A stretch of 64,000 nt of DNA from Planctomycetia bacterium (GTDB taxonomy: Bacteria > Planctomycetota > Planctomycetia > Pirellulales > Thermoguttaceae), in NCBI GenBank assembly GCA_030539035.1, contig JAUNSU010000001.1:6700-70699 (forward strand). The letters are read 5' to 3'. Under the pieces are notes generated by a model that worked only from the letters and a program-made list of their open reading frames with translations, did no database searches and was not told the origin of the DNA. A program made the translations under genes and the position numbers. Below, one piece after another: positions 1 through 64,000 of the stretch (positions are counted from its first letter, which is position 1; the number at the start of each line of letters is the position of its first letter).

Positions 1-1609
1 GTCCGAATCCGCCCATGTTTACAGGTGTTCCTGTTCCGGAGGTATTTCCCGGGTAATTGCTCAGTCCGCTTCCGGCCAACTGATTTCCGCTCGGATCGTT
101 GGGACGATAGCCGGGTCCGTATCCTTGGCCGGGCTGTTGTCCGGATTGCGGATTTCTTGGGACCGGGGTAAGAGATCCGGACGGTTGAAGGGTTCCTGTT
201 GCGGCGATTGCCGTCTGATTGTTTAAAACCGCGCTTCGTTCGGTATCGATTCTTTTTAAAACCGCAAGAAGCTGTTTATCCGACTGCTGATTCGCATATC
301 GGTAAAGAGCGTCGAAAACCGCGTTCTGCATTGCGTTGTCGTTTTCGTATTGATGCGTGGACGCGTATCGGTTCGCATAGGCGAGAAGAAGTGTTCCGCC
401 CGCCGCGATAAATTCGATCGGACGGAGCTTGGTCCCTGTTCCGGAAGGATTATTATAATAGTTCAGAATCACTCCATTCGGATTTGCCGGATCGTTGCGC
501 ACATCAAGCAATGGGATCAGCATATCGATTGCGTTGCCCCATTTTCCTTCTTCCAGGGCGATCGAAGCGTAATTGTAAGTAAGAATATCGGAAGCATAAA
601 GCCCGAACTTTGAATTTTTAAGCTGATCCATAATGGATCGGGCCTGATCGAACTGCTTCATTTTCGTCAATACGTTGACGCGAAGCAATTTGGCTTCCGG
701 ACTCAGTTCGTCCAATTGTTCAAGCTGCTGGGAAACGCGATAGGCGGCGTCGTAATTTTTCAGCATTACATAGCACTGCGCTTCGTATTGATATGCTTCG
801 ATCATACTTGCCCGGAGATTGGGGTCGGCCTTGTATCGGGTAATAAAACCTTCAAGGAACTGCAAGGCGCCGTTGTAATCCTGCTGATCCATTTTCAGAC
901 GGGCTCTTTGAAGATAAGCCTGCTTTGCCAGTTTGAAATCGGGATTCAGAGCAAGGGTCGCAAGTTCCTGATCCGCTTCCTGATACCGCCCGGATTTTCC
1001 GACTGCGACCGCCCGGTCTAATTGACATTCCGCCCGAAGAGCGCCGTTCGGAAAGGTATTTAAACAGGTCGTAAAATAGTTCTCCGCGTTTGCGTAATTT
1101 CCGAGGTTGGATTCGCACATGCCCAGATAATAGTAGGCGTACTGAAGGGAATCATCCTTGGGATAATTACGAAGATATTCTTCCAGACGCGGTTTGGCTT
1201 CCGTATAATTTCCCAGACTGTAAAGGGAAAAAGCATAATGCAAACAGGCCTGTTTATAATTGACCGCCTGTTTTCCCTGCTTGATGATATAATCGAGATG
1301 TTCGCGTCCCTTGACCCCGTCTTCCGCGTTCATAAAGCTGTTCCGGTTGAAATAGGAATCGGCCAATCGAAGTTCGGCATCATTTCTTTTCGCGGAGGAG
1401 GGAAAAAGCTGAATAAAACTTTCAAATCCGGCAATCGCCTGATTCCAGTTCTTTTGCTGCCAAAGTGTAAAGGCATTATTATACTGATCATCACCATTTG
1501 CTCCGAAGAGAGAGCAGCTGGACAAAAGAATACAAATGACGAGGAAAAATCCCGCCTTTTGATTGACGTTTATCGTCTTCCGAAAAGAAAAAGTTCGATT
1601 CGTTCTCAT
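1..1609 (-). CDS. TPR-repeat lipoprotein (partial, 3' end off the left edge)
   Basis: An open frame of 536 codons starts at ATG 1609 and runs through position 1 without a stop, so the C-terminus is missing. Residues 20-32 form a hydrophobic signal ending in the lipobox LSSC (Cys32), which predicts an exported, lipid-anchored protein. The next 400 or so residues are helical repeats with a tetratricopeptide pattern (for example WNQAIAGFESFIQLFP near residue 55), similar in style to the YbgF/BamD class of envelope TPR proteins. The visible end turns into a Gly/Pro/Asn/Ser-rich low-complexity tail (PQSGQQPGQGYGPGYRP). TPR proteins act as protein-binding scaffolds; the partner cannot be read from the sequence. 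No gene lies upstream on the same strand within 300 bp, so it probably has its own promoter. Function beyond 'envelope TPR scaffold' is unknown. Confidence 0.8.
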   Translation of the reverse strand, partial: MRTNRTFSFRKTINVNQKAGFFLVICILLSSCSLFGANGDDQYNNAFTLWQQKNWNQAIAGFESFIQLFPSSAKRNDAELRLADSYFNRNSFMNAEDGVKGREHLDYIIKQGKQAVNYKQACLHYAFSLYSLGNYTEAKPRLEEYLRNYPKDDSLQYAYYYLGMCESNLGNYANAENYFTTCLNTFPNGALRAECQLDRAVAVGKSGRYQEADQELATLALNPDFKLAKQAYLQRARLKMDQQDYNGALQFLEGFITRYKADPNLRASMIEAYQYEAQCYVMLKNYDAAYRVSQQLEQLDELSPEAKLLRVNVLTKMKQFDQARSIMDQLKNSKFGLYASDILTYNYASIALEEGKWGNAIDMLIPLLDVRNDPANPNGVILNYYNNPSGTGTKLRPIEFIAAGGTLLLAYANRYASTHQYENDNAMQNAVFDALYRYANQQSDKQLLAVLKRIDTERSAVLNNQTAIAATGTLQPSGSLTPVPRNPQSGQQPGQGYGPGYRPNDPSGNQLAGSGLSNYPGNTSGTGTPVNMGGFG

Positions 1610-1677
1610 ATAATTATTCCGCAAATGAATGTTGATCTTCAAACATTTAATAACCCAAACTGTAAATAACCGATTTT

Positions 1678-1772
1678 GAAACCACGGATTTTCACGGATA
1701 CTTTTTGGGTAAAAACACATTTTCATCAAAAATATCAACCCTGAATCTTATATTGATTTCATCCGTGGTTCC
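1678..1772. repeat. CCACGGAT-type inverted repeat in the tyrS upstream gap
   Basis: Positions 1678-1689 (GAAACCACGGAT) face 1761-1772 (ATCCGTGGTTCC), an 11/12 match in inverted orientation across about 70 bp of AT-rich DNA. A second CACGGAT follows at 1693-1699. The same word recurs in the tandem array at 56824-57245 and near 62430-62465. The rest of the 1610-2073 gap is AT-rich and holds no gene I can support; it should contain the divergent promoters of the TPR lipoprotein and tyrS. Confidence 0.55.
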
Positions 1773-2073
1773 AAACAAAAATATTTTTACAACATGAGTT
1801 AATATTATCAAATTGGGGAAGAGAATTCGACGAAATTGGGTGAACTTCTTTTGCCCCGTTTAACAGTATACCCAAAAACAGGTATCTTTCCAATACCACT
1901 TTTACAGGAAAATCTTGTATTTTCCGGATCTTTTTCCCTTTTTTCGGTGTTTTACGAACGAAAGTGGATCCAGCGGGGGGCTTATCGCCCCAAAAAACTC
2001 ATGTATACTAAATATATTATTGTGAAAAGAAAGATTTCCATTCAGGAATACAGAAGAAAAGGCAGAAGAAGAG

Positions 2074-3366
2074 ATGTCAATCAAAATGGATATTATCGCG
2101 GAATTGTCCTGGCGCGGTTTACTGAATCAGATCACAGACGAAAAGATCACCTCTTTTCTGATGGAAAAGCAGAGAACGGTCTACACCGGATTCGATCCCA
2201 CGGCGGATTCTCTCCATGTTGGACATCTTGTCGCCATTATGAACCTTCGGCGTTTTCAAAAGGCGGGACATAAACCCATTGCCCTTTTAGGCGGAGCAAC
2301 CGGTCTGATCGGCGATCCGAGCGGGAAAAGTGAAGAACGGAAATTATTGACGGTGGAAACCGTTGGAGAAAACGTTGCTTCCATCCGCAAACAGATGAGC
2401 CGGTTTCTCGATTTCGGTGATCAGGGAAACGGGGCGATTTTGGCCAACAATCTCGACTGGATGGGCAAATTCTCCTATCTCGATTTTCTTCGTGATATTG
2501 GCAAACATTTTCCCGTTAATGTAATGCTTACCAAAGATTCCGTAAAGAGCCGTTTGGAACGAACCGATTCCGGCTTGAGCTATACGGAATTCAGCTATAT
2601 GCTTTTGCAATCTTTCGACTTTGTTCACCTTCATCGGACCTATGATTGCGAAGTTCAGGCGGGCGGAAGCGATCAATGGGGCAATATTACGGCCGGAATT
2701 GATCTTGCCCGTCGAATGGACGGTGTTCAGCTGTACGGAATGACCAGCAAGCTCCTTCTGAAAAGTGATGGAAAAAAGATGGGGAAAACGGAGTCCGGGG
2801 CGGTTTGGCTTGATCCCAACAGAACAAGTCCTTACCATTTTTATCAGTATTGGATCAATCTCGACGACAGCGATGTTGCCAACGTTCTCCGCTTTTTTAC
2901 CGATCTTGGCGAGCAGGAAACCAAAGATCTTCTCGCGGAACATGAGAAAGATCCGGGAAAACGGCTTCCGCAAAAACAGATCGCAAGCGAGTTGACTCTC
3001 CTGGTTCATGGAGAAAAAGGATTGAAAAGCGCGGAAAACGCGACTCGAATCTTTTTCGGAGCAGAAATCGCCGATCTCGACGACCGGGAATTGAATTCCA
3101 TCTTCGCCGATGTTCCAAGCCGGGAGATCCCGCGTGCGCAATTACAGGAAGATCCCGGAATCTCCATTCTGGACGCGTTGACCCTTGCCGGACTTGCTTC
3201 AACGAAGAGCGAGGCCCGCAGGACCGTTCAGCAAGGAGGCGCTTATATCAATAATCGCCCTGTTTCCGATCTGAATTACCGCTTGAGCGATGCCGACCTG
3301 GCGAGCGAAACCATCGTTGTTCTCCGATCCGGTAAAAAACGGTATGCTCTCTTGAAATTGGTTTGA
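2074..3366 (+). CDS. tyrS: Tyrosyl-tRNA synthetase
   Basis: Charges tRNA-Tyr with tyrosine in the cytoplasm; a class I aminoacyl-tRNA synthetase. The Rossmann fold carries the HIGH-type motif as HVGH (residues 48-51), inside DPTADSLHVGHLVAIMN, followed by GGATGLIGDPSGK. The KMSKS loop appears as KKMGKTESG near residue 234, the form common in bacterial TyrRS. The C-terminal 70 or so residues are an S4 RNA-binding domain (EARRTVQQGGAYINN). Length (430 aa) is normal. Two in-frame ATGs are close together: 2074 follows AGAAGAAGAG directly, while 2086 lies at better Shine-Dalgarno spacing, so the true N-terminus may be three or four residues shorter. It appears monocistronic, with about 240 bp before ftsH. 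Confidence 0.97.
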   Translation: MSIKMDIIAELSWRGLLNQITDEKITSFLMEKQRTVYTGFDPTADSLHVGHLVAIMNLRRFQKAGHKPIALLGGATGLIGDPSGKSEERKLLTVETVGENVASIRKQMSRFLDFGDQGNGAILANNLDWMGKFSYLDFLRDIGKHFPVNVMLTKDSVKSRLERTDSGLSYTEFSYMLLQSFDFVHLHRTYDCEVQAGGSDQWGNITAGIDLARRMDGVQLYGMTSKLLLKSDGKKMGKTESGAVWLDPNRTSPYHFYQYWINLDDSDVANVLRFFTDLGEQETKDLLAEHEKDPGKRLPQKQIASELTLLVHGEKGLKSAENATRIFFGAEIADLDDRELNSIFADVPSREIPRAQLQEDPGISILDALTLAGLASTKSEARRTVQQGGAYINNRPVSDLNYRLSDADLASETIVVLRSGKKRYALLKLV

Positions 3367-3495
3367 ATTTGTCCGCATTACTCTGATAATCCCTATATTT
3401 TACAGATTTTTCTCTATTCGTTCAAATTTTTTCTGTTTCCGAAGCGAACATGATCTCCGCTTCGGAAACAACCCTGAAGTACGTTGTATACCGCA

Positions 3496-3523
3496 TTGTT
3501 TTTCTTGCAATACTTGATATAAT
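3496..3523 (+). promoter_or_regulatory. Putative sigma-70-type promoter of ftsH
   Basis: TTGTTT (3496-3501), 16 bp, then TATAAT (3518-3523). The -10 is preceded by TGA, giving an extended -10 (TGATATAAT). The same nine bases occur in the predicted promoters at 54649 and 61664. The ftsH start codon lies about 80 bp downstream. Confidence 0.5.
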
Positions 3524-3602
3524 ACAAAAGATAAGAAAAATAGGAACTCTTTAAAAAGTATTTTACAGATTTTTAAGCGCATCATAGAAGTGGATAAAAC
3601 CG

Positions 3603-5996
3603 ATGAAAGCACTTGCACAAAATCCGATCATGGAATGGATAAATCATTATATATCGCGGAGAAATCCTCTCCCGGCAACCGTTCTTTTATCCGATAAACA
3701 GGACGAAAAGCCGATCAGCGATAATCTTTACGACAAAATACCCGATTCCTTTAAAAAAGGATCTTCGGGAGCTTCTTCGGATACCCCTGAGGAGGAAGAA
3801 GAGAAAAAGAAATCGGAATCGGAATCTGAAGGAGAGGAATCGAACGGCCGGGAAGAAAAGTCGGGCGATCAAGGTCCCAAAGTTGAGATCCGTATTGATG
3901 ATGATCATGGAAGAGAAATTCCCCGGATCAACCCGGGAGGCGGAACGTTCCCTTCCATTTTCATGATCATTATTATCTGTTCCCTTCTTTATTTTCTCTT
4001 TTCCGGATCGGGCAAACCGAGGATCACGAATATTTCCTGGAACGGCTTCAATGATATGCTGATTTCTTCGGGATCTGGAAAAGTGCTGCAGGTGAACATG
4101 AGCGGGAACAAAATTGAAGCGGAGTTGAAAGATCCCCCTTCGATCAAAGCTCTTCCGGCAGTGATGCCCCAGGGAAATGAATTTTTTCCTTTACTTCTCA
4201 AGAAGATGAATCCCCGTCTTTCTCCGGAAGAAAGAAAAGAAGTATTAAACGAACCGGTGGAAAAAACGTGGGGATCCAAAAATTTCGTTAATCCGAAGAC
4301 GGGTAAATTCGAATCCTATGAAATTATTTATCTGGGAGGAAAAAAACCTCGTCGAACCGGGGTCTATATTACCAATCAGATCGCTTGTGAAATCCCGATG
4401 ACCGCCTTTGCCGACGCGGATCTCGATAAAAAGATCCGGAACAACGTGGAATCATTTACCTCGACGACGCCGACCGATCGGACCGGGATGATTATGATGA
4501 TCATTTCGATCGGGTTTACCGTTCTTTTGATCTGGTTGATCTTTCGAATGCGCCGGACAGGCGATCAGCAGGGGAATTATCTTTCGAACTTCGGGAACAG
4601 TCCGGCCCGTCGATACGATTCCAATACAGGGAAGCCGATCACCTTTGATGATGTCGCCGGTTTGGACAACGTGAAGGAAGAACTTGTGGAGATCGTCGAC
4701 TTTTTGAAGAATCCGGAAAAATACGAACGGATGGGAGCACAAGTTCCGAAAGGAACGCTTTTGTTCGGTCCTCCGGGAACAGGGAAAACCCTGCTCGGAC
4801 GTGCGGTTGCCGGAGAGGCGGGCGTTCCGTTCTTCTCGATCAACGGATCGGAATTTATTCAGATGTATGTCGGAGTAGGTGCGAGCCGGGTTCGGGACAT
4901 GTTCAACACCGCGAAGCAGAGTGCGCCCTCCATTCTTTTCATCGACGAGATCGACGCGGTGGGGCGTCAACGGGGAACTGGAGTCGGCGGCGGACATGAT
5001 GAACGGGAACAAACCCTGAATCAGATCCTCAGTGAAATGGATGGATTTACGCCGACAGAATCCGTAATGGTAATGGCGGCGACCAACCGTCCGGACGTAT
5101 TGGATCAGGCTTTGATGCGGCCGGGCCGATTCGACCGGCATATTACTGTCGATCGTCCGTCTCTTAAAGGCCGGGTTCAGATCTTCAAGATTTATATTGC
5201 GAAGATCCCCGCCGCCAAGGATGTTGATGTCGACAAGCTCGCGAAGAGTACGGTCGGATTTACTGGGGCCGATATTCGCAATCTGGTGAATGAAGCGACC
5301 TTGTGGGCAACGCGGCATGATAAAGATCAGGTCGATATGGCCGACTTTGAATTTGCTCATGAAAAAGTTGTGATGGGCCTTAAACGGGAAGAGGCGATTT
5401 CCGAAAAGGACAAGAAGAAGACCGCGTATCATGAGGCGGGACACACGATCCTTGGTTGGTTCAGTCCGATCAATTCGCATGTTCACAAGGTTACCATTAT
5501 TCCGCGCGGTCAATCGCTTGGAGCGACCTACTTCCTTCCGGATGAAGAACAGGTGAATATCAATGAATCGCAAGTACGGGCCATGCTGGTTCGGTATCTT
5601 GGCGGCCGGGCAGCGGAACGTCTTGTTTTTCAGGAGACCTCGGCGGGCGCCGAAAACGACCTGAAGCAGGCGACCCAGCTGGCGCGCCGAATGGTGATCC
5701 ATTGGGGAATGAGCCCCCGGCTTGGTCCGATCGCATTCCGAACAGCGGAATCTCATCCTTTCCTCGGACGGGAAATCTCCGAAGATCGGGAATACAGTGA
5801 ATCGACCGCAAAGATCGTGGATGAAGAGATCTTCCGTATTTTGAGAGAGGCGGATGCCGAAGCGGATCGGATCTTAAATGAAAAACGGGATCTTCTGGAA
5901 AAGCTCACGGAAGCTCTGGTGGATGAAGAAGAACTCGATCAGGCCCGTATTACCGAAATTCTTGGTCCTTCTCCGTTTCCCGCGCAAACGGAATAA
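3603..5996 (+). CDS. ftsH: ATP-dependent zinc metalloprotease FtsH
   Basis: Membrane-anchored AAA+ protease that extracts and degrades misfolded or regulated membrane and cytosolic proteins. Residues 1 to about 112 form an unusual hydrophilic extension with an acidic, low-complexity stretch ([17 protein letters not shown]). Then come transmembrane segment 1 (about 116-136), a periplasmic domain and transmembrane segment 2 (about 296-314). Next is the AAA+ module with Walker A GPPGTGKT (about 389-396), Walker [10 protein letters not shown] and the second-region-of-homology arginines. Last is the M41 peptidase domain with the zinc motif HEAGH (about 610-614). At 797 aa it is longer than E. coli FtsH (about 645 aa), nearly all of the excess being the N-terminal extension. 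All catalytic motifs are intact. An ABC ATPase follows after 6 bp, so the two are probably co-transcribed. Confidence 0.96.
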
Positions 5997-6002
5997 AAGA
6001 TT

Positions 6003-6767
6003 ATGATCGAAATTCAGAATCTCGGACTGAAACGGAACGGACATATTCTTCTGAACAGGATCGATCTTTCGATCCCGTCCGGGGAATATGCCGCCTTGAT
6101 CGGAGCGAACGGCGCCGGAAAGACTTCTCTGATCCGATGTATGATCCGGCTGATCGACGATTGGTCCGGATCCATTCTGATCAATGGCCGTTCGAATCGG
6201 GATCTTGCCCGAAAAATCGCCTATGTTCAGCAGGTTTCTGATACGGTTCCCTTCTCTGTTTGGGAATTCGTCGCAATGAGCCGCTATCCTCATCTTGCCC
6301 TGTTCGATTCATTGACTCAGGAAGACCGGGATATTGTGAATACCGCGCTTCAGGAGACGGGAATCATAAATCTTTCCGATCGTCCCATGGAAAATCTCAG
6401 CGGCGGAGAGCGTCAAAAAGTCTTTTTGGCCGCGGCAACCGTTCAGCAAACGGATATTTTGCTTCTTGATGAACCGGCGACATTTCTCGATTACCGGCGT
6501 CAAATGGAAATTGCTTCCCTGCTTCAATCGATCAATCAGAAGAAGGGAACGACCGTTGTCGAGATCACGCACGATATCAATCACGCGGCGGATACCGCTT
6601 CCCGCATTATTGCTCTTGGAGAAGGATCGGTTCTGTATGATGGAGATCCTTCCGGTTTGATGAATCCGGATCTTTTGCAAAGGATCTTTTCTGTCGATTT
6701 CAAGCTTGTGGAAGATCCTGATCGAAAATTTCCCCTGATAATTCCGAATTCCAAAAAATATTTTTGA
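6003..6767 (+). CDS. ABC transporter ATP-binding protein, iron-siderophore/cobalamin (FecE/BtuD) type
   Basis: Cytoplasmic ATPase subunit of an ABC importer. It has Walker A GANGAGKT (residues 34-41), a Q-loop (AYVQQVSD), the signature LSGGERQK near residue 131, Walker B ILLLDEPA near 151 and the switch His in EITHD. The sequence style and 254-aa length fit the FepC/FecE/BtuD group that serves iron-chelate, haem or B12 importers. No permease or substrate-binding protein gene is adjacent, so this is an orphan ATPase that must pair with subunits encoded elsewhere. It starts 6 bp after the ftsH stop codon; co-transcription with ftsH is likely but does not reveal the substrate. A role in an exporter cannot be excluded. 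Confidence 0.85.
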   Translation: MIEIQNLGLKRNGHILLNRIDLSIPSGEYAALIGANGAGKTSLIRCMIRLIDDWSGSILINGRSNRDLARKIAYVQQVSDTVPFSVWEFVAMSRYPHLALFDSLTQEDRDIVNTALQETGIINLSDRPMENLSGGERQKVFLAAATVQQTDILLLDEPATFLDYRRQMEIASLLQSINQKKGTTVVEITHDINHAADTASRIIALGEGSVLYDGDPSGLMNPDLLQRIFSVDFKLVEDPDRKFPLIIPNSKKYF

Positions 6768-6880
6768 TCTTATCGCGAGAATGGGGAAAAAAGCCCTTCC
6801 AAAACCGCCAAAATTATGATATCATAATAAGGAATGGACTTATTTTATGATTCTTTCCAATTTATTCGACGGGATTGAAA

Positions 6881-7813
6881 ATGGCTGCTTTAAGGAAGAT
6901 TTTTTGGATATTGCTGATCTTGCTTCCCTGTTTGACGGGATGTCCGTTTGCGAATACGCAGCACACGGATGAAGTTCGGCTTGGGCGCGAATATTTAATT
7001 CAGAATGATCTGCCGGAAGCAATCAAATGCTTTACGGCGATATTGGGCAAGAACCCGAAGCAGATCTCCGCGTTAAACGGACGGGGAGAAGCCTATATTC
7101 GATCCGGCCGGTTTGAAGAAGCGCGAAATGATTTTACCGCCGCTCTGGATCTTTTTCCGAACGATAAAGATGCCCGAAGGGGACGTGCGGAATCGTATCT
7201 GGGATTGGGAAAATGGAACGACGCGATTGAAGATTTCAATGTTGCTCTGCAGGAAGATCCCCTGAACACGTCCATTCGATCCAATCGCGGATTTGCGTGG
7301 TGCCGCCTTCAGGAATTCGATAAAGCGCTGGAGGATCTCGATCTTTGCATAAAAGAAAAACCGGTTGTTGCCGATTTTTATCAGAATCGCGGAACGATCT
7401 ATCAGAAGAAAAAGGAATACGAGAAAGCGATAGCTGATCTTTCCAAAGCGATCGAACTGGAACCGACGAATCCGCTGCTCTGGGGAATTCGCGGCAAGAT
7501 CTTCGCTGATTCCGGAAATTGGGATAAGGCCCTGAAAGATTATACGGAATCGATCAATAAGGATATCAATTCGTTCTACGGCTATAAATACCGCGGACTC
7601 TACTATAAACATAAAGGCGATTGGAATGCCGCGCTTCTGGATCTGAATCGGGCAATCGATATCAATCCGAAAGATGCGGAAACCTGGTTCGAACGCGCCG
7701 GGGTTTGGCACCAGATCAAAAATCCCGTCAGTTATAAAAACGATCTGGAGCAGGCGCACAAACTTGCTCCCCATCTGTTTTCTTCCCCGGACAATTTCCA
7801 GGGATCTCCATGA
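6881..7813 (+). CDS. TPR-repeat lipoprotein
   Basis: Exported lipoprotein made almost entirely of tetratricopeptide repeats. A hydrophobic signal precedes the lipobox LTGC (Cys about residue 20). About seven 34-residue TPR units follow, each with the W/Y-A-G-Y-A-P type spacing (for example EKAIADLSKAIELEPTNP). TPR arrays bind other proteins; no catalytic domain is present. I chose ATG 6881, not the in-frame TTG at 6875, because GGGA at 6871-6874 sits six bases before this ATG. The stop codon overlaps the recG start (ATGA), so translation of the two is coupled, although a functional link between an envelope protein and RecG is not obvious. Confidence 0.85.
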   Translation: MAALRKIFWILLILLPCLTGCPFANTQHTDEVRLGREYLIQNDLPEAIKCFTAILGKNPKQISALNGRGEAYIRSGRFEEARNDFTAALDLFPNDKDARRGRAESYLGLGKWNDAIEDFNVALQEDPLNTSIRSNRGFAWCRLQEFDKALEDLDLCIKEKPVVADFYQNRGTIYQKKKEYEKAIADLSKAIELEPTNPLLWGIRGKIFADSGNWDKALKDYTESINKDINSFYGYKYRGLYYKHKGDWNAALLDLNRAIDINPKDAETWFERAGVWHQIKNPVSYKNDLEQAHKLAPHLFSSPDNFQGSP

Positions 7814-10035
7814 AAGAGACAGCAGAACGACCGGTGCGGGATGAGGATCCCCTGCGTTGTGAAATTAACTGGTGCAAGGGGGTGGGGCCTTCGCGTGCTC
7901 TGATCCTGAATCGATTGGGGATCTTTCGCGCGGTGGATCTGCTTTTCTACTTTCCCCGTGAATATCAGGATATGCGGGATTTTCGATCTCCGGACCAGTT
8001 GGAACCGGATAAACTTCAAACGGTTTCCGGAGAAATTGTTCGATGGGAAATCCGGCCGACCAAACGCGGACAGGTGGTTGTTCTTGACGTTCTCTCAAAT
8101 AATGAATATATTCAGGCGATCTGGTTTAATCAGCCGATGATTATATACGGTTTTGCGCCGGGACGAAGACTGCTCCTCACCGGAAAACCAAAGAACAAGC
8201 CGACGTCTTACAGCACCTGGCAAATGGCTCATCCGAAAATCGCCTGGCTTCCCGACTTGACGGAAGAAGAGAAAGATCTTGAACCGTCCGAACTGTTTAC
8301 CGATCCTTATCTTCCTGTATATCCGCTCACCGAGGGATTGCAGCAATATCATCTCCGCAAGATCTTGAAGTTCCTGCTCGAAGATCTTCCGGATCAATTG
8401 CCTGAAGTCTTTCCTGAAAAATATCTGCGGGATCATCAACTTCTTCCGATCGCCGACGCGGTGCGCGGAATTCACTTTCCCGCGGATCCCGATCACCTTG
8501 AAAAGAGCCGCCGCCGATTTATCTATCAGGAATTTTTTATTCTTCAGCTCGCTTTGGCGATTCGGCGTCAGCAGCATCAAACGGCGTTAAAAGCTCCGAT
8601 CATGGAATTGACGGCCCGAATCGACAGCCGGATCCGCCGGATCCTTCCCTATGCGTTGACCGGGGGACAGAATAAAGTTGTTCAGGAAATCGCGGAAGAT
8701 CTCGGAAAACCGGTTCCGATGAACCGTCTTCTTCAGGGCGATGTGGGAAGCGGAAAAACGCTGGTCGCCGTCTATGCGATTCTTCAGACGATCGCCTGCG
8801 GAAAACAGGCGGTTCTTATGGCGCCGACAGAAGTTCTTGCGCGGCAGCACCTTACCAATATCGAAAATCTTCTCAGTGCCAGCCGTATTCGGATCGCACC
8901 GGTCTTCGGCGGACAACCGGCGCGACAACGGGCAATGATCCTTCAGGAGATCAAGACCGGGGCCGCTCAACTGATTGTGGGAACACAGGCGATTATTTGT
9001 TCGGAAATCGAATTCAAGGATCTGGGCCTCGTCGTAATCGATGAACAGCACAAATTCGGAGTTCGCCAACGCGCCCGTCTTAAATCCGGAACGAAATTCG
9101 ATCCCCATTATCTCGTAATGACCGCGACGCCAATCCCCCGAAGTATTACGATGACCTTGTTCGGTGATTTGGATGTCTCTGTCCTCGATGAACTGCCGCC
9201 CGGCCGATCCAAAATTACCACCAAAATCGTCAATGCGGATCAACGGGCCAAATGGTGGGATTTTTTCCGTAAAAAATTAAAGGATGGACGGCAAGGGTAT
9301 GTGGTTGTTTCCCGGGTCAGCGAACAGGAAGATGAAGATCTTCGAAGTGTGATCTCGACGTATGAAGATCTTTCCTCCGGGATTCTTTCGGATTATCGAT
9401 TGGCATTTCTGCATGGTCGGATGAAGTCCGAGGAAAAGGAATCGATCATGAATCGATTCCGGAACGGCGAGATCGATGTTCTGATCGCAACATCGGTGAT
9501 CGAGGTTGGAGTCGATGTTCCCAACGCTTCTTTAATGGCGATCGAAAACGCGGATCGGTTTGGAATTGCACAGCTTCATCAGCTTCGCGGCCGGATCGGA
9601 CGGGGCTGTTTTCCCGGATTTTGTGCGCTTTTTCCAACGGAACGCTCGGCCGTTGAGATCAGTCCGGAAGAATACAGCGGTACTTCGAATAAGGCGGAAA
9701 TGGAACGAAAGAAAGAAGAAGCACGGGAAAAGAAGATGGCGGAATCTCTTGAACGTCTGCGGATCTTTGAATCGACCTCCGATGGATTCGAACTTGCGGA
9801 GAAAGATCTTGAGATCCGCGGGCCGGGCGAATTGTTCGGAACACGCCAGCATGGAGTTCCGCCCATGATGATCGCCGATCTGATCAGGGACCGATCCATT
9901 TTACAGGAAACCCGTAAAGACGCGCTTGATCTTGTTCGTTCCGATCCCGGCTTGAGTGAACCGGATCACGCAAAACTGCGAAAGCAGCTTCTTCTTCGAT
10001 ATGGAAAATTGCTCGATATCGGTGATGTCGGCTGA
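7810..10035 (+). CDS. recG: ATP-dependent DNA helicase RecG
   Basis: Branch-migrating superfamily 2 helicase that remodels stalled replication forks and Holliday junctions. The N-terminal part (to about residue 270) holds the helix-hairpin/OB-fold wedge domain, beginning with the typical CEINWCKGVGPSRALILNRLG. Helicase motifs follow: Walker A GDVGSGKT (about 310-317), motif Ia (MAPTEVLARQH), the DEQH box (about 411), motif III MTATPIPRS, and the C-terminal helicase half with GRIGRG. The 741-aa length is slightly above the bacterial average (about 690). The start codon overlaps the stop of the preceding TPR lipoprotein gene. About 250 bp without a recognisable gene follows. Confidence 0.96.
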   Translation: MKETAERPVRDEDPLRCEINWCKGVGPSRALILNRLGIFRAVDLLFYFPREYQDMRDFRSPDQLEPDKLQTVSGEIVRWEIRPTKRGQVVVLDVLSNNEYIQAIWFNQPMIIYGFAPGRRLLLTGKPKNKPTSYSTWQMAHPKIAWLPDLTEEEKDLEPSELFTDPYLPVYPLTEGLQQYHLRKILKFLLEDLPDQLPEVFPEKYLRDHQLLPIADAVRGIHFPADPDHLEKSRRRFIYQEFFILQLALAIRRQQHQTALKAPIMELTARIDSRIRRILPYALTGGQNKVVQEIAEDLGKPVPMNRLLQGDVGSGKTLVAVYAILQTIACGKQAVLMAPTEVLARQHLTNIENLLSASRIRIAPVFGGQPARQRAMILQEIKTGAAQLIVGTQAIICSEIEFKDLGLVVIDEQHKFGVRQRARLKSGTKFDPHYLVMTATPIPRSITMTLFGDLDVSVLDELPPGRSKITTKIVNADQRAKWWDFFRKKLKDGRQGYVVVSRVSEQEDEDLRSVISTYEDLSSGILSDYRLAFLHGRMKSEEKESIMNRFRNGEIDVLIATSVIEVGVDVPNASLMAIENADRFGIAQLHQLRGRIGRGCFPGFCALFPTERSAVEISPEEYSGTSNKAEMERKKEEAREKKMAESLERLRIFESTSDGFELAEKDLEIRGPGELFGTRQHGVPPMMIADLIRDRSILQETRKDALDLVRSDPGLSEPDHAKLRKQLLLRYGKLLDIGDVG

Positions 10036-10288
10036 TCCTTTCTGATTTTAAATCATTATTATCGTCTGAAGTCGGTTTATCCGATTTATCGCTTTTTTCT
10101 GCGCATTTGTAGAAACGTGAACAATGGACGAATCTTTAAAAAAGAGAATTGTTCGGGACGATAAACCTTAAGTATGGATAGTTGAAGTACTGATCCTTTG
10201 AAATTTCATTGCGGTGAACAACCGAATGGAAAATTACAGGGATCGGTAAAAGAAGTCGGGGGATTTTCTGATCTCAGAGGGGAATAAA

Positions 10289-10618
10289 ATGAAGTACAAA
10301 TTGCTGGCCCTTTTATTTATAGTTGGTTTTTGGGGAGGAATCGATAATGATGCTGTCCAGGCGCAGGATTACGGTCGAACTCGTCCGATGGCGATTCGTC
10401 GATATGATGCGCAGGACTGGAATCGTTTTCAGTACTATCCCTATGTTTACTATAAACAGAATTTCCGGCCTCAGGAACAGTATCGCAGCGCGGACGATCT
10501 GTACTACAGATATCCGAAATATATGCAGGTTCCGATGTACAATCCCTATTGGCAGAATTATTACCCTGTTCCCCGACGTTTTCATGAAGGCAAGCATTTT
10601 GTGCTTGACGTCTTTTGA
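10289..10618 (+). CDS. Small secreted Tyr/Arg-rich protein, unknown function
   Basis: Not a family I recognise. A Sec-type signal (MKYKLLALLFIVGFWGG) leads to a probable cleavage site after VQA (about residue 24). The mature part of about 85 residues is rich in tyrosine, arginine, proline, asparagine and glutamine (RYPKYMQVPMYNPYWQNYYP). It has no cysteines, no transmembrane helix and little predicted regular structure. Such composition suggests a cell-envelope or matrix-associated protein, but this is only inference. AGAGGGGAATAAA before the ATG is a good ribosome-binding site, and a strong intrinsic terminator at 10672-10700 closes the unit, supporting a real single-gene transcript. Confidence 0.75.
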   Translation: MKYKLLALLFIVGFWGGIDNDAVQAQDYGRTRPMAIRRYDAQDWNRFQYYPYVYYKQNFRPQEQYRSADDLYYRYPKYMQVPMYNPYWQNYYPVPRRFHEGKHFVLDVF

Positions 10619-10671
10619 TTCGATCGGCGCAGTTTCATTCCAGGCAATTTTGACCAAATTTTGCCAACAAG

Positions 10672-10700
10672 AAAAGGAGTCTGAAAAGGCTCCTTTTTTT
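10672..10700 (+). terminator. Intrinsic terminator after the Tyr-rich secreted protein gene
   Basis: AAAAGGAG (10672-10679) pairs with CTCCTTTT (10690-10697) around a 10-nt loop, with the T-run continuing to 10700. It lies about 55 bp after the stop codon at 10618. Confidence 0.85.
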
Positions 10701-10890
10701 ATTGATCTTAACGATTCTTTTCGCTGTATCTTTCTGATTTCTTGTATGCGGAAGGAGAACGATCCCGCTTTCTTTCCGATTATTTCCAGTTTCTTCCGTG
10801 TTGGGGAAAGTCCTTCAGAACGTTTTCTTCGGATAATTCCTCCCCGATTTCGTTCTGTTCGCATGAAATCGCCGTTAAATCTCTTTTATG

Positions 10891-10917
10891 CCCCCTTGAA
10901 AGAGGAGGGGGTTTCCT
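10891..10917 (+). terminator. Possible second terminator hairpin
   Basis: CCCCCT at 10891-10896 can pair with AGGGGG at 10906-10911, followed by TTTCCTTAT. The 10619-11033 gap otherwise holds only AT-rich sequence and, presumably, the prs promoter; I see no gene in it. Confidence 0.4.
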
Positions 10918-11033
10918 TATAATTAACCTTGTGTTTCTCTTATTTTTTCATTGGATCGACTCGGCTTGCCGGGTTTTCAGTGGAAAAGACCCGTTTCTCC
11001 CATCATTATTATTTGCGGCAGGTTTAAAGCACT

Positions 11034-11723
11034 ATGAATATGGATTCGATGAAGATTTTTTCCGGAAACGCCAACCCTGAACTTGCAAAGAAAATTTGCA
11101 ACTATTTAGGGACTCCAATGGGACAGATCAAAGTAGAACAGTTCCCGGACGGGGAAAGTTTCTGCCGAATCGAAGAAGATATTCGCGGTGTGGATGTTTT
11201 TATCGTTCAGCCGACTTGCCGTCCAGTAAATGATACCCTTATGGAACTTTTGATCATGATCGAAAGCTGCAAACGGGCAAGCGCGGGCCGGATCACGGCG
11301 GTTATTCCTTACTTCGGATATGCCCGGCAGGATCGAAAAGATGAAGGGCGCGTCCCCATTACGGCCAAGCTGGTCGCAAATTTGATTACCCGCGCCGGAG
11401 CAGACCGTGTTCTCGCGATGGATCTCCATGCGGCCCAGATCCAGGGATTTTTTGATATTCCGGTCGATCATCTTTCCGCTTCCCCGGTTCTCGATAATTA
11501 CATCAATTCATTGGGAATTCCTCCGGAGCAGACGATCGTGGTCAGTCCGGACGAAGGAAGCATCAAACGGGCAGCGAAGCACGTCAGCTCGCTCGGCGGA
11601 CGTCTTGCGATTATCGATAAACGGCGGCATGGAAACGAAGTCGAACAGGCCAATCTGATCGGGGGTCCGATCGAAGGACTGGTCGCTTTTATTTTCGACG
11701 AAATGATCAGTACGGCGAATTAG
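11034..11723 (+). CDS. prs: Ribose-phosphate pyrophosphokinase, N-terminal part ending at a premature TAG
   Basis: PRPP synthase makes 5-phosphoribosyl-1-diphosphate from ribose 5-phosphate and ATP for nucleotide, His and Trp synthesis. The N-terminal half is intact: FPDGE near residue 38, the catalytic flexible-loop region YFGYARQDRK, and the PRPP-synthase signature DLHAAQIQGFFDIPVDHL. The frame then stops at TAG 11721-11723 immediately after DEMISTAN. In relatives this is the ribose-5-phosphate loop (D-x-M-I-x-T-A/G-G-T/S). The same frame continues without interruption into the correct C-terminal sequence up to 12011. A normal Prs is about 315 aa, and the two parts plus the stop make about 325, so this is one gene split by a nonsense codon. 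The truncated product would lack the R5P loop and is unlikely to be active. Confidence 0.8.
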   Translation: MNMDSMKIFSGNANPELAKKICNYLGTPMGQIKVEQFPDGESFCRIEEDIRGVDVFIVQPTCRPVNDTLMELLIMIESCKRASAGRITAVIPYFGYARQDRKDEGRVPITAKLVANLITRAGADRVLAMDLHAAQIQGFFDIPVDHLSASPVLDNYINSLGIPPEQTIVVSPDEGSIKRAAKHVSSLGGRLAIIDKRRHGNEVEQANLIGGPIEGLVAFIFDEMISTAN

Positions 11724-12011
11724 ATCTGCGGTGCGGCCCGATTGGTCAAGCAGATGGGAGCTTCCAAGATCTATATCGCGGCGACTCACGGCGTTCTTTG
11801 CGGTAACGCGATTACGCAGCTTCGGGAAGCGCCGGTTGAAGAGATCGTTCTTTCTGATACGATTCCGCTTCTTCCGGAACACAATCTTCCGAATATCAAG
11901 GTTTTAAGTACATCGACCATTTTGGGCGAGGCGATTCGTCGAATCCACAGACAGGAATCAATCAGCCATATGTTCAAAAATCTTCCTTACGGATCCGGAC
12001 AGTACTTCTAA
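11724..12011 (+). pseudogene. prs: Ribose-phosphate pyrophosphokinase, C-terminal part downstream of the in-frame TAG
   Basis: In-frame continuation of prs after TAG 11721-11723. It begins ICGAARLVKQMGASKIYIAATHGVLCG, which matches the region following the R5P loop in Prs proteins, and ends with a typical C-terminus (SISHMFKNLPYGSGQYF). Possible restart codons are TTG 11742 or the ATG three codons later, but neither has a convincing ribosome-binding site. TAG serves as an ordinary stop in neighbouring genes (ppdK and the 30178 gene), so genome-wide UAG recoding is unlikely. The options are a real nonsense mutation with another prs elsewhere, local readthrough, or a sequence or assembly error. 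Confidence 0.75.
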
Positions 12012-12071
12012 AACCTGATTTCGTCCGGTCCTGATCGATCGGATCTGTCGGTTTTGCAAACAAATAATGAA

Positions 12072-12095
12072 GTGAAATGGACAGAAACATTTCAC
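12072..12095. terminator. U-less hairpin downstream of prs
   Basis: GTGAAATG (12072-12079) and CATTTCAC (12088-12095) form a perfect 8-bp stem with an 8-nt loop, about 60 bp after the prs stop. There is no U-tract, so the terminator role is tentative; it could instead be a leader structure of ppdK. Confidence 0.35.
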
Positions 12096-12200
12096 AAGAC
12101 ATAAAAAGAAAAGACCTTTAAAGTTTAACCGGTTTTTTTCCTTGTAGGACAAAGACCATAAAAATCATCCTTTATCTCGTACAGAAGGCAAAAAAGAACT

Positions 12201-14933
12201 ATGGCAAAGTACGTTTACAGTTTTGGAAAGTTGGGAACCGACGGTGATGCGTCGATGCGTAATCTTCTTGGCGGAAAAGGCGCGAATCTTGCTGAAATGG
12301 CAAAGATCGGGCTTCCGGTTCCGTCCGGCTTCACGATTACAACGGAAGTTTGTACTTATTATTATGCGAATGGCAATCAGTATCCGCCGGAATTGAAAGC
12401 GAGTGTTGAAGAAGCGCTGAAAACGGTTGAAAAAGCGATGGGGAAAAAGTTCGGCGATCAGAACGATCTTCCTTTGCTGGTTTCCTGCCGGTCCGGTGCC
12501 CGGGAATCGATGCCTGGTATGATGGATACCGTTCTTAATATCGGTCTTAACGACAAGACCGTTGCCGTTCTGGCCGAGAAATCCGGCGATGAACGCTTTG
12601 CCTGGGACTGCTACCGCCGATTCGTTCAGATGTACGGCGACGTTGTTCTTGACATGAAACCGAAGACCAAGCAGGATATTGATCCGTTCGAAGAACTTCT
12701 CGAAGCCAAGAAGAAGGCCGCCGGGGTCAAAGAAGATTCCGAGCTCAAGGCCGCTCAGCTGAAAGAACTCGTTGCCGAATTCAAATCCGCAGTGAAAAAG
12801 CAGACTGGAAAAGATTTCCCGGAAGATCCGATGGATCAAGTTTGGGGAGCGATCGGCGCCGTTTTCGGAAGCTGGATGAACGACCGTGCGATGGTTTATC
12901 GCCGTATGAACAACATCCCGCACGATTGGGGGACAGCGGTCAACGTTCAGGCGATGGTTTTCGGAAATATGGGCGATTCCTGCGCGACCGGCGTTGCTCT
13001 TACTCGAAATGGCGCGACCGGAGAACCCGGAATCACCGGCGACTATCTGATCAACGCTCAGGGCGAAGACGTTGTTGCCGGTATTCGCCGCCCGAAAAAG
13101 ATCGAAGTTTCTCTTGGAGAAGATATGCCCGAAGTCTGGAAGCAATTCCAGGATGTTGCCCATCTTCTTGAAAATCATTATAAAGACGTTCAGGACATTG
13201 AATTCACGATCGAACGGGGCCAGCTTTACATGCTCCAGACCCGAAACGCGAAGCGAACCGGTTTTGCGCACGTTCGAACCGCGGTCGATATGGTCGAAGA
13301 AGGCCTGATCAGCGAAGAAACCGCTGTCAAGCGCGTTCCTGCGAACGACGTTACCCAGCTCCTTCAGCCGATCTTCAGCGGAGCCGGATTGAAGGGAATG
13401 ACCGCGATCGCCGCCGGTGTGAACGCCGGACCGGGCGCCGCGACCGGACAAATCGTCTTCCAGCCGGACGAAGCCGAAGCGATGTGGCAGAAGAACAATA
13501 ATGTTCAGATGATTCTCGTCCGCCGGGAAACCACTCCGGAAGACCTTCGCGGTATGAAAGTCGCGAATGGAATCGTTACCTCGTTCGGCGGTGCCGCCTC
13601 GCACGCCGCTCTTGTTTCCCGGCAGATGGGAAAAGCCTGCGTTTGCGGATGCAGCGACCTTGTGATCGACTATAAAACGGAAACCCTGAAAGTTGGCGAT
13701 ACCGTTCTGAAGAAGGGCGATTGGATCTCCGTAGACGGGTTCACCGGAAAAGTTTATGCCGGACAGGTCCCGGTCAGTCCGTCCGATGTTCTTCAGGTTC
13801 TTTTCACCAAAGAGCTGAAGCCGGAAGAAGCCCCGAATTATCGCCGTTTTGCCAAATTGATGGCGATGGCCGACAAGTTCCGCCGTCTTGGTGTCCGCAC
13901 GAACGCCGACTCGCCGAAAATGGCCCGTGAAGCGGTTGCCCTCGGCGCCGAAGGAATTGGACTTACCCGAACTGAACATATGTTCTTTGATAGGATCGAC
14001 GATTTCCGCCGGATGATTCTGGCCGACAATACCAAAGACCGCGAAGCGGCTTTGGAAAAATTGCTCCCGTATCAGCGCGGCGACTTCGCTGGAATCTTCG
14101 AAGAAATGAAGGGCTTGCCCGTTACCGTTCGTCTGCTTGACCCGCCGCTTCATGAATTTGTTCCTCATGAAGAAGCCGAACAGAAAGAACTTGGCGACAA
14201 GTTCGGTATTTCTCTCGATTTCATCAAACAGCGCGTGAACGATCTGAGCGAAAGCAACCCGATGCTCGGACACCGCGGCTGCCGCCTTGGAATCGTTTAT
14301 CCCGAAATTACCCGTATGCAGGCCCGCGCCATTATCGAAGCCGCTTGTGATACCAAGGCCAAGGGAATCGATGTCCATCCGGAAATCATGGTCCCGTTGG
14401 TCGGCTGTCTGAATGAGTTCAAAAATCAGGAAAAGATCATTCGCGAAACCGCCGAAAAGGTCTTCGAAGAAAAGGGCGTCAAGATTCCTTACATGGTCGG
14501 AACCATGATCGAGATCCCGCGCGCCGCGTTGACCGCTGATGAAATCGCCCAGAACGCGGAATTCTTCAGCTTCGGAACGAACGACCTTACCCAAACCGGA
14601 ATGGGAATCAGCCGGGACGACTACGCCGGATTCATCAATGATTACCAGGAAAAGGATATTCTTCCGGCTGACCCGTTCCAGGTTCTGGATCAGACCGGTA
14701 TTGGCAAGCTGATCAAGATCGCCGTCGAAGGCGGTCGAAGCACTCGCCCGAATATCAAGCTCGGAATCTGCGGCGAACATGGAGGAGAACCTTCCTCTGT
14801 GAAGTTCTGCCACCGCGTTGGTTTGAATTACGTGAGCTGCTCTCCGCTGCGCGTTCCGGTTGCAAAACTGGCCGCCGCCCAGGCCGCTCTCGAAGAAAAA
14901 GCCGCCGAATGCAAATGCGGCTGCAAAAAGTAG
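12201..14933 (+). CDS. ppdK: Pyruvate, phosphate dikinase
   Basis: Interconverts pyruvate + ATP + Pi and phosphoenolpyruvate + AMP + PPi, giving PPi-linked glycolysis or gluconeogenesis. The N-terminal ATP-grasp domain starts with FGKLGTDGDASMRNLLGGKG. The central phosphohistidine domain has the catalytic His (about residue 468) in FGGAASHAAL. The C-terminal TIM-barrel PEP/pyruvate domain has GTNDLTQTG and the catalytic-Cys region GICGEHGG. Length (910 aa) is typical. Two oddities: the residue two before the catalytic His is Ala, where most family members have Thr (TSH), so the known PDRP-type Thr phosphorylation cannot occur there. The protein also ends in a short Cys-rich tail (ECKCGCKK). 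A strong terminator at 14958-14995 follows, so the gene is probably transcribed alone. Confidence 0.97.
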   Translation: MAKYVYSFGKLGTDGDASMRNLLGGKGANLAEMAKIGLPVPSGFTITTEVCTYYYANGNQYPPELKASVEEALKTVEKAMGKKFGDQNDLPLLVSCRSGARESMPGMMDTVLNIGLNDKTVAVLAEKSGDERFAWDCYRRFVQMYGDVVLDMKPKTKQDIDPFEELLEAKKKAAGVKEDSELKAAQLKELVAEFKSAVKKQTGKDFPEDPMDQVWGAIGAVFGSWMNDRAMVYRRMNNIPHDWGTAVNVQAMVFGNMGDSCATGVALTRNGATGEPGITGDYLINAQGEDVVAGIRRPKKIEVSLGEDMPEVWKQFQDVAHLLENHYKDVQDIEFTIERGQLYMLQTRNAKRTGFAHVRTAVDMVEEGLISEETAVKRVPANDVTQLLQPIFSGAGLKGMTAIAAGVNAGPGAATGQIVFQPDEAEAMWQKNNNVQMILVRRETTPEDLRGMKVANGIVTSFGGAASHAALVSRQMGKACVCGCSDLVIDYKTETLKVGDTVLKKGDWISVDGFTGKVYAGQVPVSPSDVLQVLFTKELKPEEAPNYRRFAKLMAMADKFRRLGVRTNADSPKMAREAVALGAEGIGLTRTEHMFFDRIDDFRRMILADNTKDREAALEKLLPYQRGDFAGIFEEMKGLPVTVRLLDPPLHEFVPHEEAEQKELGDKFGISLDFIKQRVNDLSESNPMLGHRGCRLGIVYPEITRMQARAIIEAACDTKAKGIDVHPEIMVPLVGCLNEFKNQEKIIRETAEKVFEEKGVKIPYMVGTMIEIPRAALTADEIAQNAEFFSFGTNDLTQTGMGISRDDYAGFINDYQEKDILPADPFQVLDQTGIGKLIKIAVEGGRSTRPNIKLGICGEHGGEPSSVKFCHRVGLNYVSCSPLRVPVAKLAAAQAALEEKAAECKCGCKK

Positions 14934-14957
14934 TTTTTAATCCGTTCCTTTGAACAG

Positions 14958-14995
14958 AAAAACGCGATTATCAAAAGTAATCGCGTTTTTTATTT
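14958..14995 (+). terminator. Strong intrinsic terminator of ppdK
   Basis: AAAAACGCGATTA (14958-14970) pairs perfectly with TAATCGCGTTTTT (14978-14990) across a 7-nt loop, followed by more T residues. It begins 24 bp after the ppdK TAG stop. Confidence 0.93.
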
Positions 14996-15022
14996 ACACT
15001 TTTTTACTGTTTGTGGTAAAAT
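14993..15022 (+). promoter_or_regulatory. Putative promoter of the glycan cluster
   Basis: TTTACA (14993-14998), 18 bp, then TAAAAT (15017-15022) preceded by TGG, an extended -10. It starts where the ppdK terminator ends and leaves a leader of about 80 nt before rfbF. Confidence 0.45.
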
Positions 15023-15111
15023 AAGAACAGGGAATCCTGTTTCAAACGATTCTTATCGCGGTGTTTATCAGGAAGTGAGAGACTCATATTAAATCAAGAG
15101 GAATGGATAAA

Positions 15112-15930
15112 ATGCCCAGAATAAAAAAAGAAAAAGAGCTGCCTCCGCTTATGATTCTTTGCGGCGGTAAGGGAACACGTCTTCGGGACGTTTCTGAAAT
15201 CCTTCCCAAACCGATGGTTCCGATCGGCGATCAACCGATCATTTGGCATATTATGCGCTCCTACGCGGCCTTCGGTGTAAAGCGATTTATTCTTTGCCTT
15301 GGATATAAAAAGGAAGAATTTATCGACTATTTTGTGAATTTTCGGGCCCGTGCAACGGATATTACCATTCAGCTCGGTTCCGAATCGCATATCACCTATC
15401 ATGGATCTTTTCCGGAAGAAGATTGGGAGATCACTCTTGCCAATACAGGTGAGGAAACCAAAACAGGAGGACGTATTTTTCAGGCTTCCCGGCATTTGAA
15501 AAAACAGGATCAAAATTTCTTTTTAACTTATGGAGACGGGGTAGGGGATGTCCATATCGGAGATCTCTTAAAATTCCACCGTAAGACGGGACTTCTTCTT
15601 ACCTTGAGCGCAGTTTATCCGGAAGGGCGATTTGGCGAGCTTGTTTACAAGGATGGACTTGTCGATGGATTCGCGGAAAAACCAATCCGGACAAAGGGAC
15701 GGATCAACGGCGGGTTCATGGTAATGAATCGCGATTTTATTTCCCGATATCTTGATCTTCCTTATGATACCTTTCTGGAAGCAGAACCTTTCGATCGTGC
15801 GATTAACGATCGGCAAGTCGCCGCTTATCCCCACGATGGATATTGGCAGTGTATGGACACTCCGCGGGAACATCAGCTTTTAAACGAACTTTGGAAGCAG
15901 GGAGATGCTCCCTGGACAAAATATTGGTGA
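15112..15930 (+). CDS. rfbF: Glucose-1-phosphate cytidylyltransferase
   Basis: First step of CDP-sugar synthesis: alpha-D-glucose 1-phosphate + CTP gives CDP-glucose + PPi. It is a nucleotidyltransferase of the RfbF/AscA family. The nucleotide-binding signature CGGKGTRLRD lies at residues 17-26, followed by LPKPMVPIGDQPIIWHIM, and the metal/substrate Asp motif is in YGDGVGDV. I chose ATG 15112 because AAGAGGA (15096-15102) is nine bases upstream; the in-frame ATG at 15103 directly abuts that site. Length (272 aa) is close to the family's usual 257. It leads a nine-gene same-strand cluster, and rfbG follows within a few bases of the stop. Confidence 0.95.
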   Translation: MPRIKKEKELPPLMILCGGKGTRLRDVSEILPKPMVPIGDQPIIWHIMRSYAAFGVKRFILCLGYKKEEFIDYFVNFRARATDITIQLGSESHITYHGSFPEEDWEITLANTGEETKTGGRIFQASRHLKKQDQNFFLTYGDGVGDVHIGDLLKFHRKTGLLLTLSAVYPEGRFGELVYKDGLVDGFAEKPIRTKGRINGGFMVMNRDFISRYLDLPYDTFLEAEPFDRAINDRQVAAYPHDGYWQCMDTPREHQLLNELWKQGDAPWTKYW

Positions 15931-15934
15931 TACT

Positions 15935-17023
15935 ATGTACTTTCGATTCGACAGAAAAATGTTCAATAATATCTACGAGAACCGGCGTGTCCTGTTGACA
16001 GGCGATACGGGATTCAAAGGTTCCTGGCTTCGGTATTGGCTGATCCGGCTCAGGGCGGATGTTCGGGGATATTCCCTCCTTCCGGAAGAATATCCGAATC
16101 ATTTTGAAATGCTGGGATATACGCGTAAAAAAAACGAGGATATTCGCGATCTGGAGAATTTGCAAAAAGTCTTTAAAAAAGTGAAGCCGGAGATCGTTTT
16201 CCACCTTGCCGCCCAACCGTTGGTTCTTCGATCTTATCAGGATCCGGCCGGGACTTTCGCGACCAACGTTCAGGGAACGGTCAATCTTCTGGAATGCTGC
16301 CGGAAAACCCCTTCCGTTAAGGCGGTTGTTGTGGTTTCCAGTGATAAATGCTATGAAAATCGGGAAGACGGATTCAGTTTTCGGGAATCGGATCCGATGG
16401 GAGGATACGATCCTTACAGCGCGTCCAAAGGGTGCACGGAACTTGTCGTTTCTTCCTATCGACGATCTTTTTTCGCGGAGAAAGGTCCTTTATTGGCGAG
16501 CGCAAGGGCCGGAAATGTGATCGGCGGCGGCGATTGGGCCCCCAACCGCCTTGTTCCCGATCTGATGAAAGCGGCTGCCGAAAAAAGAATCGTAAAACTG
16601 CGGTCTCCCGACGCGATTCGGCCTTGGCAGCATGTTCTTGAACCGTTGAGCGGATATCTGATGCTCGGACAGCTCCTTTTCGAAGGAAGAAACGATCTCG
16701 CGCAGGCCTGGAATTTCGGTCCCTCCGGTAATTATCAAACGGTGGGAGAGACCGCCGTTGCCCTTCAAAAGCATTGGAATGCGATTCAATTTGAGGCCGA
16801 TCCTCCTAAAGACGCTCCTCATGAAGCCCAAAATCTCTTTTTGGATTGCACAAAAGCGAATTTTCTGCTCAAGTGGAAATCTGTTTGGGATTTTGAAACA
16901 ACAATCGAAAAAACGGCAGTATGGTATAAAAATTTTTACACTTCAAATTGTGCGCATACGAACCTGAATCTTGGACAGTACTGGAATGATGCCAAAGAGA
17001 AAGGACTTCCATGGTTGATCTGA
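15935..17023 (+). CDS. rfbG: CDP-glucose 4,6-dehydratase
   Basis: Converts CDP-glucose to CDP-4-keto-6-deoxyglucose. It is an NAD-dependent short-chain dehydrogenase/reductase of the extended type. The dinucleotide-binding motif TGDTGFKG (residues 22-29) has the GFKG form typical of RfbG/AscB. HLAAQPLVLRSY and VSSDKCYEN follow, and the catalytic pair is in YSASK. Candidate starts are ATG 15905 (inside rfbF), 15935 and 15959. I prefer 15935, four bases after the rfbF stop; 15959 would also give a family-like N-terminus (MFNNIYENRRVLLTGDTG). The 3' end overlaps the rfbH start by 13 bases, indicating translational coupling. Confidence 0.95.
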   Translation: MYFRFDRKMFNNIYENRRVLLTGDTGFKGSWLRYWLIRLRADVRGYSLLPEEYPNHFEMLGYTRKKNEDIRDLENLQKVFKKVKPEIVFHLAAQPLVLRSYQDPAGTFATNVQGTVNLLECCRKTPSVKAVVVVSSDKCYENREDGFSFRESDPMGGYDPYSASKGCTELVVSSYRRSFFAEKGPLLASARAGNVIGGGDWAPNRLVPDLMKAAAEKRIVKLRSPDAIRPWQHVLEPLSGYLMLGQLLFEGRNDLAQAWNFGPSGNYQTVGETAVALQKHWNAIQFEADPPKDAPHEAQNLFLDCTKANFLLKWKSVWDFETTIEKTAVWYKNFYTSNCAHTNLNLGQYWNDAKEKGLPWLI

Positions 17024-18372
17024 ATAATCGTCAAGTCGAAGCGGAAAAGATCAAAGAGCGGATCCTTCAGGATGTTGCCGCTTATTATCATCTTGTTCAT
17101 GATCGATCGGAAGATGAGTTCGCGCCGGAAACGGAAAAGATCCATTACGCAGGACGCGTCTTCGATGAAAAAGAGATGATCAATCTTGCGGAAGCCTCAT
17201 TGGAATTTTGGTTGACCGCCGGGCACTTTACGCAGGAATTTGAAGCCAAACTCGCGTCGTTTTTGGGCGTTCGATACGCGCTCTTTGTCAATTCGGGATC
17301 GTCGGCCAACCTGCTTGCCTTTGCGGCGTTGACTTCTCCCCGACTTGGGGATCGGGCCATTCAAAGAGGAGATGAAGTGATCACGGTTGCCGCCGGTTTT
17401 CCGACGACAGTTGCTCCGATCATTCAATTCGGAGCCGTTCCGGTTTTTGTCGACGTCGATCTCCCTTCCGGGAATGTTGATCCGGCCCTGTTGGAAAAGG
17501 CGTATTCTTCGAAAACGAAAGCGATTGTATTGGCGCACACACTCGGCAATCCCTTTCCAGTGAAAGAGGTGAAAGACTTTTGTGATGCTCATGGTCTTTG
17601 GCTTATCGAGGACAACTGCGACGCCCTGGGATCTCAATACGAGGGAAAGTATACCGGATCGTTCGGCGATATCGGGACATCCAGCTTTTATCCTCCCCAT
17701 CATTTAACGACAGGTGAGGGCGGGGCTGTTTATACAAACGATCCGATATTAAAACGGATTCTCCTTTCCTTACGGGACTGGGGACGCGATTGCTGGTGCG
17801 CTTCCGGAACCGACGATACCTGCGGATGCCGGTTCAGCGGTCAATTCGGGGAACTTCCGCAGGGATACGATCATAAATATGTCTACAGCCATTTCGGATA
17901 TAATCTGAAAGCAACCGATCTTCAGGCGTCCATCGGCTGCGCGCAGATCGAAAAACTGCCCCGATTTATCGAAGCACGCCGGAAAAATTGGCAGTTTCTT
18001 CGATCGCAGCTGGATTCCCTTTCGGAATACTTTATCTTGCCGGAACCGGAGATCCATTCGGTTCCTGCCTGGTTCGGCTTTTTATTGACGGTGCGGGAAA
18101 ATGCTCCTTTCACCAGAAATGAGATTGTTCGGTTTTTGGAAGTGAATCAGGTTCAGACCCGAATGCTCTTTGCCGGAAATCTGATCAAACATCCCTGCTT
18201 TGATTCCCTGAGAAACAATGGAAACGGATACCGAATCGCCGGAGATCTTGTTCATACAGATCAGATCATGAACTGCTCTTTCTGGATCGGAGTCTATCCC
18301 GGCATGAGCGAAAAAATGCTCGATAAAATGGTGCTCCTGATACGGAATTTTGTTAAGGAGAACCGAAGATGA
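17011..18372 (+). CDS. rfbH: CDP-4-keto-6-deoxyglucose-3-dehydrase (E1)
   Basis: PMP-dependent, iron-sulfur enzyme that removes the C-3 hydroxyl of CDP-4-keto-6-deoxyglucose on the way to CDP-3,6-dideoxyhexoses. It belongs to the DegT/DnrJ/EryC1 aminotransferase fold. The Schiff-base Lys is replaced by His (His230 in SSFYPPHHLTTGEGG), the known hallmark that turns this fold into the E1 dehydrase. A cysteine cluster (DCWCASGTDDTCGC, about 260-275) matches the region that binds the [2Fe-2S] cluster in RfbH/AscC. AAAGGA lies six bases before the ATG. E1 normally needs the reductase partner E3 (AscD/YerD), which is not encoded in this window. Confidence 0.95.
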   Translation: MVDLNNRQVEAEKIKERILQDVAAYYHLVHDRSEDEFAPETEKIHYAGRVFDEKEMINLAEASLEFWLTAGHFTQEFEAKLASFLGVRYALFVNSGSSANLLAFAALTSPRLGDRAIQRGDEVITVAAGFPTTVAPIIQFGAVPVFVDVDLPSGNVDPALLEKAYSSKTKAIVLAHTLGNPFPVKEVKDFCDAHGLWLIEDNCDALGSQYEGKYTGSFGDIGTSSFYPPHHLTTGEGGAVYTNDPILKRILLSLRDWGRDCWCASGTDDTCGCRFSGQFGELPQGYDHKYVYSHFGYNLKATDLQASIGCAQIEKLPRFIEARRKNWQFLRSQLDSLSEYFILPEPEIHSVPAWFGFLLTVRENAPFTRNEIVRFLEVNQVQTRMLFAGNLIKHPCFDSLRNNGNGYRIAGDLVHTDQIMNCSFWIGVYPGMSEKMLDKMVLLIRNFVKENRR

Positions 18373-18541
18373 GTCCTGAACAAAAATCTTCCTGGATCAA
18401 AGGACTTGAATAGACCGTCGTTTTTTGATAAAATCAAGGATACCGAAAACGGTGATCCTGATTCGAAAATGATTGAGAAGAACCTGTTTGATTGTGCCGC
18501 GGCGAGTTTGAGCGGATCCCAATACATAATGAGGCAATATC
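18369..18541 (+). other. Gap between rfbH and the neuB-like gene with a truncated ATGA-coupled mini-ORF
   Basis: An ATG at 18369 overlaps the rfbH stop (ATGA), exactly as the next gene of an operon would. It encodes only 14 residues (MSPEQKSSWIKGLE) before TAG 18411-18413. From about 18402 a different frame stays open to 18561 and would add about 50 residues (FFDKIKDTENGDPDS and onward). One frameshift would join the two parts into a small protein. This may be the remnant of a deleted gene, a small protein gene carrying a frameshift, or just spacer. No family is recognised. Confidence 0.3.
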
Positions 18542-20068
18542 ATGGACACGAAAATTTTTGACCGGCTTGTGATTTTGGAAATGGCCAATAATCATATGGG
18601 CAGTATCGATCACGGATTGCGGATCATCGAGGAGTTTTCCAAACTGATCCCGGAATTTTCCTTTCGGCTTGCAATTAAATTTCAGTATCGCGATCTTGAT
18701 ACCCTGATCCATCCCGATTACCGTTCGCGGATGGATATCAAATACATCAAGCGGTTTTCGGAAACACGCCTGCGTCCGGAAGATTTTCTCCGCATGAAGG
18801 AAGAAGCGGAACAGCGCGGTTTTTTAACGCTCTGCACTCCGTTCGATGAACGATCAGTCGATCTTGTGATCGAACATGGTTTTCCGATCATTAAAATCGC
18901 GAGCTGTTCCTTTAATGATTGGCCGCTTCTGGAAAAGATCGCGAAAACTGATCGGCCGATCATTGCGTCAACGGCGGGTGTTCCCCTCGGCGAGATCGAT
19001 AAAGTTGCCGACTTCTTCGAACATCGGAAAAAAACGTTCGCTCTGATGCACTGCGTCGGAAGCTATCCGACTCCGGACAGCGAACTGGAATTGAATCAGA
19101 TCGATTTCTTCAAACGGCGCTATCCGGATGTTCCGATCGGGTTTTCGACCCATGAGGATCCCAACGCGTTGGATCCGGTAAAAATCGCGGTCGCCAAAGG
19201 TGCGGAAATTCTCGAACGGCATATCGGATTGGCAACGGATCAGTATTCTCTGAACGCGTATTCTTCTACTCCGGATCAGATCCGGCGTTGGCTGCAAGCC
19301 GCGGAAAGTACAAAAGCGATGTGCGGCGTTTCCGGAAAAAGACGATCCATTTCCGAAAAGGAAGCAAGCGATATTCGAGGATTGCAGCGCGGTGCGTTTA
19401 TTCGGGAAGGGATCCAGGCAGGACAGACCGTTCATTCGAAAAATGTGTTCTTCGCAATGCCAAACGTTCCCGGCCAGCTGATCGCAAATGATTTTTCCAA
19501 ATACTGCGCCTTTACTTCTTCAAAAGATCTTGCGCCGGGATCGCCTCTCATACTCGATCAGCTGATCCGATCCGATCATCGCGATAAAATCATTCATATC
19601 GTCAATGATCTTTGCGCTCTTTTGAAAGCGGGAAATATCAAATTGCAGGATAAACTCGATTTCGAACTTTCCCATCATCATGGAATTGAACATTTTTACG
19701 AATACGGATGTGCGATTATTACCTGTGTGAACCGGGAATACTGCAAAAAGATCATTCTGGTTCTGCCCGATCAGAAGAATCCTGTCCACGCGCATTTCAA
19801 AAAAGAGGAAACGTTCCATGTCCTTCATGGAGATCTTGATCTTACACTGGACGATGAGAAAAGAACGTATACGGCCGGAGATATCGTTGTGGTCGAACGG
19901 GGAAAGAAACATGGTTTCTCGACGAAGAAAGGGGTGATACTGGAAGAGATCTCAACGACCCATTATCCCAATGATTCGTATTATGATGATCCCGATATCG
20001 GCCCGACAGAGAGCCGCAAGACATTTATGACCTTTCACGTATCGTGGATGGACGGCGACATACATTAA
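18542..20068 (+). CDS. NeuB-family sialic-acid-synthase-like protein fused to SAF and cupin domains
   Basis: Domain 1 (residues 1 to about 265) is a NeuB/SpsE TIM barrel, the family that condenses PEP with an N-acyl-mannosamine-like aldose to make nonulosonic acids. Visible motifs are LEMANNHMGS, KFQYRD, CTPFDE, IKIASCSFND, LMHCVGSYPTP and a final ERHIGL. Domain 2 (about 275-345) is an SAF (antifreeze-like) domain, normal for NeuB. Domain 3 (about 370-490) is a C-terminal cupin with a His/Glu set (HAHFKKEETFHVLHG, GKKHGF, EISTTHY), reminiscent of metal-binding sugar-isomerase-type cupins. NeuB proteins are usually about 340-350 aa; the 508-aa length is due to the cupin fusion. It follows rfbH after a 169-bp gap and precedes a ThDP enzyme by 20 bp. 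The substrate is not known. Confidence 0.85.
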   Translation: MDTKIFDRLVILEMANNHMGSIDHGLRIIEEFSKLIPEFSFRLAIKFQYRDLDTLIHPDYRSRMDIKYIKRFSETRLRPEDFLRMKEEAEQRGFLTLCTPFDERSVDLVIEHGFPIIKIASCSFNDWPLLEKIAKTDRPIIASTAGVPLGEIDKVADFFEHRKKTFALMHCVGSYPTPDSELELNQIDFFKRRYPDVPIGFSTHEDPNALDPVKIAVAKGAEILERHIGLATDQYSLNAYSSTPDQIRRWLQAAESTKAMCGVSGKRRSISEKEASDIRGLQRGAFIREGIQAGQTVHSKNVFFAMPNVPGQLIANDFSKYCAFTSSKDLAPGSPLILDQLIRSDHRDKIIHIVNDLCALLKAGNIKLQDKLDFELSHHHGIEHFYEYGCAIITCVNREYCKKIILVLPDQKNPVHAHFKKEETFHVLHGDLDLTLDDEKRTYTAGDIVVVERGKKHGFSTKKGVILEEISTTHYPNDSYYDDPDIGPTESRKTFMTFHVSWMDGDIH

Positions 20069-20088
20069 AAAAAAGAAGGAAGTGATTT

Positions 20089-21882
20089 GTGGAAAAAGTT
20101 TCCGATTATCTGTTTCGTATTATCGCGGAAAAGACCTCTGTCCGGCATATATTCATGCTGCCGGGCGGAGGCTGTATGCACCTGGTTGATTCTCTCGGAC
20201 GGCGAAAAGATCTCTCTTATATCTGCAATCTTCATGAACAGGCCTGCGCCATTGCCGCGGAAGCTTACGCGCAGAATAATAATGAGCTTGGCGCGGTGCT
20301 GGTAACCGCAGGTCCCGGCTCGACAAATGCGATTACTGGAGTTGCCGGAGCCTGGATCGATTCCACTCCGCTTCTGATCCTTTCCGGACAGGCCAAACGG
20401 GAAGATCTGATGCTGAAGTACGGAGTCCGCCAAATGGGCATTCAGGAAGTCAATATTGCCCGGATTGCTGCCCCGATTACCAAATACGCAAAATGTGTTC
20501 TGGATCCCGATCAGATCCCTTATGAATTGGAAAAAGCGCTCCATTTGGCAACGACCGGAAGAAGGGGCCCGGTTTGGCTCGATATTCCCCTTGATGTTCA
20601 AAGCGCGATGATTGATCCGGATCGCCTTGAACATTTCGTTCCTGAAAAAGAGCCGGAGGATTCTGCGGAAGTAAATGCCGCGGCGGATCAGATCCTTGCC
20701 GCGTTAAAAGAATCGAAGCGCCCCGCGATTTATGCGGGCAACGGAATTCGCGCCGCTCATGCTGTTCCGGAATTCCTCGATTGGGCCGAATCTCTTCAGA
20801 TCCCGATCCTTACCAGTTGGAAGGCTGCCGATTTTCTTCCGGAAGATCATCCCCTCTTTGCCGGACGGCCCGGGATCGTCGCACAGCGCGGAGCCAATTT
20901 TGTCCAGCAGGGCGCGGATTGTCTGATCCTCCTTGGGACCCGTCTTGATCTTTGCCAAACCGGTTTCAATCATCCCTGCTTTGCTCCGAACGCAAAAAAA
21001 TTCGAAATCGATATCGATCCTGCGGAAGCCGGTAAACTGAATATGAAGCTGGAAGGCAAATTCGTTCTCGATGCCGGAAAAGTGATTCGCGCCTTGCGGA
21101 AAAAATCGGATTCGATCCGGGTCGATTACTCCGATTGGCTTCGTCAATGCAAGGCTTGGCAGGCGAAGTATCCTGTGATATTGCCCGAATATCTGAACGA
21201 GGAAAAAGCGAAAGTCAATCTTTACCATTTGATCTCCGTTTTATCCGATCAGTTGGGATCGGACGATCTGCTGGTGCCGGGAAGTTCCGGAGCCTGCGCG
21301 GAGATCACCATGCAGGCGATTAAGGTCAAAAGCGGACTTCGTATTCAGAATACGCCCGGTTTGGGATCGATGGGATTCGGACTGCCGGCCGTGATCGGAG
21401 CCTCTCTCGCGTCCGGAAAGAAAACCGTCGGAATTGTCGGCGACGGCGGACTCCAGCATAATATTCAGGAACTTCAGACGCTGAAGAATCTGGATCTTCC
21501 CATTAAATTGTTTGTTCTGAATAATGGAGGATACGGTTCCATCGTCAATATGCAGCGCGCCCGATTTCAGGGAAATTATGTTGCCTGCAATGAACAAAGC
21601 GGTCTTCATCTTCCAGATCTGGAACGGCTTGCAAACGCTTATCGGCTTCCTTTTATCCGGATCTCTTCTCCGAAAGATCTTGCGGATCAGGTTCGCCGGG
21701 TCTTGGAGAAGCCGGGAACGGTATTATGCGAAGTCGTTTCCGATCCCGATATTCCTTCTGCGCCCCGATTGATCACCGACACCTTGCCGGATGGCCGTAT
21801 GGTTTCCCGTCCGATGCAGGATCTTGCCCCTTCCATTCCGGAAGAAGAATTTCGTGATATCTCAAATCGATATTTTACTTGA
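20089..21882 (+). CDS. Thiamine-diphosphate enzyme, acetolactate synthase-like (YerE-like candidate)
   Basis: Three-domain ThDP enzyme of the acetolactate synthase large-subunit superfamily, 597 aa. The cofactor-activating Glu is Glu50 in LHEQACAIAAEAYAQ. The C-terminal ThDP/metal motif runs from GDGGLQHN (about 449) to LNNGGYGS. Housekeeping IlvB is possible, but the position directly after rfbF/G/H and a NeuB-like gene points to sugar chemistry. In Yersinia, YerE, an enzyme of this superfamily, transfers an acetyl unit from pyruvate onto C-4 of a CDP-4-keto-3,6-dideoxyhexose to build yersiniose. A similar two-carbon branching here is an inference. The start is GTG 20089, preceded by AAGAAGGAAG. 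It ends against the HAD phosphatase gene. Confidence 0.85.
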   Translation: MEKVSDYLFRIIAEKTSVRHIFMLPGGGCMHLVDSLGRRKDLSYICNLHEQACAIAAEAYAQNNNELGAVLVTAGPGSTNAITGVAGAWIDSTPLLILSGQAKREDLMLKYGVRQMGIQEVNIARIAAPITKYAKCVLDPDQIPYELEKALHLATTGRRGPVWLDIPLDVQSAMIDPDRLEHFVPEKEPEDSAEVNAAADQILAALKESKRPAIYAGNGIRAAHAVPEFLDWAESLQIPILTSWKAADFLPEDHPLFAGRPGIVAQRGANFVQQGADCLILLGTRLDLCQTGFNHPCFAPNAKKFEIDIDPAEAGKLNMKLEGKFVLDAGKVIRALRKKSDSIRVDYSDWLRQCKAWQAKYPVILPEYLNEEKAKVNLYHLISVLSDQLGSDDLLVPGSSGACAEITMQAIKVKSGLRIQNTPGLGSMGFGLPAVIGASLASGKKTVGIVGDGGLQHNIQELQTLKNLDLPIKLFVLNNGGYGSIVNMQRARFQGNYVACNEQSGLHLPDLERLANAYRLPFIRISSPKDLADQVRRVLEKPGTVLCEVVSDPDIPSAPRLITDTLPDGRMVSRPMQDLAPSIPEEEFRDISNRYFT

Positions 21883-21914
21883 TATATTTCCCTTTGACAG
21901 AAAATACAAAATCC

Positions 21915-22589
21915 ATGAGTCAATACAAAACCCTGTTTTTCGACCTTGACGGAACCCTTCTGGATACAGAAGGAGACATCAAGGCCTGTATGAGAGAAGC
22001 CCTGAAAGAGCTTGGACTTTCCACCGCCGATTTTATGCGTAATTTTCTGATCGGCCCGCCCCTTTTTGAAGTTGCGAAAGAATCTTTGCCCGACGCTTCG
22101 GATGAGATGATAGAGACGTTCATTCGACTTTTTCGCGATAAGTATGATCAGATCAATTATCCGCAAACGTTTATTTATCCCGGGATGGGCGATCTTTTGT
22201 CGTGCGCGAAGAAGAATGGACTCGCCCTTTATATTGCGACCAATAAACGGGAAACACCGACCCGGCGTCTTTTGAACCGATTCGAATGGACCGGTCTTTT
22301 CAATGGAGTCTATGCGGTCGATTCCTTTCCTTATGAAAAGAAGGGGAAGACGGGAATCCTTGCCCAGGCTCTTGCCGATCTGAATTGCCGCCCGGAAGAA
22401 TCCGTAATGATTGGCGATACAATCGGTGATATCAATGCCGGCAAAGATCTCGGACTTGCGACGATCGCTTTTGATCGCGGATACGGCGATCCGAATGATT
22501 TGAAGAACCTGAATCCTTCCCTTCAAACGTCCGACGCGGATCAGATCGCCCGATTTCTCGGTTTACGGAATTTTCCAAAACAGAATTAA
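21915..22589 (+). CDS. HAD-superfamily hydrolase (phosphoglycolate-phosphatase-like)
   Basis: Soluble phosphatase of the haloacid dehalogenase superfamily, cap type C1. Motif I is FDLDGTLLDTE with the nucleophile and acid Asp pair at residues 10 and 12. The helical cap follows, then motif II (ATNKRETPT), the Lys of motif III and motif IV GDTIGDINAG. About 224 aa, normal for the family. I prefer ATG 21915; a TTG at 21879 overlapping the preceding stop is the alternative. In this cluster it may dephosphorylate a sugar or nonulosonate phosphate, as KDN-9-phosphate phosphatase does beside a NeuB homologue in Bacteroides. HAD specificity cannot be read from sequence alone. The methyltransferase gene starts 10 bp downstream. 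Confidence 0.87.
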   Translation: MSQYKTLFFDLDGTLLDTEGDIKACMREALKELGLSTADFMRNFLIGPPLFEVAKESLPDASDEMIETFIRLFRDKYDQINYPQTFIYPGMGDLLSCAKKNGLALYIATNKRETPTRRLLNRFEWTGLFNGVYAVDSFPYEKKGKTGILAQALADLNCRPEESVMIGDTIGDINAGKDLGLATIAFDRGYGDPNDLKNLNPSLQTSDADQIARFLGLRNFPKQN

Positions 22590-22599
22590 GGGATCATAA

Positions 22600-23730
22600 A
22601 TGGATAAATGCCGAATTTGCGGAAAAGATTTTTACCCGGATCCGCTTCTCGAACTGCTGAACATGCCCGCCGCTGCCCAGAATTTCCCAGTTTGGGAAAC
22701 TTTGGATCAGGATCGGGGAATCGCAATGAACGTGCGGCAATGCTCCGGATGCGGTGTCGTTCAAATCGATTCCGAGCCCGTTCCTTATTATCGGGAAGTG
22801 ATCCGCGCCTCCGCTTATTCGCCGGAAATGAAATCCTTCCGTTTAAAACAGTTCGCCGATTGGGTCAAAAAATACGATCTCCAGAACAAAAAAGTCCTTG
22901 AAGCTGGGTGCGGAAAAGGGGAATATCTGGATCTGATGAGTCAATCGGGACCTCGATGTTTTGGAACGGAATATTCGTCCGAATCCGTTCAGATCTGCAA
23001 GGAAAAAGGACTCAACGTTCAAAAAGTTTTTTTTGAAAAGGGATGCGAAGATCTCTCCGAAGCCCCTTTTGACGCCTTTTTTATTCTGAACTGGCTGGAG
23101 CATATTCCGGATCTTTCGATTTTTTTGAAAATTCTTTCGAATCAGCTGATTCCGGAAGCGCCCGGCTTGATCGAAGTTCCGAATTACGATATGATTAAAC
23201 AGAATGGTTTATTGACTGAATTTACCGCGGAACATTTATATTATTTTACGGAATCGACGCTGGAAGGGACCCTTGCGGCGCATGGATTCGATGTCCAGGA
23301 ATACCGATCCGTTTGGGATCATTATATCCTTTCCGCGGAAGTTCGAAAACGCAGACAGGATGATCCAAACCGATTTTCCGATCAGAAAAAAAAGATCAAT
23401 TCCCAGGTGCGCGGATTCCTTTCACGCTATCCGAAAACGGTCGTTTGGGGAGCAGGACATCAGTCCTTAATGGTTCTCGCAATGCTGGGCCTTACTGAAA
23501 ACGAGATCCGATACGTAATCGATTCCGCTCCGGTCAAGCAGGGAAAATTCACGTTCGTCTCCCATCTTCCGATCGTTGATCCCTCGTATCTGGAATCCGA
23601 TCCGCCCGACGCGGTAATGATTATGTGCGCAGGATATTCGGACGAAGTTGTTCGAATGATTCGAAAAAAACAGGGAAACCGTTTTGCTTTGGCCATTATG
23701 AGAGAAAACGGACTGGAAGAACAATGTTGA
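22600..23730 (+). CDS. Zinc-binding SAM-dependent sugar C-methyltransferase (NovU/TylC3-like)
   Basis: Class I S-adenosylmethionine methyltransferase with the three-part layout of nucleotide-sugar C-methyltransferases. The N-terminal zinc site uses Cys4, Cys7, Cys48 and Cys51. The Rossmann SAM domain has VLEAGCGKGEYL near residue 100 and NWLEHIPD. A second C-terminal Rossmann-like domain has VVWGAGHQSLM near 285. Relatives such as TylC3, NovU and EvaC add a methyl branch next to the keto group of nucleotide-linked deoxysugars, which agrees with the CDP-4-keto sugar made by RfbF/G/H. Length (376 aa) is slightly below the usual 400-410. It lies 10 bp after the HAD gene and 50 bp before the radical SAM gene. 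Confidence 0.85.
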   Translation: MDKCRICGKDFYPDPLLELLNMPAAAQNFPVWETLDQDRGIAMNVRQCSGCGVVQIDSEPVPYYREVIRASAYSPEMKSFRLKQFADWVKKYDLQNKKVLEAGCGKGEYLDLMSQSGPRCFGTEYSSESVQICKEKGLNVQKVFFEKGCEDLSEAPFDAFFILNWLEHIPDLSIFLKILSNQLIPEAPGLIEVPNYDMIKQNGLLTEFTAEHLYYFTESTLEGTLAAHGFDVQEYRSVWDHYILSAEVRKRRQDDPNRFSDQKKKINSQVRGFLSRYPKTVVWGAGHQSLMVLAMLGLTENEIRYVIDSAPVKQGKFTFVSHLPIVDPSYLESDPPDAVMIMCAGYSDEVVRMIRKKQGNRFALAIMRENGLEEQC

Positions 23731-23780
23731 CAAAGGATTTTTAATCAGTTCCTTAATGTTTTATTTTAAAGGAAAACAAT

Positions 23781-24845
23781 ATGCCGGAAAATTTAAATTC
23801 AGTAGAACAGGGCCGCCGCAATTATCTCAAAGAGACCAAGCCCCGTGTGTATGAAAAAGTATCGCACTTTTCAGAGAAAATCGCGAGGGGAGAAAGTATT
23901 GCGATTATTCAGTTTCAATACGACTTTACCTGTAATTTGCGCTGCCAGCATTGTTCGGTCAAGCGTTTTCAGGGAAAAAAGGATGCGCGTTTTTTTACTC
24001 TCGATGATGTAAGGGAACTCAGCCGGCAGGCCGATGAACTCGGGTTGGCGAACTTCGTGATCACCGGCGGGGAACCGCTCGTCTTTCCTGATTTCGATCA
24101 GCTGGTCGAAGCGATTGATCCGCAAAAATTCTATATCGTGAGTGATTCGAACGGATGGTTCCTGGATGCCGAACGCGCAAAACATCTTAAGAGTATTGGT
24201 GTCGACAAGATCCAGCTGAGCCTGGACAGTCTGGATCCTCAAGAACATGATTCCTTCCGACGGCATGATGGATCGCACGCAAGGGCGCTCCGGGCCATTG
24301 ACGCCTCTCTCGATGCCGGACTGAACATCATTCTTTCGACCGTGGTGACCCATCAGAGAATTCATTCTGAAGAATTTATCGAATATCTGGAGTTTGCGAA
24401 ATCCAAAGGGGTGGGAACCTTCGTTACCTACGCCAAACCGGTCGGATCCTGGGAAGGAAAATTCGATATGCTCGTTACCAAAGAAGATATGGACTTCATG
24501 AGGAATGTCCTGGAGAAGAAGTATAATGTCTTTACCCATCTTACTCCCTCTTATGGACTGGATCTCGGCTGCATTGCTGTAAAGCGGATGATCTCCATTA
24601 CAAAATACGGCGATGTAATGCCCTGTCCTTACATTCATACATCGCTTGGAAATTTCTTTAAGGAACCGCTGAAGGATATTATCGAACGCGGTCTGAATAT
24701 TCGATTTTTCGGTGAACATGTTGATACATGTCTGATCGCGCAGGATCGGGACTTTATCAATAAATACATCGTTCCAACGTATTCGAAGACCCTTCCTGTT
24801 CCTTATGATCAGATCTTTTCGGGAGAAGATATGATCCGAAAATAA
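23781..24845 (+). CDS. Radical SAM protein with SPASM-like C-terminus
   Basis: The radical-SAM [4Fe-4S] motif is CNLRCQHC (Cys51, Cys55, Cys58), followed by the SAM-binding GGEP motif in VITGGEPLVFPD. The C-terminus contains CIAVKRM...VMPCPYIHTSLGNF, a twitch/SPASM-like segment that could hold an extra cluster, plus one later Cys (DTCLIAQD). The 354-aa length fits radical SAM enzymes with a partial SPASM. No peptide precursor gene is nearby, so a RiPP role is unlikely. The setting in a glycan cluster suggests sugar or lipid-carrier modification (deoxygenation, epimerisation or deamination), but the reaction is unknown. AAAGGA eight bases before the ATG is a clear ribosome-binding site. Confidence 0.85.
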   Translation: MPENLNSVEQGRRNYLKETKPRVYEKVSHFSEKIARGESIAIIQFQYDFTCNLRCQHCSVKRFQGKKDARFFTLDDVRELSRQADELGLANFVITGGEPLVFPDFDQLVEAIDPQKFYIVSDSNGWFLDAERAKHLKSIGVDKIQLSLDSLDPQEHDSFRRHDGSHARALRAIDASLDAGLNIILSTVVTHQRIHSEEFIEYLEFAKSKGVGTFVTYAKPVGSWEGKFDMLVTKEDMDFMRNVLEKKYNVFTHLTPSYGLDLGCIAVKRMISITKYGDVMPCPYIHTSLGNFFKEPLKDIIERGLNIRFFGEHVDTCLIAQDRDFINKYIVPTYSKTLPVPYDQIFSGEDMIRK

Positions 24846-24921
24846 ACCGGTTCCGGCAATTTGTTTTTAGTGTCCGAAAGTTTTCTCAGAAAAGTATTGT
24901 TTTATCGATCAGGAAAATATC

Positions 24922-25887
24922 ATGTCCGATGAAAAGAAAAAAATGATCAGTGTATCGACCGGCTGTTTTAATGAGAAAGATAATATTCCGGAATTTTATG
25001 AAAGAATAAAAAAGATCTTCGAACAGCATCCGCAGTACGATTGGGAAATGGTAATCAGCGATAATTGCTCCACGGACGGAACACGGGAATTGCTTAGGGA
25101 CATTGCCGCAAAAGATAAACGTGTTCGTGTGATTTTGAATTCGAGAAATTTCGGCCAGCTTCGATCCCCTTACAATTCCATTTTACATACACGGGGAGAC
25201 GCCGTATTCATTTTGGTATCGGATCTTCAGGAGCCGCCCGAGATGCTTCATGAGTTTATCAAAAAGTGGGAAGAAGGATATAAAGTCGTTTGCGGAGTTC
25301 GGTCGGGCACAAAAGAAAATTTTCTGATGGCGGCCCTGCGCGGTATTTATTACCGGCTGCTGAGTTTCTTTTCCGATGAGATCAAAGTTGTCCGATATTA
25401 TACCGGATTCGGACTGTATGATCGACAGGCGATTGATGCGCTGAAATCTTTTCATGAACCGTATCCTTATTTAAGGGGGATTTTATCCGAAGTCGGATTT
25501 TCCCGAATTGAGATCCCTTTTGTTCAGGAGCGGCGAAAAGCGGGAAGAACGAAAAACAACTTTTTTTCCCTGTATGATGTCGCAATGACCGGATTTGTCA
25601 ATCATACGAAGTTCCCTCTTCGAATGGCTGTCTTTTTCGGATTTATTACTGCGTTTATCAGTTTTCTTATTGCGCTGGGATATCTGATCGTCAAGCTCAT
25701 TTATTGGGATTCGTTTTCTTTTGGATTTGCGCCGCTCATGATCGGATTATTCTTTTTCGCGTCGATTCAGCTGATCTTTATTGGCATTATCGGGGAATAC
25801 GTCGGCGCGATATGGACCCAGGTAAAAGATCGGCCTTTGGTGATCGAAGAGGAACGGATCAACTTTGACGAAGAGAGCAAGGAATAA
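24922..25887 (+). CDS. Membrane-anchored family 2 glycosyltransferase (DPM1/GtrB-like)
   Basis: Inverting GT-A glycosyltransferase. The nucleotide-sugar site includes DNCSTDGT (residues 47-54) and the metal/acid motif SDLQEPP (100-106), the form typical of polyprenyl-phosphate glycosyltransferases such as DPM1/GtrB/ArnC. Two C-terminal transmembrane helices (about 233-258 and 266-290) place it in the inner membrane with the catalytic domain in the cytoplasm. The likely job is to load a sugar onto undecaprenyl phosphate or a lipid-linked glycan. It is the last gene of the cluster, and repeat-rich DNA follows. No flippase or polymerase gene is adjacent. Confidence 0.92.
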   Translation: MSDEKKKMISVSTGCFNEKDNIPEFYERIKKIFEQHPQYDWEMVISDNCSTDGTRELLRDIAAKDKRVRVILNSRNFGQLRSPYNSILHTRGDAVFILVSDLQEPPEMLHEFIKKWEEGYKVVCGVRSGTKENFLMAALRGIYYRLLSFFSDEIKVVRYYTGFGLYDRQAIDALKSFHEPYPYLRGILSEVGFSRIEIPFVQERRKAGRTKNNFFSLYDVAMTGFVNHTKFPLRMAVFFGFITAFISFLIALGYLIVKLIYWDSFSFGFAPLMIGLFFFASIQLIFIGIIGEYVGAIWTQVKDRPLVIEEERINFDEESKE

Positions 25888-25990
25888 AAACGGCAAGCGC
25901 CGGAGGGCCTCCCCGAAAAACGTGAATTCTTTATAAACGATGATCACCCATTAAACCGGGGAAGCGGAAAAAACGTTGCTTTTTGAATAC

Positions 25991-26090
25991 GGTTGGAATT
26001 CGAACGCTGGGACGGTGCCCATCTTGGGCACCCGGCGGCGGAGCCGCCGTAGGGACAGGATGCAGGCTGCATCACTCGCTAATCACTAAT
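25991..26090. repeat. Dispersed intergenic repeat (family B), with hairpins
   Basis: A GC-rich block containing GGTGCCCATCTTGGGCACC (perfect hairpin), CGGCGGCGGAGCCGCCG and TAATCACTAAT. On the opposite strand the same order of motifs recurs at 61969-62018 and 62307-62368 (…CGCCGGGTG…CACCCTCCCA[AG]CGCTCGGATT…). It lies between the convergent GT2 and regulator genes; the rest of 25888-26129 holds no gene. Confidence 0.7.
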
Positions 26091-26129
26091 AAAGGGGTTC
26101 ATCCGGGATTGATATTCACCATTTCAATT

Positions 26130-27059
26130 TCAGAGTAATCCAAGTTTGTGCATTCGGGCGCGAAGGGTATTGGGGTGAATCGCCAACAATTGCGCCGCGC
26201 CCTGATCGCCGTCGATCCTGCCATGGGATTTTTCAAGCGCTTTGCGAATGTGATCTCTCATCGCATCGTCCAATGTCGGAAAAGAATCGTCTTCCTTTTC
26301 TTTCGTTGACGGAATGATCGGCGATTCTTCCGAATCTTCCGCGGATTCCTCCGAAAGCGCTTCCGAAATCGCAAGCCGCTGGCCCCGTCCTGAAAGAAGT
26401 GCGCGGTAAAGGACTCTGTTCAGCTGTTCATGATTTTCCGGCCAATCGAAATCACACAGAATTCGATATTCATTTTTCGTGAGAGGGAGAACCGGAAGAG
26501 CCAAGAGCTCCGCGTTGCAAGCAAGATACCGGTCGATCAGACGCGGAAGCTCCAAAGGACGATCTTTCAATGAAGGAATCCGAATCGGCCAGGAGAGTAT
26601 TTCATGCTCGAAAACAGACAGATCTTCGGCTAAAGAGGATTCGATCGGATTGCGAAAGGAAATAATAAACCGAATGTCCGTATTTTCTTTTGTACTCAAA
26701 TAAGGAAGAATTCCGGTTTTCAGCCCATCAGATAAAAGATCTGCGTTTTCAAGGAACAGAGTTCCTCCCCAAGTTTGCCGCAATCGGCCGGGAAGATGAT
26801 CTGTTCCTGGATCTCCGAAAAGAAGAGACCGGCAGTCCTGATCCGAATAAAGAGAACAATCGAATCGATGATAAGGGAAAAGTTTGCGGCAGGACCGATC
26901 ATGAATGATTCGGGCAATTCCGTTTTTATCCGTTCCCGGCGCTCCGATCAGGAACACCGGAACATCGGATGATGCGGCAATTCGAATTCGGGAACGAACC
27001 GAATTACCGCAAAAAGAATACGATCCCTTATTATCGGGAGGCAAGAACGGATTTTTCAT
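26130..27059 (-). CDS. Degenerate AAA+ enhancer-binding-type regulator with Fis-like HTH
   Basis: Resembles the central and C-terminal parts of NtrC-family activators, but key residues are changed. The Walker A region is GAPGTDKN (about 39-46; the Gly before Lys is Asp). The sigma-54-contacting GAFTGA loop is missing (FGDPGTDHLPGRLRQ). Walker B reads TLFLENADLL where LFLDEI is expected. The C-terminal helix-turn-helix (GAAQLLAIHPNTLRARMHKLGLL) is intact. No receiver or GAF domain precedes it. It is therefore probably a DNA-binding regulator without sigma-54 activation, comparable in logic to TyrR. I chose ATG 27059, which overlaps the 3' end of rhaA by 29 bp; the longer 27218 start would lie deep inside rhaA. 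Control of rhamnose metabolism is a guess from position. Confidence 0.75.
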   Translation of the reverse strand: MKNPFLPPDNKGSYSFCGNSVRSRIRIAASSDVPVFLIGAPGTDKNGIARIIHDRSCRKLFPYHRFDCSLYSDQDCRSLLFGDPGTDHLPGRLRQTWGGTLFLENADLLSDGLKTGILPYLSTKENTDIRFIISFRNPIESSLAEDLSVFEHEILSWPIRIPSLKDRPLELPRLIDRYLACNAELLALPVLPLTKNEYRILCDFDWPENHEQLNRVLYRALLSGRGQRLAISEALSEESAEDSEESPIIPSTKEKEDDSFPTLDDAMRDHIRKALEKSHGRIDGDQGAAQLLAIHPNTLRARMHKLGLL

Positions 27060-28284
27060 ATTCTTTGACCTTTTCGATCCACTTTTCCCCGATCGGAACA
27101 TTGTTTTCGGAACAGTAGTAGTCCCATACGGAGGAGATCGGCATTGATCGCAGTTCTTCAAGCATTGCGAGCCGTCGGGAATAGTCCCCTTCTTTTTCCC
27201 ATTGACGCATTTGGGCAAGCGGTTCCAGAAGGGCCATCAGAAGACTGCGGAGCATCGCACGGGTCCCAATTGTCCAAGCAGCGATTCGATTGATCGTTGC
27301 GTCGAAATAATCGAGTCCGATATGGACCCGATTCAGGAGATTATTGCGGACCAGTTCTTCCGCGATCGCCTTGAGCTCATCGTTCCAGATCACGACATGA
27401 TCGCTGTCCCAGCGAACGCCCCGGCTTACATGAAGAAGCATTTCTTTTACATAGAGAGAAATACTGGAGAGTTTATCGGAAATCGTTTCTGTCGGATGAA
27501 AATGTCCGGAGTCCAGGCAGAGCAGTTTATCGTTTTTCATCGCGTATCCCATAAAGAATTCATGGCTTCCGACGACATAGCTTTCGCTGCCGATTCCGAA
27601 CAGTTTGCTTTCGACCGCGTCGAGGACGTGCTTATAATTTCCTTCTGCGAAGATTTCATCCAGGGACTGTTCCATTCTTTTTCGAGGGGCAAGGCGATCG
27701 ACGGGAATATCTTTATATCCGTCGGGCATCCAGAAGTTGATCACGGCGGGCGATCCGAGCTGTTTGCCCATCGCTTCCGCGATTTTTCGGCAGCAGATCC
27801 CATGCTGAACCCAGAACTTGCGGATCTTGCTGTCCGCCGAGGAAAGTGTAAAGCCGGCGTTGGCTTTGGGATGAGAGAAATAGGTCGGATTAAAATCGAG
27901 TCCGAGTTTATTGCTTTTTGCCCAATCGATCCACCCTTGGAAATGGGCCGGTTCGATTTCGTCCCGATCGACTTTTTTGCCATTATTTTCGAGATAAATG
28001 GCGTGAAGATTGAATCGATGTTTTCCGGGGATCAGGGAAAAAGCCAACTCCGCGTCTTTACGAAGTTCGGCGACAGTTCGCGCCTTGCCGGGATAATTTC
28101 CCGTTGCGAGGATTCCGCCTCCTTGAAGCCCGTCTCCCGACTCAAAACCGCCGACATCGTCTCCTTGCCAGCAGTGAAGAGAGATCTTGATTGTCGCGAG
28201 CTTTTTCAGCGCTTTATTTACATCGACGCCGATTTCCGCATACCGTTCACAAGCCATCTGATAATTTTGGGCAATTTTATCCAT
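27031..28284 (-). CDS. rhaA: L-rhamnose isomerase
   Basis: Interconverts L-rhamnose and L-rhamnulose, the first step of rhamnose breakdown; a metal-dependent TIM-barrel enzyme. The N-terminus aligns well with RhaA: SLHCWQGDDVGGFE, then GILATGNYPGKART and LHAIYLE. Conserved metal-ligand regions include DSGHFHPTE and HIGLDYFDA. ATG 28284 follows GGAAAGG at six bases; the upstream TTG at 28299 is less likely. No rhamnulokinase, aldolase or lactaldehyde enzyme is in the window. The regulator at 26130-27059 overlaps its 3' end. Divergent from a tiny lipoprotein gene across a 180-bp region with two inverted repeats. Confidence 0.95.
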   Translation of the reverse strand: MDKIAQNYQMACERYAEIGVDVNKALKKLATIKISLHCWQGDDVGGFESGDGLQGGGILATGNYPGKARTVAELRKDAELAFSLIPGKHRFNLHAIYLENNGKKVDRDEIEPAHFQGWIDWAKSNKLGLDFNPTYFSHPKANAGFTLSSADSKIRKFWVQHGICCRKIAEAMGKQLGSPAVINFWMPDGYKDIPVDRLAPRKRMEQSLDEIFAEGNYKHVLDAVESKLFGIGSESYVVGSHEFFMGYAMKNDKLLCLDSGHFHPTETISDKLSSISLYVKEMLLHVSRGVRWDSDHVVIWNDELKAIAEELVRNNLLNRVHIGLDYFDATINRIAAWTIGTRAMLRSLLMALLEPLAQMRQWEKEGDYSRRLAMLEELRSMPISSVWDYYCSENNVPIGEKWIEKVKEYEKSVLASR

Positions 28285-28379
28285 TTTCAGCCTTTCCAAA
28301 GAAATTATTAAACATTATAATCGAAATAACCGATATATACCGAGAAGGAACGATTCCTTACATGATTCAAATATTAAAA

Positions 28380-28434
28380 TGTGTAAACAAGGTAATTTAC
28401 ACAAGATATAAAATCGAATGATTTCTATCATTCT
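28380..28434. promoter_or_regulatory. Two inverted repeats in the rhaA / small-lipoprotein divergent region
   Basis: TGTGTAAA (28380-28387) and TTTACACA (28396-28403) form a perfect 8-bp inverted repeat around 8 bp, an operator-like dyad. A second dyad, GAATGAT and ATCATTC (28417-28434), follows. Both lie just upstream of the lipoprotein gene at 28462 and in front of the divergent rhaA, so they may be sites for a regulator such as the one encoded next to rhaA (inference). Confidence 0.4.
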
Positions 28435-28461
28435 TTATATTGTACACGGAAGTGAATAAAA

Positions 28462-28614
28462 ATGGAATACCTCAAAATGAAATGGATGTCAATATTCTTG
28501 GTTGTGATCATGATTTTTTCCTGTTTTGCGTTTACAGGTTGCCAATCGACTCAATCCAAAAAGAAGAACGACATGACCGTTGCTGATTTTTTGAGCCAGG
28601 AAAAACCTCGCTGA
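28462..28614 (+). CDS. Very small lipoprotein (50 aa), unknown function
   Basis: A 50-residue frame, MEYLKMKWMSIFLVVIMIFS at its start, with a hydrophobic signal and the lipobox FTGC (Cys27). The mature part is only 24 residues, lysine-rich then acidic (QSTQSKKKNDMTVADFLSQEKPR after the Cys). The signal/lipobox arrangement, the operator-like repeats upstream and the strong terminator 25 bp downstream argue for a real gene. No family is recognised. Its role could be structural, like other tiny envelope lipoproteins, but nothing in the sequence shows this. Confidence 0.6.
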   Translation: MEYLKMKWMSIFLVVIMIFSCFAFTGCQSTQSKKKNDMTVADFLSQEKPR

Positions 28615-28638
28615 AAAAGAATGCGGGAATATAAGAAT

Positions 28639-28682
28639 AAAAAAAGAGAGTTCCTTTTGCGAAAGGGAGCTCTCTTTTTTTG
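28639..28682. terminator. Bidirectional intrinsic terminator between the small lipoprotein gene and metK
   Basis: AAAAAGAGAG-TTCCTTT pairs with AAAGGGA-GCTCTCTTTTT around a GCG loop, with A- and T-runs on the two sides. It can end both the plus-strand lipoprotein transcript and the minus-strand metK transcript. Confidence 0.9.
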
Positions 28683-28718
28683 CATCTGCATTATAAACGG
28701 GAAATGGGATAAAAAGGA

Positions 28719-29870
28719 TCAGAAGGCTTTTTTGAGTTCTTCCGCCTTATCGGTTTTTTCCCAAGTGAATTCGGGTTCGTTTCTTCCGAAATGGCCGCCG
28801 TAGGAGGTCTTTTCGAAGATCGGCTGCCGAAGCTGGAGGTATTCAATAATTCCGCCGGGTGAAAGCGGAAAGATCTCCTGGATTACTTTGCTGAGTTTCT
28901 CTTCACAAACTTTACCTGTTCCGGCGAGATCGACCAGAACGCTGACCGGTTTTGCAACTCCAATCGCATAAGCGATCTGGATTTCGCAGGAGTCGGCCAA
29001 TCCGGCGGCAACGACATTCTTGGCGACATACCGCGCCATATAGGCCGCGCTTCGGTCGACTTTGGTCGGATCTTTTCCGGAAAAAGCGCCACCGCCGTGT
29101 CGAGCCCATCCGCCGTAAGTATCGACGATGATTTTACGTCCGGTCAAGCCGCAATCTCCATGGGGTCCGCCGACGATAAACTGACCGGTCGGATTGATGA
29201 AGTAATTGATCCCGTCTTTAGAAAGATCTTCAGGAAGACAGGGATTGATGATGTTCGGAATGGCCCATTCGGCGATTTTTTTCTGATCGACGGACGGATC
29301 ATGCTGAGTGGAAAGAACAACGGAATCGATTCGAACCGGCTTGTTTCCCTCATATTCGACGGTTACCTGGCTCTTGCTGTCGGGTCGAAGCCAATTGACC
29401 TTCTCCGCAAAGCGGGCTTCGGTCAACTTGTTGGTGATTCTGTGGGCAAGGGCGATCGGAAGCGGCATGTATTCCTCGGTCTGATTGCAGGCGAATCCGA
29501 AAACAAGGCCTTGATCTCCCGCGCCGATATCCTTGGTTGGTGTTGCGTTGACGCCCATCGCGATATCAGGGCTTTGCCGGTCCAGGGAGACCATTACCGC
29601 ACAAGTATCCGCGCAGATCCCCCATTGATCGTCGGTATATCCGACCCTTCGAATCGCATTTCGAACAAGAGTTTGATAGTCGAGACGGGCATTCGTTGTG
29701 ATTTCGCCGGCAATAATGGCAACTCCAGTGGTTACCATGGTCTCACAGGCAACCCGACTCATCGGATCTTCTCTTAAACAACCATCCAAAACGGTATCGG
29801 AAATACGGTCCGCCAATTTGTCCGGATGGCCCATACTTACCGCTTCACTGGTGAAAAGTCTTTTTCCCAT
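28719..29870 (-). CDS. metK: S-adenosylmethionine synthetase
   Basis: Makes S-adenosylmethionine from methionine and ATP in the cytoplasm. Family hallmarks are present: [20 protein letters not shown] at the start, [12 protein letters not shown] in the middle and the P-loop-like [16 protein letters not shown]. Length (383 aa) is standard. ATG 29870 is preceded by AAGAGGAG at good spacing; the longer frame to 29939 is not needed. It is divergent from the 30178 gene. The upstream region (29871-30177) shows no SAM-riboswitch architecture I can recognise. The downstream end is protected by the terminator at 28639-28682. Confidence 0.97.
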
Positions 29871-30067
29871 CTTTTTCAAGCTCCTCTTGCGTCTTTCCAG
29901 GGAGTCAAATTTCCCTTTAAATGAATCCGTTTCCCGCATTTTTCCTTATCATAAAATGAAAGAAAAGGCGAGAGTACTCCATAAAAGATTTATCGTACAT
30001 CGGAAGACGATTTCCGGCAAGAGGAGTTTCCCGATTTTTTCTCCTTTTTTACGAAATTCGAGTCAAA

Positions 30068-30134
30068 ATGGCAGAAAAGTACTATTAAATGGCAAAATAA
30101 TACTATAGACAATCGAAATACTTTTGAGTATATT
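30068..30134 (+). promoter_or_regulatory. Promoter of the HZS-alpha-like gene with an upstream 21-bp direct repeat
   Basis: TAGACA (30106-30111), 17 bp, TATATT (30129-30134). Directly upstream, ATGGCAGAAAAGTACTAT (from 30068) and ATGGCAAAATAATACTAT (from 30089) form a direct repeat with 21-bp period, about two helical turns, abutting the -35. This layout fits paired activator sites on one face of the DNA. Confidence 0.5.
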
Positions 30135-30177
30135 ATATTTTGTAAACTTAAACACACGATCATAAGGGGAGATAAAA

Positions 30178-33100
30178 ATGAAAAACCGCTGGATTGTCCT
30201 GTTGGCTTCAGTTCTTTTTGCGAATTTGTCCGTTTTTGCCTGCGCGGAAGAGGGGGAATTGATCCCGAAATCCGTTTGGACAGATCAGGAAACCGCGGTT
30301 GCGAAGAAGATCTCCTATGGAGTGAACAGTATGATCGATGAGGATCCGGATACGTTCGCTTCCTTTTTCGACAGTACGCGGACCGGATCGGATCCGAAGG
30401 CGGTTCCGGCAAACGGAAATTTCCCGATCACAACGGAATTCGTTCTGGATCTTGGTCTAAAAGCGAAAATCGTCGGAGTCCGATTCCAGTCCCGTAATGC
30501 CTGGATTACGACTTCGGTGAAAAATGTGAGCGTTTATTCCTGCGATGATCCGAAAGGAAAGACGAATGTTAAGCCGCTTCTCGAAAATGAAGAACTTTTG
30601 CCGACCAACAGTTCTTTTTCAGCTTATGTTCTTTGGAAAGAGCCGGTATCGGTTCAATATCTGCTCGTAAAGGTCAATGATGCGTATCAGAATCGGAATC
30701 GTCGGGTCGATTTTCCTGTTCTTCGGATCTTTCAGGCACAAATCGCGGAGATCCGATGTTTAACGCAGCAGCCCTCCGATCCGTGTAAAAAGAATCCCGC
30801 AAATGTTGCTTATCCGCTTCCGCGATTGCATAAAGACTGGATGATGCAGGATCACGGACCGGATGTATCGTCCTGTTTCCGGTCGGGAACAGACGCGAAA
30901 ATCGAGCAGGCAATGGTTGCTAAGGTTCTTTCGGAAATCGGAAAATCCTCCGATATTTCCGCGTTCAAAAAGATCGAAGACGATCTTGTAAAAGAAAAGT
31001 GCCCGGGTTCAGATCCGCGATGGCGCGATCTCTATTTCAAAGCGTGTGAAAAGCGCCGCAATCTTCGACTGGAATTTCTGCGGGAAGAAACGGACCGGAT
31101 CGTTTATACAAAGCATTATGTATTCGGCGGAACGGAAGGATTGACCGGAATGCCGCAGGGATCCGATGAACAGCATATCGACTTGACTTCGGAACGGCGG
31201 CATGGATCCCAGCTTTGCATGATCACGCTGAACGACGATGGATCGCTCAAGCACGAGGTTCTGATCGAAAAGCCGGAAGGGGTTATTCGGGATCCGTCTC
31301 TCTCTTTTGATGCCAAAAAGCTCCTTTTCTCCATGAGAGACAATTTCACGAAAGACGATTATCATATCTATGAAATGGATCTTGCCAACCGATCTGTTCG
31401 AAAGATCACGTCCAATCCGGTCGTGAACGGAAAAGAGTATCCTTGTGTTGATATGGAGCCCTGCTTTGCGCCATCGGGCGATATTCTGTTTTCCTCAACA
31501 CGGCATGTTCAGATCAATGATTGCTGGCCGAACGCAAATACAAATATCTATACTTGCAAACCGGACGGATCTTTTGTTCGCCGGCTGGGATACGATGAAC
31601 TCGATGTCAATTTTCCGCAGATCCTTCATGATGGACGAGTCCTTTTTACCCGTTGGGAATACAGCGATCGGAACGCCTTCTTTCTTCATCCGCTTTGCAC
31701 AATGAATCCGGACGGAACCACACAAACCGAGTATTGCGGAAATAATTCCATGTTCCCGTCTTCTTACATTCAGGCGCGGCCGATTCCCGACTCGACAAAG
31801 CTGATCGCAACGATCAGCGGACATCATGTTCTTCATAAAGGGAAGATGGCTCTGATTGACCGTTCGCTTGGAACCCAGGATGGGAAGAACATCGAATTTG
31901 TCGCCGGATCTTCTCCGGACGGGACGCCCGGCCGACTGCGGTCCTCAATTAAAACGACAGGTGTTCACGATTCTTCCGTCGACTTTTTCGGACAGAAAGG
32001 GCCTCAATACCAGTATCCTTTTGCCCTCGATGAAGATCATTATCTGCTCGCATATTGTCCCGAAGGCTGGTTGTATGATTACGGTCCGTTCTGTCCGCCG
32101 TTCGGAATTTACTTCATGTCCGCGGCGGGAGAACGCGAACTTTTGGCTTTCGATTGGCTGATCTCCAGCGGACAGCCGGTTCCGATTATCGAAAGGGAAG
32201 TTCCTCCTGTCCGGCCTTCCTCGATCGACTTTACAAAGAATACAGGTGTATTTGATATTCAGGACATATATATCGGGCCGGGTCTGAAGGGAATTAAACG
32301 GGGAACCGTTAAAAAACTGCGTGTGGTCGCGCTGGAATACCGCGCCGGAAAAATGGGGAAGGGGACCAACGCCGGAGAAGTATCAAGCGGACTTGCTCAA
32401 ACGCCAATCTCTTTCAACAACGGTTCCTGGGATGTTAAGCATGTCTTGGGCGAAGTCAATGTTGAAGAGGACGGGAGCGTTGCCTTTGAAGTTCCTGCTC
32501 GAACTCCGGTCTATTTTCAGCTCCTCGACGAGAAAGGCTATTGCGTTCAAACGATGCGCAGCTGGGCAACCTTGCAGGGCGGAGAGCATTTCTCCTGTCT
32601 GGGGTGCCATGAGGACAAACTTGATACGCAAATGATGACCCAGGGGCGATCCGCGTCCATTGCGATGCAGCATCCGGCGCAAAAATTACGTCCGATCGGC
32701 GTGAAAAAACATCCGTTCATGGAGCGTTTGGAAAAAGAGAATTGTCTGGATTCCGTGGAGGCTTATCTCGGAGTCAACGCGCCTCCTGTCAATGCGGATC
32801 CTTACGCACAAGTTGCCGGATTCAGCTATCGGCAGGAGATCCAGCCGATTTTGGACAAGCATTGTGTCAGCTGCCATCAGGGCGATACGAAAAACGCGGA
32901 TCCGAAAAAACGTTCCTCTCTCGATCTGCGGGGAACCTTGATCCCAGTCGATCATCTGAAAGTGAGCTGGGATGATGATTATAAACGCCTGTTCTCCCAA
33001 TCGTATCTGAATCTTACCAATCAGGGAAGAAATAAAGGAGGCAAATGGATCCAGTTTCTTGAAGTTCGAAGCCGATCCGACATTTTGCCGCCTTATCACA

Positions 33101-33348
33101 CAGGATCCAGTAAAAGTGCGCTGATGAAGTACCTGGAACCGGATCATTACGGTGTTCAGGTGTCCGATTCCGAAAAACGGACGATCGCCTGCTGGATCGA
33201 TATTCTGATCCCTTATTGCGGATCGTATGTTGAAGCGAATACCTGGACCGATCAGGAAAAAGAGGAATATCTCTATTATGTCAAAAAACGAAGAGATATC
33301 GCGGATCTGGAGCGGCAAACGATCCGGGAATCGCTTAAGAAGAAATAG
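30178..33348 (+). CDS. Secreted hydrazine-synthase-alpha-like dihaem protein with discoidin-type domain
   Basis: Large exported protein (1056 aa) with a signal peptide ending near residue 23 (VFACAEE). Residues about 35-195 look like an F5/8-C (discoidin) sugar-binding fold. A beta-propeller-like middle follows with repeats such as DPSLSFDAKKLLFS, EPCFAPSGDILFSS and DGRVLFTRW, as in HzsA-type proteins. The C-terminal part has two c-type haem motifs, CLGCH (807-811) and CVSCH (896-900), the second in EIQPILDKHCVSCH, which is common in planctomycete cytochrome proteins. It resembles the family named after the hydrazine synthase alpha subunit, but nothing else here indicates anammox metabolism, so a redox or carbohydrate role in the periplasm is more likely. 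AAGGGGAGAT gives a strong ribosome-binding site. Confidence 0.85.
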   Translation: MKNRWIVLLASVLFANLSVFACAEEGELIPKSVWTDQETAVAKKISYGVNSMIDEDPDTFASFFDSTRTGSDPKAVPANGNFPITTEFVLDLGLKAKIVGVRFQSRNAWITTSVKNVSVYSCDDPKGKTNVKPLLENEELLPTNSSFSAYVLWKEPVSVQYLLVKVNDAYQNRNRRVDFPVLRIFQAQIAEIRCLTQQPSDPCKKNPANVAYPLPRLHKDWMMQDHGPDVSSCFRSGTDAKIEQAMVAKVLSEIGKSSDISAFKKIEDDLVKEKCPGSDPRWRDLYFKACEKRRNLRLEFLREETDRIVYTKHYVFGGTEGLTGMPQGSDEQHIDLTSERRHGSQLCMITLNDDGSLKHEVLIEKPEGVIRDPSLSFDAKKLLFSMRDNFTKDDYHIYEMDLANRSVRKITSNPVVNGKEYPCVDMEPCFAPSGDILFSSTRHVQINDCWPNANTNIYTCKPDGSFVRRLGYDELDVNFPQILHDGRVLFTRWEYSDRNAFFLHPLCTMNPDGTTQTEYCGNNSMFPSSYIQARPIPDSTKLIATISGHHVLHKGKMALIDRSLGTQDGKNIEFVAGSSPDGTPGRLRSSIKTTGVHDSSVDFFGQKGPQYQYPFALDEDHYLLAYCPEGWLYDYGPFCPPFGIYFMSAAGERELLAFDWLISSGQPVPIIEREVPPVRPSSIDFTKNTGVFDIQDIYIGPGLKGIKRGTVKKLRVVALEYRAGKMGKGTNAGEVSSGLAQTPISFNNGSWDVKHVLGEVNVEEDGSVAFEVPARTPVYFQLLDEKGYCVQTMRSWATLQGGEHFSCLGCHEDKLDTQMMTQGRSASIAMQHPAQKLRPIGVKKHPFMERLEKENCLDSVEAYLGVNAPPVNADPYAQVAGFSYRQEIQPILDKHCVSCHQGDTKNADPKKRSSLDLRGTLIPVDHLKVSWDDDYKRLFSQSYLNLTNQGRNKGGKWIQFLEVRSRSDILPPYHTGSSKSALMKYLEPDHYGVQVSDSEKRTIACWIDILIPYCGSYVEANTWTDQEKEEYLYYVKKRRDIADLERQTIRESLKKK

Positions 33349-33380
33349 CGTATCCGTTCCTTAGGGACAATGGAATAATT

Positions 33381-33415
33381 CCCCTCTTCCGTTCGTTTGC
33401 GGTCGGAAGAAGGGG
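33381..33415. terminator. Possible terminator hairpin between two convergent genes
   Basis: CCCCTCTTCCG (33381-33391) can pair with CGGAAGAAGGGG (33404-33415) with one bulge. It lies between the convergent 30178 gene and the secA-like gene. There is no clear U-tract. Confidence 0.4.
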
Positions 33416-33458
33416 AAAGAGCGGAAGGCTCTGTTTCTTATTTTTCCTCGAATTATTT

Positions 33459-35423
33459 TTAGTTCGGGGTATCCAGATAAGGATCCTGTCCCATTCCGCG
33501 CTGCATTTTTTTACGTTCTTTTTCGTAATAAAGCATTGTTTTTCGATTTCGATAGCTTTTCCGTTCCACGATTCTTTGAGCGCGGTAGAAGGTTCCTTTT
33601 TTATTTTCAAAATGTTCGTCGGGCGCGTTTTCGCCCAGATTTTTAAGTTTATTTGCCTTTTTGGGACCGTAGGCCTTTTCCAAAATCTCATCTTCGAGAG
33701 AAAGATACTGCCGGTAAGATCCGGGATCGCCCTGTCGACCGCATCGGCCGATCAGCTGGCGGTCAATTCGCGCGGATTCATGAAGTTCTGTACAGATCAC
33801 GTGAAGTCCGCCGGCGGCAACAACTTCTTCGGGCAGCTTGATATCGGTTCCTCGCCCGGCCATATTTGTAGAAACGGTTACCTTGCCCCATTCGCCCGCT
33901 TTTTCCACGATTCCCGCCTCTTCTTCCACATGATTTGCGTTGAGAACCTGATGTTCGATTCCGCGTTCGCGCAAAAGAGAGGAGAGAATTTCCGATTTAT
34001 CAATCGTTCTTGTTCCGATCAGAACCGGACGTCCAAGATCATGCAGTTCGACGATCTCCTTTAAAATTGCTTCCCATTTGCTTTTTTCTGTACTGTAGAT
34101 CTGAAGGGGAAGCTCGACCCGTTGTGGAGGTTTGTTGGTGGGAACAGGGATCACCTTGCATTTATAAATCCGGCGTAATTCGGTTCGGGACGCGTAAGCG
34201 GTTCCGGTCATCCCGGCCAGGTGCGCAAATCGAAGGAAGAAATCCTGAACGGTGATTCGCGCGGCTTGCCCGGTTGCGACCGTAATTTTTACCCCTTCTT
34301 TTGCTTCAACGGCCTGATGGATTCCTTCGCGCCATTTTCGGCCTTCTCCCAATCGCCCGGTAAATTCATCGACAATTACGATTTCTCCATTCCGAACAAC
34401 GAATTGCTGATCCAGTTTGAATTCCCGATCGACTTTGATCGCCCTTTTAATATATTCATAGACATAGAAAAGTCCGATCGTGTCCATTGCGTCCGGTTTT
34501 GGAAGCTGACGGGCCTTGAGACGTCCTTCCCGTGTTAATTCAACCGATTTTTTTTCATGATCGTATTCGTAATCGACATCTTCGATGAACTCGTAAACTT
34601 TATCGGCGGCCCATTTATAGGCTTCAACTTCCTTTTTCTGTTCTTCCGTGGGAAGCGCGCTGATGATCAAAGGAGTACTTGCCTCATCGATCAGAATACT
34701 GTCGGCTTCGTCCACAAGGCAAAAATAAGGCTCTTGGCGCTGGGTCGGTTTTTCGTTGGAAACACGGCCGCCGGTTCCTTCCAGCATTGCTCCGATCACA
34801 TCCGCTTCTCCTTCCCGAATTCTTCTTAAAAGAAGACGGTCGCGGAGAAAGTCGAATCCGAATTCCTTTGCCGTTCCATAGGTAATATCGCAATCATAAG
34901 CCTTTCGCCGCTGATCGGTCGGCTGCTGGCTCTGGATCACTCCCACCTTCATTCCAAGGGCTTTATAGATGGGATCCATCAGCTGGGCATCGCGTGCGGC
35001 AAGATAATCGTTGACGGTTGCGAGCAGAGCGCCTTTTCCCAAAAGGGCATGAAGATAAAGAGGACAGGTTGCCGTCAACGTTTTTCCTTCCCCGGTTTGC
35101 ATCTCGACGATGGAATTATGAAACATTGCGATTCCGCCAAGGATCTGGACATCGAAATGGCGCAAGCCAACGGTCCGCCGGCCCGCTTCACGAACCAGAG
35201 CGAACGCCTGCGGCAAGAGACGAACCAACGGAACCCCGCTGCGCGCTTGATAGCGAAGGGAAAGACTCTTCTTCTTCAGTTCCTGATCGTTCAGTTTACG
35301 AAAATCTTCTTCGAGAGCCTGGATCTTGTCCAACTCGAAAGACCAACGCGCAAGATCCCCTTTCGTCGAAAAAGGAAGATAGCTTTCAAGTTGCCTTTTT
35401 GTTCCACTGGGGATCGCTTCCAA
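33459..35423 (-). CDS. Short SecA-like translocase ATPase
   Basis: ATPase of the SecA family (654 aa versus about 900 or more for canonical SecA). The DEAD motor is complete: Walker A QTGEGKT (109-115), TYGTAKEFGFDFLRD, the DEAD-type VDEADSILIDEA, MTGTAYAS, and motif V/VI (VSTNMAGRGTDIKLP, QLIGRCGRQGDPG). The protein-cross-linking insertion is present. The helical wing/scaffold end and the C-terminal zinc-binding linker of housekeeping SecA are missing; the protein ends soon after GDPGSYRQYLSLEDEIL. This is probably a second, accessory SecA of the kind found in planctomycetes and not the essential one. The start is TTG 35423, preceded by GAGGAA; there is no ATG before residue 100. A Pro-rich lipoprotein gene lies upstream. 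Confidence 0.85.
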   Translation of the reverse strand: MEAIPSGTKRQLESYLPFSTKGDLARWSFELDKIQALEEDFRKLNDQELKKKSLSLRYQARSGVPLVRLLPQAFALVREAGRRTVGLRHFDVQILGGIAMFHNSIVEMQTGEGKTLTATCPLYLHALLGKGALLATVNDYLAARDAQLMDPIYKALGMKVGVIQSQQPTDQRRKAYDCDITYGTAKEFGFDFLRDRLLLRRIREGEADVIGAMLEGTGGRVSNEKPTQRQEPYFCLVDEADSILIDEASTPLIISALPTEEQKKEVEAYKWAADKVYEFIEDVDYEYDHEKKSVELTREGRLKARQLPKPDAMDTIGLFYVYEYIKRAIKVDREFKLDQQFVVRNGEIVIVDEFTGRLGEGRKWREGIHQAVEAKEGVKITVATGQAARITVQDFFLRFAHLAGMTGTAYASRTELRRIYKCKVIPVPTNKPPQRVELPLQIYSTEKSKWEAILKEIVELHDLGRPVLIGTRTIDKSEILSSLLRERGIEHQVLNANHVEEEAGIVEKAGEWGKVTVSTNMAGRGTDIKLPEEVVAAGGLHVICTELHESARIDRQLIGRCGRQGDPGSYRQYLSLEDEILEKAYGPKKANKLKNLGENAPDEHFENKKGTFYRAQRIVERKSYRNRKTMLYYEKERKKMQRGMGQDPYLDTPN

Positions 35424-35511
35424 AACCGGGTTCCTCTATCGTATCGGTGTTCACGCCAAAACCGGATCACGGAATTTTATTCCGGATCCGATTCAAAACG
35501 GCAATTTCGGT

Positions 35512-36414
35512 TTATTCAACAATTGTTCTGAAATGGACTTCCCGCAATTTGGCGGGTTCCGCAAGGAGGGCTTGGGACGATTGCGAGGAGACCGGAATCA
35601 TCATCGGACGAACCGGCTCCAATGAATTCGGATGAACCGGAGCGGAGAATGTCTGATGGGACGGATCCGGAGATTTCGCCGCGTCGGGTGTTCCCTCTTT
35701 GCTCTTATTATCGCCTTTTACAGAGGGTGTGGGAAGTGGGTTCCCCGAGATTTCTTCGGGCTTTTCTCTCTTTGAACCGACGGATGAACTGTTTGTTTCC
35801 TTTTTTTCTCTTTCCTGTCCGGTATTGACAAACGCGGGCTTGCTAACGGGCTTATGATTATCCGCATAGGAACCGAAATCGGAGTTGTCCTTATTCTCTT
35901 TCAAATCCTTGTTTTCCTGCTTCTTCGGGAGAATCGGGAGAATGTTCCTTTCATCTTTTTTCGGAAGATCCGCAGAGACCGGCTTAACGGAAGATTCCCT
36001 GGAATCGGGGCCATCATAGACCGCTGTCTGAATTTTTTCTTTTTCCGGCAATGTCTGTGAAGCCTGAGGTGTTCCCTGGGAATCGGCTTTTTGAGTGATA
36101 CTTCCATTCGGAATCTGTCCGGAACTGTCCGGATACACGATTTTTGTATTGGATCCGCCCGGCGGGAGCGGCGGAGGGGTCGGAGTCGGCGCGGGCGCAA
36201 TGGTCGTATTTATAATCGGCTTCGGAAGCGGTTCCGGGGGTTGAGGAGGAACAACAGGACCCGAACCGGACGGCGCGGACGGTGATTGCGCTGCCGGCGG
36301 AACGGTGTTGTTGAAGGGATTATGGGACTGGTTGTTTGGCGCGGTTGCACACCCTCCTTCAAAAAGGACGGATAAAGCCAAAAACAACAGGGCGCTGTAT
36401 TTACTGGGATTCAT
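35512..36414 (-). CDS. Proline-rich low-complexity lipoprotein, unknown function
   Basis: No family recognised. The start at ATG 36414 is supported by GGAGAG five bases upstream. It begins MNPSKYSALLFLALSVLFEG with a signal ending in the lipobox GGC (Cys about 22), so it should be lipid-anchored in the envelope. The next 60 residues are dominated by proline (PTPTPPPLPPGG), a typical rigid, wall-spanning linker. The remaining 200 residues are hydrophilic, charged and probably disordered (KKQENKDLKENKDN). It lies 88 bp upstream of the short SecA gene on the same strand and may share its transcript. A TonB-like or anchoring role would be speculation. Confidence 0.7.
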   Translation of the reverse strand: MNPSKYSALLFLALSVLFEGGCATAPNNQSHNPFNNTVPPAAQSPSAPSGSGPVVPPQPPEPLPKPIINTTIAPAPTPTPPPLPPGGSNTKIVYPDSSGQIPNGSITQKADSQGTPQASQTLPEKEKIQTAVYDGPDSRESSVKPVSADLPKKDERNILPILPKKQENKDLKENKDNSDFGSYADNHKPVSKPAFVNTGQEREKKETNSSSVGSKREKPEEISGNPLPTPSVKGDNKSKEGTPDAAKSPDPSHQTFSAPVHPNSLEPVRPMMIPVSSQSSQALLAEPAKLREVHFRTIVE

Positions 36415-36960
36415 TTTTCTCTCCGCGTTTTGGATTGAATGAATGGGACCGGAATATTTCGGTCTGTTCAAGAATCTTCTTAGGAAGGATCTTTTGAAGT
36501 CGAAATGGTAAATCTCGATCTTACCATCCAATATTATTTATCAAAAATGAGAATCTTCAAGTTTTTTTCGCACAGATTTTCAAATTTTTACATCATTTAT
36601 GGATTATTAGTCCGTTTGTGTCAATTATTTAAGTGCGGCAAATTAGGAAATATTGTAAATCGTATCAATTTTAATTATACAAGCAGAATAAAAAGTATCC
36701 TGAAAGGTTAATGAATCGCATTTTGTAATGGGATCTGGGTCCGGAAAGGAAGGGATTCTCCTGTTTTTGCCCGCTTGATAATCGTTAATAAAAGAAAATT
36801 GAAGAAAAATCCCCTCAAATTTCAGAAAATTATATATATTTTACATAAATTTTCTAAAATACCTATATACACAAGTCGATTTAGTGATTATTATAATAGG
36901 TAGAGAAGGAATTATAGGATGTATAGTATGGATAAAAAGTACAGATAAGGAGAATAAGCT
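36415..36960. other. AT-rich divergent intergenic region before csrA
   Basis: No gene is supported here. The region holds the divergent promoters of the Pro-rich lipoprotein and csrA. ATGGTAA/TTACCAT (36505-36527) forms a small perfect hairpin. TATAAT at 36892-36897 is a likely -10 for csrA, about 65 bp before its start, with only a weak -35. AAGGAG just before 36961 is the csrA ribosome-binding site. Confidence 0.5.
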
Positions 36961-37191
36961 ATGTTAGTACTGTCAAGATACAAGGATCAGAGTATTTATA
37001 TTGGCGATGATATCGTTATTACCGTTGTTGATGTCCGCGGAGATCGAATTCGCTTGGGAATCGAAGCGCCCGCTGATGTTCCGGTCCATCGGGAAGAGAT
37101 CTACGAAGCGATTAAAAGGGACAAACTTTCCCTCGAACTGGATAATTCTTATAAAGGAAACGATAAAGTTCTCGAATTTTCTCTTCGCTGA
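36961..37191 (+). CDS. csrA: Carbon storage regulator CsrA
   Basis: Small homodimeric RNA-binding protein that represses or stabilises target mRNAs by binding GGA loops. The N-terminus MLVLSRYKDQSIYIGDDI and the segment VVDVRGDRIRLGIEAP are diagnostic of the family. The first-strand and C-terminal RNA-contact residues are present (Arg6 after VLS; VHREEIYEAI). Length is 76 aa, slightly longer than the usual 60-70 owing to a C-terminal extension. AAGGAG precedes the ATG. Its neighbour is flhA; in many bacteria CsrA controls flagellin and motility genes, but the partner fliW is not seen here. Confidence 0.95.
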   Translation: MLVLSRYKDQSIYIGDDIVITVVDVRGDRIRLGIEAPADVPVHREEIYEAIKRDKLSLELDNSYKGNDKVLEFSLR

Positions 37192-37224
37192 ATGGAAAGA
37201 TCGTTTATGATCGTATTCTGAACT

Positions 37225-37257
37225 TGCCCGTATAAAAAAGAAGTGTTTATACGGGCA
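37225..37257 (+). terminator. Perfect 12-bp hairpin after csrA, no U-tract
   Basis: TGCCCGTATAAA (37225-37236) and TTTATACGGGCA (37246-37257) pair perfectly around a 9-nt loop, 33 bp after the csrA stop. The lack of T residues is shared with other gene-end hairpins in this window (41977, 58552). Confidence 0.55.
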
Positions 37258-37474
37258 GGCTTCCAGTTGATCTATTAGAACAGACCGGATATTCTTTCTT
37301 GAAATCAGGGAATATTTATCGGATCGGGCCTTATTTTCCCGAAGTTGCTCTGGACAAAAAACGCATTTTCCTGTATTCTTCCTTTTGAACTTCTTTTTTC
37401 GGAAATGCTGGAAGAAGAATCCCTGATCAGGATATATACGTATTGAAATATGTGTTTGGAGCAAATAAACGAAT

Positions 37475-39577
37475 ATGGAAAAGAAATTGTATGGAATCGG
37501 AATCCAGAATTTTTTGGTTCCCTGTTTTGTTGCGGCGACCCTTCTGGTTGCTCTTATTACGCTTCCAAGTTCCATTATGGACCTTCTTTTGTCGGTTAAT
37601 CTTGCCTTTGGCGTGATCATTCTTCTTACAACATTTTTTGTTCGAAAACCGCTGGATTTCAGTATCTTTCCGACCGTTCTTTTAATTACGACTTTATTCC
37701 GGCTGGTTTTGAATATTGCGACGACCCGTCTGATCTTGACCCGGGCAGGTGAATACGGGGATCTTGCCGCCGGCCATGTGATTAAAAGTTTTAGCGGATT
37801 TGTGAGCGGGGAAAGCCTTGTGGTCGGAATTGTCATTTTTTCCCTCTTCATTATTGTTCAGTTCGTCGTAATCACCAAAGGAGCGACCCGAATCAGCGAG
37901 GTTGCTGCCCGATTCACTCTCGACGCGATGCCGGGTCGGCAAATGGCGATCGATGCGGATCTTCGTGCGGGCGAAATTACGGATAAACAGGCGCGAATCC
38001 TTCGCGAAGAATTGACAGAACAGTCCGACTTTTTCGGGGCGATGGATGGGGCAAGCAAGTTCGTTCGGGGAGACGCGATTGCATCGTTGATCATTACTTT
38101 TATCAATGTGATCGGCGGTCTTTTCGTCGGGGTGATTCAGGATAAAATGCCGCTTTCGGACGCATTAACACTCTACACAACATTGACGATTGGCGATGGA
38201 CTCGTATCGCAGATCCCCGCGCTGCTCATCTCCATTGCAACCGGAATACTCATTACCCGAAGCCGGGAATCGAAAGATCTTCCGAGTCTGGTTCTTGCGC
38301 AGTTGTTTTTCCGGCCGGAAGTCCTGCTGATCACCGCCCTGTTTTTATGTATTTTGGCGTTGACCGGAATGCCGCCTGTTCCGCTTTTGGCGATTGGTCT
38401 TTGCTGTTTTGTCTTTTCTTTTGTCCTGAAAAACAAAAAGAAAAATTGGGATAAGGAAGCGGAATCTTCCAAAGAAAAAGGGGATTTGGATCCCAGCGAA
38501 AAAAAAGGTCCGGAGCGAATCGAAAATTACCTTGCGATTGATCCGATGGAGCTTGAACTCGGAATTGGACTTCTTGCAATCGCGGATCCCGATCAAGGGG
38601 GAGATATTTTGGATCGGATCCGCCGAATCCGGGAACGAATCGCATCGGAATTGGGACTTCTGCTTCCCAAAGTCCGAATACGGGACAGTCTTCTTCTGGA
38701 CGATAATCAATATCGGATCCGAATCGATGGAGAAGAGGTCGGATTCGGGATGATTTATCCCATGATGTATCTCGCGGTTCAGGAAGCGGGATCGCGGGAA
38801 AAACTCGATGGTCTGCAAACGACCAGCCCGATCGACGGTCAACCGGCATATTGGATTGAAGAAAAACAGATCGAAAAAGCGAAAGCCGCCGGATACGATG
38901 TTCTTGATCCAAAGACGATCATTGAACAGCACCTTTTTAAAATAATTCAGCGGGAGGCGGGCCATTTTTTGACGCGGGATGCCGCTAAACATCTTTTGGA
39001 TGAATTGCACTCGATTTCGCCTGCTGTCGTTGATGAACTGATCCCGGATCAATTGAGTATCGTTCAGGTTCAGCAGATCCTTCGTCTTTTACTGGATGAA
39101 AATGTATCGATCCGTCAATTGGGAACAATTCTGGAAACGGTTGGCGATTTCATTGCCCGAACACAGGATCCTGTTCTTTTGGCTGAACAGGTCCGGCAGC
39201 GGCTTGCGCGAACCTTATGCGGTAAACTTCGGGATCCGGACCGCTTCCTCCACGTTCTTCTTTGTTCTCCGGAATGGGAACAGATCGTTCAGGATGGAAT
39301 CACTTCGAGCGATCAGGGATGGGAAACCCGGCTGGATCCCATTATGGTCAAAGGTTTTTTGAAAAATCTGGGCCTTGGACTTGCCGGAATGAAAGCGATG
39401 CGCTTTCCTCCTGTTCTGCTGGTAAGTCCGGGAATCCGGTTTGCCGTTCGAAATTTGACCCGACCGGAATATCCCGATTTGAATGTTTTGAGCTTTAAAG
39501 AGATCTCCTCCGATACAAAGACAATTTCGGAAGGAACAATATCATCCGAAATGGAAGAGGAAGGAAAGTCTTCATGA
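37475..39577 (+). CDS. flhA: Flagellar biosynthesis protein FlhA
   Basis: Export-gate component of the flagellar type III secretion apparatus. The N-terminal half has about eight transmembrane helices and contains the FHIPEP-family core (TTLFRLVLNIATTRLILTRAG) and the charged loop VVITKGATRISEVAARFTLDAMPGRQMAIDADL. The C-terminal half (from about residue 330) is the cytoplasmic domain that forms the nonameric ring and docks chaperone-substrate complexes. Length (700 aa) is typical. This is the only flagellar structural gene in the window, with csrA upstream and an unrelated U32 gene coupled downstream by an ATGA overlap. The rest of the flagellar machinery must be elsewhere. Confidence 0.96.
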   Translation: MEKKLYGIGIQNFLVPCFVAATLLVALITLPSSIMDLLLSVNLAFGVIILLTTFFVRKPLDFSIFPTVLLITTLFRLVLNIATTRLILTRAGEYGDLAAGHVIKSFSGFVSGESLVVGIVIFSLFIIVQFVVITKGATRISEVAARFTLDAMPGRQMAIDADLRAGEITDKQARILREELTEQSDFFGAMDGASKFVRGDAIASLIITFINVIGGLFVGVIQDKMPLSDALTLYTTLTIGDGLVSQIPALLISIATGILITRSRESKDLPSLVLAQLFFRPEVLLITALFLCILALTGMPPVPLLAIGLCCFVFSFVLKNKKKNWDKEAESSKEKGDLDPSEKKGPERIENYLAIDPMELELGIGLLAIADPDQGGDILDRIRRIRERIASELGLLLPKVRIRDSLLLDDNQYRIRIDGEEVGFGMIYPMMYLAVQEAGSREKLDGLQTTSPIDGQPAYWIEEKQIEKAKAAGYDVLDPKTIIEQHLFKIIQREAGHFLTRDAAKHLLDELHSISPAVVDELIPDQLSIVQVQQILRLLLDENVSIRQLGTILETVGDFIARTQDPVLLAEQVRQRLARTLCGKLRDPDRFLHVLLCSPEWEQIVQDGITSSDQGWETRLDPIMVKGFLKNLGLGLAGMKAMRFPPVLLVSPGIRFAVRNLTRPEYPDLNVLSFKEISSDTKTISEGTISSEMEEEGKSS

Positions 39578-41967
39578 TAAAAATAATGGCCCCGGCAGGG
39601 GATAAAGAACGAATGATCGCGGCGATCAAAGCGGGAGCCGATGAACTCTATATGGGAATAGCCGGCTTTGGTGCCCGGCGATTTGCCCAAAATTTTTCCG
39701 TTGAGGAATATTGCTCCGCGATTGATCTTGCTCATCAGTACGGTGTTTCTGTTCATCTTACTTTGAATACGATCCTTTCAGATCGGGAGATGGACGATCT
39801 TTACAACGATCTTTCCCGGCTTTATCAAGCCGGACTCGACGCGGTGATCGTTCAGGATTTCGGCGTTGTTCGTTTCCTCCGGTCAAATTTTCCCGGCCTT
39901 CCCCTTCACGCGTCAACACAGATGTCCATTTCCCATCCGGAAGAGATCGAATGGCTTGGGGAACAGGGCTTTAAAAGAGCGGTTCTTGCCCGCGAACTTT
40001 CTTTGGATGAGATCGAAAACATGCGGGCGGCCGCACAGGGAAAAATGGAACTGGAGATCTTTGCTTCCGGATCCCTTTGTCTTTCCTGTTCCGGAAAATG
40101 CTATCTGTCCAGCTTTATCGGCGGCCGGAGCGGGAATCGGGGAATGTGTACTCAGCCTTGCCGGCAGTATTATAAACGATTATCTCCCGAACCGCAGCGC
40201 GAGGGCTTTTTTCTTTCTCTCAAGGATCAATTACAGGATGAAAAGGATCTTGAAAAACTCGCGAAGATCGGAGTCGATTCGATCAAGCTCGAAGGCCGAA
40301 TGAAATCGCCTGTTTATGTTTATGAGATTGTCCGCTATTTTCGCGCACTGCTGGACAAGATCCAGATCCCAAAAGGAACCGAATCGCCCATCCGCCGAGC
40401 GATCAAGGGTGAGATCCTTCCCAACGAAAAAGCCGATCGGAACCGAATCGTTTCCCTTTTTAACCGCGGATACGATAAAGGATATCTTTATGATCATGAT
40501 CCCGATATTGTCAATGAAAAATTTTCCGCCAACTTCGGCTTCGAAATCGGAAAAGTCCGCGGAAAGACCATTCTCCTTTCCCGTCCGGTTTGCAATGGAG
40601 ACGGAATCGTCTATCTCGATTATGATATGCAAAAACTCGGAGGAAAAAATGTGGATTGGATCGATCTGATTCATTCCTCAGGCAATCGGAAAAAAGTGGA
40701 TTCGGCGAAAGCGGGAGATCAGGTCGTTTTTGATGATCCTCCCCCGGAAAGGGCCGTTTATGTTTATAAGACCAATGATTTCCTTTTGAATAAGGAGATC
40801 TCGAATCTTCTGCTTCAGGTCCAGCGCTATTCTCCCGTAAACGCGCGGTTAAGCGCCCGGCTCGGGAAACCTCTGAAATTGACTTTGCAAAATGATCGGG
40901 AATCCATTACTGTTGAATCGGATTCTCCGGTGGAAAAGGCAAAAAAAATCGCGATGAATCCGGATTCGCTCCGCGATGCTTTCGATCGCTTCGGTGAATC
41001 GCCTTATTGGTTGAACGACTGCAAAATCGAAATGGATCCCGATATCTTTATTCCGAAATCCGCTTTGAACAAACTTCGGCAAGAGGCAACGGAAGCTCTT
41101 CAGCGGAAAACCGGGGAATCCTATCGGCGATCGAAGCCGGAACCGCCAAAGCGCGCTTCTTCTTCGGTCAAAAGTTCCTGCCCGGATACGAAAGCAGATC
41201 CCGCGGAAGATTCCCTGATGAAGTATTTGGCCTGCGCTGTTCGTACTCCGGAGCAATTTCAGGCCTGTATGAAGTTTGGAATATCAAAGATCTATTATCT
41301 TGCCCATCCCGTATTTTTTTCCGGGCAATCAGGTGAAAAGGCGGAGGATCAAGAGAAAAAACCGGACGGAGATCTATCGGACCAGCTGCCTGATCTGCTT
41401 GCCGGATCCCTGTATGATGCGATCACGTTTGAAAAGCGTGGAAAATCTTTTACCGCCGATTGGACCTTTAATGTTGGAAATGCAGAATCGGTCCAATATC
41501 TGAATGAACGTTTTACACATCTGGAAACACTTTATCTTTCTCCGGAGCTTTCGGAAAATGCTCTTGCCGAGATCATTGACAAGATCAAAGGGAATAAAAA
41601 AGTCCGTCCGATTCGATTTGGACTTCCCCTTTACGGATATCTTGCGGGAATGTATACGCGAAAGACCCTTTTTTCCGATCGGGAAGTCGTTTTGGAAAAT
41701 CCGACAGGACATAAAATCATCGCGGTCAATAATCGAAAGTGGTATCAGGATGGAAAATCGTTGTCGGGAAGTACGATCCTGGACGAGGATCCGCTCGATA
41801 TAATCGATGCGATTCCCTGGATTCGTAAAACGGGATTTGATGAAATACGGCTGGACTTTACACGGGAAAGCGCGGCGGAGATCCTCTCGATTCTTAAACG
41901 GACGACGTCCGGACATTTTGAATCTTACAAGATTCATTCTTACGGATTCGGAAAAGGAATCTTTTAA
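39574..41967 (+). CDS. Peptidase U32 family protein, RlhA-like (23S rRNA hydroxylation)
   Basis: TIM-barrel U32 domain with the family signature EIFASGSLCLSCSGKCYLSS. Cysteines 169, 176, 192 and 196 (plus 172) are positioned for an Fe-S cluster, as in the RNA-hydroxylating U32 proteins. A long second half (about residues 330-797) contains the collagenase-like/DUF3656-type part and a second barrel-like segment. The two-part layout matches E. coli RlhA (YdcP), which hydroxylates C2501 of 23S rRNA using a prephenate-derived pathway. At 797 aa it is longer than RlhA (about 650). The start codon overlaps the flhA stop (ATGA), so translation is coupled to flhA despite no obvious shared function. 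A U-less hairpin follows. Confidence 0.85.
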   Translation: MIKIMAPAGDKERMIAAIKAGADELYMGIAGFGARRFAQNFSVEEYCSAIDLAHQYGVSVHLTLNTILSDREMDDLYNDLSRLYQAGLDAVIVQDFGVVRFLRSNFPGLPLHASTQMSISHPEEIEWLGEQGFKRAVLARELSLDEIENMRAAAQGKMELEIFASGSLCLSCSGKCYLSSFIGGRSGNRGMCTQPCRQYYKRLSPEPQREGFFLSLKDQLQDEKDLEKLAKIGVDSIKLEGRMKSPVYVYEIVRYFRALLDKIQIPKGTESPIRRAIKGEILPNEKADRNRIVSLFNRGYDKGYLYDHDPDIVNEKFSANFGFEIGKVRGKTILLSRPVCNGDGIVYLDYDMQKLGGKNVDWIDLIHSSGNRKKVDSAKAGDQVVFDDPPPERAVYVYKTNDFLLNKEISNLLLQVQRYSPVNARLSARLGKPLKLTLQNDRESITVESDSPVEKAKKIAMNPDSLRDAFDRFGESPYWLNDCKIEMDPDIFIPKSALNKLRQEATEALQRKTGESYRRSKPEPPKRASSSVKSSCPDTKADPAEDSLMKYLACAVRTPEQFQACMKFGISKIYYLAHPVFFSGQSGEKAEDQEKKPDGDLSDQLPDLLAGSLYDAITFEKRGKSFTADWTFNVGNAESVQYLNERFTHLETLYLSPELSENALAEIIDKIKGNKKVRPIRFGLPLYGYLAGMYTRKTLFSDREVVLENPTGHKIIAVNNRKWYQDGKSLSGSTILDEDPLDIIDAIPWIRKTGFDEIRLDFTRESAAEILSILKRTTSGHFESYKIHSYGFGKGIF

Positions 41968-41976
41968 AAGCCTTTT

Positions 41977-42005
41977 GAAGATCATGGGTCCGATCCATGA
42001 TCTTC
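41977..42005. terminator. Perfect 11-bp hairpin between convergent genes
   Basis: GAAGATCATGG (41977-41987) and CCATGATCTTC (41995-42005) pair around a 7-nt loop, in the gap between the U32 gene (plus) and the rhomboid gene (minus). No U-tract is present. Confidence 0.55.
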
Positions 42006-42037
42006 GGATAAATACGGATGGGAATTCTCCTTTCCGG

Positions 42038-42907
42038 TCAGCGGTCTTTTTTCTTTTGATATTCCCGGCTTGCGCGCCGGAGTGTTTCCCGTTCCTGTTC
42101 CGTTAAGGCCGCTTCCCCGTATTGCGAGATCTTTCTCAGAAGCCGATCCACTTCGGCTTCCATTTCATTGGAGGGACCGGGATCTTCCCGATGAACGGAG
42201 AACGTTCGCGGGGAGTATTTTCCCTTTTGCTTTTTAAAGTTGCCGAGAGCGGTGAATCGTATTCGGGAAAAGAAATAGATCAAGGCAAAAGCGGCGCCAG
42301 CAAGATGAACTTCGTGCGCGATGTTTCCTTTTCCTTCCCAAGCACCCATAGTATCATAGACGATATATCCGATCCCGAGCAACCAGGCGGGAACCGGAAT
42401 GATCCCATAAATATAAAGCATCATATTCGGGTAATTCAAAATAAAAAGGATCACCGTTGCGGAAACGGCTCCGGAAGCGCCGAGCATCGCCCCTTCTCCG
42501 CCCATGTGCAGAAATCCCCAGATCAGGCCTCCAACAATAATCGCGATGAGATAAAAAATGAGAAATTCTTTCCGTCCGTATCGCTGTTCAACCGGAGGCC
42601 CCAAAAAGAACAGCGTAAACATATTCGCGAGAATGTGCATGAAATTACTCGGATCCTGAACAAATCCGTAGGTCAAAATTTGGTACCAGTAGAGAGGATG
42701 TCCAAAATTCTCCGCTTTCATCATCAAAGAGTTGGTGATCAGGTTGTTTTCCGGAGTAAGGAGCGCGTTTAAAAAATAAAGGGCAACATTGATAATAATG
42801 ATCCAGGTAACGGCGGACAGGGAAGAACGAGGAGTTCTTCGGCGGATCCCTCGTCTGTTCTCATCGGAACGGTCTTCCCTAAAATAATCCCGATCATAGA
42901 TTCCCAT
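42038..42907 (-). CDS. Rhomboid-family intramembrane serine protease
   Basis: Polytopic inner-membrane protease with about six transmembrane helices (first about 33-50, last about 197-215). The catalytic dyad is visible: Ser145 in GASGAVSA and His201 in HLAGAAFAL. The oxyanion-side His-Asn region HILANMFTLFFLG (from residue 91) is also conserved. A hydrophilic, probably cytoplasmic tail of about 70 residues with a coiled-coil look (EAEVDRLLRKISQYG, LTEQERETLRRASREY) follows the membrane part, a layout common in planctomycete rhomboids. ATG 42907 has AGGAG about eight bases upstream; the longer frame from TTG 42949 is unnecessary. The substrate is unknown. Confidence 0.92.
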   Translation of the reverse strand: MGIYDRDYFREDRSDENRRGIRRRTPRSSLSAVTWIIIINVALYFLNALLTPENNLITNSLMMKAENFGHPLYWYQILTYGFVQDPSNFMHILANMFTLFFLGPPVEQRYGRKEFLIFYLIAIIVGGLIWGFLHMGGEGAMLGASGAVSATVILFILNYPNMMLYIYGIIPVPAWLLGIGYIVYDTMGAWEGKGNIAHEVHLAGAAFALIYFFSRIRFTALGNFKKQKGKYSPRTFSVHREDPGPSNEMEAEVDRLLRKISQYGEAALTEQERETLRRASREYQKKKDR

Positions 42908-43106
42908 TTTCAACTCTCCTGAATATTCTTCAAAATCACCTCTTTTCAAGTTCAGTAAAGATCAAAAAGAGGGATCATTTCAACAGTACGAATATTTTGA
43001 TGATGCCTGCGGTAAGCAATCACTCAAATTTTATTATACATGATTATGGATATTGCATACCCCGTCCGGTCAAGATTTTCGATTGTTGGAGGAAAGATAA
43101 AAAAGA

Positions 43107-44231
43107 TTATGGTTGTTCGGAAATCCCGGAATAATCCTTTCCGGCCCCTCCCTCATAAAGGGAAAAATCGGCCCAAAGGGGACGATGAACAGAGATCTTT
43201 TTGGCTTGCTCCGGACTGATTTTCAGAAAAACGGAAAGATCCGCAATTCCGAACCGCTCCATGTACTCGGAAAGGGCATTGTTTTCAAAGAGAATATTGT
43301 CGGTTGAGGATCCGTCCAGTCGAGTCGCTTTGTCGAGATGAACAGCAACAAGGTTCGGAATCCTTTGGAAAGCGCTCAAATTTCCCGAAGTTCGGCAAAG
43401 GGTTCCCAGTATAATAATGTCGTCTTCTTCGGGAAATCCGCCGTGTCCCGACCGTTTTCGCGCCGCTTCATAGAGATCGGAAAACGCGGCTTCCTTTTCC
43501 TGATTCTGAATGTTTTCCAGATCAATATTGATCAGAATAAAAGTAAAGGCTTTTTGCGGAGAAACGGTAATCGGACGAAAAGAGGAGATCAAGGCATCAA
43601 GGGGGGACTCTCCTCCGGGGACTTCAAGAACACAGGAGAATTCCCGGTCCGGACAGATCCGATCCGTATTAAAGAGAAAAGCGGCGGAAGGTGCGTTTTT
43701 GCTTTTTCTGCAGCTCCAGATATAATCATAATGTTTGCCTTTTTTTTCCAATAAGTAAACAAGCATATCCAGTACGGAAGAATTTCGGGAAAGAATTCCC
43801 TGGAGCGCGATCAAATCGAATTCGGCGATTACGGAGGCAATTCCGGATCCGCAATCCGGATCATTGATCTTCGCAAAATCCAGCGGAAAAAGATTCCAGG
43901 TCGCAATGCGAAGAACCTGAAGATTTTTCGGAACCGGATCGTTCTCTTGACCGATGTTCTGCGGTAAAAGGGAAAAAGGATGAGAAATGGTGTTCTCTGC
44001 AAAATTTTCTGATCTTTTTTTGATCGGGAACAGACTGATTTTATTATTTCCCCTGTATTTAAAAAAGAGAAACAGAAAGATCAGGATAAAGATCAAAAAA
44101 ATGATTCGCGCCATCGGCATTGAAGATCCTTTTTTCTCACTGGATTCTTTCGGATCGGGTGATGAGCTTTTTTTGTTTTTGCCTTTGGTGTCTGTTTTCA
44201 TTCCTATTTCAAGGCATATTTTTTTACCCAT
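43107..44231 (-). CDS. Membrane-anchored endonuclease/exonuclease/phosphatase-fold protein with lost active-site residues
   Basis: A charged N-terminus (about 40 residues) precedes one transmembrane helix (about 41-58). The rest follows the EEP (DNase I-like) pattern: IATWNLFPLDFAKI (109-122), FDLIALQG (138-145), a late DDIIILGTL and SVHRPLWADFSL. In active members these are TWN, LQE, GDFN and SDH. Here Glu is Gly145, the Asp-Asn pair is absent and the Asp before His is Val. It therefore looks like a catalytically dead member that may act in binding or scaffolding, though a shifted active site is possible. AAGGAAT gives a good ribosome-binding site for ATG 44231. It is divergent from the regulator at 44912 across 680 bp. 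Confidence 0.65.
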   Translation of the reverse strand: MGKKICLEIGMKTDTKGKNKKSSSPDPKESSEKKGSSMPMARIIFLIFILIFLFLFFKYRGNNKISLFPIKKRSENFAENTISHPFSLLPQNIGQENDPVPKNLQVLRIATWNLFPLDFAKINDPDCGSGIASVIAEFDLIALQGILSRNSSVLDMLVYLLEKKGKHYDYIWSCRKSKNAPSAAFLFNTDRICPDREFSCVLEVPGGESPLDALISSFRPITVSPQKAFTFILINIDLENIQNQEKEAAFSDLYEAARKRSGHGGFPEEDDIIILGTLCRTSGNLSAFQRIPNLVAVHLDKATRLDGSSTDNILFENNALSEYMERFGIADLSVFLKISPEQAKKISVHRPLWADFSLYEGGAGKDYSGISEQP

Positions 44232-44911
44232 GATTTTATTCCTTTCTCAGTGAACGGGAACGGATTCGGCGGTGTCCTTATCCCTTTCGGAATCTGCGGC
44301 GGGAATTCTTGAAAGCATGAAGAAAAAGTCCGAATATCGATAAGGGTCCGCGAAGATTTTACCGGCTCATATGTATATATTTTACCATAATAGCAAATAT
44401 AAAATAATCGAAAGAATACCATGAAAAAGGGGGCGGAAAAATATCTCAAGAACGGTTTACAATCAAAAAATTCAACGGGTGCATTCATTACAAAGAGATT
44501 TTCTTCCGCAAAAATTGCTCTTCAACAGAAAAAGGATTCTGTTAAGATAATCCTGTCTGAAGAGAATTCGGAAGAGATGAAAATTCAATCGTTTGAAATG
44601 TATTTGATAATAATGTAAAATATAAACATTTTGGAGATCGCTGTCATCTTTTTATTCCCGCGGAAATTCTTTCCGTGTAAAGAGTTCTGTTTACGGCAAA
44701 AATCGCGAAATGTCCTGTTTTTTTCAAAAAGTGCGGATATTTCAGGCCGATAGATAAAGGTGCAAGGACAAATTTACCATTTATTTTTTCGTGTCTGTAA
44801 AGTGCAATCGGATTCCGAAAATTCGCGGAACGGATTACCTGAAAAGGAAGAGGAACCGATTTCAAAAATACAGCGCGAGTCAACACAATTCAACCATGGA
44901 AGAGGTGAGAA
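44232..44911. other. AT-rich intergenic region without a supported gene
   Basis: Contains several short open frames of 65-95 codons with no ribosome-binding site, no recognisable motif and AT-rich composition unlike the neighbouring genes. It should hold the promoters of the divergent genes at 44231 and 44912. AGAGGTGAG before 44912 is the ribosome-binding site of the regulator gene. Confidence 0.5.
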
Positions 44912-46459
44912 ATGAGTACATCCTACTATCAGGAAACAATGCCCGGAAGCGAAGTCAATTATCTTGAAGAAAAAGAAGGAAGCGGAATGAATTGCGCAGT
45001 TTCCGAAATGAGAGAAGAGAAGGATCTTTATTTACGTGAACGTCAAGAGAGCGGTCCATCGATGCAACGGGGAGAATCAAGATCGTCCGGACAGCAAAAT
45101 TCGATACAGGATTCCGTTCTGCTGTTTTGTCCGGATCCGGTATCGCGGTCCGCAATGTCTCATTTTTTGGAAATGGAGAATATCAAGGTATCAGAAACAG
45201 AAGCCGGATCCGGAGTTCCCGACAGTATATCGTCCGATATTTCCCTTTTTCTTCTTGATGCCGCATCCTCATCCGATCTGGAGCAGTTTGCCCGGCAATT
45301 GGTTTCCCGATGGCCGGAAATTCCGATCATCATTATGGAAGAGCCTTCTGCGGATACGGAACTTCGAAAGAAGGTCTCCAAATACGCATTTGCGGCGATT
45401 ATGAAACCGTGCGATCGGAATGTGCTCCTTCAGACGATCCGGCAAGCTCTTCGAATGAGCCGGTATGTTCGGGAAAATCGGTGTTTGCGGCAAACGATCG
45501 GAATGCCGATCCTTCCCGTCTCCATTGCGGGAATCTCCGCAACGATACAGACTCTGCGCAAACAAATCGAAGCGTTTGCCCGATTGGATAATACGATTCT
45601 GATTTCCGGAGAAAGAGGGACCGGCCGGAGTACGATCGCGCAGATGATTCATCAAACAGGGCCCCGGGCAAAATATCCATTTCTCGTCGTCTCTTGCAGC
45701 GCGCTTCCGCAGGATGTTCTGGAAGCGGATCTTTTCGGAGTTGCCCGGGGAGCGATTCAGGGAATTTCAACAGATCGGCCCGGAAGGATTGAACTTGCGC
45801 ATCGCGGAACGATTTTTCTGGATCATATTGAATCGCTTTCGCCTTCACTCCAAAAAAGACTTTTTCATTTTCTTCAGGATCGGACAACGAGTCGGGTCGG
45901 TTCTTCGGAATTGCGCCGGGTCGATACCCGTATCATTGCATCGACGAGCAGTGATCTTGCGATTGCCTGTGTTCAGGGCCGTTTTCGGGACGAGCTTTAT
46001 TTTCGACTGAACGCGTTGACCCTGAACGCTCCTTCCCTTCGCGATCGGACGGAAGATATTCCTTCCCTTTCCCGGGAGATCCTTTCCCGGCTGGCGCGGG
46101 CTTCCCATCGAAATCTTTCCATTCTTTCGACGGCGGCGCTGAATAAATTACGCCAATACTCTTGGCCGTATAATATAAGAGAACTGGAGTCGGTTCTTGA
46201 AAAGGCAATGAAAGCAGCCCCGGACACTGTAATTACGGAAAACGATATTTCTTTTGACACCATGATTCAGGACAGCCGGTCCGCAGACGGCGCGATGGGG
46301 CTTGCGGGCCTTACAATGGCCGAGATCGAACGGCGCGCGATTATAGAGACGATCAATGCCTGCGGCGGGAATCGGGCGCAATCTGCACGAAAACTCGGGG
46401 TAAGCGAAAAAACGATCTATAATAAAATCAAGCAGTTTAAACTTCGCGGGATTGTCTGA
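44912..46459 (+). CDS. Atypical response-regulator-type AAA+ transcription factor
   Basis: Layout: an acidic N-terminal stretch (1-65), a receiver-like domain (about 67-185), an AAA+ domain (about 205-430) and a Fis-type HTH (about 470-515, AQSARKLGVSEKTIYNKIKQF). The receiver keeps the likely phospho-Asp (Asp116 in FLLDAA) and Lys165 (MKP) but has only one acidic-pocket Asp (CPD). The AAA+ motor is altered at three key sites. Walker A is GERGTGRS (Arg239 in place of Lys), GAFTGA reads GAIQGI (280-285) and Walker B is IFLDHI (His305 in place of Glu). Canonical sigma-54 activation is therefore doubtful. It precedes pyrF by 135 bp on the same strand, with an independent promoter between them. 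Confidence 0.82.
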   Translation: MSTSYYQETMPGSEVNYLEEKEGSGMNCAVSEMREEKDLYLRERQESGPSMQRGESRSSGQQNSIQDSVLLFCPDPVSRSAMSHFLEMENIKVSETEAGSGVPDSISSDISLFLLDAASSSDLEQFARQLVSRWPEIPIIIMEEPSADTELRKKVSKYAFAAIMKPCDRNVLLQTIRQALRMSRYVRENRCLRQTIGMPILPVSIAGISATIQTLRKQIEAFARLDNTILISGERGTGRSTIAQMIHQTGPRAKYPFLVVSCSALPQDVLEADLFGVARGAIQGISTDRPGRIELAHRGTIFLDHIESLSPSLQKRLFHFLQDRTTSRVGSSELRRVDTRIIASTSSDLAIACVQGRFRDELYFRLNALTLNAPSLRDRTEDIPSLSREILSRLARASHRNLSILSTAALNKLRQYSWPYNIRELESVLEKAMKAAPDTVITENDISFDTMIQDSRSADGAMGLAGLTMAEIERRAIIETINACGGNRAQSARKLGVSEKTIYNKIKQFKLRGIV

Positions 46460-46509
46460 TTTTTATCAATTTGTTTTATGAAAAGGGAGCTCTTCCCGGG
46501 CCAAAAATC

Positions 46510-46537
46510 TTGACGCACTCTTGAAAAAGGATACAAT
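46510..46537 (+). promoter_or_regulatory. Sigma-70-type promoter of pyrF
   Basis: TTGACG (46510-46515), 16 bp, TACAAT (46532-46537), about 57 bp before the GTG start of pyrF. Confidence 0.65.
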
Positions 46538-46594
46538 AAAGGGATAGATGTTGTCTGTCCCCCGATGTTTGGATCATTTTCAGGAGGTTTACCG

Positions 46595-47533
46595 GTGAGC
46601 TCTTTTTCCTTTCGATTAACGAACGCAATTCGTTCCAAAAAAACGCCTGTTCTGGTTGGGCTGGATCCACGCTGGAATATGCTGCCCAAAATCTTTACGG
46701 AAGGGAAAAAAAATCCCTCTCCTTCGGAAGCCGCTGTTGCGTTTGAATCTTTTTGTCGGAATATCATTGATATTGTATCGCCTCTGGTTCCGATTGTAAA
46801 ACCTCAGTCCGCTTTTTTTGAGCAATACGGTCCGGAAGGAATGATCTGCCTGCAAAAGGTGATTCAATATGCGTCGAAAAATGGACTTCTTGTCCTTCTG
46901 GATGCGAAGAGAAACGATATCGGATCAACCGCTTCCGCTTATGCAGCCGGCCTGATCGGATCACAAGGACAAAGTCCCTGGGGAGCAGACGCGTTGACGG
47001 TAAGTCCCTATCTCGGTGACGACAGCCTTATTCCTTTTGCGGAAACTGCTCGGGCCCGTGAAGCGGGGATCTTTATCCTTGTAAAAACCTCCAATCCCGG
47101 CGGCGCCCTGTTCCAGGATCTTTTGATCGAGGGAAAACCTCTTTACCGGCGTGTTGCCGATTTCGTGGAAAAACTTGCGGCCGAAAACAGGGAAGATATG
47201 TCCGAAGAAGGACTCGATTATTCCTCAATCGGCGGCGTTGTTGGAGCAACTTGGCCCGATCAGCTTACCGAACTGCGAAAAGTAATGAAAAGAACCTGGT
47301 TTCTCGTTCCCGGATATGGAAACCAGGGCGGAGGGGCCAAAGATGTCGCCGGAGCATTCGATGAGGCCGGACTGGGAGCAATCATTAATAATTCCCGCGG
47401 AATCCTTTTCGCGCACCAATCCAAAAAATATGCGGAAACGTTCGGAGAATCCCGTTGGGAAGACGCGGTGGAAGCGGCAACGAAAGATATGATCGCAGCG
47501 CTGGCCGCGGAGACACCCGCCGGGCGGCTGTAA
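46595..47533 (+). CDS. pyrF: Orotidine 5'-phosphate decarboxylase
   Basis: Final step of UMP synthesis: decarboxylates orotidine 5'-phosphate. The sequence fits the longer type 2 family: PVLVGLDPRW near the start, the catalytic LDAKRNDIGSTASAYA, and the phosphate-binding end VPGYGNQGGGAKDV. Length (312 aa) is typical of that group. The GTG at 46595 is the likely start because CAGGAGG lies seven bases upstream; the in-frame ATG at 46565 is on the wrong side of this site. It leads a same-strand run of pyrF, apgM, galE and a GGDEF protein, although apgM may have its own promoter. Confidence 0.95.
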   Translation: MSSFSFRLTNAIRSKKTPVLVGLDPRWNMLPKIFTEGKKNPSPSEAAVAFESFCRNIIDIVSPLVPIVKPQSAFFEQYGPEGMICLQKVIQYASKNGLLVLLDAKRNDIGSTASAYAAGLIGSQGQSPWGADALTVSPYLGDDSLIPFAETARAREAGIFILVKTSNPGGALFQDLLIEGKPLYRRVADFVEKLAAENREDMSEEGLDYSSIGGVVGATWPDQLTELRKVMKRTWFLVPGYGNQGGGAKDVAGAFDEAGLGAIINNSRGILFAHQSKKYAETFGESRWEDAVEAATKDMIAALAAETPAGRL

Positions 47534-47572
47534 TCCCCGATCCCTGAGGTCGAACAGTATTTGTGTTCCGAA

Positions 47573-47598
47573 TTGACAGACCCTCATTCCTTTATAAT
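47573..47598 (+). promoter_or_regulatory. Possible promoter of the apgM-galE unit
   Basis: Perfect TTGACA (47573-47578) and perfect TATAAT (47593-47598), but only 14 bp apart, shorter than the usual 16-18. The apgM start is 30 bp downstream. Confidence 0.4.
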
Positions 47599-47627
47599 GG
47601 AATCAGAAAAGTATTGCGAGAAAACTG

Positions 47628-48935
47628 ATGAGCCGAAAATATATCATTATCATTCCCGATGGATTTGCGGACGATCCTCTCCCTCAACTTGGCGGAAAGA
47701 CACCGATGCAGTACGCGAAAACGCCTCATATGGATCATCTTGCGGAACGGTCTTTTTTGGGACGTTCCCATAATGTTCCCGGCGAATTTGTTCCGGGATC
47801 CGATGTTGCAACCTTGAGTCTGCTGGGATACAATCCCGCAGAAGTTTATACCGGCCGCGCTCCGCTGGAAGCCTGTGCTCAGGGAATCGCTCTGGGAGAG
47901 GATGATTGGGCCTTTCGATGTAATCTCGTTTCCCTTCAGAATGATATTATGAAGAGCTTTACCGCCGATCATATTTCAACGGAAGAAGCAACGGATCTCT
48001 TGCAGAGAGTACAAAAAGCGATTGCGCCTTCCTGGAATGATCTTGTGAAAGAGGCCGCGGCTGCTGATCCTTCGTTCAGAGAAGAGGATTATATCGGATC
48101 CATTGAATTTTTTCCGGGGGTCAGCTATCGGAATCTGATGATCTTTCGGCCGGATCGAAAAGGATCACCTTTTTCCATGGAAACAAAGACGTTTCCGCCG
48201 CACGATTACACGGATCAGAAGATCAGCGGAGTCCTTCCGCAGGGAAAAGGATCGGCAGTTCTTCGATTGCTCATGGACCGGATCGCCCGGCTTTTTGAAT
48301 CGGATCCTGTTAATAAAAGTCGAATCGCGAACGGTAAACTGGCGGCAACGCACGCTTGGCTTTGGGGACAGGGCCAGCGTCCGCGGATCGTTCCTTTTGC
48401 GGATCGGTTCGGAGGGATCAAGGGATCCATGATCACCGCAGTCGATCTTCTTCGCGGGATTGCGAAGTGCCTGGACTGGTCGATCATCCATGTTCCCAAC
48501 ATTACCGGATATGTCGATACCGACTTTGCGGCAAAAGGAAAATACGCCGCCGATGCTCTGGATCAGTTCGATCTCGTCTGCGTTCATATCGAAGCGACCG
48601 ATGAAGCCGGACATGAAGGGAGCGTGGAAAAGAAGATCAAGGCGCTTGAGGATATCGATTCGAAGACGCTCCCCCCTTTGCTGGAAAAGTTGAACGATTT
48701 TTCCGATTGGCGTCTTTTGATCACGCCGGATCATCCGACTCCGGCCGCGATTAAGACCCATTCCCATGGGGAAGTTCCCTGGATGCTTGCCTCTTCCGAA
48801 TCACGTCAATTGCGGAAAGATCAGAAATACGACGAGATCTCGGCTTCTTCATCGAAAAACTATTTTGAACAGGGCTGGGAATTGATGGAACATTTTCTTC
48901 ATTCTCCCCTCGAATTTTTTGACAAGGATAAATGA
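47628..48935 (+). CDS. apgM: Cofactor-independent phosphoglycerate mutase, archaeal type
   Basis: Interconverts 3- and 2-phosphoglycerate in glycolysis and gluconeogenesis; alkaline-phosphatase superfamily. The N-terminal metal site IIIPDGFADD, the catalytic Ser region PGSDVATLSLLGYNP, and the C-terminal metal motifs HIEATDEAGHEG and ITPDHPTP are all present. The 435-aa length and the insertion fit the aPGM group found in archaea and some bacteria, not the GpmI type. Its stop codon overlaps the galE start. Together with ppdK in the same window it suggests a glycolysis built from non-classical enzymes, though other pgm genes could be elsewhere. Confidence 0.93.
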   Translation: MSRKYIIIIPDGFADDPLPQLGGKTPMQYAKTPHMDHLAERSFLGRSHNVPGEFVPGSDVATLSLLGYNPAEVYTGRAPLEACAQGIALGEDDWAFRCNLVSLQNDIMKSFTADHISTEEATDLLQRVQKAIAPSWNDLVKEAAAADPSFREEDYIGSIEFFPGVSYRNLMIFRPDRKGSPFSMETKTFPPHDYTDQKISGVLPQGKGSAVLRLLMDRIARLFESDPVNKSRIANGKLAATHAWLWGQGQRPRIVPFADRFGGIKGSMITAVDLLRGIAKCLDWSIIHVPNITGYVDTDFAAKGKYAADALDQFDLVCVHIEATDEAGHEGSVEKKIKALEDIDSKTLPPLLEKLNDFSDWRLLITPDHPTPAAIKTHSHGEVPWMLASSESRQLRKDQKYDEISASSSKNYFEQGWELMEHFLHSPLEFFDKDK

Positions 48936-49939
48936 TCATGGAAAATAAATTAAGAGTATTGGTAACCGGAGGAGCCGGATATATCGGATCCCACGCGGTA
49001 AAAACGCTTCATGAAAAAGGATATTATGTCGCCGTTCTGGACAATCTTTGCCGGGGACATCGCAAGGCGGTTCCGGAAGATGTTCCGTTTTTTCAAACGG
49101 ATCTTCAGGAGACGGATCGGATCGAAGAGATCCTTCGCGAGAATAAAATTGACGTTGTAATGCACTTCGCGGCCTTTATGGCGGTTGGCGAATCGGTTCA
49201 ATGTCCGATCGAATACTATCGGAATAATACCGGAGGCGCGTTGAGTCTTCTTTACGCGATGAAGAAGGCGGGCGTTTGCCGATTCATTTTCAGTTCGACG
49301 GCGGCAACCTACGGCGAGCCGGAAACGACTCCGATCTATGAAGATCAGCGCCAATTGCCGGTCAATCCCTATGGATGGTCGAAATGGATGGTTGAACGGA
49401 TTCTGAAGGATTACGGAAAGGCAAATCCGGAATTCGGCTTTACGGCCCTGCGCTATTTTAATGTGGGAGGATCGGCGGAAGACGGATCCATTGGCGAAGA
49501 CCATCGCCCGGAAACCCATCTTTTACCAAAGATCATTTATGCCGCGCTGGGAAAAGATGAAAAGCTGACGGTCTTTGGAACCGACTATCCGACGCCCGAC
49601 GGTACTTGTATTCGTGATTATGTTCATGTCGAAGATCTGATCGCGGCGCACATTCTCGCAATGGAAGCGATCAAACCGGGCGATCAGAAGTTCTATAATC
49701 TCGGAATCGGACATGGATATTCCGTAAAGGAAATGCTTGATGCAGCCGAAAAAGTTCTCGAACGAAAGATCCCTGTCGTTTACGGGGAACGCCGGCCCGG
49801 TGATCCCGCCCGGCTTTACGCAAACTCCGATAAGGCTCAAAAAGAACTCGGATGGAAACCTCTTCATACGGATGTTGCCGATATGATCGAAAGTGCCTGG
49901 AAATGGTATAAAAATCATCCGAACGGATATCCGGACTAA
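48932..49939 (+). CDS. galE: UDP-glucose 4-epimerase
   Basis: Interconverts UDP-glucose and UDP-galactose; an extended short-chain dehydrogenase with bound NAD. The Rossmann motif is TGGAGYIGSH near residues 12-21, followed by HFAAFMAVGES. The catalytic Ser/Tyr/Lys are in FSSTAATYGEP and YGWSKWMVE. GTCIRDYVHVEDL and LGIGHGYSVKEM match GalE. The start ATG overlaps the apgM stop (ATGA); an ATG two codons later (48938) is equally possible. Length 335 aa is standard. It may serve galactose use, consistent with the secreted GH2 beta-galactosidase in this window, or glycan synthesis. Confidence 0.95.
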   Translation: MIMENKLRVLVTGGAGYIGSHAVKTLHEKGYYVAVLDNLCRGHRKAVPEDVPFFQTDLQETDRIEEILRENKIDVVMHFAAFMAVGESVQCPIEYYRNNTGGALSLLYAMKKAGVCRFIFSSTAATYGEPETTPIYEDQRQLPVNPYGWSKWMVERILKDYGKANPEFGFTALRYFNVGGSAEDGSIGEDHRPETHLLPKIIYAALGKDEKLTVFGTDYPTPDGTCIRDYVHVEDLIAAHILAMEAIKPGDQKFYNLGIGHGYSVKEMLDAAEKVLERKIPVVYGERRPGDPARLYANSDKAQKELGWKPLHTDVADMIESAWKWYKNHPNGYPD

Positions 49940-49966
49940 TCGGTTTCCTTTCTTCTTTCAAAGATC

Positions 49967-50821
49967 ATGAAAAAAAGAACGAAAAACTGGATCATGGATG
50001 TTCCCTCCGATCAATGGGCAAAGATCGCCGATCTTATGTCGGAGGGACTTCTTTTTTGCGATAAGTATTTTCGGATCGTTTATGGAAATACGTCCGCACA
50101 GAATTTATTTTCCCGATTGGGCAAAAAGAAGATCCTCGGTTCTCCCCTGTTTTCTCTCGATCCCGTTTTTTTTTCTTCCTTTCAAATGGCCGACGGATCC
50201 CCCTTGCGGATTCATGAAGAACCGGATCCCGATCCGTTGGAGGCAACGGGCTTTTTTTTATCGCCCGTCAAAAAAGGAATTCGTTCTTTCCTCTGCGGAT
50301 TAAAGATCGTTCGCCTGGAAGAGGATCCTTTCTTTTACGCTGTTCTTGTTCATGAAGAGCCCGACATTGATCTTACAACGGAACTTCCGACCCGACGGTC
50401 GCTTGATCCTTATTATCGATTTGTCTGCTCTTCCGAAAAACGAAAAAAAGGATCCCTGCTCTTTTGCGATCTGGAGCATTTTAAAAGGATCAATGATTCC
50501 TACGGACATCTCAAAGGCGATTCTGTTCTTCGGGAAACCGCACGATCTCTTCGGACGTTTTTCCCTTATCCGGCTGTTCCTTTCCGATTCGGCGGAGATG
50601 AATTTGTGATCGTCGCTCCCGATTCAACGGAAAAGGAATTAGCGCAAATCATAAACGATCTGAACGAATATCTTAAAGACAAACGGTTCAAATACCTGCG
50701 GTCTTCGGAAAGGATCCGCCTGAACTTCGGAATCTCTTCGCTTATTTTCGGCGAAGATCTTAATCTCGCGCTTGATCGGGCAGATCAGGATTTTTACCGC
50801 AAGAAAAATCCTGATCAATAA
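49967..50821 (+). CDS. Diguanylate-cyclase (GGDEF) protein with PAS-like N-terminus
   Basis: Residues about 15-130 have the look of a PAS sensory domain (MSEGLLFCDKYFRIVYGNTSAQNLF). The GGDEF domain follows, with the metal Asp in FCDLEHFKRIND (Asp168) and an intact FGGDEF (208-213), so synthesis of cyclic di-GMP is plausible. No RxxD inhibitory site precedes GGDEF (the residues there are FPYPAVPFRF), so product inhibition through the I-site is not expected. Soluble, 284 aa, no transmembrane segment. The last 12 codons lie inside a perfect 13-bp inverted repeat. It is last in the pyrF-apgM-galE run. Confidence 0.9.
   Translation: MKKRTKNWIMDVPSDQWAKIADLMSEGLLFCDKYFRIVYGNTSAQNLFSRLGKKKILGSPLFSLDPVFFSSFQMADGSPLRIHEEPDPDPLEATGFFLSPVKKGIRSFLCGLKIVRLEEDPFFYAVLVHEEPDIDLTTELPTRRSLDPYYRFVCSSEKRKKGSLLFCDLEHFKRINDSYGHLKGDSVLRETARSLRTFFPYPAVPFRFGGDEFVIVAPDSTEKELAQIINDLNEYLKDKRFKYLRSSERIRLNFGISSLIFGEDLNLALDRADQDFYRKKNPDQ
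50783..50816 (+). terminator. Perfect 13-bp hairpin inside the 3' end of the GGDEF gene
   Basis: GATCAGGATTTTT (50783-50795) and AAAAATCCTGATC (50804-50816) pair perfectly around an 8-nt loop, just before the stop codon at 50819-50821. It may work as a transcription terminator embedded in coding sequence. Confidence 0.45.
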
Positions 50822-50905
50822 AGATCAGCACTTTCCCCGGAACGTTAAGTTGCTAAATGGGTTAAACAGCGCATATTTTAGTTCGTTTAATATTTTCGGG
50901 CTCTC

Positions 50906-51277
50906 TTTGCACTGCCCTTACAGGGCGCTGCTTTTTTGTGGTCCGTTGACCCGGGGGGCCGCACAAACATTTCATGTTTATGCTCTGCCCCGGGCTGGCG
51001 GCGAGGCGCCGCTCCCAGTACGCGCTGCCGCGCGATAGGCAAATAATCGCTTCCTTCATTGACGGTATCCCCCTTCGGGGCACCGGTTTTCGGCCATTCC
51101 AACTGGGTTAAGTAATACGGTCTTTCGGCCAAACACCAATGATCTGTTTTCGATATTGTACCCGAATCCTGCGGGCTGAAAGCCCAATGCCTTCCAGCCC
51201 CGGGCAAGGGAGCGAAGCGACCGGCACCCCGGGTTTGCTTCCCCCATCTCCGCAGCGCCCTGTAAGGGCAGTGCAAA
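50906..51277. mobile_element. 372-bp non-autonomous element with perfect 26-bp terminal inverted repeats
   Basis: Positions 50906-50931 (starting TTTGCACTGCCC) are the exact reverse complement of 51252-51277. Each end is itself a near-palindrome around CCCT/AGGG, like two REP hairpins facing each other. The interior is GC-rich and full of further small hairpins, with no coding signal; its short open frames give CPGLEG/GRCGDGG-type junk peptides. This fits a MITE or REPIN-like unit moved by an enzyme encoded elsewhere. No clear target-site duplication is visible. The flanks 50822-50905 and 51278-51389 hold no gene. Confidence 0.75.
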
Positions 51278-51389
51278 AAATATTGCGATATGCCAGCATC
51301 CATAAGGAAAGTTCCAACCGCATAAAATCGGGGAAAGATCAATAAAGATCAAAACGGTTTGATATAATCCATTTTTCTCTCAGAAAAAA

Positions 51390-54300
51390 TCACTTTTGCA
51401 GCTCAATGATCATTTGAGCGATTGCCGCACGTTTTTGATAAATCGGGCCGGGAACCTTTGTAAAGCTGATCATCGATTTGGTAATCGAATCGAACTGGAA
51501 AAGGGCCTCGATTTTCGATTTTTGATCGGGCGTTAAACGTTTTTCGTTCTTCTTGATCAGATCGGAAAGAATGGTGAGCATTTCATAATCTTCGATTCCT
51601 TCGCGAAGGATCTCCCAGCGAATACTGCAAACCGGCTCTTCAAGAATCGGCTTTCCGTTGTTCAGGCCGGGAACAGCGGCCGCCAAAGGAGGATAAACGA
51701 ATCGCCCGTCCCCGTTGCCCCAATAGGCTTTTGTATTGATTGCCGAGGAACTCACATATCCCATCGGATCAAGATAAGGATTTTGCGGAGATTTTGGAAA
51801 AGCGGAACGGCTCGTCCAGTAATTGGAAGCCCAAACGAGAATTCCTCCGATCTTGCGCTTGTATGTTTGCCAAAGCCAAACGCGCATTTCCGTTCCCGGA
51901 TGATCGATAAAAAGAGTGCAGTACGGCGCTTTGGGACCGGTGCAGACATACCACCAGAACCGTTCCTTTTTCTCCATTCGTTTTTCCGCTTCCGAGGAAG
52001 AAAAATTGGAACTGACAGGACACCATATATCCAGGGACGTTCCTTTCTGATCGAGAATATCGCAGAGTTTACTCCCCGGCTCTTCCGTCAACATACGGGA
52101 GATCTTCGGTCCGTATTTTTTCAGCCGCGCAAAACCATCGGCAACGAATTCATAATCCTTTTCATCCGGTTCATCGAACCAATAAGCGTAAGCGCCTTTT
52201 AAAAGTCCGGCCTTTTCCAATTCCGTCTGAAGTTTATTCAGATAATCGGAGAATAAAAGTTTGTACTCTTTTGTCGATTCATCGAATTTGCCAATTTGCG
52301 GCGGATATCGTTTTTCAAAAGTGCCTCCGCCCATCCCGTGAAGGTGCAAACGGAAGTTCGTGAAATGATATTTATCGAAGACCCTTTTCATTTCCGGAAT
52401 GTAATGGGAAAGATCCAGATCCGCGGCGGGCGGATTCGCAGTCGTGTTCCATTTGACCGAATAAGAATCGAAAGGTGCCGGATCATAAGGACTGATGCGA
52501 TGTTCGCCGAAATTCTTCAGATAGAGTTCGTAAACCGCACGCTGATCTTCTTTTGTCTTGCAATTATGATATTGAACGATTGTTCCGGCGGAAAGGCCGA
52601 ATGCGGTTTCCAGCCGATTGATTTTCGGAAGGGCAAAATCCCATACTTCAAGTTGATAAGGGATTTCCAGCGCAAGTTCTCCCTTGGAATCATTGAGAGA
52701 AACCGATCCGCGATAGATCCCGCTTTGGACCGATTCATCAATGGAAACGGTGATCCAGATCGGGAAATTGCAACCGGCCTGTATGTTCAGGGGCGATCCG
52801 TATCCATCCGATCCTTTTTTCATGGGAACAAGCGCGTCCGGCCAATCGGCAACGAGTCCTTCCGAGTCGGTGGTTCTTTCCACAAAATGATAATACGCGT
52901 ATCTTAACTGGATCTTCGAGGAAGAAATTCGGTTTCCCTTTTCATCGATCAGATCGGATGCTTTTCCCTTTAATCCGACAAGATCTTTTGTGTTTGCATC
53001 TCTTCGGAGAACGATCTGGAAAGATTCGAAATCATTTTTGGGGGCGGCGATTTTGATCGTCTCTTTCGGCATTGATCGGGCCGCTTTGGTTCTTTTCAGA
53101 ATTTTGTTTTCCGGTTCACACCAGAACACAGAGGTCGATCCGCTCTTGCCTTTAAGATCGGGAATTCCCTTTGCGCAGTTGGAGAGAAGAATTGCCGGAA
53201 ATTTGAAGGAAACGGCAAGTGATGTGTCCAGATCGGCCGACAGTTCATATTCCGTAAGATCGGAAGGAACTTTTTGACGAACGATGGCCGTCGATTCCGA
53301 AGGGATCATCGTCTTCACAACAGGAAGCTGCTGAACAGATTGCGCTTTATCCGGGGATCGAACAGAAAAGACCGGAGCCCAACTCAGCGGTTTCTTCGAT
53401 TGATTCTGAACAAAATAGACGAAGTTCATTTCCGGATCAATAAAATAAGGGCCGGTCTTAAAGGTCTTTTCCGTTTGAAGATCCTTGCTCTTCTTTTCCG
53501 CAAAACAGGTCGATCCCTGTCCGGCGTAATTTTTGTCTTTCAGATCCAAAAGAACTTTCATGGAATCTATTTGAAGAGTTGTTTTTCCTTTTTCATCATT
53601 TTGAACAGACATACGAATCCAGAGATCGGAGAGATCCTTCTTTTGCCCGAAAAGAGCAGAATCAATTTTGCAGCAGATCGATCCTTTTTGAGAATTGGAT
53701 CCCAATTCTTTCCAGCTCTTGCCGTCAATGCTTCCTTCAACGATACAGCGTCCGCCGATATAATATCCGACATTGATCTCAACGGATCCGCCGGAAAAGG
53801 GAAGGGCGGCTGCTGCTTCCGGATTGATCGGATTCCCGTTTGCACTCGCATTAGGATCGGCGCTGGATCGCGAAGTCAACCGGATCGGCTGAAGACAAAA
53901 ACGATAAACGACAGATTGATTTTTATATAAACACCATCGGTTTGTATTGAACGAAGCGGTTGAAGAGACGAGCGGACGGGAAAAATTGCCGTCTTCGACC
54001 CGACCGAATCCATTGAAGCGATATTGTCCGTTTATAATGGATTCATTATTGCCAAGAGGAAGATATTGCGGATCACTGGAACCCTTGCTTTCGATAAGCG
54101 TATAAACCGGGTCCACGGGAATCAGTTCCGGCTGATGAAATCGAAAAGATCCGGTTGCATACCAATGCCGCAAAACAAAAGAGGCGCGGTTCATTTCGGA
54201 AGAGGTAAAAAGAACATGCGAAAATTCCTTGAACGTTTTTCCGAAATCCGTTGAGATTGTGTAATCGCGGGAAAGACCGCCCAGCCCCATTGGCAAGGAG

Positions 54301-54542
54301 CCTTTCGGACCGTCTGTAAGAAACTCAACACCGACTTTAAATCGGTAAAGAGAGTTGGGAACAACCGGAAACGAAGAACTGCTCCATCCGCCGGTTTCTC
54401 CTGCCGCGAAAAGATCAAGGGTCTTTCCTGTCTGGACTCCCGCCTTTGATGAGGAGATCTTCCATTTAAGCGGTTCCGCCGATTGCAAGGAACTGCCAAG
54501 AATCAAAAAGACCACAAGGGAAATAAAAAATCGGTTTTTCAT
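51390..54542 (-). CDS. Secreted GH123/DUF4091-like glycoside hydrolase
   Basis: Exported protein of 1050 aa with a signal peptide (MKNRFFISLVVFLILGSSLQ, cleavage near SAEP). The first 500 or so residues contain beta-sandwich segments. The part from about 490 onward resembles the DUF4091/GH123 catalytic region: LEIPYQLEVWDFALPK, a TIM-barrel segment, and the acidic pair in YAYWFDEPDEKD (Asp790-Glu791). In GH123 beta-N-acetylgalactosaminidases an adjacent Asp-Glu pair acts in substrate-assisted catalysis. The end (SIRWEILREGIEDYEMLTIL) is the usual C-terminus of DUF4091 proteins. The likely role is breakdown of host or algal glycans outside the cytoplasm. A possible promoter with TGATATAAT lies about 107 bp upstream. 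Confidence 0.82.
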   Translation of the reverse strand: MKNRFFISLVVFLILGSSLQSAEPLKWKISSSKAGVQTGKTLDLFAAGETGGWSSSSFPVVPNSLYRFKVGVEFLTDGPKGSLPMGLGGLSRDYTISTDFGKTFKEFSHVLFTSSEMNRASFVLRHWYATGSFRFHQPELIPVDPVYTLIESKGSSDPQYLPLGNNESIINGQYRFNGFGRVEDGNFSRPLVSSTASFNTNRWCLYKNQSVVYRFCLQPIRLTSRSSADPNASANGNPINPEAAAALPFSGGSVEINVGYYIGGRCIVEGSIDGKSWKELGSNSQKGSICCKIDSALFGQKKDLSDLWIRMSVQNDEKGKTTLQIDSMKVLLDLKDKNYAGQGSTCFAEKKSKDLQTEKTFKTGPYFIDPEMNFVYFVQNQSKKPLSWAPVFSVRSPDKAQSVQQLPVVKTMIPSESTAIVRQKVPSDLTEYELSADLDTSLAVSFKFPAILLSNCAKGIPDLKGKSGSTSVFWCEPENKILKRTKAARSMPKETIKIAAPKNDFESFQIVLRRDANTKDLVGLKGKASDLIDEKGNRISSSKIQLRYAYYHFVERTTDSEGLVADWPDALVPMKKGSDGYGSPLNIQAGCNFPIWITVSIDESVQSGIYRGSVSLNDSKGELALEIPYQLEVWDFALPKINRLETAFGLSAGTIVQYHNCKTKEDQRAVYELYLKNFGEHRISPYDPAPFDSYSVKWNTTANPPAADLDLSHYIPEMKRVFDKYHFTNFRLHLHGMGGGTFEKRYPPQIGKFDESTKEYKLLFSDYLNKLQTELEKAGLLKGAYAYWFDEPDEKDYEFVADGFARLKKYGPKISRMLTEEPGSKLCDILDQKGTSLDIWCPVSSNFSSSEAEKRMEKKERFWWYVCTGPKAPYCTLFIDHPGTEMRVWLWQTYKRKIGGILVWASNYWTSRSAFPKSPQNPYLDPMGYVSSSAINTKAYWGNGDGRFVYPPLAAAVPGLNNGKPILEEPVCSIRWEILREGIEDYEMLTILSDLIKKNEKRLTPDQKSKIEALFQFDSITKSMISFTKVPGPIYQKRAAIAQMIIELQK

Positions 54543-54648
54543 TTTTTGTTTTTTTCCTGAAATGGTGATGGCGAGAAACCGGAGCGGTCCCCGATTTACT
54601 GAATTTGAGAAAATGGGAAGTAAACCACGATTTCTTCCCGCTGAGTGT

Positions 54649-54657
54649 ATTATATCA
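54649..54657 (-). promoter_or_regulatory. Extended -10 (TGATATAAT) upstream of the GH123-like gene
   Basis: On the minus strand TGATATAAT occupies 54657-54649, about 105 bp before the start at 54542. No good -35 is seen at 17 bp (a T-run only). The same nine bases occur before ftsH and the GH2 gene. Confidence 0.4.
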
Positions 54658-54730
54658 GAAACGAAGAGAGAAAAAAAGAACCGCGTCTCTTAAATCGAAG
54701 ATTATCGAAGATTACCGCGAATTTATTGAC

Positions 54731-54780
54731 GCAGGCCCGTAATGGAGTAAGCGGCGGTGAACGAAATGAGGGAACGAACC
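54731..54780. repeat. Dispersed repeat (family C), copy 1
   Basis: GCAGGCCCGTAATGGAGTAA and the following GCG..GAACG[AG]AAT.AGGGAAC match GCAAGCCCGTAATGAAGTGA and its continuation at 61817-61860. It lies between the GH123-like gene and typA. The remainder of 54543-54834 contains only the upstream promoter region. Confidence 0.6.
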
Positions 54781-54834
54781 GGTCCTTAATGAACAAAAAT
54801 TTCTGTTCCCTCTGCGAAAACCGGAGGTTTATGA

Positions 54835-56652
54835 TCAGGAGGCGCGATAAGCGCGGCGGCGATCCACTTCTTTAAGGAGGATCTTTCGGAGCCGAATTGA
54901 TTTCGGGGTTACCTCGACCAGTTCATCGTCCTCAATATACTCGAGAGATTCTTCCAGGGTCATTTTGACCGCGGGCTTGAGAATGATGTTTCGATCGCTT
55001 CCGGAAGCACGCATATTAGTCAATTTTTTCTCTTTGGTGGGATTGACATCCATATCGCCCGTTCGGGCATTTTCTCCGACAACCATTCCTTCATAGACGA
55101 CATCGCCGGGAGAGACAAAGAGACGCGATCGGGCCTGAAGTCCATCGAGTGCAAAAGCATTTGCGCGGCCGGGAACACAGGAAACAAGAACACCGTTCGG
55201 ACGGCTCGGAATCGCTTCTTCACGCGGTTTATAGCATTCAAAACGATGATTGATCACGGCTGTTCCCTGGGTAGCGGTGAGCATTCGCGTTCGCAGTCCG
55301 ATCAAACCTCGGGCCGGAATCGAAAAGATCAGCATGGTAAAATTCCCTCGCGGCGACATTTCCAGAAGCTGTCCGCGGCGGCTGCCCGCCATTTCCATGA
55401 TAGGTCCGGTCATGTTTTCCGGGACTTCGACCACAAGTGTTTCAAACGGCTCTTCGACCACGCCATTCTTCTTTTTAAAGATCACTTCGGGCTTTCCGAC
55501 AGAAAGTTCATACTGCTCGCGGCGCATCGTTTCTATCAGGACGGAAAGATGGAGAACACCGCGACCGGAAACGACAAACTGATCCGAATTTTCGATCGCT
55601 TCAACTCTCAATGCGACATTTCTTTCCAGTTCACGGAGCAATCGATCGCGAATATGGCGCGTAGTAACATACTTTCCCTCTGTTCCGGCAAGAGGCGATG
55701 AATTGATTCCAAAGGTCATTCGCAGCGTCGGTTCATCGACCGAGATCCGGGGCATTCGGCGCGGATGGATCGGCGATGTCAATGTATCTCCGATCTCGAC
55801 AAAAGGAAGTCCGACAACCGCGACAATATCGCCCGCGTCTGCTTCATGGACTTCCGATCGGCCCAGATTGCTGAATGTATAGAGAAAAACGATCTTTCCC
55901 GGTGTTGATTGATCGTCTTTTTGCATTACCTGGATCGTTTGTCCTTTACGGATCGTTCCCGACTGGACCCTTCCAATCGCGATTCGGCCGACAAATTCGG
56001 ACCAGTCGATTGTGGTAACCAGCATCTGAAGAGGTTCTTCAAGTTCGACAAGAGGAGCAGGGATCTTTTCCAGAATCAGATCCAGCAGCGGAAGGATCGA
56101 ATCGGTTCGGACATCGGGATCATCGGTCGCGTATCCTTCTTTTGTACTTGCGAAGATATACGGAAATTCAGCGATATCATCATCGGCGCCCAAATTGATG
56201 AAGAGATCGAACATCTCATCGACGACCTCTTTTGCGCGGGAATCTTTTCGATCGATTTTATTGATCACAACGATCGGTTTAAGTCCGAGTTCGAGGGCCT
56301 TGCTCAGAACAAAACGGGTCTGCGGCATCGGTCCTTCCGCGGCATCCACGAGAACCAGACAGCCGTCGGCCATTTGAAGAACGCGTTCGACTTCCCCTCC
56401 GAAATCGGCGTGCCCCGGGGTGTCCATGATGTTGATCTTAACCCCTTTGTAGTTGACCGCGATATTTTTCGCAAGGATCGTGATTCCCCGTTCCCGTTCG
56501 AGATCGTTTGAATCAAGGATCTGTTCGCCCTGAAGCTGATTGTCCCTGTGCTCCACGCATTGACGCAAAAGACAGTCAACCAATGTCGTTTTTCCATGAT
56601 CGACATGGGCAATAATAGCGATATTTCTTAAATCCTGGCGTCTTTCCGACAT
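54835..56652 (-). CDS. typA: Ribosome-associated GTPase TypA/BipA
   Basis: Translational GTPase of the elongation-factor family, linked to 50S assembly and stress or cold responses. The G domain is at the N-terminus: HVDHGKTTL (G1, about 16-24), RERGITI (G2), DTPGHADFGGE (G3) and NKIDRKD (G4). Domains II, III and V follow, then the TypA-specific C-terminal domain, with QGTAVINHRF and GDVVYEGMVVGENA. Length (605 aa) is standard. It is a single gene on the minus strand; the upstream DNA contains the 128-bp tandem repeat. Confidence 0.97.
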   Translation of the reverse strand: MSERRQDLRNIAIIAHVDHGKTTLVDCLLRQCVEHRDNQLQGEQILDSNDLERERGITILAKNIAVNYKGVKINIMDTPGHADFGGEVERVLQMADGCLVLVDAAEGPMPQTRFVLSKALELGLKPIVVINKIDRKDSRAKEVVDEMFDLFINLGADDDIAEFPYIFASTKEGYATDDPDVRTDSILPLLDLILEKIPAPLVELEEPLQMLVTTIDWSEFVGRIAIGRVQSGTIRKGQTIQVMQKDDQSTPGKIVFLYTFSNLGRSEVHEADAGDIVAVVGLPFVEIGDTLTSPIHPRRMPRISVDEPTLRMTFGINSSPLAGTEGKYVTTRHIRDRLLRELERNVALRVEAIENSDQFVVSGRGVLHLSVLIETMRREQYELSVGKPEVIFKKKNGVVEEPFETLVVEVPENMTGPIMEMAGSRRGQLLEMSPRGNFTMLIFSIPARGLIGLRTRMLTATQGTAVINHRFECYKPREEAIPSRPNGVLVSCVPGRANAFALDGLQARSRLFVSPGDVVYEGMVVGENARTGDMDVNPTKEKKLTNMRASGSDRNIILKPAVKMTLEESLEYIEDDELVEVTPKSIRLRKILLKEVDRRRAYRAS

Positions 56653-56823
56653 GATGGCGAGCTGTCCTTTCCCGGTTCAACTTAATATCCGGTAATGATC
56701 TTATTAGTAAATCAAATATAAGATCACTTCCCGGACCTGAACCGCCCAATGAATGATAAAACACGGAGTCAATTCTACTAATCCTACCGCAAATCGAACT
56801 TTTTTCAAGGTCCTGTCCCCGAG

Positions 56824-57245
56824 CCGCAGATTTATTTTTTAGTTGGATTTTCGAAAAATTTTTGGTTTGTTCGTTTAGGCTCTTTTTGGAACCACGGATG
56901 AACACGGATAAGCACGGATGGGCCTTTTGGCGGATCTGGGCCAGTTCTGAACCGCGGATTTATTTTTTAGTTGGATTTTCGAAAAATTTTTGGTTTGTTC
57001 GTTTAGGCTCTTTTTGGAACCACGGATGAACACGGATAAGCACGGATGGGCCTTTTGGCGGATCTGGGCCAGTTCTGAACCGCGGATTTATTTTTTAGTT
57101 GGATTTTCGAAAAATTTTTGGTTTGTTCGTTTAGGCTCTTTTGGAACCACAGATGGACACGGATAAGCACGGATGGGCCTTTTGGCGGATCAGGGGTCTG
57201 TTCTGAACCGCGGATTTATTTTTAGTTGGATTAGCCGATCTGCGG
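56824..57245. repeat. 128-bp tandem repeat, three full copies and one partial
   Basis: Copies begin at 56824, 56952, 57080 and 57208, each with CCGC[AG]GATTTATTTTTTAG, an exact period of 128. Copies 1 and 2 are nearly identical and copy 3 has a few changes. The fourth breaks off after about 28 bases and merges with the stop of the DUF1207 gene. Each full unit contains CCACGGATGAACACGGATAA or a close variant, the dispersed CACGGAT word. No coding potential. 56653-56823 holds only the upstream region of typA. Confidence 0.9.
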
Positions 57246-58373
57246 TTAAAAATCGAACCAGAGTCCATATCCGATCTGTTTTTCCATCCGATTATAGAAT
57301 TGATATTGATCGGCGTGTCCGGACATCATATAAAGACCGGTCCGAAGAGTATGCTGATAAAGAGTTTTCCATTGCCAGCCGGCTTCAAAGGCAACATAAG
57401 TATTCCAATCGTTTTCCTCATTCCAGTTCAAATGAACGGCGGCAAACGGGGATCCGTGAACACCGGGAAGCAAAATGGGACTGTACTCGGCGCCCGCTTC
57501 AAGCTGCCAAGGTTCCGCGCCGTCTTTTGTATAGAATCCGTAATCGCCTCCGAGATAGAAACGCCAATTCGCGTCGGGCCGATAGGCAACTCCGAACATA
57601 AGACAGTCCCGAACGTAATTACGCCGATAAACTTCACCGGTCTCTTTATAATGTTCGACGATCCATTCATCGCCCATATGGGAACTGATGTGATAATATC
57701 CCAGTTTCCATTCGAAATGATCTTTTCGATAGGCCAGCGGAATTCCGAACCGATAATCGGTTCCATGAATGTCCCGTACTTCATTCAAGGTTAATCGAGC
57801 CAGCGCGGCCCCTTCCAGATCGATCTGGAATCCTTCCGGATAGAGGCGGCTCTGATTTCCAAAGCGAAGTAAAGGGATCTTTCCGCCGAGAACAGGATCC
57901 CAATAATCTCTTCCCAATTTATCTTCATGAACGAAATGGATTCCGAGTCGAGCTTCCCGATTACTTGCGAAATACGATCGGAACAGCTCTCCTTCCGGCA
58001 TCCATTTCCATTTCCAGGGCGCGGAAGAGTCGATCGGCAGATCGGGCCCTTGGCCGGGAATCTGCTTGCGCAATTCCGAATCCCATCGGGCAAATGGAAG
58101 TTCTTCTGATGTATAAACTGAATCGTCCGCGTAAGATGGATAATTAGACTTGTAAGAAATAGGATCCGCGTGGACTTCCCTGGATTCAAGACCCGGTTCG
58201 TAAAAAACTTCGGACGGCATTTCAAAATCCGCCTGTTCCGCTCTCTGATTCCATAAGGATTCCCTGTCCGATCCGAAAAGATTCGGCTGGGAACATAATA
58301 ATAAAGCAATACTTGCCGAAAGCAGGTGCAGGTAAATATAATAGATTTTCTTTGAAGTAAACATTGTCTTCAT
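57246..58373 (-). CDS. DUF1207 family outer-membrane-type protein
   Basis: A signal sequence (YIYLHLLSASIALLLCS) is followed by a hydrophilic linker and, from about residue 90, the DUF1207 pattern: ELPFARWDSELRKQ, NREARLGIHFVHEDK, GGKIPLLRFG and a C-terminal series of amphipathic beta-strands (FYLGGDYGFYTKDG, TYVAFEAGWQWKT, RTGLYMMSG) ending in an aromatic residue (Phe). This fits a small beta-barrel in the outer membrane; the domain is common in planctomycetes and its function is unknown. A good sigma-70-like promoter lies at 58477-58505. Its stop codon directly touches the partial fourth copy of the 128-bp repeat. Confidence 0.82.
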   Translation of the reverse strand: MKTMFTSKKIYYIYLHLLSASIALLLCSQPNLFGSDRESLWNQRAEQADFEMPSEVFYEPGLESREVHADPISYKSNYPSYADDSVYTSEELPFARWDSELRKQIPGQGPDLPIDSSAPWKWKWMPEGELFRSYFASNREARLGIHFVHEDKLGRDYWDPVLGGKIPLLRFGNQSRLYPEGFQIDLEGAALARLTLNEVRDIHGTDYRFGIPLAYRKDHFEWKLGYYHISSHMGDEWIVEHYKETGEVYRRNYVRDCLMFGVAYRPDANWRFYLGGDYGFYTKDGAEPWQLEAGAEYSPILLPGVHGSPFAAVHLNWNEENDWNTYVAFEAGWQWKTLYQHTLRTGLYMMSGHADQYQFYNRMEKQIGYGLWFDF

Positions 58374-58476
58374 TGTTTAAACATCAGGAATCCATGATAT
58401 TTTGTTTGGTTGGATAAAACATATTCCCGGATTTACGAAAGGAAAGGCCCTTTCTCCAGGAACAAATAGTTTATGT

Positions 58477-58505
58477 ATGATAACCAATTATCTCCGTCGG
58501 GTCAA
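58477..58505 (-). promoter_or_regulatory. Putative promoter of the DUF1207 gene
   Basis: Minus strand: TTGACC (58505-58500), 17 bp, TATCAT (58482-58477), about 100 bp before the start at 58373. Confidence 0.55.
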
Positions 58506-58551
58506 GGGAAATTTCAAATACCTAAAGGAAATATTTGATATTTATCGACTC

Positions 58552-58584
58552 AACCTGTCTGAATATGGATAATTCAGACAGGTT
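58552..58584. terminator. Perfect 13-bp hairpin downstream of the GH2 gene
   Basis: AACCTGTCTGAAT (58552-58564) and ATTCAGACAGGTT (58572-58584) pair perfectly with a 7-nt loop, about 50 bp past the GH2 stop. There is no U-tract. Confidence 0.55.
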
Positions 58585-58635
58585 TGAAAGAATAGATAAA
58601 CAGATCTTGTCGCTTTAAATCAATAAGCGATGGGA

Positions 58636-61545
58636 TCAGCGGCCCATGAACGCTTTGGAAAGGTTGACAGAAGAACTCGCAACTCCTTTGGAGGAGACCT
58701 TTACCTGAACGGATCCCGGATTTTTCGAGGAGCGTAAAACGATCATTGCCTTTCCGAAGAAAAGGGGATGTTCCGCGTCGGTGATCCGATCATATCCGAT
58801 CGGGTTTCCGTTTCCGATTCCGACGAGATCCGCCGGACCGGTTAATTGAACGGAGATCGTTCGTGTATCAAGCGGACAAGGATTTCCTTCTGAATCGACA
58901 GTTTCCGCGAGGATGTAGATGAGATCATCATCGGAGCGGAAGACCGTTTTTTCCGGTGTCAATCGGATCTTGACGGGCGCTTGGGCCGTTTTTACCATTT
59001 CTCGTCCGATCTCCTTGCCGTTTTTCCATGCGACTGCTTCCAGTGTTCCCGGCTGATATTCGACATCTTCCCAGCGGATCCGATATTTATCGATTGCTTC
59101 ATAATACTCCGGGAGCCGATTCGATTCCACCGGTTTGTCGTCGAGAACCATGGAACGGACGGAGGCCCAGATTCCCGGCTTCAAGGCTTTGAAAACGACC
59201 TTGAAGTATTGGGCGGGGATCGGCTGTTCGAAATAAAGTATTTTACTCGATCCGGACTCGGTGAATTCTTTTTGCGAGCAGACGTTTTTCCAGTTCAAAC
59301 CATCGGAAGAGACCATGAGATCAAATTGATATTTACTGAGGGCGTTTTCGAAAACGACTTCCCAGCAGGAGATCTTTTTTACAGATCCCAGATCAACAGT
59401 CAACCATTGATCCGGCGACGGGCTGGATGCGCACCATCGAGTTGATCGATCAGGATCCAATACGTTCTCCGCTTTATTATGGATTCCTCTTGGATCTTTT
59501 CGTTCTTCACTGCTTGCAGATACTTTGGTTTTTGGATTGACGGCGATATTCCTTCGCGTTGGAAGTTCTTTGAGTTTGGATTTTTTCCCAAGAGATTTTC
59601 CGTTCAGGAAGAGCTCCGCGCAGTCGCCGTTGGTATAGACATAAACCGGGATCTTTTTCAGGCCGGAATTTTCCCAATTCCAATGGGGAAGGATATGAAC
59701 GGTTGTTTTTTCGGGATTCCAATAGCTTCGATAAATGAAAAAGCGGTCTTTCGGGATTCCGCAAAGATCAACGATTCCGAAATAGCTGCTTCGGGCTTCC
59801 TCATTGAACGGAGAGGGTTCACCGAGATAATCGAATCCGGTCCATACGAATTCGCCCGCGCAGTAGGTATCATTGGCCATTCGTTCAAATTCCGGGTCGG
59901 GAATATCGCCCCAGGGAACGGAGGAAAAATCGTATCCGTCTACTTGAATCGTCTTTTTATTATAGATCGCCTTCCCTTTTGGATGAGGGAGTTCGTAGTA
60001 TCCGCGCGTTGAGACTGCGGAAGCCGATTCACTGTAGACGAGAGCCATCTTCGGATAGACTTTGCGCGCGTTCTGATATTGCGCATTGTAATTCCAGCCG
60101 GTAATGTCAAGAGAATCGCGGACTCCGTTCGCACAGGTTCCGCTCACACAGCATCCGAGTCCGACTTGACGCGTCGTATCGTATTTTCTGAAGCAGTCCG
60201 CCGCGTATTTGACCCGATCCGCCGCTTTGTTGTCCGGATTTGAACTTCCGATCTTGTTTCCTTCGATATCCGTGATCTCATTGCCGATCGACCACATGGA
60301 AACAGAAGGACGATTCCTGTCCCGATTGACGAATTGTCGAACTTGCCGATCGATGAAGGGCTCGAAGTTCTTTTGATCAAGAAGATCCGCCGTGTTGTTC
60401 CATTTATCGAACAGTTCGTTCCATACGATGAAACCGAGTCGATCACACGCGTCCATAAAGGCGGGAGAATTCGGATTATGGCTCGTTCGAACCGCGTTGA
60501 CGCCCATATCTTTCATGATGAGGAGCTGCCGTTCAATCGCGGCCGGATGGGACGCGGCGCCGAGAATTCCCTGATCATGATGAAGATCGACTCCGTAAAG
60601 CTGGAGCCGTTTCCCGTTCAGATAAAATCCGTCGTCCGCCGTATACTTCACCGTTCGAATTCCGAAAGGGAACACGATTTCATCGCAGAGTTTTTGATCC
60701 GCGTACAATTTGGCCTGAACCGCGTAAAGTGCGGGGGAGTCCGGACTCCAGAGAATGGGATCCGGGATCAGCTCTTCAAAGCAAACAGATCCGGAATCAA
60801 TTGATCGTGTAAAGGAAAAAGATTTTTTCGTCTTCGGATGAACAAAAACGATCTTCGCGGAAAGATTGGACTTTCCTTTTTGTTCCGGAGTAATTTTTAC
60901 ATGGATTTTCGCTTTGTCCGGATCGATTTGCGCGGTGGAGATGAAAACAGCGCCTTCGGGGAACCATGCGATTTTCGAACGCTTGATCATTTGAACGGAC
61001 CGGTAAATTCCCGCGCCGGGATACCATCGGGATCCATGCTGACGGGTATCGCATCGAACCTGAATTGTATTTTTCGAACCGAATTTGAGATAAGGGGTTG
61101 CGTCGATCTGGAAGCCGAGATAGCCGTAGTCCCATCCGCCCGCGTATTTACCGTTTATATAGACTTCCGGAAAGGCCATACAGCCTCCGAAATCGAAGAT
61201 CACGGCTTTATTTGCGTCTTTTTGATCGAGATCAAAGGATTTAGTGTAGAGTCCGGCTCCGCGCCAAGGGAGTTTTCCTGTTCCGCCGTTTTTATCTTTC
61301 GCGTTGAACGGTCCGCTGATCGCCCAATCGTGCGGAAGACGAACGGAAATCGATTTTTCATACTGTTCGATCTCCAACGGATCGCCCGGCTTTTTCATAT
61401 TGACCGGAGTTTTTCGTGCTCCGTCCGCTTTGACCGATTGAAAGGTCCAATCGTCGTTGAAATCGGTTGTTGTTCGGACAGGCTCCGCTCCCTGGACAAA
61501 GGAGACCAGCGCCAGTGTACACAAAAATAGAAGGACTCTCTTCAT
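58636..61545 (-). CDS. Secreted GH2 beta-galactosidase with inserted discoidin-type module
   Basis: Exported 969-aa glycoside hydrolase family 2 enzyme (signal MKRVLLFLCTLALVSFVQGA). Order: sugar-binding jelly-roll domain (about 25-200, LPHDWAISGPF, YGYLGFQIDAT), immunoglobulin-like domain, TIM barrel with the acid/base Glu423 in WSIGNEITD and the probable nucleophile Glu506 in VYSESAS, then a DUF4982-like region (NGDCAELFLNGKSLGKKS). An F5/8-C-type insert follows (about 670-830, DRSTRWCASS, WLTVDLGSVKKISCWEV), and the final region has Ig-like folds. This is the layout of Bacteroides/planctomycete GH2 enzymes acting on complex glycans; beta-galactosidase is the most common activity but is not proven. 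A consensus promoter lies about 120 bp upstream. Confidence 0.93.
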   Translation of the reverse strand: MKRVLLFLCTLALVSFVQGAEPVRTTTDFNDDWTFQSVKADGARKTPVNMKKPGDPLEIEQYEKSISVRLPHDWAISGPFNAKDKNGGTGKLPWRGAGLYTKSFDLDQKDANKAVIFDFGGCMAFPEVYINGKYAGGWDYGYLGFQIDATPYLKFGSKNTIQVRCDTRQHGSRWYPGAGIYRSVQMIKRSKIAWFPEGAVFISTAQIDPDKAKIHVKITPEQKGKSNLSAKIVFVHPKTKKSFSFTRSIDSGSVCFEELIPDPILWSPDSPALYAVQAKLYADQKLCDEIVFPFGIRTVKYTADDGFYLNGKRLQLYGVDLHHDQGILGAASHPAAIERQLLIMKDMGVNAVRTSHNPNSPAFMDACDRLGFIVWNELFDKWNNTADLLDQKNFEPFIDRQVRQFVNRDRNRPSVSMWSIGNEITDIEGNKIGSSNPDNKAADRVKYAADCFRKYDTTRQVGLGCCVSGTCANGVRDSLDITGWNYNAQYQNARKVYPKMALVYSESASAVSTRGYYELPHPKGKAIYNKKTIQVDGYDFSSVPWGDIPDPEFERMANDTYCAGEFVWTGFDYLGEPSPFNEEARSSYFGIVDLCGIPKDRFFIYRSYWNPEKTTVHILPHWNWENSGLKKIPVYVYTNGDCAELFLNGKSLGKKSKLKELPTRRNIAVNPKTKVSASSEERKDPRGIHNKAENVLDPDRSTRWCASSPSPDQWLTVDLGSVKKISCWEVVFENALSKYQFDLMVSSDGLNWKNVCSQKEFTESGSSKILYFEQPIPAQYFKVVFKALKPGIWASVRSMVLDDKPVESNRLPEYYEAIDKYRIRWEDVEYQPGTLEAVAWKNGKEIGREMVKTAQAPVKIRLTPEKTVFRSDDDLIYILAETVDSEGNPCPLDTRTISVQLTGPADLVGIGNGNPIGYDRITDAEHPLFFGKAMIVLRSSKNPGSVQVKVSSKGVASSSVNLSKAFMGR

Positions 61546-61663
61546 GATAGAATTCTCTTTCTCTTGTCTTTGGAAATTTTCTGAAGGTCTATGAAATGGA
61601 GCGAAGTTCCGTTTTTTGAATCATTGCATGAGTCGTATCGGCGTACTTTTCCTCCGGACTTCC

Positions 61664-61692
61664 ATTATATCAAGAGAATTTTTGAATGTCAA
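61664..61692 (-). promoter_or_regulatory. Consensus sigma-70-type promoter of the GH2 gene
   Basis: Minus strand: TTGACA (61692-61687), exactly 17 bp, TATAAT (61669-61664), with TGA before the -10 (extended -10). Both hexamers are perfect. The leader is about 110 nt. Such a strong core promoter suggests either high expression or a need for a repressor. Confidence 0.85.
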
Positions 61693-61739
61693 CAAGAGTA
61701 AATTCGGACATTGGCTTTACAAAGAGGTACCTTCACCGC

Positions 61740-62629
61740 CCTGAGGAGTTCCCATTCCGCCCCGCAGATTTATTTTTTTGTTGGTTTAGCCAATAAGCGT
61801 TGCCGGGCGGCCGACCGCAAGCCCGTAATGAAGTGAGCGAAGCGAACGGAATTAGGGAACTTATAATTAGTGATTAGTGAATAGTGGGGGAACAACGTCT
61901 CCGGCGCTTGGTTAATGGGTGATTATCGTTTTTTAGAAATTTTAACCCTTTTACAGAGCGACGGCGTTACCGCCGGGTGTCCGGGACGAACACCCTCCCA
62001 ACGCTCGGATTCCAACCGCACACACAAATCTTTGTTTTTCTCCACTTCCCCGGGTTAATGGGTGATTAACTCTTTTAAAAATTCTACGTTTATCGAGGAG
62101 GGCCCTCTGGTGTTGCCGTTGGGAAAGAGCGGCCGAAAGACCAGCCTGGAACAGGCGGCACCATGCATAACCCCATGCGCAAGCATGGGGTATAGACCTC
62201 GCGCTCCAAGAGCATCGAAGATGCGGCACAATAAAAAAGAGTAAAACAAAAATCCTTGAGAAGAATTCGAATCACAACGTTTTTTAGAGATTTTAACTCT
62301 TCGACCACGGCGGCGTTGCCGCCGGGTGCCCGGAACGAGCACCCTCCCAGCGCTCGGATTCAAACCGTGTTCCGGGAGCCTTGTTTTTCTCGGATTCCCC
62401 GGTCTTCTCAAAAAACATCGCTTTTCAAAAAAAACATCCGTGGTTATCCGTGAATATCCGTGGTTTCAAAAAGGGGATGGGACTCCTGGGACGACAGGAA
62501 CAGCTGTGACAGCTGGGACTATTGAATCTGCGGTTTAAAATCTCAACGCTTTTAGAAAATGAACATCGCTCGGGGTGTCCGGGACGATCGCCCTCCGTAT
62601 GCGGCTGCGCCGCTGATCCCCGCTAAACA
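61740..62629. repeat. Repeat island between the GH2 gene and the envelope-protein gene
   Basis: A gene-free stretch built from dispersed repeats. CGCAGATTTATTTTTTTGTTGG near 61763 is related to the 128-bp tandem unit. 61817-61860 is family C copy 2. ATTAGTGATTAGTG follows near 61869. Family B copies lie at 61969-62018 and 62307-62368, with a partial copy from 62571 into the 3' end of the next gene. The words TTAATGGGTGATTA occur at 61911 and 62056, and the CACGGAT/ATCCGTG cluster is at 62430-62465. Short open frames here lack ribosome-binding sites and coding composition. The 61546-61739 part holds the GH2 promoter. Confidence 0.75.
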
Positions 62630-63700
62630 CTAATCACTAATTCCGCCTTCTTTGGCTTCGATCAGGACAAGGACGTTATAATAAATTGATTTGCCGGAAA
62701 CCATTTTCGAAAGATTGCCCATCAGTGTGTTCTGATTCTGTGGATTTTCAATAAGAAGGGGAATCATTCCGAGATCAAACAGAAAAACAAGATCTTTCGG
62801 AAATGAGATCTTTTCCTTTCTTTCTATATTAAGGATCTGCGGAAGTTCGGCCTCCAGCTGCTGTCGAGGCGCGTTCTTCGTCGGGATCTTCAAATGAAAT
62901 GAAAGCATCTTTTCCACTACCGTCGATTGACAACGGAACGCGATTTCAACCTGTGTCCCGTCCGTCGAAAGAAGCGGAGTCGCCTCAATGCGATATCCTT
63001 CATCAACCGATCCGCTGTCGGCAATGTATCCTATCGGCTGATCTGCGGCGATCTGAATGTCCCTTACAAATTTTTTGGGAGCGCCCGCCAGAACCCAACC
63101 GTATGTTTCTCCGTGCGGAACCTGATTCTTCGCCGTATTTAATTCCAGAAAATCGGATCGTTTGGCCAACTCGGCAACAAAGGTATTCCGGATCTCTTTC
63201 CGAAGCAGCCAACCTTGTATGTCTTTCGATTTGACCGGCCAAGGGCGGATCCATTCGGCAGCTCTGGTTCGCCAGTCCGGTGTTTGCACGAGAAGAATCC
63301 GTATGGAAAAAAACTCGTTCTTCTTTTTCGGATCCATAAAACGGTCAAGAACATTCGATACGTATTGCTGAACCTGCGGCGTGTGATAGACATACAAGCG
63401 ATTCCGATCGGCCGTCAAAACGGAAAAAGGCTCCTGATGCCAAAAATCCGGACCGGTATCCAAAAGGATCCAATTCAATAAAGTCCGCTGCGGATTCGAT
63501 ACGTTCGGATAGTTTTTCGTATAAGAAGATATGTCATAAGAGATCCAGATCTGCCCTTCCTTATTAGGAAGTACGGAAAGACCCTTCTCAAACGGCAGAT
63601 GAACAGGACCGGTAAACGGTTTATTCGCCTGGGCAAAAAGAAAAGGAATCTGTAAAAAGAGCAAAATCGCAATAAAAACGGTTCGTGCTTTTTGTATCAT
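62630..63700 (-). CDS. Exported protein of unknown function, secretin-N-domain-like segment
   Basis: Not assigned to a named family. ATG 63700 gives a signal peptide (MIQKARTVFIAILLFLQIPF, cleavage near FAQA) and a 356-aa protein. AAGGAATAAA in the last codons of fabF supplies the ribosome-binding site. Residues about 95-130 (LYVYHTPQVQQYVSNVLDRF) resemble the N-domain of secretins, where such a helix packs against beta-strands, but no secretin barrel follows. The remainder is mixed alpha/beta with no transmembrane helix. It starts one base after the fabF stop, so it is co-transcribed with fabF. The upstream extension to 63841 lies inside fabF and is not used. Confidence 0.75.
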   Translation of the reverse strand: MIQKARTVFIAILLFLQIPFLFAQANKPFTGPVHLPFEKGLSVLPNKEGQIWISYDISSYTKNYPNVSNPQRTLLNWILLDTGPDFWHQEPFSVLTADRNRLYVYHTPQVQQYVSNVLDRFMDPKKKNEFFSIRILLVQTPDWRTRAAEWIRPWPVKSKDIQGWLLRKEIRNTFVAELAKRSDFLELNTAKNQVPHGETYGWVLAGAPKKFVRDIQIAADQPIGYIADSGSVDEGYRIEATPLLSTDGTQVEIAFRCQSTVVEKMLSFHLKIPTKNAPRQQLEAELPQILNIERKEKISFPKDLVFLFDLGMIPLLIENPQNQNTLMGNLSKMVSGKSIYYNVLVLIEAKEGGISD

Positions 63701-63701
63701 T

Positions 63702-64000
63702 TTATTCCTTGAAACGTCCGACAGCAATACAGGCATTATGCCCGCCAAAGCCGAAGCTGTTGGAGATCGCTGTCTCGATTTTCTTTTCCTTCGCGGCAAG
63801 TGGAGTAAAATCAAGATCGCAGTCGGGATCCGGCTCTTCAAGATTCAGTGTCGGCGGAATGATCCCGTCCCGTATGGTCAACAGGGAAAAGATCAATTCG
63901 ACCCCGCCGCTTCCTCCGAGAAGGTGCCCGATCGCGCTCTTTGTACTGGAAATCGATAATTTTCGGGCATGATCGCCAAACGCCTGCTTGATCGCGTTCG
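63702..64000 (-). CDS. fabF: 3-oxoacyl-ACP synthase II, C-terminal part (5' end off the right edge)
   Basis: Condensing enzyme of fatty-acid elongation. The visible 98 codons contain [17 protein letters not shown] with the active-site His of the Cys-His-His triad, then [19 protein letters not shown] and the C-terminal [18 protein letters not shown]. All match the end of FabF closely. The gene enters from beyond position 64000, so its start and the catalytic Cys are not visible. The stop codon (TAA, 63704-63702) lies one base from the start of the exported protein gene. Confidence 0.93.

Follow-up and report, generated by a model that had tools for sequence, protein, structure and literature searches.

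Hairpins of the REP superfamilies GTAG and CGTC are short and extragenic; they carry a conserved 5' tag, often occur as inverted pairs and have variable, compensated stems (PMC3733652). In the REPINs described by Bertels and Rainey an inverted REP pair folds as one large hairpin (PMC3116915). Here we analyzed a 64,000-nt stretch of planctomycete DNA (the window) in which a first-pass annotation had picked out positions 50906-51277 as a 372-bp element with perfect 26-bp terminal inverted repeats. It had proposed a MITE, a REPIN-like unit or a structured RNA. We find that the 26-bp arms are not the ends of a mobile unit, and that the 372 bp are the interior of a 517-bp unit. The arms are a REP-like hairpin pair within the reduced remnant of a transposable element whose insertion hit the stop codon of the neighboring gene. 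The proposal of a MITE therefore holds for the kind of element and fails for its boundaries, since the mobile unit with target duplications spans 50826-51342 and has other, imperfect terminal repeats of ~14 bp. We give a probability of roughly 0.8 to this two-layer account, with a MITE-type derivative of an insertion sequence (IS) outside and a REP/BIME-like composite inside. Below, G000 denotes the genome of the window, G001 and G003 denote genomes of the same genus, G002 is a further genome, and G024 is from another genus.

A repeat search recovered the arms at 50906-50931 and 51252-51277 as exact 26-nt inverted repeats, 100% complementary and with 320 nt between them. The window has no occurrence of the core arm pattern besides these two, and 0 of 100 shuffles have one; the exactness of the arms is far beyond chance. 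Each arm also folds by itself, as first described (GCCCT-TAC-AGGGC), and folding of the 384 nt spanning the whole element is well above that of shuffles (z of about -8 to -9). ORF calling gave no gene within the 372-bp stretch, in agreement with the non-coding interior originally reported.

Two genes converge on the locus: one for a GGDEF protein (plus strand), with its end at 50821, and one for a glycoside hydrolase 123 (GH123)-type protein (minus strand), with its end at 51390. Just outside the 372-bp stretch, 15 bp of sequence (GATCAATAAAGATCA) are directly repeated (50813-50827 and 51337-51351), and this repeat includes a 7-bp target duplication, TAAAGAT, at 50819-50825 and 51343-51349. 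We considered a target duplication of 15 bp and dropped it for one of 7 bp, because with 7 bp the flanks in the window align to the element's own ends; in other copies the duplication is exactly 7 bp. The element delimited in this way, a MITE-type internally deleted IS of 517 bp with a nested REP composite, extends from 50826 to 51342. The sequences flanking the 26-bp arms are repeats themselves: arm R (50826-50905, minus strand), in which the IS transposase gene survives as a remnant of its 3' end, has eight copies in the genome, and arm P (51278-51342), the opposite end of the IS-derived element, has 14. Aligning the P and R arms exposed their shared ends, the imperfect outer terminal repeats with consensus CTGYACTTTCCCCG. 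The left repeat (50826-50840, plus strand) is CAGCACTTTCCCCGG, with consensus CTGYACTTTCCCCGG, and the right repeat (51329-51342, minus strand) reads TTGATCTTTCCCCG on that strand, with consensus CTGTACTTTCCCCG; the window's outer ends have diverged at one position on the left and three on the right.

Duplications of 7 bp abut the element ends in three of the four two-ended copies (TAAAGAT in the window, TGGTTTG in C135 and AAAATTA in C224), while the remaining one, in C180, has no matching duplication. When the ends of two-ended copies were cross-paired, 0 of 12 combinations gave matching duplications, and the chance of the observed matches is about 1e-11 to 1e-12. The search for target-site duplications suggested by the first-pass annotation was thus successful, but they surround the 517-bp unit and not the 26-bp arms. 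The GGDEF gene has its TAA stop (50819-50821) inside the left TAAAGAT, and its reading frame is therefore intact after the insertion. Insertion would have occurred at this stop codon, with the stop retained within the duplication, and an empty site would read GATCAA-TAAAGAT-CAAAACGG once. An empty-site synteny test in G001-G003 found relatives of the GH123-type neighbor, with no GGDEF gene beside them and no empty site.

A candidate for the parent of the outer unit is present in the same genus. Locus L211 of G003 (1012-2541) holds an IS of ~1530 bp, with a frameshifted DDE transposase, whose ends, CTGTACTTTCCCCGG and TGTACTTTCCCCGATTTT, are shared with the terminal inverted repeats of the window element. 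A second IS copy in this genome starts in L207. The G003 transposase matches NCBIfam IS701_3 (NF049999) with 196.6 bits against a cut-off of 170, and Pfam DDE_Tnp_1 at 5e-16. In the window, arm R encodes SPKILNELKYALFNP from the transposase C-terminus, where the G003 transposase reads TPKILNDLKKRLFD; this is a coding remnant, and the element has no intact transposase. The C180 copy encodes 50 residues, of which 28 (56%) are identical to the C-terminus of the G003 transposase. Because the transposase 3' end is still recognizable in one arm, the small element is an internally deleted IS, and the outer unit is a MITE-type internal-deletion derivative; another short derivative of the IS is found in G002. 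The transposase with matching ends that had been proposed as a check exists in an IS of G003. In the assembly of G000 no full-length IS copy turned up, and none was found near the assembled ends. Four contigs (C80, C139, C3 and C239) break off within the element, which is what longer copies left out of the assembly would produce. IS701 elements are described with target duplications of 4 bp. The duplication observed here is 7 bp and not the family-typical 4 bp, and we therefore name the parent IS701-like only; a literature search found nothing on 7-bp duplications by IS701 elements, an absence that is weak evidence. The outer unit would have arisen by internal deletion, as a non-autonomous copy of an IS whose DDE transposase was IS701-like, and the transposase of a full-length copy probably acted in trans on the CTGYACTTTCCCCG ends, leaving the 7-bp target duplication.

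The inner 372 bp are a nested REP/BIME-like composite, in which a spacer separates two A-B-C units of opposite orientation. In the left unit, all on the plus strand, hairpin A (50906-50931; CCC subtype, 5' tag GCACTG) is followed by TTTTTT and is terminator-like, hairpin B (50950-50994) has the stem CCCGGGG / CCCCGGG and the apical cassette GCACAAACATTTCATGTTTATGC, and hairpin C (51063-51086) is of the CCCC-TTC-GGGG type with its tag degraded to GGTAT. This unit is broken between B and C by module F (50999-51062, plus strand), an extra repeat of ~63 bp that is also found in G024 and that lies on the opposite side in locus L114. The central spacer D (51087-51165; TTCCAACTGGGTTAAGTAATACGG...) is common to full-length copies. 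The right unit, on the minus strand, consists of hairpin C (51172-51191), a GGGCT-TTC-AGCCC variant with the tag GCATTG, hairpin B (51198-51233), with the other apical cassette, GGTCGCTTCGCTCCCTTG, and one stem base changed here, and hairpin A (51252-51277), again of the CCC subtype and an inverted copy of the left A. Complete copies free of insertions measure 309-310 bp (L116 and L086). The layout is conserved across the genome: a CCCGGGG B arm follows 75 of 82 readable A ends, with a spacing of 19-22 nt in 74 and C coming next, and a closed B hairpin with one of the two main apical cassettes is present at 59 A ends. In G001 the A-B-C layout is found in 11 of 14 cases, with a spacing of 21-23 nt. 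The unit that spread may be pictured as a tagged REP hairpin A, ~19-22 nt, a CCCGGGG-stem hairpin B with an exchangeable apical cassette, and a tagged REP hairpin C.

The A hairpins are part of a repeat family in intergenic gaps genome-wide in this planctomycete. A blastn search with the whole stretch gave 118 matches in the genome, and an arm search allowing up to three mismatches gave 86, compared to 0 for the reversed control, so that the absence of any other copy, named at the outset as the outcome that would favor a single-copy RNA, can be set aside. About 89 A ends could be read, and ~75 loci are mosaics sharing modules in varied combinations, with sequences outside the arms likewise repeated across loci. 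All but one of 76 A loci are without an overlapping called ORF (simple ORF caller). The stem in most other copies is GCGCT/AGCGC, compared to GCCCT/AGGGC in the window. Elsewhere in the window, 847 bp at 61795-62641, mostly intergenic, consist largely of the same kinds of mosaic modules, and a repeat-rich 400-bp gap at 56824-57223 has recurring GGATTTATTTTTTAGTTGGATTTTCGAAAA units.

Of 173 GCACTG sites, 124 are followed by a perfect 5-bp stem, and there are five main types of stem. The corresponding share is about 0-5% for other hexamers and for GTAG and CGTC, whose sites are hairpin-poor; loci were gathered via the A pattern and the statistic is therefore partly selected, while the C-type hairpins, which are unselected, still show the tag. 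In G001 the tag is GTGCTG (19 of 30). When 26 units of the two species are taken together, pairing holds in 99.1% of stem cells and 42 cells are changed on both sides, a level of compensation reached by 0 of 500 shuffles, and slid controls fail. These compensatory changes support the stems. A literature search did not find the tag GCACTG described, which is weak evidence. The exact hairpin was rejected as a phylum-wide marker, with 73 in its own genome and single copies in 2 of 391 other genomes. In other planctomycete genomes we also noted TTTGCACTGCCCTTACAGGGCG hairpins in quite different composites (L127, 2760-2830; L209, L212, L214, L215 and L217, genome G513); L127 is unrelated to the window's contig apart from the hairpin.

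The subtype of the A hairpins bears on how the two layers fit together. Beside a P arm, 7 of 7 recognized A ends belong to the CCC subtype, whereas elsewhere GCG is found in 64 of 82, and the two ends of a complete copy can differ, as in L116, L086, L115 and L056. Recent activity had been read from the perfection of the inverted repeats, which does not follow, as the identity reflects the CCC subtype of both hairpins. We infer that the identical arms stem from a CCC subtype resident in the MITE lineage rather than from recent movement of the 372 bp, and the composite would have been carried as cargo within the IS-derived element. A different reading is that the 372-bp unit is itself mobile, as a MITE or REPIN bounded by the 26-bp arms, and inserted into an older IS remnant at a single A hairpin. 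Consistent with this, in L103 and L071 a single A hairpin takes the place that the composite has in other copies, and L116 and L086 are free copies outside IS remnants. However, a deletion between the arms across the TGC microhomology also yields a single hairpin, the junction is identical in both single-hairpin copies, and no target duplication was apparent beside the 26-bp arms in the copies inspected by eye. We consider independent movement of the 372 bp unlikely.

The position of the composite between genes raises the alternative that it was selected as a terminator, or as a stabilizer of mRNA 3' ends, between convergent genes, its spread being secondary. Convergent genes surround it here and in 19 of 40 A loci, while of the 22 gaps in the window, unmatched in size, 3 are convergent (genes called with a simple ORF caller), and TTTT lies within 12 nt of 41 of 89 A ends. 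The left A hairpin with its T6 run is terminator-like and, after the insertion, could terminate transcription between the two convergent genes. On the other hand, a T run is present at under half of the A ends and is missing from the right arm here (minus strand), and shuffled sequence of the region is expected to give 1.2 terminator-like matches. Selection for such a role is, in our judgment, rather improbable as the origin of the composite. A structured RNA gene or cis-regulatory RNA, which the strong folding and compensatory changes might suggest, is very improbable given that an Rfam search of the region gave no family at the gathering threshold, tens of copies mix modules freely with no fixed gene context, target duplications surround the window copy, and REP DNA predicts conserved hairpins equally.

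On the two-layer account, a RAYT (HUH Y1 transposase) would have multiplied the REP hairpins, with their single-stranded form as its substrate. The sole intact RAYT-like gene of the genome, and a candidate TIRtron, is L054 (1429-2004, minus strand, contig C156), whose protein scores 73.4 bits for REP_Tyr_transpos, slightly below the cut-off of 80. Module I, present in more than 30 mosaic loci, flanks it on both sides in inverted orientation. As owner of the GCACTG hairpin this gene failed, its flanks being module I with no GCACTG hairpin there. A second Y1 transposase gene (L105, 5678-6587, contig C194) is broken by stops or a frameshift, and was rejected as a flanking partner because the nearest hairpin is separated from it by an unrelated ORF. 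G024 has six RAYT matches and at least 12 matches to module F. Against a RAYT step, A-B-C units are present in G001 and a Y1 transposase was not detected there, in a genome that is only 87% complete. The link between a RAYT and the GCACTG hairpins is one of association and not proof, and may reflect amplification by such an enzyme. A module copy at 25890-26050 of the window (CGCTGGGACGG...GGCGGCGGAGCCGCCG) is of a type that also brackets the RAYT gene.

This one site stacks two unrelated kinds of small repeat, each keeping its own marks, the target duplication outside and the compensated hairpins inside. Like MITEs that are internally deleted ISs, the element shares its ends with a full-length IS, is bounded by target duplications, lacks an intact transposase and occurs in multiple copies, but by length it is mostly a nested REP-type composite. 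The inner hairpins resemble GTAG and CGTC REPs in being short, extragenic and tagged, in forming inverted pairs and in their compensated stems; they differ in their tag, GCACTG (GTGCTG in G001), and in lying within a fixed A-B-C unit. As in REPINs, two inverted REPs form a hairpin, and to that extent the REPIN-like proposal fits the 26-bp arms. However, the composite is 309-372 bp with three hairpins per half, compared to two REPs and a short spacer, and the RAYT-like gene is flanked by module I instead of the same REP. Since the GTAG/CGTC tags and the RAYT flank are both lacking, we do not file the inner layer under those names. L054, like the genes of TIRYT / TIRtrons (PMC3733652), is flanked by inverted repeats that recur in the genome, but these are not the GCACTG hairpins.

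BIMEs of E. coli are likewise extragenic mosaics, with palindromic units in opposite orientations and extra motifs between them, and this mosaic organization is found here. Their sequences differ from those of the inner composite. What sets the composite apart from these BIMEs is the exchangeable apical cassettes in B, which are unusual, and its packaging within an IS derivative. The family has a tag unlike both published ones and comes from a little-studied phylum, and within the genus the tag changes from GCACTG in one species to GTGCTG in another, a difference that could help to probe tag recognition by a RAYT. Overall, we tentatively suggest that the GCACTG/GTGCTG hairpins could be a REP superfamily outside GTAG and CGTC, spread as a fixed three-hairpin A-B-C unit rather than as single REPs, with apical cassettes that swap in the middle hairpin, and able to ride an IS-derived MITE.
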